From a virus: a DNA stretch of 27,300 nucleotides. The position numbers were made by a program, and so were the translations under genes. The stretch lies in IMG/VR virus record IMGVR_UViG_3300030109_003946, positions 1 to 27,300 of that record, one strand, 5' to 3'. A model generated the notes under the pieces. That model was given only the letters and a program-made list of their open reading frames with translations, was not told where the DNA came from and did no database searches. Each line of letters opens with the position of its first letter. Within the stretch, counting starts at the first letter, position 1. Positions 1 through 27,300 of the stretch are shown here, piece by piece.

Positions 1-353
1 TCAGCAAAATAATCACCAACTGCTCTTGCCATCTTTTCGCCATTATCACCAATCTCATATTGTTCTGGTAATGCTAAATTTATAACACTTGCACCTAAAT
101 CACCTAAAGTTTTCGCAGTTTCAATAGGCTGCACAAAAGGTGTTATAGTATCTTTAGCAAGTTGTAATGAACTCTCAGGTAAGTTACCTATAGTCTGAGA
201 TAAATAATCTAAATTTAATTCGACAGGTTGATTATTTTTACTTTGTTCTATTGCATTATATTGCTCTAATACAATTCTTTTTCTTTCTTCTCGACTAAGG
301 GTATCAAAATTAGGTGGAACTTCTATTATTTCACCTTTGTATAATTTTTTCAT
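1..353 (-). CDS. Large internal virion or tail protein, N-terminal fragment (cut by window edge)
   Basis: An open frame starts at an ATG whose complement is at 351-353 and runs off the left edge, so only about 117 residues are visible. It begins MKKLYKGEIIEVPPNFDTLS, is charged at first, and then carries a stretch around residues 72-117 reading PFVQPIETAKTLGDLGAS and later MARAVGDYFA. In my memory such a 'PIxTAKxxGxLA...GxYFA' stretch opens very large internal-virion or tail-tip proteins of environmental podoviruses. That is recollection, not a search. It is the last visible gene of the minus-strand late operon and follows two other likely internal-virion genes, which supports a particle role. 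Full length and any lytic domain lie outside the window. Confidence 0.6.
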   Translation of the reverse strand, partial: MKKLYKGEIIEVPPNFDTLSREERKRIVLEQYNAIEQSKNNQPVELNLDYLSQTIGNLPESSLQLAKDTITPFVQPIETAKTLGDLGASVINLALPEQYEIGDNGEKMARAVGDYFA

Positions 354-372
354 AAATTACCTCAAATATTTA

Positions 373-1404
373 TTAGTCAAATTCATCTGTAATATCCTCT
401 ATTTCTTGATACTCTTCACCAAAAATTCTATTTATATCTTCTTCATCAATTTCATTTTTAAACTCATAACCACCCTGTGTCATATAATTAGGTTGTATTC
501 TCATTTGATAGTTAAATTGTTTAGCATAATTATTATAACTACTTGCTCTTTGTTTATACATTCTTCTTAATGCTTCTCTTACAGCTATTGGATTTTGCAA
601 ACTATCTAATTCACCACCAAGATTTACTATAACTCTCCAAGCATCTTTTTCAGTCATTACACCGCCACCAACAGTATCAATTCTATTAGCACCCATTAAG
701 CCTTGTAATTGACCTTCTGCCATAGCACGATATATTTCTTCTGGTGTATAATTTTTTCCGTCTATAGAAGTACCTGATAATGTTTTTATTTTTTCACTTA
801 ATTTATCAATAAATCTTTTTACACCAGTATTAGTTTTAGATACAGTTTGCATATAAGTTTCTAATGAACGTAAACCTTTTTCCTCTTTGTTTACTAATTC
901 ACTTAAATTAAGTACTGCATTTGCGTTCATAAAACCTCTACCAAATCCACCACTTGTTTCTGGTCTTAAACCTGGATATCTACCATAAGCCTCTTCATTA
1001 CTTAAATCTTCAGCACCAATTCTAAATCGTCTTTGTCCGTTTATAGTATAACTCTCTGCTATTGTTCCTGATGCATCATCTATAAAAAAAGAACCTTTTA
1101 AATATTTGTCTTGACCTGGTTCTGTTAAACCTAAATTTTCTTGCGTTTTTAATCCTGCTAAATCCCTTACTTGCTTAAATGCTAATGGGTCAGTTTGTGC
1201 AGCTTGTAATAAATTTGTTATTGGTCTTTCTTTTAACAAAGATAATTGATTTTGAGGTTGATCGCTAAATGTATTAGGAGCTAATAATTGTGCATATTGA
1301 TTTAATGACTGTGCTAAATCTGCTCTATCTGATTTTTCTCTTTGTTGTCTGCCAAACATTGATGCTCCTGTTAAAAGACCACCAAGCAATAAAGGTGCTA
1401 CCAT
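373..1404 (-). CDS. Probable internal virion protein
   Basis: This encodes 343 residues with no enzyme motif that I recognise. The N-terminus (MVAPLLLGGLLTGASMFGRQ) is hydrophobic and glycine-rich, as is common in ejection or inner-core proteins. The rest is polar, with helical stretches (roughly 160-215) and an acidic tail rich in E, D and I. A clear TAGGAG-type ribosome site precedes the ATG. It lies between the 484-residue virion protein and the very large protein at the edge, a position typical of internal virion proteins in podovirus-like genomes. The role is inferred from position and composition only. A tail-tip or chaperone function is also possible. Confidence 0.5.
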   Translation of the reverse strand: MVAPLLLGGLLTGASMFGRQQREKSDRADLAQSLNQYAQLLAPNTFSDQPQNQLSLLKERPITNLLQAAQTDPLAFKQVRDLAGLKTQENLGLTEPGQDKYLKGSFFIDDASGTIAESYTINGQRRFRIGAEDLSNEEAYGRYPGLRPETSGGFGRGFMNANAVLNLSELVNKEEKGLRSLETYMQTVSKTNTGVKRFIDKLSEKIKTLSGTSIDGKNYTPEEIYRAMAEGQLQGLMGANRIDTVGGGVMTEKDAWRVIVNLGGELDSLQNPIAVREALRRMYKQRASSYNNYAKQFNYQMRIQPNYMTQGGYEFKNEIDEEDINRIFGEEYQEIEDITDEFD

Positions 1405-1423
1405 TTTTTAATTTCTCCTATAT

Positions 1424-2878
1424 TTAAGCATACGTTGGTTCATTAGGGTCTGCAAAAGGTCCATAACCACTTCCACCAAATCCTGATGCATTTCCACCAA
1501 ATCCAAAAGCACCAGAATCTCCAAAAAGATTTAATGTACCTTGTCCTGGCGAACCTGGTGATTCATAAGGAGTCATGCCAAATCCAAAATTTTGTCCAGA
1601 GCCTCTTGATTCTTCTTCATACTCTCTTAAAGCATCTCTTGTTCTATCTTCACCAAATCGTTCTGTTCCAAGTGTAAGAAGTTGTAAAGGTTGTTTAAAT
1701 TGTCCTGTACCTATATCAAACAATCGACCTATATTTTGACCTCCTATTTGCTGACCAAGTAAACCTAAACGTGCATATTCTTGTGCTAATTGAGCATTTT
1801 GTTGTGCTAAATTTGCTTGTAATCCTAAACCACGTTCTCTTGCTGCAATAGCACCTAATCTTTGTCTATCACCTTGATAGGCTAAATCTGCATCTCGTAG
1901 TTTGCGATTCATAATATTTTGTGCAGTTGCTTGTTGAGCAGTTAAATCTCTTGCTAATTGATCTCTTCCACCTGCTAACATAGTGGCTTGGTTTAAACGA
2001 TCTGCTGTTAAATCTCTTTGTAGCTGTGTTTGACCGCCTCTTAACATTGTAGATTGGTCTGATATATCTGCTCTTTGACCTAAATCTGCTTGGCGTATAG
2101 CTGCACCTAAAGCCTGTTGATAGCCTTGTGACCTTAATCCTGCACCTAATCCACCTCTTTGCCTTGCTATTTCAGCATCTAACTGAGCATCATATAATCC
2201 TTGTCTGCCTCCAAATGCTCCTGCACCTGCCTGTCTTGCTCTTCTTACATTTGCTGCTCTATCAGTTCCTACATCAAAGTCTCTTAATGAAGCATCTACT
2301 ACGTCACGCATATAAGGGTCTTGGAAACGTGATATATCCGCAGGGTCAATACCTCTTGTTTGTACTCTTTCTAAATATGGGTCTATACTTTGATCGCCAA
2401 TTTGTTGCAGGTAAGGGTCTATATCACCTGCCCTGATTGCCTGTTCACGTTCATACAATTCTGGATAATTTTGTTCTAAACTGCCCATAGTATAAGAACC
2501 CCTGTCCATATACCCACGATAATAGTCAGCACCTAAATCTTCAATGCCTTGACCTACTCTTGTTAGCTCTTCTGGTGTTCTTCCTGTTGTTAAATTTTCA
2601 AGATAATCTAAACCTCTAGGTCCTTCAGATATTTGTTCTCTTTGTAAATTTAATGCTTCTGCTTGTGCAGGGGTTAAACCTCTTGTTAATCTTTCTTGTT
2701 CTAAAACAGAACTAAATCGTTCTGGAATTTGATTTCTACGAGCTTCTTCTTCTAATATTGCAACTTCATCTGGTCTTAATCGTGCATTATCAGTCATAGC
2801 TCTATCAATAAGAGGCTCTGGTGGATTAGCCCTAGCTCCTGGTCTATTTGCTACTGGTTCACCTTGAAATACTGCCAT
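1424..2878 (-). CDS. Probable structural (internal virion/tail) protein with glutamine-rich repeats
   Basis: This encodes 484 residues. The middle contains repeated IDPYL-like units (about 153-190, ending DPYMRDVVDASL), followed by an AGAGAFGGRQG segment near 217-227. I associate this layout with a widespread family of phage virion proteins of unknown exact role. From about 230 to 380 the chain is rich in Q, A, R and L, looks largely helical, and holds a near-duplicate of about 16 residues (276-291 and 298-313, TMLxGGxxQLxRDLTA). The C-terminal 50 residues are rich in G, F and S. An AAGGAG ribosome site sits just upstream. The gene belongs to the late operon between the 188- and 343-residue genes. 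A tail-needle or ejection component is plausible, but the assignment rests on family memory and context. Confidence 0.55.
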   Translation of the reverse strand: MAVFQGEPVANRPGARANPPEPLIDRAMTDNARLRPDEVAILEEEARRNQIPERFSSVLEQERLTRGLTPAQAEALNLQREQISEGPRGLDYLENLTTGRTPEELTRVGQGIEDLGADYYRGYMDRGSYTMGSLEQNYPELYEREQAIRAGDIDPYLQQIGDQSIDPYLERVQTRGIDPADISRFQDPYMRDVVDASLRDFDVGTDRAANVRRARQAGAGAFGGRQGLYDAQLDAEIARQRGGLGAGLRSQGYQQALGAAIRQADLGQRADISDQSTMLRGGQTQLQRDLTADRLNQATMLAGGRDQLARDLTAQQATAQNIMNRKLRDADLAYQGDRQRLGAIAARERGLGLQANLAQQNAQLAQEYARLGLLGQQIGGQNIGRLFDIGTGQFKQPLQLLTLGTERFGEDRTRDALREYEEESRGSGQNFGFGMTPYESPGSPGQGTLNLFGDSGAFGFGGNASGFGGSGYGPFADPNEPTYA

Positions 2879-2888
2879 TATTAACTCC

Positions 2889-3455
2889 TTAACCTATAAG
2901 ACTACTTAAATTAGGCGGTACATTCATAAATGAACCTCCCATGTTTGGTGCTTGTGTTTGTGGTTTTTGCTTTAAACCCTCGTCATCATAAAAATACGAA
3001 CCTGGAGGTAGTGCATCATATTCCTCTTGTGTTTCTGGTCTTGGATAATTTTGACTTATATTAAAATTGCTTTGACCCAACATTGAATCTATTTCGCTTT
3101 GAGGTAAACCTAACTCTCTTAAAGCAGCATCATCCAAATTTGCTGTTGCTAAATTTTGATTATTTGTATTTTCAGGTGCAAATTCATTAACTAAAGACAT
3201 TTGTTCCATAGGCATTGTGCTTGGTCCATAACCCCGAAAAGATGTTCCAAATCCTATTAAATCAGCTAAATCACCATACATTCTCATAAAATCAGAAGGG
3301 ACTAAAGGAACTGTTCTTGTATCTTCTTTTATTTTATCGTAGCCTTTTTTAAAACCTTCTTCTGATGTTTTTCCACCGCTACCAAAAAGACCACCTAATA
3401 ATTTTCCTCCTAATTTAATTCCTTGTCTTGCCATTTCTGCTTCTACTGGTGTCAT
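2889..3455 (-). CDS. Small virion-associated protein of unknown function
   Basis: This encodes 188 residues. The N-terminus (LGGKLLGGLFGSGGK) is glycine-rich and amphipathic. It is followed by a short charged segment and then a long polar region rich in N, P, Q and Y. The start ATG overlaps the stop of the 707-residue tail gene by one base (TAATG), so the two are probably translationally coupled. An AGGAGAAGG ribosome site lies inside the end of that gene. No catalytic motif was found. Its place between the tail protein and the repeat-rich virion protein suggests a tail or ejection component. Confidence 0.5.
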   Translation of the reverse strand: MTPVEAEMARQGIKLGGKLLGGLFGSGGKTSEEGFKKGYDKIKEDTRTVPLVPSDFMRMYGDLADLIGFGTSFRGYGPSTMPMEQMSLVNEFAPENTNNQNLATANLDDAALRELGLPQSEIDSMLGQSNFNISQNYPRPETQEEYDALPPGSYFYDDEGLKQKPQTQAPNMGGSFMNVPPNLSSLIG

Positions 3456-5578
3456 TACCTTCTCCTGCTTGTTGGATTAATGTCTATTGATGGAGTACCC
3501 TGTCTGTAAAAACTAGGTGCATCAGTTGCACTCCATGTAATCTTAGCTACTTGTCCTGTTGCTCTTACATCAACACGACCTGTATTATTTGTTATGTTTT
3601 GAGAACTGTACGCACGTTCATTAGTACCTCTTGCATCTCGTATTTGAGTCGTAAAGGTTACGTTATAACCACCTTGCAAATCTTCTGCATCAGGGTACAT
3701 ACCATTAATAAGCAAATGCTTATCACCATCACCAATATCAAACCAACCACTTGTTAATGACCAAGAACGTGCAGAGCCATCATCTGAATATCCTTTTTCG
3801 TGAAACCAGATATTGCCATCTGTATCTACTGCCAATGGATATTGATAACTTCCTGCATCACACCATGAAGATCGGTTAAATGTACCTAAACTCCATGTTC
3901 CGTTTGTATAACTGTAAATAATATAACGAGATACTTCGTTTCCATCACGTTCATCAGGATAGCTCCACCATACCTCATTGTATGCTGAGTTATGCCATGC
4001 GTATATTTTATCATGTTGTACCCATGCTAAATTACTAAACATTTCTCTTCGTACAGAGCTAACAATGGGTTCTAACTGACCACCACCATAGGCAAAAAAC
4101 TGACCACTTGGGCTTAACCAATACAATCTTCCTCTTGCTTCACAAACTGCATTAGGACTAATTAAACCACACCCAGTACCTACCAAGTCAAAGTTAAATA
4201 CAGTTGTAGGGTCAGAGGTAAACCGCATAGTATAAATCATGTCATTGCCAAGAATAACATTTTCATTCTGCATAGATATGCCACGCACAAGATATGTACC
4301 ATTACTCAAAGTAAAGTTACCTGCTAGGTTACTTGCACTTCCTGTCCATGTCTGATTGTTTCCTGTATCAGTCCAAGAAACTCTTAATGGGTCATAATTA
4401 CCATTACCATCTGTGCTACCAACCGCTACTAATATTCGTTCTGGTGTTACAAATGTAGAGCCAACTTTAGCAGGTTGATTGGGTATTAAATTAGCACTCA
4501 TTAATTGCTTAACAGAAACATTGTCAACCGCACCGTTTAAACCACCTCCTGTTAGTTTAAATGTTTGACTGCCACCATTTCCTGTATAAAAAACCTCTTT
4601 ATATGTACCTGATGAGCCTATTGCTGCTTTTATTGTTGTAGTTCCCCAAAAAGCATAAACAGAACCACTTGCAATACTGACATCAAAATCTAATATTGCC
4701 CATGCACCTGCACCTAATGATATAGATTGCGTTAAGTCACTATTAACTGCTGATGCTTTAATATCACTCCCTGTTAAACTCCACCCTGTACCTAAAGTCC
4801 AATAACCGCCAATAGTGGTAAATCCACCATCACTAATAGCTTCTGTTGCACTTGATTGTGGCGACCATTCATATATCTGCCCTTCTCTTGGGCAAGCAAT
4901 AAGGTTCTGACCCCATTTAGCTAAAGTCCATGTTCTAGGAAATAAATCTAAATCTGTACTAGGGCTTGCAAATCCATCAGTACCAAAGCCACCTGTTCCA
5001 TAACCTAAACCTCCAAGACCATTTTCTTGTCCAGGTGCTAAACCATATTCATAATCAACAGTGCCACCACCTGTTGCACCGCTAGTTGCTTGTGCTGTAT
5101 GTGTAATTGTATAGGCATTAACACTTGTTACACTAACAACGTGATAATCACCATTAATTGTAATTCCACCAACTGCACTTGCACCAGAAAATCTAACAAG
5201 CTGATTTACTTCTAAACCATGAGATGTATCACCAACAGTTACTGTTGTACTTTCATTTACAGTTGTAAATGGGTTAGATAATGTGCCACGTTCAATAATT
5301 GGTGTAATTGTTAATAAATCACCATCATTATCCATAGCATACAAGTCTGTATTACTGCCTATAGCAAGGTAAGGATTACGACTATTATCACTCCATGTCA
5401 TCATACCTCTGGCTTTACCATATATTGTTTCAGTAGAAGCCTTTTCCTGACCACCTATTGTTTCTGGTTTTCCATTTACAAACCGTATTTTATCTGCATC
5501 AACAAAATAGTTTTCAGCCGTTAAAGGACTATCGTCTGGATGTATGCCTGGTTGTATGCGAATTGCAGATAATGGCAT
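3455..5578 (-). CDS. Tail/stabilisation-type structural protein (P22 gp10-like family suspected)
   Basis: This encodes 707 residues. The N-terminus (MPLSAIRIQPGIHPDDSPLT, then DKIRFVNGKPETIGG) matches my recollection of the opening of proteins annotated as phage stabilisation or packaged-DNA stabilisation proteins, in which an 'IRF.G.PE..GG' stretch is the hallmark. The rest is beta-rich, with many WSLTSGW- or YIIYSYTNGTW-like segments consistent with a propeller or head-tail tunnel protein. A 'TVTVGDTSHGLEVNQLVRF' segment near residues 110-130 resembles an inserted beta domain common in phage tail proteins. It overlaps both neighbours by single bases. Family membership is inferred, but a structural role in tail or connector is well supported by context. 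Confidence 0.65.
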   Translation of the reverse strand: MPLSAIRIQPGIHPDDSPLTAENYFVDADKIRFVNGKPETIGGQEKASTETIYGKARGMMTWSDNSRNPYLAIGSNTDLYAMDNDGDLLTITPIIERGTLSNPFTTVNESTTVTVGDTSHGLEVNQLVRFSGASAVGGITINGDYHVVSVTSVNAYTITHTAQATSGATGGGTVDYEYGLAPGQENGLGGLGYGTGGFGTDGFASPSTDLDLFPRTWTLAKWGQNLIACPREGQIYEWSPQSSATEAISDGGFTTIGGYWTLGTGWSLTGSDIKASAVNSDLTQSISLGAGAWAILDFDVSIASGSVYAFWGTTTIKAAIGSSGTYKEVFYTGNGGSQTFKLTGGGLNGAVDNVSVKQLMSANLIPNQPAKVGSTFVTPERILVAVGSTDGNGNYDPLRVSWTDTGNNQTWTGSASNLAGNFTLSNGTYLVRGISMQNENVILGNDMIYTMRFTSDPTTVFNFDLVGTGCGLISPNAVCEARGRLYWLSPSGQFFAYGGGQLEPIVSSVRREMFSNLAWVQHDKIYAWHNSAYNEVWWSYPDERDGNEVSRYIIYSYTNGTWSLGTFNRSSWCDAGSYQYPLAVDTDGNIWFHEKGYSDDGSARSWSLTSGWFDIGDGDKHLLINGMYPDAEDLQGGYNVTFTTQIRDARGTNERAYSSQNITNNTGRVDVRATGQVAKITWSATDAPSFYRQGTPSIDINPTSRRR

Positions 5579-5892
5579 TAATCTTTAGCCCACGCATTTA
5601 AAAAAGCAGTTCGTTCATCACTTGTCATAATGCTTTTCGTTACCAATGTTGACGTTAAACTTTCTGTAATTTCTTTTGTAAAAAACTTAGACCCTGCATA
5701 GCGTTCATAAGCATATATAACATCACCATCAGAACTATCTTTCATAGCTTTAATTACAACACCATATCGTGATGCAGTTAAACCCCCTGCAAGCCATGTG
5801 TCCATAAATTCAGTCTTAGTTAATCGTCTTGGAAATATACCATTCTTAGGTATATAAGATGTTAATGCATTTCCGTTTTTATCATATTCCAT
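5578..5892 (-). CDS. Hypothetical tail-region protein
   Basis: This encodes 104 residues from the ATG whose complement is 5890-5892. A TGAGGT ribosome site lies just upstream. A longer frame back to 5931 is possible, but it would overlap the preceding gene and lacks a good site. The product (MEYDKNGNALTSYIPKNG... to FLNAWAKD) has no recognised catalytic motif and contains several aromatic and charged positions. It ends in TAATG overlap with the start of the 707-residue gene, so it is likely coupled to it. In some phages small proteins of this kind between fibre and tail genes are virion or assembly factors. No function can be assigned. Confidence 0.6.
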   Translation of the reverse strand: MEYDKNGNALTSYIPKNGIFPRRLTKTEFMDTWLAGGLTASRYGVVIKAMKDSSDGDVIYAYERYAGSKFFTKEITESLTSTLVTKSIMTSDERTAFLNAWAKD

Positions 5893-5899
5893 AATTACC

Positions 5900-6514
5900 T
5901 CACTTAACCCTAAGACCCATAAATGGACCAAATGTATGCCATGTTACTGAACTTACATCAGCCAAAGTCGTGTTGTAGGTAAAGGCTTTGTACCAAGACA
6001 GTCCATAATTAGTGACACTAAAATTTCCACCTGCCCAAATTACGTTACCATAATTCGTATTCCATCTTCTATCACCTGCACTTTGGCTAACAAATTGTGC
6101 AGAACCATTGGTAACAAGACCAACCCAATATAATCCTTTAGTTATGTTGACATCTGATGCTGTTGCTGCTGTTCTAATAGTTGCATTACCATCAAGTGTA
6201 ACTTCACCTGTTTGCCCTACGAGTGTTGTTGGTTGAAAAGTTGCATTACTAGACCAAATGCCCATGACAAAATCATCACCGCTATCACCAGTCGCCCAGT
6301 TTTCTACAGAAATTCCGTCACAAGTAAAATCTGCTCTTGCAATAAAACCTGATGCGTAAATATTATTAGCTGATAAAGTTTGTCCTGCTAATGCACCATC
6401 TCCACTAAAAGTTGTTTGAATAGTATCACTAGGGTAGCAGTTATCATTATCTAAGGTATTTTCTGGATAGCCTGAGATTGTAACCGCAGGTGTTGTTGGT
6501 TTATGAATACCCAT
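5900..6514 (-). CDS. Beta-rich tail fibre or receptor-region protein
   Basis: This encodes 204 residues rich in T, S, N, G and W with almost no lysine, predicted by eye to be all-beta. Repeated short strands such as GIWSSNATFQPTT and GLYWVGLVTNGSAQFV suggest a jelly-roll or carbohydrate-binding sandwich of the type found at fibre tips. It overlaps the preceding 106-residue gene by one base. Its place next to a tail-fibre-like gene and another small beta protein forms a host-recognition cassette. The assignment is based on composition and neighbours. No specific domain was identified. Confidence 0.5.
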   Translation of the reverse strand: MGIHKPTTPAVTISGYPENTLDNDNCYPSDTIQTTFSGDGALAGQTLSANNIYASGFIARADFTCDGISVENWATGDSGDDFVMGIWSSNATFQPTTLVGQTGEVTLDGNATIRTAATASDVNITKGLYWVGLVTNGSAQFVSQSAGDRRWNTNYGNVIWAGGNFSVTNYGLSWYKAFTYNTTLADVSSVTWHTFGPFMGLRVK

Positions 6515-6834
6515 TATGTAGCTGTCCTTTCTAATCCATCAACGACTACTGAGACATTAGTTGCAGATGAATACGCAACAATTATTTGTGCAGCTTGCAT
6601 ATGGATTCCTGTTCGTTGAAAAGATTGATTAGCTGCCAAACTGTAATCATATTCTATGTATTCATCATTAGATGGTGTTCCTCCATCTGCATTAGCTAAT
6701 CGTACTGTTACTGCTGATGAATTTCGATTGCAAACATTTACATTAACTAAAGCCTCTTTTCCAGAGCCAACAGTATAAACTGAGGTGTTTGTGGTAGCAC
6801 TAAGATCAGCTTTACCAAGTAGTTTTAAACTCAT
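6514..6834 (-). CDS. Small beta-sandwich tail-associated protein
   Basis: This encodes 106 residues. The pattern YTVGSGKEALVNVNVCNR, then VTVRLANADGG, then EYIEYDYSLAANQSF, ending in VSVVVDGLERT, matches my memory of small phage proteins lying beside fibre genes that look like an immunoglobulin- or head-fibre-like beta sandwich. The product has one cysteine and an even alternation of hydrophobic residues typical of strands. It sits between the 290-residue fibre-like gene and the 204-residue beta protein. A virion role is likely, but the exact position in the particle is unknown. Confidence 0.55.
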   Translation of the reverse strand: MSLKLLGKADLSATTNTSVYTVGSGKEALVNVNVCNRNSSAVTVRLANADGGTPSNDEYIEYDYSLAANQSFQRTGIHMQAAQIIVAYSSATNVSVVVDGLERTAT

Positions 6835-6843
6835 ATTATTCTC

Positions 6844-7716
6844 CTATAATGACATAGCATAAGACAATGCGTGTTCTTCAATGGTTGCAGGAACAGTTGC
6901 AGCTATAGATAAAGTTTCGTTTGAACCATCATTAAGTGTAGTAACGGTAACATTACTTCCTGCGACTATTTTATTTTCAAGAAAGTTTGCAGTTGTGTCG
7001 TTGCTTGATACTTTGCCTTTGTAATCTAAGGTTACACTACTTGCTACAGTTAGTGTTTCATCTGCACCTGCACTTCCTACTGTTAATGTAATACCTGTAC
7101 CTGCCTGTAAAGCACCTCCACCACCACCAAGAAATCTATTAGTAGTATCAGAAGATGTAACTTTTACTGTACCTGCTGTTGATGAAGATGTTGAAGCTGC
7201 AATAGCTGTGTCCATTTGTCCTTTATTAACTGCATCACTATCAAGTGTACCTGTAGTGAGGTTAAGGATTTTACCACCAACTGTAACTGCACCACTTGTT
7301 TGCATAGCACCATTGACAAAAAACGGTCTGGAATAAACATTAGAACCATCACAATACACTGTCGTATAAAAACCTGTTGGAATTGTTGGACCTGTACCGC
7401 TAGATGTTTTAGGTACAATGTTTGCTCCACTTGCATTATAAATAATAAAATGTTTTTCAGAGCTTGGCACGACTACGTTTGCAGAGCTTGATAAACTTCC
7501 TGTAAAAAGTAAAACTCTTTGTTTAGCTTGGTCGCTGACAGTGTAATTAGATGTAGTGAGAGTATAATCACCTGTTAGATTAATAGTTTCTACGCCATCT
7601 GTTATCTGGTCAACACAGTCTAATACTTCATTAAGTTTTGTATCACCCCATGTATTAACATTACTGCCTAAACTTTGTTTGCGTAGTCTGTTTCTTGTGG
7701 TTGCTGAATCTGCCAT
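6844..7716 (-). CDS. Tail fibre-like protein
   Basis: This encodes 290 residues. The N-terminus (MADSATTRNRLRKQSLGSNVNTWGD) resembles the start of fibre proteins, in which a 'SNxNTWG..LN' segment is common. Residues 40-150 form a polar beta region (INLTGDYTLTTSNYTVSD). A GKILNLTTGTLDSDAVNKGQMDTAI stretch (about 149-173, quoted in part) looks like the trimeric-fibre repeat that precedes a coiled region, and the rest is S/T/G/V-rich beta. There is no obvious chaperone or peptidase domain at the C-terminus. It probably attaches to the tail and contributes to host recognition. It is short for a complete fibre, so the neighbouring 106- and 204-residue beta proteins may supply tip parts. Confidence 0.6.
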   Translation of the reverse strand: MADSATTRNRLRKQSLGSNVNTWGDTKLNEVLDCVDQITDGVETINLTGDYTLTTSNYTVSDQAKQRVLLFTGSLSSSANVVVPSSEKHFIIYNASGANIVPKTSSGTGPTIPTGFYTTVYCDGSNVYSRPFFVNGAMQTSGAVTVGGKILNLTTGTLDSDAVNKGQMDTAIAASTSSSTAGTVKVTSSDTTNRFLGGGGGALQAGTGITLTVGSAGADETLTVASSVTLDYKGKVSSNDTTANFLENKIVAGSNVTVTTLNDGSNETLSIAATVPATIEEHALSYAMSL

Positions 7717-7724
7717 ATTTTTTC

Positions 7725-7958
7725 CTAGCTTACTGTTGCTCCGTCTTTAACTCTTTTCCAATTACTGCCATCACTTGTTGCAATCGTTCTACCGCCTGTT
7801 TCATTGGAAACTATAATTGCTGTATTAATAAATTCAGCAGGGTCAGGTAAATCGGCTACCAAGTAGGATTGTAAAGGTAAAGGTCTTTGAAATTGTCGTT
7901 CTATAAACTTTGTTATTTCTATTGGGTTATTGCTTACAAGGGTAGATTGCTTGGTCAT
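7725..7958 (-). CDS. Small conserved tail-region protein
   Basis: This encodes 77 residues. The second half reads AIIVSNETGGRTIATSDGSNWKRV, a pattern I associate with small phage proteins or fibre subdomains in which a 'lP......g...V.d..gg.....SdG..W.rv' layout recurs. The start overlaps the stop of the adaptor gene (ATGA), so it is translationally coupled to it. Position between adaptor and fibre-like gene suggests a structural or fibre-attachment role. Not proven. Confidence 0.5.
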   Translation of the reverse strand: MTKQSTLVSNNPIEITKFIERQFQRPLPLQSYLVADLPDPAEFINTAIIVSNETGGRTIATSDGSNWKRVKDGATVS

Positions 7959-8638
7959 GCAATAGCAACCTGGACACTAGCTCTTGTTGGCACAACACCA
8001 AATCGTGTTACTCTGTCATCTCTCATTAGGTCAGCTAATTGAGCATCATAAAAACTTTCCCATATCTGTGTTGCATTATAATCTTGCACATACAAACATA
8101 ACTCAACCATAGAAGCACCGACATAAACACCTATTGCATTTTCTAAAACCCAATTAGATGTATTAGACGCTGACAAAGAAGGTATTGATTCATAGTAAAT
8201 AATTCTAAGATCATAAGAAGCATCTGGTATTGGTCTAAAAAAAGCCTTGTTAGTGCCGACTATTGAATAGGCTTGTGGTTTAGATTGTGTTGTAGATGGA
8301 AACGTATTAAATAAACTGTTAATATCTCCATACCCTTGCAACACTGTATAAGGATTAGTTGTAATTGCCATACTGCGTAAAGCTAAAAAACCTGTTGGCA
8401 TAGTAACTGATTCAGTACCACCTGTTGTATTAACTGTATCATCAACCTTTTCCATGTGGCTAATACCACCTTTAGACATAATATTGTTTTGTATTCTTTG
8501 CTCTGCTTGTGCAATAGCTCTTTTAATTTGACTGTCTAAAGCAGTTGGTGAAAACGTAGTTACAGAATCAGACAAATCTGTTCTGTTAATTGTATCTGCT
8601 AAATGGGCTTGTAACTCATTATAGTTTTCAATACTCAT
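7955..8638 (-). CDS. Head-to-tail adaptor protein (SU10-type suspected)
   Basis: This encodes 227 residues. The N-terminal half is helical (NELQAHLADTINRTDL, then QIKRAIAQAEQRIQNNI). It is followed by MPTGFLALRSMAI, then YSIVGTNKAFFRPIPDASYDLRIIYYESIPSLS, quoted here only as landmarks around residues 120-160. The C-terminus is helical again. This arrangement of helices, a PxGFLxLR turn and a 'RPxPxxxYxLRIxYY' beta segment is typical of the adaptor proteins that dock on the portal in SU10-like podoviruses. It follows the capsid genes and overlaps both neighbours by four bases. Confidence 0.65.
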   Translation of the reverse strand: MSIENYNELQAHLADTINRTDLSDSVTTFSPTALDSQIKRAIAQAEQRIQNNIMSKGGISHMEKVDDTVNTTGGTESVTMPTGFLALRSMAITTNPYTVLQGYGDINSLFNTFPSTTQSKPQAYSIVGTNKAFFRPIPDASYDLRIIYYESIPSLSASNTSNWVLENAIGVYVGASMVELCLYVQDYNATQIWESFYDAQLADLMRDDRVTRFGVVPTRASVQVAIA

Positions 8639-9087
8639 ATCTCACGTTTCCTGTTGCCTATTTTGTGGGGTACAGTTTTTAAATATTTGTTGTCAGGGTC
8701 ATCAAGAATAGACTTAGCTTTTTTCTCGTCATAAAGTCCTGTTCTTGCTTCCAAGCCTGATTGTTCCTTTATCTGTTGGAATAACATTTCTGGTACAGAA
8801 AACTCTTGCACCATTTCTTTACCTTTATAACCATCAAAGTTATTCTGTTTTTCTTTGTTTAGCTTAACAGTTGCTTTAGCAATATTGTCAGGTAATATTT
8901 TTCCTACAGTAATTTCTTTGGTTTTATGGTCAACAACCATATAACTCTTTGTGTAAGTCAAAGGGTCTGTTTTTACATAAACAGCTTGTTCTTTATTCTT
9001 TTTAATAAGTTTATAATCCGATAGTACAGGATGACCCATACCTAATAACGGTGCATCTTTTTCTACGTCTTTATTTCTAATTTGCAT
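8635..9087 (-). CDS. Hypothetical head-region protein
   Basis: This encodes 150 residues rich in lysine (MQIRNKDVEKDAPLLGMGHP), without cysteine or recognised motifs. It is the first gene after the terminator that follows the major capsid gene, so it may be expressed at a lower level than capsid. Its stop overlaps the adaptor start by four bases (ATGA). Genes in this position in related head modules often encode small connector or decoration proteins, but nothing in the sequence proves that here. Confidence 0.55.
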   Translation of the reverse strand: MQIRNKDVEKDAPLLGMGHPVLSDYKLIKKNKEQAVYVKTDPLTYTKSYMVVDHKTKEITVGKILPDNIAKATVKLNKEKQNNFDGYKGKEMVQEFSVPEMLFQQIKEQSGLEARTGLYDEKKAKSILDDPDNKYLKTVPHKIGNRKREI

Positions 9088-9090
9088 AAT

Positions 9091-9120
9091 AAAAAAATGG
9101 AGAGGCGTTTAAACCTCTCC
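9091..9120 (-). terminator. Rho-independent terminator after the major capsid gene
   Basis: On the plus strand GGAGAGG (9099-9105) and CCTCTCC (9114-9120) form a perfect 7-bp inverted repeat with an 8-base loop. It is preceded by seven A (9091-9097). Read on the minus strand this is a GC stem followed by a short A and then a U7 tract, the textbook intrinsic terminator. It lies 13 bases past the capsid stop codon and before the next gene. It probably separates high-level capsid transcription from the tail genes, either fully or in part. Confidence 0.85.
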
Positions 9121-9132
9121 ACTCCAAGAAGG

Positions 9133-10128
9133 TTACGATAAATTACTTACAAAAGCATGGGCTTTAGGTGCACCAATTTTAAGTGTGTAACTAGCATAAA
9201 TCATTTCTCGATCTGCCAAACCTGTTGTTCCCAAAGGTCTGTTTTGCATTGGCTCAAGAAATGCTACTTCTGCATACTTACTATCAACCATGAAAGCAGT
9301 AATATCTAAGAAAGATGTATCACTTGCCATTTGTCTGTTGACGGTTACAGCAATAGAACCAAAGTCCGATAGCCAACCTTCTACAGAACCAACAATAGTT
9401 GCAGCTTCATCTTTACTGATGCTTTGACGCACTTGGGCAGCTCCACTAATAGAAGATGCTAATGCAAGACCAGAAAATTTAATTTTTTGGTCAGGTGAAA
9501 GCATAATGAAATCTGGCGCACCACCATCTACATAGGCTTCTTTCAAAGCACCATTTAGAATAGTAAGTGTTAATGCTCTTGTTGTGGAATTAGCAAAATT
9601 CCAAGCATCAGTTCCATCACCTGTTGCAGCAGTAAATCTTTCTGTACCTGTATTATCAGTATTAGTGATAAATGATGGTAAACCTGCACACTCAGTAACA
9701 GTTTGAGTTCCACCGACTGTTTGTGCATTGTTGTTCAACAGAATTACTTCCATATCACGTTTGAGTTCCAATCCACGAAGTAGTCTTTGTTCGTCTAACT
9801 CATCATCAATTCCTGCGACATCAACAGCATTAGCAGTTGTTGTTACAGCAAATGTTTTGAAAGAAATAGCAACTCTGTTTCCAACACGACTACGAGCAGT
9901 AGCAGCAGTTGGTGTAGGCTCATCACCTTCAAGTTGGAAGTTACTTGTGCTTGGTGAAGCAAGAGTTTGAATTTGCCATTCTACAAAACGGTTAGTAGCT
10001 CTACCTGCTGTAGAAATATTACTCTGAAAAGGTGTCTCTTCTGGGTCTATGCGATAGACAATATCGGCAAGGTCCTCCCTTATACCTATCTGAGCAAAGG
10101 TATTTTGGGCATTTGTTGTCATTGTCAT
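9133..10128 (-). CDS. Major capsid protein (SU10-like HK97 fold suspected)
   Basis: This encodes 331 residues. The pattern 'EDLADIVYRIDPEETPFQS' near residues 18-36 (quoted in part) and the following RFVEWQIQTLASP match the opening of the SU10-type major head protein family (DUF5309). Later landmarks are DDELDEQRLLRGLELKRDME, a GLPSFI turn, 'APDFIMLSPDQKIKFSG', and a beta-rich C-terminus ending APKAHAFVSNLS. The ATG at 10126-10128 has an AGGAG site nine bases upstream. The gene follows an acidic scaffold-like protein and is followed by a strong terminator, as expected for the most abundant virion protein. Length is typical of the family. Confidence 0.85.
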   Translation of the reverse strand: MTMTTNAQNTFAQIGIREDLADIVYRIDPEETPFQSNISTAGRATNRFVEWQIQTLASPSTSNFQLEGDEPTPTAATARSRVGNRVAISFKTFAVTTTANAVDVAGIDDELDEQRLLRGLELKRDMEVILLNNNAQTVGGTQTVTECAGLPSFITNTDNTGTERFTAATGDGTDAWNFANSTTRALTLTILNGALKEAYVDGGAPDFIMLSPDQKIKFSGLALASSISGAAQVRQSISKDEAATIVGSVEGWLSDFGSIAVTVNRQMASDTSFLDITAFMVDSKYAEVAFLEPMQNRPLGTTGLADREMIYASYTLKIGAPKAHAFVSNLS

Positions 10129-10151
10129 GACGTTATTCTCCTAAAATAAAA

Positions 10152-11192
10152 TTATGTTTTAGAACTACGCTTTGCTTTCATTAAAGCCATAGCATTAGCT
10201 CTGGATGGGTTTTTATCAAAAGCCTCTTGTGCTGATGCAACAACACGATTTTTACCTGCTTTTAAACTTGTTTTTGCTCCCCCTTTAAGAACTTTTGGCT
10301 TACGAGCAACCTTTTTATTTGCTGTTTGAACTTTTTTAGAAGTCTCAGCAAATCTCCGTGCCATATCTAAAGCCATAATAGCTCTTGGGTCTGCAATGTT
10401 ATGAATTTCGTCAGCACCAAAACCAAGTTTTTCTAATGCAAACTGTGATGTTTTTGATAAATCATTTTCAAATACATCTGCTTTTTTCCAATCTGATCTA
10501 TACACACCAGACTGTAAATCATTAACAGCGTTTTGTTTTGATTTTTCTATAATGTTTGTTTGCTCTTGTCTTAGTATAGCAACAGCATTTTGGCGTTCTT
10601 GTGACCTTTTTTCATAACGTAGTTTATATATCTGCCAATCATTAGGATTAGTTTCTGCTAATTGTTCCCAATTTGGCTCTGGTTCTGGTTTCATAGATGC
10701 TAAAGCAGCATCTAAAGCAGTAATTCTAGCTTTTGCTTCCGATTCTACAGCTTTTCGTTCACTAGCGAGTTTCTGTGTTTTTCGGGTATAATCTGCTTCA
10801 CGAAGATAACCTTTTTTGATGTCATCAGCAGTTAAAGGTGTTCCATCATCCAAAGTTAAAAGAACACCATTGGCTTCTTCTATAACTTCTTCTTCTGCAA
10901 CCTCTTCTTCTGGACTTTCTTCTATGGTTGTTTCTTCAGGCGTTTCTTGTTCCTGTTCTTGAGCTTCAACAGTTTCTTCTTCAACAGCCTCAACTGTTTC
11001 TTCTTCTACTGCCTCTTCCTCTTCGGGTACAGGTTCATCAGCTTTTGTAGATCGTGCTTTCGCCAAAGTACGACCTGCTTCTGAAACTTTATCTTGTTCT
11101 ACACTTCTTTGTGCCTGGAGAGCTTTAACTCCTCCATGCAAAGACAGAGCATTGTTGCCTTGTTCTAAAGGCAAGGTCATGTTGTCGGACAT
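10152..11192 (-). CDS. Putative scaffolding protein with acidic repeat
   Basis: This encodes 346 residues immediately upstream of the major capsid gene. Residues about 50-107 form an extremely acidic, E/V/T-rich segment with a tandem VEEETVEA unit (two near-perfect copies). It is followed by a 'TADDIKKGYLREADYTRKTQ' segment often seen in phage scaffold proteins. Residues 130-230 are charged and probably coiled-coil. The C-terminus is very basic (KKVARKPKVLKGGAKTSLKAG), which fits capsid binding. Acidic N-terminus, helical middle and basic C-terminus next to the capsid gene make a scaffold the best call. No protease gene was seen nearby. Confidence 0.75.
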   Translation of the reverse strand: MSDNMTLPLEQGNNALSLHGGVKALQAQRSVEQDKVSEAGRTLAKARSTKADEPVPEEEEAVEEETVEAVEEETVEAQEQEQETPEETTIEESPEEEVAEEEVIEEANGVLLTLDDGTPLTADDIKKGYLREADYTRKTQKLASERKAVESEAKARITALDAALASMKPEPEPNWEQLAETNPNDWQIYKLRYEKRSQERQNAVAILRQEQTNIIEKSKQNAVNDLQSGVYRSDWKKADVFENDLSKTSQFALEKLGFGADEIHNIADPRAIMALDMARRFAETSKKVQTANKKVARKPKVLKGGAKTSLKAGKNRVVASAQEAFDKNPSRANAMALMKAKRSSKT

Positions 11193-11211
11193 AAATACCT
11201 CTTATTTAATG

Positions 11212-11481
11212 TTAAAATGATGGAATAAACTTCTTTTTAGAAGTAAATTCTCGCTGTTGCTTGTCAGTTAATTTACCGCCATGCAGTACAGCTTTTAGAT
11301 GTTTTTCTACAACATCTATATCTTTATATGCTTCCAAGTAACGATAACGACCTAAATCATCTTTTTGATCGCAAAGTGATGCTTGTTGCATATAAGTTCT
11401 TTTTAGGACTTCAAAACTTTCCCAGATTGCAGGGTTACGTTCTGCATCTTTAGCCCATTGTAATCTTTCTTCTTCAGTCAT
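11212..11481 (-). CDS. Hypothetical small protein upstream of scaffold
   Basis: This encodes 89 residues, strongly charged and largely helical by eye (MTEEERLQWAKDAERNPAIW, then YLEAYKDIDVVEKHLKAVLHGG), ending KKKFIPSF. I recall similar short proteins between portal and scaffold genes in environmental phages, but no function is known to me. The start overlaps the stop of the 101-residue gene (11481) by one base, so it is likely translationally coupled. No cysteine pair or catalytic motif. Confidence 0.6.
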   Translation of the reverse strand: MTEEERLQWAKDAERNPAIWESFEVLKRTYMQQASLCDQKDDLGRYRYLEAYKDIDVVEKHLKAVLHGGKLTDKQQREFTSKKKFIPSF

Positions 11482-11786
11482 TATGGACCACTATGTTGTT
11501 TATTTTTATCAAACATACCTTCTAAATCAGATGATGTGCCTTTATACTCTTTACCTATGTTGCGTTTATAGTTTACACCAAACGTAAGAGAAGGCACAAA
11601 TTCATCTCCACCAAGTCCTTGTTGTCTGAAAATATTAGCTTCTATAGATGGTCTTGGTTTTTTTACTCTTTTATGACCAAAAGGAATATTGACTGTAACA
11701 CCCCCAGAAGTTCCTGAATAACGAGATGGGAACCCTCCACTTAAATTTACTTGACCTGAAAGCCCACCTTTTTTAAATCCTGCCAT
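11481..11786 (-). CDS. Hypothetical glycine-rich protein
   Basis: This encodes 101 residues. The first half is rich in G, S and V (GLSGQVNLSGGFPSRYSG), followed by a basic patch (HKRVKKPRP) and a tyrosine/phenylalanine-containing segment (PSLTFGVNYKRNIGK). The pattern resembles alternating beta strands, as in outer-membrane-like hairpins, but no signal peptide is present. An AAAAGGA site precedes the ATG. It belongs to the block of small genes between portal and scaffold. Function unknown. Confidence 0.55.
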   Translation of the reverse strand: MAGFKKGGLSGQVNLSGGFPSRYSGTSGGVTVNIPFGHKRVKKPRPSIEANIFRQQGLGGDEFVPSLTFGVNYKRNIGKEYKGTSSDLEGMFDKNKQHSGP

Positions 11787-11797
11787 ATTTTTTCCTT

Positions 11798-11956
11798 TTA
11801 TAAAAGTTGCTCCAATCCACTAGCAATAATAATAAGTACAGCCAAACCCCATAGCTTGCTATCTAAACGGTCTATCTTTCTTTCTACATCTGCAAATCTT
11901 TGTGAACATTCAAGTTCATGTTTTTCTAGTGCTGATCTTAAATCTTTAGTTGTCAT
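11798..11956 (-). CDS. Single-pass membrane protein, possible holin-type
   Basis: This is a 52-residue frame from the ATG at 11954-11956 to the TAA at 11798-11800. Residues 5-34 form a charged amphipathic helix with heptad-like spacing (DLRSALEKHELECSQRFADV, then ERKIDRLDSK). They are followed by one membrane segment at about 35-48 (LWGLAVLIIIASGL). This 'helix then one TM near the C-terminus' layout is that of XhlA-like or holin-like phage proteins. The start overlaps the stop of the upstream gene (ATGA). It is the only small membrane protein found in the late operon, so it is the best lysis candidate here. No endolysin gene lies nearby, however, and a virion membrane role cannot be excluded. 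Confidence 0.6.
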   Translation of the reverse strand: MTTKDLRSALEKHELECSQRFADVERKIDRLDSKLWGLAVLIIIASGLEQLL

Positions 11957-12195
11957 GTTCTGTACCGTTTTGTTTTTTTAGCAATCTTTTTAGGTTGTTT
12001 ACTGTGTTGTTTGCCTTTTTTAGTATCTTCTCGTTTCTTGCGTGTTGTCGCTGCATATTCTTTTGCAGACATAGATTTAATAGCTTTTTCTGGTAAATAC
12101 CGTTCACCTGTTTTACCAGAAGGCTTACCAGATTTAGTACGCCATTTTTGTTTTGTCCACTTTTTTAAACTACGCTGACTTTTTTTGATTGCCAT
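11953..12195 (-). CDS. Small very basic conserved phage protein
   Basis: This encodes 80 residues from the ATG at 12193-12195 (MAIKKSQRSLKKWTKQKWRT). A longer frame to 12255 would overlap the upstream gene more and gives an unrelated-looking lead. The product is about one third K/R. Landmarks are SGKPSGKTGERYLPEKAIKS, then KEYAATTRKKR, then KKGKQHSKQPKKIA. I recognise this as a recurring small protein of environmental phages, sometimes listed as DUF5872-like, with no known function. Extreme basicity suggests DNA or RNA binding, perhaps packaged with the genome. It overlaps the membrane-protein gene by four bases. Confidence 0.7.
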   Translation of the reverse strand: MAIKKSQRSLKKWTKQKWRTKSGKPSGKTGERYLPEKAIKSMSAKEYAATTRKKREDTKKGKQHSKQPKKIAKKTKRYRT

Positions 12196-12337
12196 TTTTA
12201 TGCACTTTTTGAACTTTAAAGTTAGCTTGCATACTTGCACCCTTATGAGGAGCAAACTTTCCTTTATGTTTCATTAGGTTGTAAGAACCATTTTTTTGTT
12301 TCATCCAATGAAAACCTTTTGGTGCTGTTACCTTCAT
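12170..12337 (-). CDS. Small basic conserved phage protein
   Basis: This is a 55-residue frame from the ATG at 12335-12337 to the TAG at 12170-12172. It begins MKVTAPKGFHWMKQKNGSYN and continues LMKHKGKFAPHKGAS. The 'APKGFHWM...LMKHKGKF.PHKGAS' pattern is one I have met repeatedly in small phage genes of this neighbourhood. It overlaps the upstream stop by four bases (ATGA) and the next gene by 26 bases, both in different frames. The product is rich in lysine and histidine and has no cysteine. Function unknown. A nucleic-acid-binding virion or early-assembly role is conceivable. Confidence 0.65.
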   Translation of the reverse strand: MKVTAPKGFHWMKQKNGSYNLMKHKGKFAPHKGASMQANFKVQKVHKNGNQKKSA

Positions 12338-12519
12338 TTATAGCCTCCACCTGCTTTTTTGTATTGTTTAGCTAACATCTGAGCCTTACGAGCAGACCAT
12401 TGACCTGCTTTGCCACCTTTTGTACCTGCTTTAATTTTGTTAAATAATCTTTTACGCATAGTCGGTTTAGTATAATTACCTGCTTCATTTACACGACTTT
12501 TAGCTTTCTTTTTTACCAC
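12334..12519 (-). CDS. Small basic conserved phage protein
   Basis: This encodes 61 residues if translation starts at the GTG at 12517-12519, which has a TGGAG ribosome site about nine bases upstream. A TTG start at 12534 is the alternative. The product reads VKKKAKSRVNEAGNYTKPTM and continues GTKGGKAGQWSARKAQMLAK, ending GGGY-K. The 'YTKPTMRKxLFxKIKAGxKGG...GQWSARKAQ' pattern is widespread in environmental phage small proteins of unknown function. It overlaps the end of the upstream gene by about seven bases. Net charge is strongly positive. Confidence 0.7.
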   Translation of the reverse strand: MVKKKAKSRVNEAGNYTKPTMRKRLFNKIKAGTKGGKAGQWSARKAQMLAKQYKKAGGGYK

Positions 12520-12797
12520 GCTTTGCAGCTCCAATAACGTGCTGAAAATTTATCTTTTGCAGTATCACAATTATGCCTTGCTCTAAACGATTTACGCCTA
12601 GCAGGTTGATCTTTTTTAATTGTCATGTTTTTATCGCCAAAACGTACAAGTTTTACCTGATTGCCTTTTTTTGCAAGTACAGCCGATTTTTTAGCACCTT
12701 TTACTGACCTTTTAGGCTTGTTATAACCACTAAAAGATTCACCACGATATTGTAATCGACCAGAAGGTGTGCGTTTAACTTGTGCTGTTGTTGCCAT
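12513..12797 (-). CDS. Small basic protein with conserved RARHNC and SARYWSCKAW motifs
   Basis: This encodes 94 residues. The C-terminal half is the recognisable part: KLVRFGDKNMTIKKDQPARR, then KSFRARHNCDTAKDKFSARY, ending WSCKAW. In my memory this 'VRFGDxxMxIKK..PxRRxSFRARHxC......ARYWSCxxW' block is common to many phage proteins and includes two conserved cysteines and one histidine that could bind metal. The N-terminal half is basic and variable. Start ATG overlaps the stop of the 35-residue gene upstream (TAATG). Function is not known; a small DNA- or RNA-binding protein is the natural guess. Confidence 0.75.
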   Translation of the reverse strand: MATTAQVKRTPSGRLQYRGESFSGYNKPKRSVKGAKKSAVLAKKGNQVKLVRFGDKNMTIKKDQPARRKSFRARHNCDTAKDKFSARYWSCKAW

Positions 12798-12904
12798 TAA
12801 TATTTTTTACCCATTTTTTTAGCTTTGTTCTTTGTTTTATTTTTCTTCATTGGTTTCTTTTTATTTTTAGTTTTCATAGGTTTTTTATACATATATCCAG
12901 GCAT
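12797..12904 (-). CDS. Tiny lysine-rich protein
   Basis: This is a 35-residue frame from the ATG at 12902-12904 to the TAA at 12797-12799. Its ribosome site TAGGAGAG is good and correctly spaced. The product begins MPGYMYKKPMKTKNKKK and is about half lysine. The stop overlaps the next ATG by one base, which argues for a real coupled gene rather than chance. Similar lysine-rich miniproteins occur next to portal genes in marine phages. Function unknown. Confidence 0.6.
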   Translation of the reverse strand: MPGYMYKKPMKTKNKKKPMKKNKTKNKAKKMGKKY

Positions 12905-12913
12905 TATGCTCTC

Positions 12914-13072
12914 CTAATACAGTTTGTTTTCAGGTGTCTGACCATCTTTATAGGCTTCGTTTATATGTGGTGTTTCTGGGTCATCAGGAATAAAATGACC
13001 TTTATTATTCCTTGCTCTTTCTCCAGAAGGCTCACCCATAAAAAAATTCTTAATATTTTGCAACCAAGACAT
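12914..13072 (-). CDS. Small hypothetical protein after portal
   Basis: This is a 52-residue frame from the ATG at 13070-13072 to the TAG at 12914-12916, with a strong AGGAGGAATT ribosome site formed at the end of the portal gene. The product starts MSWLQNIKNFFMGEPSGERA and continues with an acidic-polar tail containing KGHFIPDDPETPHINEAY. The first 12 residues could be an amphipathic helix. It fills the space between portal and the lysine-rich miniprotein gene with tight spacing on both sides. I do not recognise a function. Confidence 0.65.
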   Translation of the reverse strand: MSWLQNIKNFFMGEPSGERARNNKGHFIPDDPETPHINEAYKDGQTPENKLY

Positions 13073-13080
13073 AATTCCTC

Positions 13081-15330
13081 CTAATCAGGGATAATACCCT
13101 GTCCTTTTGGTGATTTTTGATCTATTGCATATTTTTCTAAACTTGCCTCTACTTCTAGCTCTTGTAACTTGTTAGTGGCATCAAGAGCCATTTTCTGACG
13201 TTTTAACTCAGCATCTAACAGCATTTTTTCATACTGCATTTGTAGTTTTTGTATTTCAACAGGTGACATTTGTGTTCCACTATCTGCAAGAACTTGTGCT
13301 TCTTTTAAGGCGAGTTCTCTTGCTTTCAACTGTAAATTCATCATATCAACCTGGAAGTCCTGTTGATCTTTCTGTTGTTTACGCTGTGCTTCCATTTGCT
13401 CGGCAGAAGGTGGTTTTTGTGGTGGTTGATACCCTACAGGTATTTCACCAAAGTATTGTTCAGGGTCTTTTATACCTGCTGTTTGAGCCATGTCCTGTAA
13501 AGCTCTTGAGTATTTATTAAGGTCAACAAGAGGTGAATTAACACCAAATTGACCTATAATAGCTTCCTGCTTACCAACAATAGCATTAATCATAGCCATA
13601 TCTCTGTCTCTGTTACCTGTACCAAGACCTGTATCAATATTAACATCTGCTTCTTTAAACATTTCCCATTGGCGAGGGTCTATAGCAACTTCCTGACCTG
13701 ACATACGAATTATACGAGTAAAATCCTGATATTTTATAAGTTGTTTTAGTACACCAGAAAATAACTTTCTCATGCCTCCATCTGCCCACATACGAGCAAT
13801 CATCTCTACTTTACCTAAACTTGAACTGTAGGCTATGTTAGCTGCTGTTGCAGTCTGGTTTGCAAGAACATCAGGCTCTAATCCCATAGATGCTTTTGAT
13901 ACACCTGTGCGTTTTTCTGCCTCTGTTTCAAAGTGAGTCAGCATATTAAGAGCTTGGTTTCCAACAAAAGGAACTTGCATTTCACGAATACTACCTGCTC
14001 TTGTTACATAAACTGGTGCGCCTGGTGAGAGGTTGGTCAACTGCTCGGGGTTTACTAAGTTGTCGAACACAACCTCTCTTTGGGGAGTCATTGATAAATA
14101 ACCGCTATCAAGCATCATACGAGTAATAACAGTATTTGCTCTTTGTATTTCTACAAGGGCATCAGCAGGACAACGACCAAAAAATAAATTAGGAATAGGC
14201 TCTGGGCAAAAATCAGAAAATACAATTTGACAGTCATACCGTTCCATAGCAAGAACTTCAACTACATTTTCACCGCCACCACAAACAAAATACCACTCTC
14301 TTACCCCTGTACCGTCATAATCACACTTAACAATACCTTCGTGGACTAACACTTCTCTTAATGCAGGGTCAGGACTGTCAGCTCTGTTTCTTTCTCTGTA
14401 GTAATCATCATATACTTTTGATTGATATGCTCTGTTTGTATAGGTTGGCAAACGTGCAACTGTATCTGGGTCATAACCCATTTCAATAAGATCACCTGCT
14501 CTGTAATACGTTCTGTGTGATTTTAAAACAGCATCTTCAAGGTTGCGAGCATCCCTTGATATAACAAATTCTTCCCACTCTATGTTTTCTATTTTAACGG
14601 TACTAGTGTTTACTGTTCTTTCAACTGTAAGATCATGTTCTGTTAAAGATAACATACCTTCGCCCATAGGTGACGGACCTTCAACAGATGTTGCAGTATG
14701 AGCCTTTACTTCAAGCTCTGGATTTGCCTCTACTTTTTGAACAATATCAGCAAACTCCATGTCGTTTAAACCTTCATAGGTTTCTTCTTCCTTCTTACTG
14801 CTTTCATTGTAATAACTTTTAACAACACCAACTTTACCTACAAGTGCGTTCCAAGCCCAATCTCTTATAATCATTTCACCATGATTATCTTTTCTAAATA
14901 CACACTCGTTTACATAATGGGTAATAATTTCTGCTATTTTAGTATTTTGCTCATTATTAGGTTCATAGATAGCTATGTATTTCCCTGCTGTAAACACACG
15001 CAGTAAGCTAGGCAACATCATGTTTATATAAGTTGATACTGCTCTGTCAGTAACTCTTGACCTGCCTTGTGGTGCAGGTAAATCATCCATAACACCACGA
15101 TAGTATTCATAGGCTGTTTCTCTGTCATCTGCTATAAATTCTGACCCTTGTATATAGGTCATAGCATCAGCTATTTCAGATGATAAAAGTTGCTTTAATT
15201 GATCTTCAGTAATACCCTGTTCTACTTCAGTTTCTATTGTTTCTGTTACTTGCTCAACTTTAGCAATAGGCTCTTCGCCCATAACAGTCTCTTGCATCAT
15301 TTCTTCATCTAAAATTTGGGGTTCTGCCAC
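13081..15330 (-). CDS. Portal protein
   Basis: This encodes 749 residues. It starts at a GTG (complement 15328-15330) with AAAGGTG upstream; the stop of the 95-residue gene overlaps by one base. Landmarks are RVTDRAVSTYINMMLPSLLR near residues 90-110, a 'NALVGKVGVVKSYYNES' stretch near 160, an ISRDARNLEDAVLKSHRTYY segment near 260, and GAPVYVTRAGSIREM near 430. The last 110 residues form a long Q/K/E/L-rich coiled coil. Size, place directly after the terminase and before scaffold and capsid, and the overall pattern fit the large podovirus portals (P22/SU10 type). A dodecameric ring at the capsid vertex is expected. Confidence is high for portal, lower for the exact family. Confidence 0.85.
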   Translation of the reverse strand: MAEPQILDEEMMQETVMGEEPIAKVEQVTETIETEVEQGITEDQLKQLLSSEIADAMTYIQGSEFIADDRETAYEYYRGVMDDLPAPQGRSRVTDRAVSTYINMMLPSLLRVFTAGKYIAIYEPNNEQNTKIAEIITHYVNECVFRKDNHGEMIIRDWAWNALVGKVGVVKSYYNESSKKEEETYEGLNDMEFADIVQKVEANPELEVKAHTATSVEGPSPMGEGMLSLTEHDLTVERTVNTSTVKIENIEWEEFVISRDARNLEDAVLKSHRTYYRAGDLIEMGYDPDTVARLPTYTNRAYQSKVYDDYYRERNRADSPDPALREVLVHEGIVKCDYDGTGVREWYFVCGGGENVVEVLAMERYDCQIVFSDFCPEPIPNLFFGRCPADALVEIQRANTVITRMMLDSGYLSMTPQREVVFDNLVNPEQLTNLSPGAPVYVTRAGSIREMQVPFVGNQALNMLTHFETEAEKRTGVSKASMGLEPDVLANQTATAANIAYSSSLGKVEMIARMWADGGMRKLFSGVLKQLIKYQDFTRIIRMSGQEVAIDPRQWEMFKEADVNIDTGLGTGNRDRDMAMINAIVGKQEAIIGQFGVNSPLVDLNKYSRALQDMAQTAGIKDPEQYFGEIPVGYQPPQKPPSAEQMEAQRKQQKDQQDFQVDMMNLQLKARELALKEAQVLADSGTQMSPVEIQKLQMQYEKMLLDAELKRQKMALDATNKLQELEVEASLEKYAIDQKSPKGQGIIPD

Positions 15331-15617
15331 TATTTTGCACCTTTAAGTATTGAGGCTATAGTTACTGTTACATTTGTTCCAGGATGTGTAGCCATATAAT
15401 TAACAATTTTTGAAATATTATTATAATGTGGCTCTTGATCTTGTATTAATGTTGCTCCGTTACTAAACCGCCAATCTGTACCTAGTTTTTTAAACTTTAA
15501 TCCTGCCTGTGCAAAACCCTCAGAAAGTGAGTTTGGTCGTCTGACAGGCTTTATTTTAGCTTTAGGAGGTGTTTTATCGGCTGTTTTAGATGTTTGTTTC
15601 TTTTTTACGCTATCCAT
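15330..15617 (-). CDS. Hypothetical protein between terminase and portal
   Basis: This encodes 95 residues. The first 35 are basic and disordered (KKKQTSKTADKTPPKAKIKP). The rest looks like a small folded domain (GLKFKKLGTDWRFSNGATLI, later TNVTVTIASILKGAK). The start overlaps the terminase stop region by 13 bases and the end overlaps the portal start by one base, so it is part of the same coupled series. No family recognised. Confidence 0.55.
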   Translation of the reverse strand: MDSVKKKQTSKTADKTPPKAKIKPVRRPNSLSEGFAQAGLKFKKLGTDWRFSNGATLIQDQEPHYNNISKIVNYMATHPGTNVTVTIASILKGAK

Positions 15618-16846
15618 GCTGTGTTAAACTCCAATTCTTTGTATTTACGTCTGGGTTTTAAGCCTATAGCCATGTATCTAAAACTATCGGCTGCGTGACT
15701 TGTCCAGTCATGCAAGGGTCTGTTCTTAAATGCCTTGTTTTTATCGTCAAAAGTACGTCTGTATTGCTTTAATGCTTCTATTCCACGTTCACATTTCTGT
15801 TTATCAAACCAACAACGGTTCAAAATGCTTCGACTTGCCTGTATTCCATCTTCTAAACCAAGTTTTTCAGCAACAAATGGCTCTAAACCAAGATTTCTCA
15901 GCACTTCAAGGCGTGATTTTCCTGTTCCAAGCTCTTTTACCTCAACATCATGCGGAAAAACATGCGTTCCATACTTATAAGGTTTGTTTTCTAAAACTTT
16001 TGCATAATGATCGAGTCCAACACCAGAAGCCTCATAATAATCTATCAGCCTTACCTCGTTTCCAATCATCTGAATAAACCAAATGGCAGTACTGTCACCA
16101 ATACCTAAATCCCAACTTGTATGCACTTCATGGTCTGTTTCATAATGTATAAAAGTTATTCGTTTTTCATCCTCTGCCTCTTTCATTTCCTCACCATAAT
16201 ATGCACCTTGTATAGCTGCTTCAAAGGAACACTCGTATTCCTGTGCATATTGATCTTCAGTAAGGTCATGTTCAGCAGATTCTAGCTCTTTTGCATCAAG
16301 TATGTTTGTTTTACTTGCTTTCAAAGTTGTATGAAACCATCCATCTTTAATAGCTTGCTCATAAACCCTGTAAAAATCGTTATGACCTCTTGGTGTACCT
16401 ATCCAGACACACCAACCCTCTCTATCTGACAAAGCAGGGCGTACAACTTCCCAAATGTTAGGGTTCATGTCTGCATATTCGTCTAAAATAATGCCATCAT
16501 GGTAAATTCCACGCAATCTATTGACATTATCTGCTCCATAAAGTCTAATTCTTGCTCCATTATGGTAGTCTATGCGTAATTCTGCTTCATTTACAGTTCC
16601 ACCTTGCTTTAAAAAAGGTGCAGAGTAACTTTTTAAATAATCCCATGCTATATCTTTTGCCATGTTGTAATGCGGAGCAATATAACTAAAGCGTGCCTTT
16701 TTTTTCGTACTATAAACTGCGTTCATTATTAAATCATTAACACACGCTACTGTTTTACCTGCTCGCCTGTGTGCAACAATAACACCAAACCTGTTTACTC
16801 TTTCGTGAAAAGCATCAAAAACATTTCTTGGTTTATATTCAAACAT
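15605..16846 (-). CDS. terL: Terminase large subunit
   Basis: This encodes 413 residues. The ATPase half has a Walker A-type loop at residues 24-32 (VAHRRAGKT) and a Walker B with catalytic glutamate at 118-123 (GIILDE), followed by a coupling segment IGTPRGHNDFY near 149-159. The nuclease half has the first RuvC-like aspartate at D246 (SWDLGIGDS). The C-terminal motif is HDWTSHAADSFRY (about 379-391), with D387 as the expected metal ligand. It uses ATP to package DNA into the prohead through the portal and cuts the concatemer. Length is a little short for the family, but all key motifs are present. It overlaps the small terminase by eight bases. Confidence 0.93.
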   Translation of the reverse strand: MFEYKPRNVFDAFHERVNRFGVIVAHRRAGKTVACVNDLIMNAVYSTKKKARFSYIAPHYNMAKDIAWDYLKSYSAPFLKQGGTVNEAELRIDYHNGARIRLYGADNVNRLRGIYHDGIILDEYADMNPNIWEVVRPALSDREGWCVWIGTPRGHNDFYRVYEQAIKDGWFHTTLKASKTNILDAKELESAEHDLTEDQYAQEYECSFEAAIQGAYYGEEMKEAEDEKRITFIHYETDHEVHTSWDLGIGDSTAIWFIQMIGNEVRLIDYYEASGVGLDHYAKVLENKPYKYGTHVFPHDVEVKELGTGKSRLEVLRNLGLEPFVAEKLGLEDGIQASRSILNRCWFDKQKCERGIEALKQYRRTFDDKNKAFKNRPLHDWTSHAADSFRYMAIGLKPRRKYKELEFNTAWIA

Positions 16847-17192
16847 TTTTATCTTTAATTATACTTGGTAATTTGATAGTTATATCTCCAGAAAGCTCAA
16901 CATCATTGTCTTTGTTCCATTTTCTGCGAGATTCAAGCCAAAACATAGTTGCTTTTGTGTTTTCACCAGATGTTGCCATTTCCTGCATGACACTTGCAAC
17001 AAGATTATCTGTTTTAACTCTTCCAAAAGCTAATTCTTTTTTGAATTTTTTTATAATCGTACTTTCTGATACTGATGAACCATCTTCTTTAAAGATATAA
17101 TGTGATATTTCTTCTGGGGTAAACCCTTTACCTGCAAGGTCAATAACTCTTTCTTTATCTGCTTCTGTGGGTATAAATGGTTTCATAGGCAT
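16839..17192 (-). CDS. terS: Terminase small subunit
   Basis: This encodes 117 residues. The N-terminal 55 residues resemble a helix-turn-helix (DKERVIDLAGKGFTPEEISH, then SVSESTIIKKFKKEL). They are followed by 'NLVASVMQEMATSGENTKAT' and MFWLESRRKWN, the typical oligomerisation end in which 'A..G....a.iFWLK.R..W' recurs. It recognises packaging sites in DNA and directs the large subunit. It lies immediately upstream of terL with an eight-base overlap, and its start overlaps the end of the DUF115-like gene by one base. Confidence 0.85.
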   Translation of the reverse strand: MPMKPFIPTEADKERVIDLAGKGFTPEEISHYIFKEDGSSVSESTIIKKFKKELAFGRVKTDNLVASVMQEMATSGENTKATMFWLESRRKWNKDNDVELSGDITIKLPSIIKDKNV

Positions 17193-18109
17193 TATGCAGC
17201 TTCCTTACCACACCATTTTAGGTTCATTTCTGCATCTGCATGGAGTCCATATCCTGCTGCCAAGCTAGGAAGTAACCCTTCGCCATAAACCTGTATATTT
17301 ATTGGGTCAAATGCTTTCATTTGTATTAATTCTCCGATTTTTTCTAATAATGCCTCAAAATCAAGACATTGTTTTGCCATATGACTGTTTGTTTTAAATA
17401 TTTCCTTGCCGAGTTTGGATTTTAAAGCTACCTCTCCTTCTCGAGCATCAGGGGGTTTTGGTTTACTATAAGCATGAGCCTTGTCCTCCCTGAGAGAACT
17501 GTCAAAACCAAAGAGCCTAAAATCCCTATAACCAAGCAAATAACCCACGAGGACAGACCGCAAGCCAACTGTAGTAGGACCAGGGACAACTTTCCAAGCC
17601 CTGTTACGAAACTCCTCATAGAGAATTTTACTTGGGTATTCTTCACCAAAGTAATCAACTCCTGCGTGCCAGAGTATAACCTCCGAGCCTTTGAGATTAT
17701 CGAATACCTTCGGATGACATTGACCTGCCACCAGATATTTGCCCTTTCTATGGGGGTTCTGAACATAATCTTTAACCCATTCTTTAGGGTCTAAAAGGCA
17801 TGCATAGTCAGGTTTTATCTTACGACCCATCAAATAATCGTGTGTTTTGTTACACGCTAGTATTTTTGCCTTTTTAGACAGTTTACGAATAGTTTTTAAC
17901 TCGTCTGCTAAACTCGGACCACCTCCGCAAATCAAAAGTGTTCCTTTTCCTGTGTTTTGATACTCAAAAATATCAGGAAGGTTACGTTTCATAACCTTTC
18001 GTGTTCTTTCAACCATTTCCCAGAATAAAAGCCTTCCCTGACCTTTTTTCTGTAAACTTGTTTCCTTTAAATTGGTTTTAGCAAGGGTTTCAAGTGTTAC
18101 GGTTGACAT
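17192..18109 (-). CDS. DUF115/MptE-like glycan-associated protein
   Basis: This encodes 305 residues from the ATG at 18107-18109, which has a GGAGAA site; an upstream TTG start is less likely. The hallmark is ICGGGPSLADEL at residues 60-71, the GGGPSL nucleotide-binding loop of the DUF115 (6-hydroxymethylpterin pyrophosphokinase MptE-like) family. Later come KPDYACLLDPKEWV (about residues 97-110) and VPGPTTVGLRSVLVGYLLGY, followed by FGFDSS, which match the family's Rossmann-like core. In bacteria such proteins act with glycosyltransferases in surface or flagellin glycan assembly. The gene overlaps the 779-residue glycosyltransferase, which supports a joint role. Substrate unknown. Presence of a glycan gene directly ahead of terminase is unusual but seen in some marine phages. 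Confidence 0.75.
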   Translation of the reverse strand: MSTVTLETLAKTNLKETSLQKKGQGRLLFWEMVERTRKVMKRNLPDIFEYQNTGKGTLLICGGGPSLADELKTIRKLSKKAKILACNKTHDYLMGRKIKPDYACLLDPKEWVKDYVQNPHRKGKYLVAGQCHPKVFDNLKGSEVILWHAGVDYFGEEYPSKILYEEFRNRAWKVVPGPTTVGLRSVLVGYLLGYRDFRLFGFDSSLREDKAHAYSKPKPPDAREGEVALKSKLGKEIFKTNSHMAKQCLDFEALLEKIGELIQMKAFDPINIQVYGEGLLPSLAAGYGLHADAEMNLKWCGKEAA

Positions 18110-20436
18110 AAAACAGTTCTCCAACCAATAAGCTCTCCATCAGGGTCTTTTGGAAACTTATTCTGATGAAACTCCAATGGTTTAAACGGTATTAAATCAT
18201 ATGCCTTTTTTAAATCAAAATTACATTTAAAACTGTGTTTTTCCTGCAATTTCATAATCGTATTGGGCAAAGTAACATCCGAAAACTCAGGCACAGTTGG
18301 GGTTTGTGCAGAAACGGCAGCTTCTTTGATGTTTTCAGTTATACCCTGCCCAATTCTAGCTGATAATCCATGTCCACCTTCACCAAGCCTGACGGTCGGA
18401 ATACCTGCTAAAGCAGCTTCCAAGCCTGTTCCACAACCAGAGACATGAATTATACATCTGGAATCTTCTAATCTTTCTAAAAACGGTGTTCTGTCGTCTA
18501 ATTCACCAAATCCTTCCCAAAAGGACATATCTTCACTTGGGTGACACCGTATAAGTGGGTTTTCAAGCTCATCTATAGCTTTTCGTGTTAGGCCATACCC
18601 CTGTATCTCATGGGATATCTGATAAGCAAGAAAATCAAAAACTTCTTCTGACACACCTCCGAGTAATCGGACTGTGCCTATAACCATATCGTTAAAAGTA
18701 CGACCAAAGTTATTGAGTGTTCCAACCATAGTGCAAAGAACATTACGATTACCTCCCTTGATTTTTGTTGCCAAAATACTTCGTGGGTTGCCTGTTATCT
18801 CTACAGGTGTTTGTGTTAATTGCTTAAATAATTGTTTTTGCTCGTCTGAGTGTGCAAATATCATATCTGCATAATCAAGACATCTTTTATCGACACTTGG
18901 TTTATACAACTCCATAAGGGGTTGCATAGGAAAAAGCTCTTCATCCATCAGGGTTATTAAATGCCCTGCATTTATTGCATCTGTAAATACACCTACATCC
19001 TGTGTATTAGCGGATTTCCATAATATAACTCCAGGTGGAAGGTCATGCCAGTTCTGCATTTGCCATCTATTACCAATAACAACCTTCCATCCCTTCATCT
19101 GTTTAGCAAGCCATTCTCTTGAGGCTAACTCTCTTGCTGACACCTCAACAGGCAAATAAAGTATTTTTTCAACTCTTCTTTCCTGTTTTTCAACAGTTTC
19201 CGTTTTAACCTTTTTTTGTGGCAGGTTTTCAAAACACCGTCTTAATAAACGAAGGTAAAGACGTTCTGCCTCCTTGAGATTAAGGCTTTTCAACTCATTC
19301 TTTGCTTTTGCCTCAAGGTCGTTTAACTCTTTGTTAATTCTTTCTCTTGGTGTAACAACAATCCTATTAAACTTATCCCTGTATTTTTGTCGGGTGGGGT
19401 CACTTTCCTGCCATTTATTCTTGCCCGAATTACACCAGATAATGCTGTTATCACCATACTCGTAGGAAACCTCTTCCTCTCCGAGTGTGTGTATTTTGGG
19501 GTGCTGTCTTTGCCAGATCGCCCATAGTGCTGCCTGGTCTATCTGCCATATCATTTTATCCGTTTTATACAGATGATAGATATAATCTGCGACCCCTTTC
19601 CAATATGTATTGGCTTTTCCTATGCATACAGAGGCATTACAGACATTCCAGGGTTCTAATCGTGCAGGTCTTAATCTCATGCCGATTTCCACCTGTGGAA
19701 GCTCTTTAAAAGGGCGGTGTGCAAGTGCATCAACATCTAACAAACAGGAATATTCACCTGTTTTTTTCATAAACTCATACCAACGGATAAACCGTATGCT
19801 ATGATAATATTCCGCATTGGCTTCAGGCTGTTCTACCGTTAATCCAGTGTCTAGCCCAAGCTCATCTATGACCTGCTCAACAAACTGTGCAGGACCATCC
19901 ATAATATGCACATGACAGCCATTTCCAAGAGAGGCTAACAGCTTTGCACCAAACTTCCTGAAATATACACCATCACAAAATAAATATGCCACAAACCCTT
20001 TGGGGGTGGGTCTTATTTCGGTGACATGGGGTAGGCTATACCCAAGATACAAAGGCGTAGTATCTGTAAAAACACCTCTAATATCTTTCTCATGCTTCCA
20101 ATGGGAACGCATAACATCAAAGTCACCATTTAAAAATGCTTTTGTACCCTCGCAAACATTCAACGCACCTGAACCACTTAACTGTGGCTGATGATAGATA
20201 AACCCTATATCTGTTTGATCGACTGCATGATAAGGCGGTAAACCATGCTCCTTGCGTGCTTCCCACTCTTTTTCAACTATATCCATGAAACCCCAATCCC
20301 TATGTGTAGAGAAGGGATGAGTTTCTCTACACGAAGGAAGTACTAAATGAGTAGTATGAGTAGTCAAGAGTGTCACCTTGACGTTTTCCGCATTAGCACA
20401 AAAATACAAGTAACGCAAGAAAATACTTTGAGACAT
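18097..20436 (-). CDS. Two-domain glycosyltransferase (GT-A-like plus surface-carbohydrate-type GT-B-like)
   Basis: This encodes 779 residues from the ATG at 20434-20436. Residues about 148-345 look like a GT-A sugar transferase: GFVAYLFCDGVYFRKFGAKL, a DVD motif at 234-236 (CLLDVDALAH) and QIDQAALWAIW near 298-308. A charged helical linker spans about 365-425. From 426 the pattern ILYLPVEVSARELASREWLA, then VILWKSANTQD, resembles the bacterial 'surface carbohydrate biosynthesis' family, ending with SGCGTGLEAALAGIPTVRLG near 680, a GT-B-like donor-site loop. Together they could build or modify a glycan on host surface or virion. The start is doubtful: no ribosome site precedes 20436, and an ATG at 20286 preceded by GGGG is an alternative that would leave a hairpin in the leader. 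The two-domain fusion is probably real because the frame is uninterrupted. Confidence 0.75.
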   Translation of the reverse strand: MSQSIFLRYLYFCANAENVKVTLLTTHTTHLVLPSCRETHPFSTHRDWGFMDIVEKEWEARKEHGLPPYHAVDQTDIGFIYHQPQLSGSGALNVCEGTKAFLNGDFDVMRSHWKHEKDIRGVFTDTTPLYLGYSLPHVTEIRPTPKGFVAYLFCDGVYFRKFGAKLLASLGNGCHVHIMDGPAQFVEQVIDELGLDTGLTVEQPEANAEYYHSIRFIRWYEFMKKTGEYSCLLDVDALAHRPFKELPQVEIGMRLRPARLEPWNVCNASVCIGKANTYWKGVADYIYHLYKTDKMIWQIDQAALWAIWQRQHPKIHTLGEEEVSYEYGDNSIIWCNSGKNKWQESDPTRQKYRDKFNRIVVTPRERINKELNDLEAKAKNELKSLNLKEAERLYLRLLRRCFENLPQKKVKTETVEKQERRVEKILYLPVEVSARELASREWLAKQMKGWKVVIGNRWQMQNWHDLPPGVILWKSANTQDVGVFTDAINAGHLITLMDEELFPMQPLMELYKPSVDKRCLDYADMIFAHSDEQKQLFKQLTQTPVEITGNPRSILATKIKGGNRNVLCTMVGTLNNFGRTFNDMVIGTVRLLGGVSEEVFDFLAYQISHEIQGYGLTRKAIDELENPLIRCHPSEDMSFWEGFGELDDRTPFLERLEDSRCIIHVSGCGTGLEAALAGIPTVRLGEGGHGLSARIGQGITENIKEAAVSAQTPTVPEFSDVTLPNTIMKLQEKHSFKCNFDLKKAYDLIPFKPLEFHQNKFPKDPDGELIGWRTVLCQP
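20304..20332. repeat. Perfect 10-bp inverted repeat near the glycosyltransferase start
   Basis: GTGTAGAGAA (20304-20313) and TTCTCTACAC (20323-20332) are perfect inverted copies with a nine-base loop. There is no U-tract on either side, so it is not an ordinary terminator. It lies inside the annotated frame, or 18 bases ahead of the alternative start at 20286, where it would be a leader hairpin or operator. Two tandem 9-mers ATGAGTAGT lie close by at 20347-20364. Confidence 0.7.
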
Positions 20437-20534
20437 TATTGGGATATTTTTGGATGGGTGATCTAAGTACTATAATAATAACCCCCATAAAATTATTTGG
20501 GTGGTGGGGGGTGCTGCAAAATAGATCAAAATAC

Positions 20535-20714
20535 ATAGCTTGCTATAGAACATAAAGGGAACATAAAGAGAACAAAACGTGAACAAAACTAGAACATATC
20601 GCTCCTGGTGGAACATAACGAGAACAAAACAAGAACATTAGTCACAGCTGCATAGCTTGCTATGTAATATTATTATATAGCTTGCGTTGTATTTTTTATT
20701 ATATAGCTGACTAT
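20535..20714. repeat. ATAGCTTGCTAT palindromes flanking the iterons
   Basis: ATAGCTTGCTAT (arms ATAGC/GCTAT, two-base centre) occurs at 20535-20546, just before the iterons, and at 20652-20663, just after. Degenerate copies follow: ATAGCTTGCGTT at 20677-20688 and ATAGCTGACTAT at 20703-20714, spaced 25-26 bases. The two perfect copies share the 13-mer CATAGCTTGCTAT. A third identical 13-mer lies far away at 11850-11862 inside the small membrane-protein gene. Arm symmetry suggests a dimeric DNA-binding protein. Confidence 0.8.
20548..20643 (+). repeat. Array of eight 11-bp iterons (consensus GAACAWAAMGA)
   Basis: GAAC recurs at 20548, 20559, 20570, 20581 and 20592, each exactly 11 bases apart. 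After an eight-base interruption (TCCTGGTG, 20603-20610) it recurs at 20611, 20622 and 20633, again 11 apart. Typical units are GAACATAAAGA and GAACAAAACGT; the last unit, GAACATTAGTC, has decayed. An 11-base period puts every copy on nearly the same face of the helix, as in iterons bound cooperatively by an initiator or repressor. The array is flanked by identical palindromes and followed by AT-rich DNA. There are no spacers, so this is not a CRISPR array. Confidence 0.9.
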
Positions 20715-20753
20715 TTATTATTCTAACGCTGAAATATTTTTAGGGAGATTTTC

Positions 20754-20807
20754 GTGAAAAAGGGTTTTTTTCGTTTTTTCAATTTTCTAATGATTCATAA
20801 TAACTAA
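20754..20807 (+). CDS. Possible 17-residue leader peptide
   Basis: A GTG at 20754 with a GGGAG site six bases upstream opens a 17-codon frame (MKKGFFRFFNFLMIHNN) that ends at the TAA at 20805-20807. Phenylalanine makes up five of 17 residues. It could be a leader or attenuation peptide for the early operon, or simply chance in AT-rich DNA. The only support is the ribosome site and position. Confidence 0.2.
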   Translation: MKKGFFRFFNFLMIHNN

Positions 20808-20873
20808 ATTAATCTATTATCCTTATATACATATATTAATAATTAAATAAGCAATACAAGGGGGTTTATCCGC

Positions 20874-20888
20874 TTGCACGTTGTGCAA
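20874..20888. promoter_or_regulatory. Operator-like palindrome TTGCAC-GTT-GTGCAA before the early operon
   Basis: TTGCAC (20874-20879) and GTGCAA (20883-20888) are perfect inverted halves with a three-base centre. They lie 60 bases ahead of the first early gene. The left half could also serve as a weak -35, with CATAAA seventeen bases on as a -10. The divergent region at 26305-26387 shares a CTTGCA and an ATATGT at similar spacing, so a common regulator is possible. Confidence 0.45.
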
Positions 20889-20948
20889 ATATATGTCATA
20901 AATCTAATACTAATTAATTATTCAAAAAACTATGAAGGGGTTTTTTAA

Positions 20949-21212
20949 ATGGATAAATATAGAGAATATCTACTTAATAAGAATAAATCTGATAATACTA
21001 TTAAGAAATATATAGCAGTTATCAACCAAGTATCTAAAGAGCAAAATGTTGATTATTGGTCATTAATTGGTAATGAATGGGCCATAAGATTTAATTTTGA
21101 TAAATGGCTTGAGCTTCCACATAAAAAATATGGAACTAATAAAGAAAGAAATATAGCAGGTAAGCATTATTATTCAGCTCCATTCTCAGCATTAAGGAAG
21201 TGTCATGGATAA
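20949..21212 (+). CDS. Stand-alone recombinase core-binding-like protein
   Basis: This encodes 87 residues beginning MDKYREYLLNKNKSDNTIKK, followed by YIAVINQVSKEQNVDYWSLI. The 'YL..KN.S.NTIKKY...I' opening is the hallmark of the N-terminal SAM-like core-binding domain of tyrosine recombinases. The catalytic domain with its R-H-R-Y residues is absent, and the frame stops after about one domain. GAAGGGG precedes the ATG. The next gene looks like a diverged paralogue and overlaps by eight bases. It may bind DNA or interfere with a recombinase, or may be a remnant. As first gene of the plus-strand operon it is probably expressed early. Confidence 0.6.
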   Translation: MDKYREYLLNKNKSDNTIKKYIAVINQVSKEQNVDYWSLIGNEWAIRFNFDKWLELPHKKYGTNKERNIAGKHYYSAPFSALRKCHG

Positions 21213-21450
21213 TTTTGTGAATTACCTATTAAACAAAGATAAGCCATTATCTATCAGTTCTGCAAATAGATATAAAAACAGCGTGAAACGTGTTTATCGT
21301 GATTTAGGCTTAGATATAGCAAGTACATCTGATGAGGCTAAAAAGCACTTAACATTATGGCTATCAGATAATTATGAATTAAATAAGAAGGGGAACCGTC
21401 AGTGGTCCGCTTCTATGAGTAATTTTATTAAATTTTTGGAGGTAAATTAA
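21205..21450 (+). CDS. Second stand-alone recombinase core-binding-like protein
   Basis: This encodes 81 residues beginning MDNFVNYLLNKDKPLSISSA, followed by NRYKNSVKRVYRDLGLDI. Its opening aligns by eye with the preceding protein (MDxxxxYLLNKxK...I..Y...I..V), so the two are probable paralogues of the SAM-like core-binding fold. Here also no catalytic recombinase domain follows. The C-terminus reads WSASMSNFIKFLEVN, like the final helix of such a domain. AAGGAAG precedes the ATG; the frame overlaps the upstream gene by eight bases and the downstream gene by one. Confidence 0.6.
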   Translation: MDNFVNYLLNKDKPLSISSANRYKNSVKRVYRDLGLDIASTSDEAKKHLTLWLSDNYELNKKGNRQWSASMSNFIKFLEVN

Positions 21451-21689
21451 TGAGATATTTGAAAATAGATACTAATTTTAAAAAGGGTATTATTCGTGAA
21501 GCTCTTGAAAAGAGACTAAGAAGTTTAGAATACAAAGAGGAAAAAATAAGAAAAGAAGCTAGAGAATTAAATTATAATGGTGATGAAAATTTAAGAATTA
21601 GATCAAAAAATAATTATAAAGAAAAAATGATTGTTTGCGATTTAATTGATGATCTTTGTTGTATCGAACCAGAGGGGGAATATAAATAA
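21450..21689 (+). CDS. Small charged helical protein of the early operon
   Basis: This encodes 79 residues, highly charged (KRLRSLEYKEEKIRKEAREL), probably a coiled coil in the first half, and ending CDLIDDLCCIEPEGEYK with three cysteines. GGAGG precedes the ATG, and both ends overlap neighbours by one base (TAATG), so it is translationally coupled. I do not recognise the family. Confidence 0.6.
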   Translation: MRYLKIDTNFKKGIIREALEKRLRSLEYKEEKIRKEARELNYNGDENLRIRSKNNYKEKMIVCDLIDDLCCIEPEGEYK

Positions 21690-21982
21690 TGCGTAGTTTT
21701 AAAAATTTTATTGGTGATAATAATATTAAAATATCTGATAAGGGCGGTCTTTATTCATATATAGACCAAAGTGGACAAGAATGGCTTGTTAATCGAATTG
21801 TTTGCTCTCTTTTTCAAGAAAACACTGATTTTGGGTTACCTACTAGAATAAATCACTTGTGCGAATTTACTGCAACAAATGGTGCAGGATTTGTAGATAG
21901 ACCCATTAAGGGAAATAGAGATGATCTACAATTCATTGCAACTTTTAAGGAAGGCATTGAACTGCTTAAATGTTCTGCTTAG
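21689..21982 (+). CDS. Hypothetical early protein
   Basis: This encodes 97 residues with an AGAGGGGG ribosome site inside the end of the upstream gene. The product begins MRSFKNFIGDNNIKISDKGG and has SYIDQSGQEWLVNRIVCSLF in the middle. Three cysteines are present (C58 region and CSA end). No motif recognised. It is the last gene before the first structured intergenic module. Confidence 0.6.
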   Translation: MRSFKNFIGDNNIKISDKGGLYSYIDQSGQEWLVNRIVCSLFQENTDFGLPTRINHLCEFTATNGAGFVDRPIKGNRDDLQFIATFKEGIELLKCSA

Positions 21983-21987
21983 TTTTT

Positions 21988-22053
21988 GGGGGGAATTTCC
22001 CCCCATTTCTTAGAGTAGTCTTGAGAGACTATTCTAAGAAGTGGTAACACTTC
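21988..22053 (+). ncRNA. Structured intergenic module A (three hairpins)
   Basis: Hairpin 1 is GGGGGG (21988-21993), loop AATTT, CCCCCC (21999-22004), followed by a weak T-rich stretch, and may be a terminator. Hairpin 2 is a 15-bp stem (22007-22021 with 22026-22040) closed by TGAG, with one G-U pair and no mismatches. Hairpin 3 is GAAGTG-GTAA-CACTTC (22038-22053), a six-bp stem with a GNRA-type loop. Its first three bases are the last three of hairpin 2, so the two stems compete or stack. The next gene begins 33 bases on. The same order recurs in modules B and C. Confidence 0.75.
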
Positions 22054-22085
22054 GCAACCTCAACAACTTTTGAAGGAAGTTAAAA

Positions 22086-22595
22086 ATGGAAATTACAGAA
22101 GTAAATAAAACTAGAATAATAGCAGATAGCATAGACAATGCTTTTATAACTAAAGATTATCCTTATGGATTTAAATTAAGGACACAACGTAAAACCTGGA
22201 TTGAAACAAATGGGAAAAGAGGCGATAGAGTTTGTCATCAGACATTTAATCCTAAAAAAAATATTTGGAATAAGCCAAAAAAATCAACTTATTCGACTGC
22301 TATAGTTCTTTATCTTAACGATAAGGGTTATATAGATACTTATTATGTTGATAATCATGACAGTGAACATATTAAAAGGTTTATTGATACTTTTGAATTA
22401 AATGCACAACAAATTAAAAATTTGAATGGATATTTAGCTCTTAATAAGGTCATGAAAAATGTCACTTGGACTGTTGAACCTACAGCAAAAACACAATCAG
22501 AACGTGATAAACACAAGCAAAGACAAGATGCAATAACTAGTAAAATTGTAAATGCTTGGAATTATGAAGCTCATAAACTTAATAAGGGGGTTTGA
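22086..22595 (+). CDS. Conserved hypothetical phage protein
   Basis: This encodes 169 residues. The recognisable part is RTQRKTWIETNGKRGDRVCH followed by QTFNPKKNIWNKPKKSTYST. It resembles a small family of environmental-phage proteins in which 'R.WIE.......R...QT.NPKT..WNKPKKSTY' recurs. I know no function. After it come AIVLYLNDKGYIDTYYVDNH, a helical middle and a basic C-terminus. GAAGGAAG precedes the ATG. The gene is bracketed by structured modules A and B. Confidence 0.65.
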   Translation: MEITEVNKTRIIADSIDNAFITKDYPYGFKLRTQRKTWIETNGKRGDRVCHQTFNPKKNIWNKPKKSTYSTAIVLYLNDKGYIDTYYVDNHDSEHIKRFIDTFELNAQQIKNLNGYLALNKVMKNVTWTVEPTAKTQSERDKHKQRQDAITSKIVNAWNYEAHKLNKGV

Positions 22596-22596
22596 C

Positions 22597-22743
22597 ATGT
22601 CAGTTTATAAAAAACATCAAGATAAAATTAAAAAACAAAATAATAAATATCCATTAATGGAGTATTTTTTGGATAACAAGCCATTAAAAGAGTGTTCTGT
22701 AGAATGTCAAAAACAACTTAATCAATTGAATTTGAAGGCTTAA
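22597..22743 (+). CDS. Small basic protein of the early operon
   Basis: This encodes 48 residues from the ATG at 22597, which has AAGGGGG upstream. A longer frame starting at 22552 lies inside the preceding gene and is less likely. The product MSVYKKHQDKIKKQNNKYPL is basic at first and ends with two cysteines (CSVEC at 34-38 region). One base separates it from the stop of the preceding gene. Function unknown. Confidence 0.5.
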   Translation: MSVYKKHQDKIKKQNNKYPLMEYFLDNKPLKECSVECQKQLNQLNLKA

Positions 22744-22754
22744 ACCTGGTTTTA

Positions 22755-22841
22755 GGGGGGGGGTGCTATACCCTCCCATTTCCTTAAATAGCTTATTCTG
22801 AGGCTTTAAAATGGGCTATTTTAGGAAGTGGATAACACTTC
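22755..22841 (+). ncRNA. Structured intergenic module B (three hairpins)
   Basis: Hairpin 1 pairs the G-run (22755-22763) with CCCTCCC (22771-22777), about seven pairs with one G-U. Hairpin 2 is a 13-position stem with a single mismatch (22780-22792 with 22815-22827), extendable inward. Hairpin 3 is GAAGTG-GATAA-CACTTC (22825-22841), the same six-bp arms as in module A but with one extra base in the loop. The start of hairpin 3 overlaps the end of hairpin 2 by three bases, exactly as in A. A GAAGGGGG site and the next ATG follow. Confidence 0.75.
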
Positions 22842-22872
22842 ATAACACTAATTACCTTGAAGGGGGTATTAT

Positions 22873-23136
22873 ATGGATAATCAGACTATTATAGAAAGTT
22901 ATAGAGAAGCAAAGCCAAACACAAAGAAAAGTGATTCTGAAATAATTGAATTATATGTATCAGATGATGAGGGAGGGTTCATAAACGAATTAGCTGCACA
23001 AAGTTGTCCTTCGTATTATGAGACAGATGATTTTGATTTTAGGATTTTTGAAAGAGATTACGGGGTTTTTACCTGTTTATTTGAAAAAATTGTTTGTGTT
23101 GAAACCCTGGATTATTTAATTTTTGAAAGGTGTTAA
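22873..23136 (+). CDS. Acidic hypothetical early protein
   Basis: This encodes 87 residues, strongly acidic (SDSEIIELYVSDDEGGFINE, then YETDDFDFRIFERDYG), with four cysteines. GAAGGGGG precedes the ATG. Small acidic early phage proteins are often inhibitors or DNA mimics of host factors, but there is no direct evidence here. It follows module B and is one base from the next gene. Confidence 0.55.
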   Translation: MDNQTIIESYREAKPNTKKSDSEIIELYVSDDEGGFINELAAQSCPSYYETDDFDFRIFERDYGVFTCLFEKIVCVETLDYLIFERC

Positions 23137-23137
23137 A

Positions 23138-23371
23138 ATGAGTATAGTAGATAAAAGAGAGCTTACTACAATGGAAAAAGTATGGATTGAGGTAGCATTA
23201 AAAAATTTATTAAAGGGAAAAAATAAAAATAAAGTTAAATGGAAATTATTAAAACAAATAACAGATGAGAGGTTATGTTGTTCTGGATTACAAATAGACG
23301 TTCTTGAAAATTTAAATAGAAATTGGGATAATTTAAACAAAGTCAAAATTATACCATTTAAAGAAGAATAA
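23138..23371 (+). CDS. Basic hypothetical early protein
   Basis: This encodes 77 residues from the ATG at 23138, with an AAAGGTG ribosome site. A TTG-start extension to 23123 would overlap the upstream gene and is not needed. It is lysine-rich and helical (VWIEVALKNLLKGKNKNKVK), with a CC pair in the middle. It ends just before the terminator at 23385. Function unknown. The preceding gene is acidic and this one basic, so they could form a complex, but that is speculation. Confidence 0.5.
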   Translation: MSIVDKRELTTMEKVWIEVALKNLLKGKNKNKVKWKLLKQITDERLCCSGLQIDVLENLNRNWDNLNKVKIIPFKEE

Positions 23372-23384
23372 CCCCTTAAACTTA

Positions 23385-23415
23385 GGGAGGGCTTCAGGCT
23401 CTCCCATTTTTTTTT
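23385..23415 (+). terminator. Rho-independent terminator (hairpin 1 of module C)
   Basis: GGGAGGGC (23385-23392) pairs with GCTCTCCC (23398-23405) around a five-base loop, with one G-U pair, and is followed by A and then nine T (23407-23415). This is a strong intrinsic terminator for the plus strand, placed 14 bases after a stop codon. Two further hairpins follow before the next gene. Confidence 0.85.
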
Positions 23416-23423
23416 GGCTGTGT

Positions 23424-23474
23424 TTTGACAAGGTTTTAAGCCTTGTCAAATCATAATCAATTAAGATTATGATT
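23424..23474 (+). ncRNA. Tandem hairpins of module C
   Basis: TTTGACAAGG (23424-23433) and CCTTGTCAAA (23441-23450) form a perfect 10-bp stem. AATCATAATC (23449-23458) and GATTATGATT (23465-23474) form another. The second shares two bases with the first, as in modules A and B. Sequence differs completely from those modules, yet number, order and overlap of stems are the same. GGAGG and the next ATG follow at once. Confidence 0.75.
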
Positions 23475-23491
23475 AATGGAGGTACTACAAA

Positions 23492-23752
23492 ATGAATAAT
23501 GAGCAAGTAGAAAATTGGTTAGGTAATCGTGATTTAATTCATTATTACGATATGGAAAGAATTAAGAGTAAGATTATATATGATAAATATACATGGCTTT
23601 TTATTCTTAATGATGGGTGTATAGATGCTTACAATATGGGTTGTATGTATGGTGAGTGTTATGATGATCGCAGCAATAAAGAAGGTATTTTTGATAATAG
23701 TGCTAAAATTCAAGAATGGGTTCAAAAATTAAATCAAATGATGGAGGGTTAA
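23492..23752 (+). CDS. Hypothetical early protein
   Basis: This encodes 86 residues beginning MNNEQVENWLGNRDLIHYYD, with aromatic and acidic residues and two cysteines (MGCMYGEC). The C-terminus is helical (KIQEWVQKLNQMMEG). GGAGG precedes the ATG. It is separated from the small membrane protein by one base. Family not recognised. Confidence 0.55.
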   Translation: MNNEQVENWLGNRDLIHYYDMERIKSKIIYDKYTWLFILNDGCIDAYNMGCMYGECYDDRSNKEGIFDNSAKIQEWVQKLNQMMEG

Positions 23753-23753
23753 A

Positions 23754-23951
23754 ATGAAAGAAGTACTAGGGATTATATGTTTTATTTTCAGTGGTATGTT
23801 GTTTATTGCAAGTAAGGATTATCAATATTTTGGTGAATCACCAGAATTAATGACTTCAACTCTGGTAATAAAATTATTATTACTCTTAATGGGGTTTATT
23901 GTCGCTTTTTCTGGTTTTTATATTGTTATTTCTGATAGAAAGGGGGGTTAA
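23754..23951 (+). CDS. Small two-segment membrane protein
   Basis: This encodes 65 residues with two hydrophobic segments, about 3-19 (EVLGIICFIFSGMLFIA) and 36-60 (TLVIKLLLLLMGFIVAFSGF and onward), separated by a short polar loop and ending in a charged SDRKGG. There is no cleavage-site-like signal. It could be an inner-membrane protein modifying the host envelope (for example superinfection exclusion) or a holin. Its place in the early-type operon argues more for the former. GGAGGG precedes the ATG. Confidence 0.6.
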   Translation: MKEVLGIICFIFSGMLFIASKDYQYFGESPELMTSTLVIKLLLLLMGFIVAFSGFYIVISDRKGG

Positions 23952-23952
23952 A

Positions 23953-24222
23953 ATGATTAATAAAAAAGAATTTACAGTTTCAATTATGTGGGGAGAATTT
24001 ACGGAATATGTTCCAATGTCTTACAGCTTCAAAACAAAGGCAGAACTTGACGCATTTTTATTTGGTGTTGAAGAGGCTCATGGTTGTGGAGTGATGAATT
24101 ATATTGTTCATACAAAAGGAAAAGATCAAAAGTTTACGTTAAAAGAATTTGATTTAGATAAACGTAATTTATCAAGTGCGTTTTTAAAGGAATGGGAAGG
24201 ATATATGGAGACTAGACCATAA
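23953..24222 (+). CDS. Hypothetical early protein
   Basis: This encodes 89 residues from the ATG at 23953, with AAAGGGGGG upstream. An in-frame extension to 23899 lies in the membrane-protein gene and is unlikely. It begins MINKKEFTVSIMWGEFTEYV, with YSFKTKAELDAFLFGVEEAHG in the middle, a pattern I recall in small phage proteins near early genes. It ends only three bases before the stop of the convergent gene on the other strand, with no terminator between them. Confidence 0.6.
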   Translation: MINKKEFTVSIMWGEFTEYVPMSYSFKTKAELDAFLFGVEEAHGCGVMNYIVHTKGKDQKFTLKEFDLDKRNLSSAFLKEWEGYMETRP

Positions 24223-24225
24223 AAA

Positions 24226-24660
24226 TTAAAGTCTATGTAATGGACTAATTTGCTTTTTAAATATTTTCCAGGTAGGTGGTAAATGCCCATATATAACGGT
24301 GTTTACCACTTTTTTTTGATTTGGGTAAAGCAATTTGTTCATAACTTCTAACTTTTGTTTAATTAGCTGCAGTTGTTGTTCTGGCATTTCACCTTTTTTG
24401 ATTGGATTATAATTAATTGCTTTAACGTTAGGTTGCCAGATTTGGCAATATAGTTTTTCAAACTCTCTGCAAATATCGTATTCAGTTTGATTTATTTTAT
24501 TATTTGACAGAGCATAGCCCAATATATCTTCTGGTAAATCTTTCCTTATTCCTACAGCTTCTTTTCTTAAAATACACTTCAATATCCATTGTTTCATTTC
24601 TGCCCTTTTGTTGGCATTGCTTCTATTTTTCTGGATTTGGATTGCTTTTTGAATAGCCAT
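24226..24660 (-). CDS. Hypothetical protein downstream of the replication gene
   Basis: This encodes 144 residues: a basic, helical N-terminus (QIQKNRSNANKRAEMKQWIL), a middle with EYDICREFEKLYCQIWQPNV, and a basic C-terminus. The start overlaps the 290-residue replication-type gene by 38 bases in another frame. In replication modules of this kind the next gene is often a helicase loader, but no Walker motif is present here. A small accessory replication protein is only a guess from position. Confidence 0.55.
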   Translation of the reverse strand: MAIQKAIQIQKNRSNANKRAEMKQWILKCILRKEAVGIRKDLPEDILGYALSNNKINQTEYDICREFEKLYCQIWQPNVKAINYNPIKKGEMPEQQLQLIKQKLEVMNKLLYPNQKKVVNTVIYGHLPPTWKIFKKQISPLHRL

Positions 24661-25495
24661 ATTTTTCTAAAATATCTTTTGGAACGTCATTTTTGTTGCT
24701 TGTGGGTTTGTTGCCATAATTGGCTGACCAAAATCCCGATTTTGAAAAGTGGGAGACTCGCCTTTCCCACTCGCATATTTTTTGGATTTTTTTATCGCTA
24801 TCAGGTAAACTATCATAATCGAGAAACCTCTCTTGGTTGAGAAAAGTCGACAGCATGAGAATATATTTTTGCTCAGTTTCAGCATTTTGTAAGTTATATT
24901 GATTAACTCCATTGAGGATTACATCATGCGTGCTTTTTTGTAAACATTTTCTGTAGGATAACAGCGAGACACTTTTGCCTGTTTTTCGCCTCCAAAGTTT
25001 CCAAATTGTACCGAAGTTATCTTCAATATCCTTATCTAAATTTTGCCTTAAAGTTTTCTTTTTTTTAACACTTTTCTTTGTATTGTTAGTTTTTGTATTG
25101 TGATTAGTGTTATTGTCTATTGTATGTAAATTGGTAAGTGATTGATTTAATTCATTTTCACTATCTTTTACTATCCGTTTACTCTCCGTTTGTATTCCGT
25201 TTGCCAATCGTTTATTGACCCTTTGCAGTTCGTTTAATACTCGTGTATTAACCAAATACTTACCATCAAATTCAAGTTTATTTTTGCTAACGAGTGACAA
25301 TAAATGCTTTCTGATTATGTTAGGTTTGGAATTTAATGATCTCATTAATCTTTCATCTGTTGGCAATATTCCACCACCAGAAGAATACATTAGGCAAATT
25401 GCCTGTATGTACACACCTACCTCTGAACAGTTTAAACCCAAAGTTCCAACAAGAAATTCATCTGGATTAAATTTCACATATCTAATTTTGGTCAT
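24623..25495 (-). CDS. DUF1376/YdaU-like phage replication protein
   Basis: This encodes 290 residues. The N-terminal 90 match the DUF1376-type winged helix as I know it: KIRYVKFNPDEFLVGTLGLN, followed by GVYIQAICLMYSSGG and LNELQRVN. Residues about 105-150 form a low-complexity N/T/K linker (TNHNTKTNNTKKSVKKKKT). The C-terminal part has IWKLWRRKTGKSVSLLSYRK and LSTFLNQERFLDY, which resembles the 'W..W...K......Y...L' and '..FLN..RWLD' pattern of phage replisome organisers such as lambda O-like proteins. It would bind the origin and load host helicase. It overlaps the nuclease gene by 14 bases. Confidence 0.7.
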   Translation of the reverse strand: MTKIRYVKFNPDEFLVGTLGLNCSEVGVYIQAICLMYSSGGGILPTDERLMRSLNSKPNIIRKHLLSLVSKNKLEFDGKYLVNTRVLNELQRVNKRLANGIQTESKRIVKDSENELNQSLTNLHTIDNNTNHNTKTNNTKKSVKKKKTLRQNLDKDIEDNFGTIWKLWRRKTGKSVSLLSYRKCLQKSTHDVILNGVNQYNLQNAETEQKYILMLSTFLNQERFLDYDSLPDSDKKIQKICEWERRVSHFSKSGFWSANYGNKPTSNKNDVPKDILEKYGYSKSNPNPEK

Positions 25496-26036
25496 TTCTC
25501 ATCTTTCCTAATGCTTTAGTTATAGCTGAATGATCTCGATTAAGCACATTACCAATCTGGTGAGATGTAAAGTTTTCAGAGTTAAGTAATTTAATTATAA
25601 TTTTTCTGCAAATTTTAAGGTCGTCTGATCTTTTTTGAGATATAATATCTTCTCTAGTTTGTTTGTAATTATTTTCACAATAAGTAAAAATATCTCTGAC
25701 AATATCTAATTGCTTAACATTGAGTGATTGATTGCTTTTTACAAGTTCGATAAAAACTCTCATAGGCATAAATACATAGGGGTCTTGCCTGTTTGCTTTT
25801 AAGATTAAAATATCTGAGCCTGATAGCCAATTAACAAGTGTTTTCCACAGGCTTTTTACTCTGGATTTAACCTCGCAAACTAAATGTAGGTCACTAGCAT
25901 ATACGTTTATGTCACCTGGAAAACCTTGCATAGCACCTGATAATGGCACTTTTTCTGATTGAATTTTATGTTTACGCAATAGTTCAACCATTTCTCTTTC
26001 AACCCTTGACCCTTTATTTCGCTGCATCTTACCCAT
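25482..26036 (-). CDS. PD-(D/E)XK nuclease fused to a DnaA domain IV-like HTH
   Basis: This encodes 184 residues from the ATG at 26034-26036 with GGGAG seven bases upstream. Residues 6-100 look like an Hjc/PD-(D/E)XK nuclease: E13 after RNKGSRVERE, then GFPGD with D42, and E55-V-K57 in VCEVKSR, exactly the E...GD...EXK layout. From about 120 the chain is helical and ends with HQIGNVLNRDHSAITKALGK (159-178), which resembles the DnaA domain IV signature, in which 'IG..F..RDHTTV..A' reads the DnaA box. The fusion suggests a site-directed nuclease or resolvase at an origin. Each half is recognisable; their combination is the unusual feature. It overlaps both neighbours. Confidence 0.75.
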   Translation of the reverse strand: MGKMQRNKGSRVEREMVELLRKHKIQSEKVPLSGAMQGFPGDINVYASDLHLVCEVKSRVKSLWKTLVNWLSGSDILILKANRQDPYVFMPMRVFIELVKSNQSLNVKQLDIVRDIFTYCENNYKQTREDIISQKRSDDLKICRKIIIKLLNSENFTSHQIGNVLNRDHSAITKALGKMRNDQN

Positions 26037-26304
26037 CAAGCATCTCCCATATATAATCAGAGTCGTGGTACAATGTAGTTTGGTGAATCTCGTCAGCCCA
26101 TATCACAAGCCGACTTAAATATTCGCATGGAATACCACCTGTATTGCCTCTATTACCCTTTGGATAAGTCCATCTATATACCTGACTTGCATTTAGCTGT
26201 AATTCAGCAGATACTGTTTTAACACCAGATGTAAAGTTAATCCCACCTTGACCATCACCAATTCTTGATATCAACTCTCTCGCTAAGACTGTTTTTTTTG
26301 TCAT
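26029..26304 (-). CDS. Cro/YdaS-like HTH regulator
   Basis: This encodes 91 residues from the ATG at 26302-26304, with GGGAG seven bases upstream; the longer frame to 26331 has no ribosome site. A helix-turn-helix is visible in the middle: VKTVSAELQLNASQVYRWTY, then PKGNRGNTGGIPCEYLSRLV. The 'GGxIPxxYxxRLxxWA' tail is common in small Cro-like phage repressors. It is divergent from the recombination operon and lies next to an ACATAT-C-ATATGT palindrome that is a good operator candidate. It probably acts as repressor of one or both promoters. It is the first gene of its operon and overlaps the nuclease gene by eight bases. Confidence 0.7.
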   Translation of the reverse strand: MTKKTVLARELISRIGDGQGGINFTSGVKTVSAELQLNASQVYRWTYPKGNRGNTGGIPCEYLSRLVIWADEIHQTTLYHDSDYIWEMLDG

Positions 26305-26325
26305 TTTATTCTCCCAAATTAATAC

Positions 26326-26354
26326 TTGCATAACTCACATATCATATGTATCAT
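26326..26354 (+). promoter_or_regulatory. Promoter/operator for the recombination operon
   Basis: TTGCAT (26326-26331) and TATCAT (26349-26354) are 17 bases apart and form a plausible sigma-70-like promoter for the plus strand, with a five-of-six -10. Between them lies a perfect palindrome ACATAT-C-ATATGT (26337-26349) that a dimeric repressor could cover, blocking RNA polymerase. The divergent HTH gene starts 22 bases to the left of the -35. Confidence 0.5.
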
Positions 26355-26387
26355 GCACAAATCAATAAATTTTTTGAAGGGAAAATT

Positions 26388-26804
26388 ATGGAAAAGAAAA
26401 TTAAATCATTTAGTAAGCAAAATTTAGACGAAATCAGGAATGAAATAAACAAAAGACTTGATGAAGTTGGTAAAACTTATGGTATTGAGATTGAGTTAGG
26501 TCGTTGTACATATGCAGAATCTTATTTTTCAGGGAAATTGGAGGCTAATCTTGAAGCCAAAGATGGTGAAATATATACAAAAGAAGCTATAGCATATCAG
26601 AAGTATTGCAGGTCATATGGTTTAGATGATGATTGGTTTGGTCAGGAATTTACCCATAATTATGAAATTTTTAAGATAATAGGGTTATGCATGAACGCTA
26701 AGAAATATCCTGTTATTTGCCAAAAAATGAAAAATAATAAAAGTTATAAATTTCCTGTGGATTTAATTCGTAAAGAATTTGAACCAGAAGTTTTTAATAC
26801 TTAA
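26388..26804 (+). CDS. Conserved hypothetical phage protein
   Basis: This encodes 138 residues from the ATG at 26388 with a GAAGGG ribosome site; an in-frame ATG at 26346 lies in the promoter region and is rejected. The N-terminal third is helical (KSFSKQNLDEIRNEINKRLD), followed by a beta-rich patch (GIEIELGRCTYAESYFSGKL). The C-terminal 45 residues read NYEIFKIIGLCMNAKKYPVI and KSYKFPVDLIRKEF. I associate the 'YEI.GL....KKYPV......YKFP...V' pattern with a small phage domain of unknown function often near recombination or replication genes. It precedes the YqaJ-type exonuclease by 24 bases. Confidence 0.65.
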   Translation: MEKKIKSFSKQNLDEIRNEINKRLDEVGKTYGIEIELGRCTYAESYFSGKLEANLEAKDGEIYTKEAIAYQKYCRSYGLDDDWFGQEFTHNYEIFKIIGLCMNAKKYPVICQKMKNNKSYKFPVDLIRKEFEPEVFNT

Positions 26805-26828
26805 TTTTTTTAATGAAGGGGAAAAATT

Positions 26829-27300
26829 ATGGGATTAGTTCAAGTCCATCCAATTTTAGATTTTGCTGATGCTACAACAAAGCAAACAAAATTTTGTTTA
26901 ACTAAATCAAAAAAATGGAAAGAGAATAGAAAAGGCAAAGTGTCTGCATCTATTATTAAAGATATTTTAGGCTCAGTAGAAGAACAAAAAAGAGCAGAAA
27001 AAAACATAAACCAAACACAAACACTACAAGAAATTGCAGAAGTCGAAAATAACCCTAGAGTAATGATTGGTACGGTAACTGAGGGAATTAACAAAGTCCT
27101 CTTAGAAAATACTCTAAACATTGAAGTGTTGAATGTAGAACCTTTCACGCATCCAGATAATCCATTACACACCGCTAGTCCTGATGGGATAGTGGCTAAA
27201 GAGTTTTGTGATGTACCAACAATCATTGAATGTAAACATACAAGCAACTTTACTGCTGTAGATACACTCCATGCTAGATACTATCCACAACTACAGTGGC
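26829..27300 (+). CDS. YqaJ-type phage exonuclease (cut by window edge)
   Basis: The frame opens at the ATG at 26829, with GAAGGGG upstream, and runs off the right edge after 157 residues. It has the motifs of the YqaJ/lambda-exonuclease branch of PD-(D/E)XK: E85 in GTVTEGINKV, D119 in HTASPDGIV, E134 and K136 in IIECKHTSN, and YYPQLQW with Q154 at the end of the visible part. Such enzymes chew 5' strands and work with a single-strand annealing protein in phage recombination. The first 40 residues (FADATTKQTKFCLTKSKKWK) are charged, with VSASIIKDILG following like the 'G.SAS....ILG' entry of the family. A long antisense frame here is a shadow of this gene. Confidence 0.88.
   Translation, partial: MGLVQVHPILDFADATTKQTKFCLTKSKKWKENRKGKVSASIIKDILGSVEEQKRAEKNINQTQTLQEIAEVENNPRVMIGTVTEGINKVLLENTLNIEVLNVEPFTHPDNPLHTASPDGIVAKEFCDVPTIIECKHTSNFTAVDTLHARYYPQLQW

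What the first reader, a model, noticed from the sequence alone, without database searches (positions are those of the whole stretch)
21988..23474. Three intergenic RNAs with the same three-hairpin architecture but different sequence
Modules A (21988-22053), B (22755-22841) and C (23385-23474) each hold a G/C-rich terminator-like hairpin, then a long stem, then a second stem that shares its first two or three bases with the end of the long stem, then a ribosome site and start codon. In C both tandem stems are perfect 10-mers although the sequence is unrelated to A and B. Keeping structure while changing sequence is what selection on RNA folding looks like. Possible roles (inference) are cis antitermination like HK022 put RNA, processing sites, or small RNAs released between genes.
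Basis: partly seen in the sequence, partly recalled or inferred. Interest (0 to 1): 0.88.

Follow-up and report, generated by a model that had tools for sequence, protein, structure and literature searches.

The report
Three-hairpin RNA leaders between phage genes
Between blocks of early genes, this uncultured phage carries a structured RNA element that keeps its folded shape while its sequence and the genes around it change; it most likely marks off and protects separate stretches of messenger RNA and doubles as a swap point for genes.

Summary
Modules A, B and C are the only places in the 35.5-kb phage record with the full H1-H2-H3 architecture (H1, G/C hairpin; H2, long stem; H3, abutting second stem), all on the early coding strand; unrelated contigs have about 0.4 per equal length. 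One correction: A and B are homologous (AUUUC...GAAGUG...CACUUC); only C is separate.

Relatives carry the element 1-3 times per early operon, between different genes. On ten A/B-type copies, 10 of 18 base pairs show compensatory change (27 cells against 7 in shuffles), G-U outnumbers A-C 15 to 2 on the transcribed strand, and H3 ends 30-34 nt before the start codon in every copy. So it is a folded RNA at a fixed place on the downstream message. It matches no Rfam family, and the model does not find HK022 put.

Best reading (inferred): a cis-acting boundary between gene blocks of one polycistronic early message. H1 caps the upstream part, H2-H3 form the structured 5' leader of the next, much as T7 RNase III sites work. 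The modules are also the conserved joints at which relatives swap genes. Put-like antitermination is less likely. A T5-like phage has the same H2-H3, with the same spacing, before gene A2.

The parts
20949..21982 (+). Gene block 1 of the early operon: four small ORFs (87, 81, 79, 97 aa) that overlap each other by 1-8 nt
   Evidence: ORF list; gaps -8, -1, -1
21987..22005 (+). Module A, H1: UGGGGGG-AAUUU-CCCCCCA hairpin, poor U-tract (AUUUCUUA)
22007..22040 (+). Module A, H2: 15-bp stem UUCUUAGAGUAGUCU / AGACUAUUCUAAGAA with a G-U at bp 9
   Evidence: covariation
22038..22053 (+). Module A, H3: GAAGUG / CACUUC hairpin sharing GAA with H2; ends 32 nt before AUG 22086
22054..22085 (+). Module A spacer of fixed length with ribosome site UUUGAAGGAAGUU
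22086..22743 (+). Gene block 2: 169-aa and 48-aa ORFs, 1 nt apart; the 169-aa ORF has no counterpart in relatives
22757..22777 (+). Module B, H1: GGGGGGGUG-CUA-UACCCUCCC hairpin, poor U-tract
22780..22827 (+). Module B, H2: long stem UUCCUUAAAUAGC.. / ..GCUAUUUUAGGAA with mismatch at bp 6 and a longer apical part
22825..22841 (+). Module B, H3: GAAGUG / CACUUC hairpin sharing GAA with H2; ends 31 nt before AUG 22873
22873..23371 (+). Gene block 3: 87-aa and 77-aa ORFs, 1 nt apart, neither found in relatives
23385..23405 (+). Module C, H1: GGGAGGGCU-UCA-GGCUCUCCC followed by AUUUUUUUUU, a good intrinsic terminator
23424..23450 (+). Module C, H2: perfect 10-bp stem UUUGACAAGG / CCUUGUCAAA; relatives keep it by one double change (G-C to A-U) and one G-U
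23449..23474 (+). Module C, H3: perfect 10-bp stem AAUCAUAAUC / GAUUAUGAUU sharing AA with H2
23492..24222 (+). Gene block 4: three ORFs 1 nt apart; the 65-aa ORF 23754-23951 is conserved in all relatives with a complete early region
24275..24317 (+). Strong terminator at the end of the operon (GUGGUAAA..UUUACCAC + 8 U)
   Evidence: sequence; U-tract score 6.0 against about 3 for A and B

Best explanation
A, B and C are cis-acting structured RNA elements at the borders between four translationally coupled gene blocks of one early message. Shown: the RNA fold on the + strand is under selection; each element replaces the 1-nt or overlapping junctions found elsewhere in the operon; and in the A/B type H3 always ends about 32 nt before the next start codon. 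Inferred: H1 acts as the 3' cap of the upstream block (partial terminator and barrier to 3' exonucleases), and H2-H3 act as a processing signal and/or 5' protective leader that leaves the next block's ribosome site free, so that each block becomes its own mRNA segment with its own level and lifetime, as T7 RNase III sites do. Because many copies share sequence, they also serve as homology joints at which the phages (which encode Erf-like annealing and RecE-like proteins) swap gene cassettes without breaking expression signals.
For: Covariation: 10 of 18 pairs changed on both sides, 27 such cells against 7.0 +/- 2.6 in shuffles, slid controls 0-2 pairs. G-U 15 cells against A-C 2 on the + strand; the covariance model scores 73-84 bits on the + strand and 12-30 on the other. 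Found only in the early region of six related records, 1-3 per operon. Gene gaps in the operon are -8, -1, -1, 103, 1, 129, 1, 120, 1, 1. H3-to-AUG distance 30-34 nt, mean 32, sd 1.1, n = 11. Only one weak promoter-like match in the A/B modules. The modules are conserved islands running from near the upstream stop codon to the downstream start codon between unrelated genes. Erf, RecE-like and NinB homologues. T7 RNase III hairpins likewise end roughly 20-30 nt before start codons (read from the folds). That T7 RNAs are RNase III targets and that 5' stem-loops can stabilise mRNA are cited in PMC5371410.
Against: No transcript data: neither cleavage, termination nor stability was measured. RNase III or RNase E recognition cannot be tested from sequence. 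The 15-bp stem is short for a strong RNase III substrate. The fixed spacing could be partly inherited, since the A/B copies are homologous. Module C lies 17 nt from its start codon and has a good terminator, so it may work differently.
Confidence: 0.5

Rival explanations
1. Put-like cis antitermination: the nascent H2-H3 tandem stems bind the host RNA polymerase and make it ignore later terminators (the next H1).
For: Two adjacent stem-loops in an early phage transcript next to terminator-like hairpins, as in HK022 put (PMC9378689). In the T5-like phage L170 the same tandem stems sit in a promoter-proximal leader after an rrn-type boxA.
Against: The hairpin always precedes the stems, so the first H1 has no stems upstream. 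The model does not find put in HK022 (best 8.8 bits). The stems are near-perfect, whereas put has bulges and non-canonical pairs. The fixed 30-34 nt spacing to the start codon is unexplained. No boxA above chance in the window.
Confidence: 0.15
2. Recombination linkers first and foremost, like the mobile promoter/stem-loop cassettes described from T4-type phages (recalled from memory): conserved intergenic islands that allow cassette exchange, the hairpins being ordinary terminator and leader signals carried along.
For: Modules are the only conserved stretches between unrelated genes (L129 against L139: 88, 85 and 83 percent over 110-130 nt with different genes between; W against L122: 21976-22090). 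The phage encodes Erf-like annealing protein and RecE-like exonuclease.
Against: A pure homology linker would keep its sequence, not its base pairs; here the stems covary. A/B-type modules hold at most one weak promoter match.
Confidence: 0.15
3. Ordinary intrinsic terminators followed by incidental hairpins in the leaders of the next genes.
For: H1 is terminator-like in all copies, and module C has a good U-tract. H1 occurs alone in L125.
Against: H2 and H3, not only H1, covary and keep an invariant core AUUUC / GAAGU / CUUC. The A/B U-tract is poor. No clear promoter follows H1 to restart transcription.
Confidence: 0.12
4. Small RNAs released between genes.
For: Compact, stable, repeated intergenic RNAs.
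Against: The terminator-like hairpin is 5' of the stems, the elements run straight into a ribosome site, and loops are not conserved.
Confidence: 0.04
5. DNA-level palindromes (operators or replication sites) rather than RNA.
For: Module C stems are perfect inverted repeats on both strands.
Against: G-U pairs are strongly biased to the + strand (15 against 2) and the model scores the + strand far above the other.
Confidence: 0.03

Closest known systems
Bacteriophage T7 RNase III processing sites between early genes
   Same: Structured hairpins between genes of one polycistronic early message; in folds of the T7 leaders the stem ends roughly 20-30 nt before the next start codon, close to the 30-34 nt here
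   Different: T7 sites are usually one long stem with an internal loop; here a G/C hairpin is followed by two stems that share bases, with an invariant junction core. Cleavage here is untested.
HK022 put RNA
   Same: Two adjacent stem-loops of about 70 nt in an early phage transcript (PMC9378689)
   Different: No sequence or model match; stems near-perfect; placed after, not before, the terminator-like hairpin; repeated 1-3 times; fixed distance to start codons
T4-type mobile promoter/stem-loop cassettes (PeSLs; recalled, source paper not in the library)
   Same: Repeated intergenic islands with stem-loops at which gene cassettes are exchanged
   Different: No clear promoter inside the A/B modules (one weak match in B), three hairpins instead of one, and covarying stems
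Leader of gene A2 in T5-like phages (Demerecviridae) and in contig L170
   Same: A long stem plus an abutting or overlapping short stem just upstream of the ribosome site; L170 has the same AUUUC / GAAGU / ACUUCGCAAC core and a 33-nt spacer; other T5-like leaders have 12-14 bp + 5-8 bp tandem stems, four of them 31-38 nt before AUG
   Different: Apart from L170 the T5-like leaders have unrelated sequence and are not found by the model; tandem hairpins of this loose kind are not rare in phage intergenic DNA
Rfam skipping-rope RNA (RF02924)
   Same: Sub-threshold hit over module A
   Different: On the opposite strand, 26 bits against a cut-off of 36.7, absent from every other copy, and the family rings below cut-off in 9 of 14 control genomes

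Membership tests
HK022 put | Sequence/structure relation to put RNA | tested here: not met
   Model R2 gives at most 8.8 bits on HK022 25000-40751, both strands, filters off
HK022 put | Located downstream of the early promoter and upstream of the terminators it suppresses | tested here: not met
   In every relative the G/C hairpin precedes the tandem stems, and the first hairpin has no stems before it
HK022 put | Suppresses pausing/termination through the RNA polymerase beta' zinc-binding domain | not testable with these tools
   Needs a transcription assay
T7-type RNase III intercistronic site | Stem between genes of one transcript, ending about 20-35 nt before the next start codon | tested here: met
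   H3-to-AUG 30-34 nt in 11 copies; T7 leaders folded for comparison
T7-type RNase III intercistronic site | Cleavage by RNase III in vivo | not testable with these tools
   Needs 5'/3' end mapping in rnc+ and rnc- cells
Intrinsic terminator | G/C hairpin followed by an uninterrupted U-tract | tested here: inconclusive
   Met by H1 of C (7 U of 8); weak for H1 of A/B type (4-5 U of 8, interrupted)
lambda/rrn nut-type antitermination site | boxA near the hairpin | tested here: not met
   Five boxA-like sites with up to 2 mismatches in the window, 5.8 expected, none in the early region; present only in the L170 leader
Any Rfam family | Score above the gathering cut-off | tested here: not met
   No match in the window; only sub-threshold matches in the permissive search
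T4-type mobile promoter/stem-loop cassette | Promoter within the intergenic cassette | tested here: not met
   No sigma70-like site in nine of ten A/B modules; one weak match in B. Other promoter types are not excluded.

The most novel reading that the evidence does not exclude
A previously undescribed class of phage 5'-leader RNA: two stems that compete for a shared strand (UUC / GAA / UUC) at a fixed distance from the start codon, used by unrelated phages (this podovirus group and T5-like phages ahead of A2) as a portable mRNA insulator that travels with exchangeable early genes.
Probability: 0.3. Interest if true: 0.72.

Novelty: new variant of a known kind. Interest (0 to 1): 0.52.

Why it matters
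If right, it is a natural, portable RNA part that lets a phage insert or swap early genes without disturbing neighbours: transcript boundary, protected leader and ribosome site in about 100 nt. It gives a testable link between RNA structure and the mosaic evolution of phage early regions, and a new structured-RNA family to search for, with a hint that T5-like phages use the same design ahead of A2.

Tried and rejected
Rfam: no hit at the gathering score; skipping-rope (26 bits, other strand, module A only) rejected after checking all relatives and controls. Helicobacter anseris pattern hit (L144) has no stems: chance. Pattern scans of viral contigs: of about 60 further pattern matches, only L170 had real stems; the GAAGTGGNNAACACTTC matches L002-L120 showed no adjoining stem and serve as a negative control (best 25.7 bits). 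Neighbour proteins: no PHROG family at E <= 0.001, only weak sub-cut-off Pfam hits, no relatives for the 169-aa ORF. boxA in the window: chance level. HK022 put by model: no match. More distant phages (Venkman, HTVC010P, HTVC106P, Rhodoferax P26218, MW202481) carry no A/B-type element; the H1-H2-H3 scan hits in P26218 and in high-GC contigs were not of this family, and most overlap ORFs. Tandem hairpins alone, without the other features, are not rare in phage intergenic DNA (0.47 per kb of strand in controls, 1.7 in T7), so the T5-like leaders other than L170 are only suggestive. Literature searches for an existing description found none.

Full report
WHAT IS THERE. The window is bases 1-27300 of a 35,458-bp IMG/VR virus record. 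Its terminase is closest to Methylophilales phage Venkman (49 percent) and to Pelagibacter and Rhodoferax podoviruses; the host is not known. The early genes lie on the + strand, 20949-24222. They form four blocks in which neighbouring genes overlap or lie 1 nt apart; the only larger gaps are 103, 129 and 120 nt, and these are modules A, B and C. The operon ends in a strong terminator at 24275-24317.

CHECK OF THE OBSERVATION. Each module holds a G/C hairpin (H1), a long stem (H2) and a second hairpin (H3) that starts on the last bases of H2: GAA in A and B, AA in C. Fold z-scores on the + strand are -5.5, -3.5 and -4.5. A scan for the complete architecture finds A, B and C and nothing else in the whole record on either strand; 40 shuffles of the early region gave none, and 119 loci of unrelated phages gave 12 in 1.93 Mb of strand, or about 0.4 expected in this genome. 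C is a separate class.

RELATIVES AND COVARIATION. Records with 84-98 percent terminase identity were fetched. Five of them (the records behind L122, L123, L129, L135 and L139) carry one to three A/B-type copies in the early region, always on the coding strand; L129 and L135 carry identical modules. On ten distinct copies (two from the window), 96 percent of cells pair, 10 of 18 pairs have a change on both sides, and 27 cells carry such a change against 7.0 +/- 2.6 in shuffles; sliding the partner by 1-3 columns gives 0-2 such pairs. Examples are GAAGUG/CACUUC against GAAGUA/UACUUC in H3, and U-A, C-G, A-U and U-G at pair 5 of H2. Pair 6 of H2 is usually mismatched and pair 9 is G-U or A-U, so the stem has recurrent irregularities. 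G-U cells outnumber A-C cells 15 to 2 on the + strand, and the model scores 73-84 bits on that strand against 12-30 on the other, so the RNA of the early transcript is what is selected. The invariant core is at the junction: AUUUC before H2, GAAGU shared by H2 and H3, CUUC closing H3. Loops vary. For C there are only three sequences, with one double change and three single-sided changes that keep pairing: consistent, but not significant.

FIXED PLACE ON THE MESSAGE. In all ten A/B copies, and in the distant copy below, H3 ends 30-34 nt (mean 32, sd 1.1) before the start codon of the next gene. The spacer differs in sequence except near the ribosome site UUGAAGG. Only one weak promoter-like site lies between H1 and the start codon in the A/B modules. 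The element is therefore part of the leader of the next gene block. Module C differs: its H3 is 17 nt from the start codon and its H1 has a good U-tract.

GENE SWAPPING. Modules persist while the genes on either side change. Downstream of A there is a 169-aa orphan in the window but an unrelated family in L122, L123 and L139; both neighbours of B differ between window and L123. DNA similarity between window and L122 runs from 21976 to 22090, that is from the upstream stop codon to the downstream start codon. Between L129 and L139 the modules are 83-88 percent identical over 110-130 nt while the genes they separate are unrelated. The record encodes Erf-like, RecE-like and NinB-like recombination proteins, which makes recombination at such short shared islands plausible (inference).

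A DISTANT COPY. A structural pattern scan of the viral collection found one unrelated virus with the element: L170, whose terminase is 68 percent identical to T5-like Vibrio phages. It has UAUUUCUUAAAAUG.../...CAUUUUAAGAAGU...ACUUCGCAAC, with 16 pairs and one mismatch in H2 and 8 pairs in H3, and a 33-nt spacer, ahead of a homologue of T5 gene A2. A model built without it scores it 29.6 bits. Here H1 is A/U-rich and an rrn-type boxA lies upstream. Of roughly sixty other pattern matches none had stems. A2 leaders of other T5-like phages carry tandem stems of unrelated sequence, four of them 31-38 nt before the start; loose tandem hairpins are common enough in phage intergenic DNA that this is suggestive only.

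HOW IT MOST LIKELY WORKS. Shown: a selected RNA fold on the early message, repeated at block borders, at a fixed distance from the next start codon. Inferred: H1 protects or ends the upstream segment, and H2-H3 form a processing signal or protective 5' leader that leaves the ribosome site free, so each block becomes an mRNA segment with its own level. H1 alone (L125) and H2-H3 with an A/U-rich upstream hairpin (L170) show that the two halves can be separated. T7 early messages are cut by RNase III between genes (cited in PMC5371410), and folds of T7 leaders put those stems roughly 20-30 nt before start codons, a close functional parallel. The put model is weaker because the terminator-like hairpin always comes first, put itself is not matched, and it does not explain the fixed spacing.

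LIMITS. No expression data exist here. The A/B copies come from five distinct phages, some as paralogues, and from incomplete records. L170 was found by a scan that required the core motif, so only its stems, position and spacing are independent evidence.

Noticed in passing
L170:6500-6060 (minus strand), IMG/VR 3300028294_000071: T5-like phage A2 leader with two tandem promoter-like sites (TTGACG-17-TAACAT), two rrn-type boxA copies (GCTCTTTAACA) and then the H2-H3 element; suggests rrn-style antitermination of a pre-early operon.
   Followed up: partly
L231, L233, L234, L235, L236, L237, L238 upstream of A2: A2 leaders of T5-like phages of Vibrio, Salmonella, E. coli, Klebsiella, Erwinia and Proteus hold tandem or overlapping hairpins of unrelated sequence; in Proteus phage Stubb a UAACAC strand can pair with GUGUUA on either side.
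   Followed up: partly
window 20540-20740: Direct repeats of GAACA(T/A)AA(C/G) about every 11 nt and copies of TAGCTTGCTATA between the divergent late and early operons, also present in relatives: possible iterons, operators or origin.
   Followed up: no
window 20869-20900: Promoter-like TTGCAC-17-CATAAA whose -35 overlaps an inverted repeat TTGCACgttGTGCAA; conserved in L122 and, with a better -10, in L125.
   Followed up: partly
window 20949-21450: Two small adjacent ORFs whose starts resemble the SAM-like core-binding domain of phage integrases (first: Pfam E 0.008, below cut-off), without a catalytic domain.
   Followed up: no
L129 and L135, upstream of the early operon (about 100-160 nt into the extracted stretch): A tRNA 3'-end-like sequence (GGGTTCGACTCCC...TCC) absent from the window: possible attachment site or tRNA remnant.
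   Followed up: no
L122, L123, L139 gene downstream of module A (115-129 aa): Homologous to small proteins of Lactococcus and Enterococcus phages (up to 52-55 percent identity over part of the protein), an unexpected host spread.
   Followed up: no
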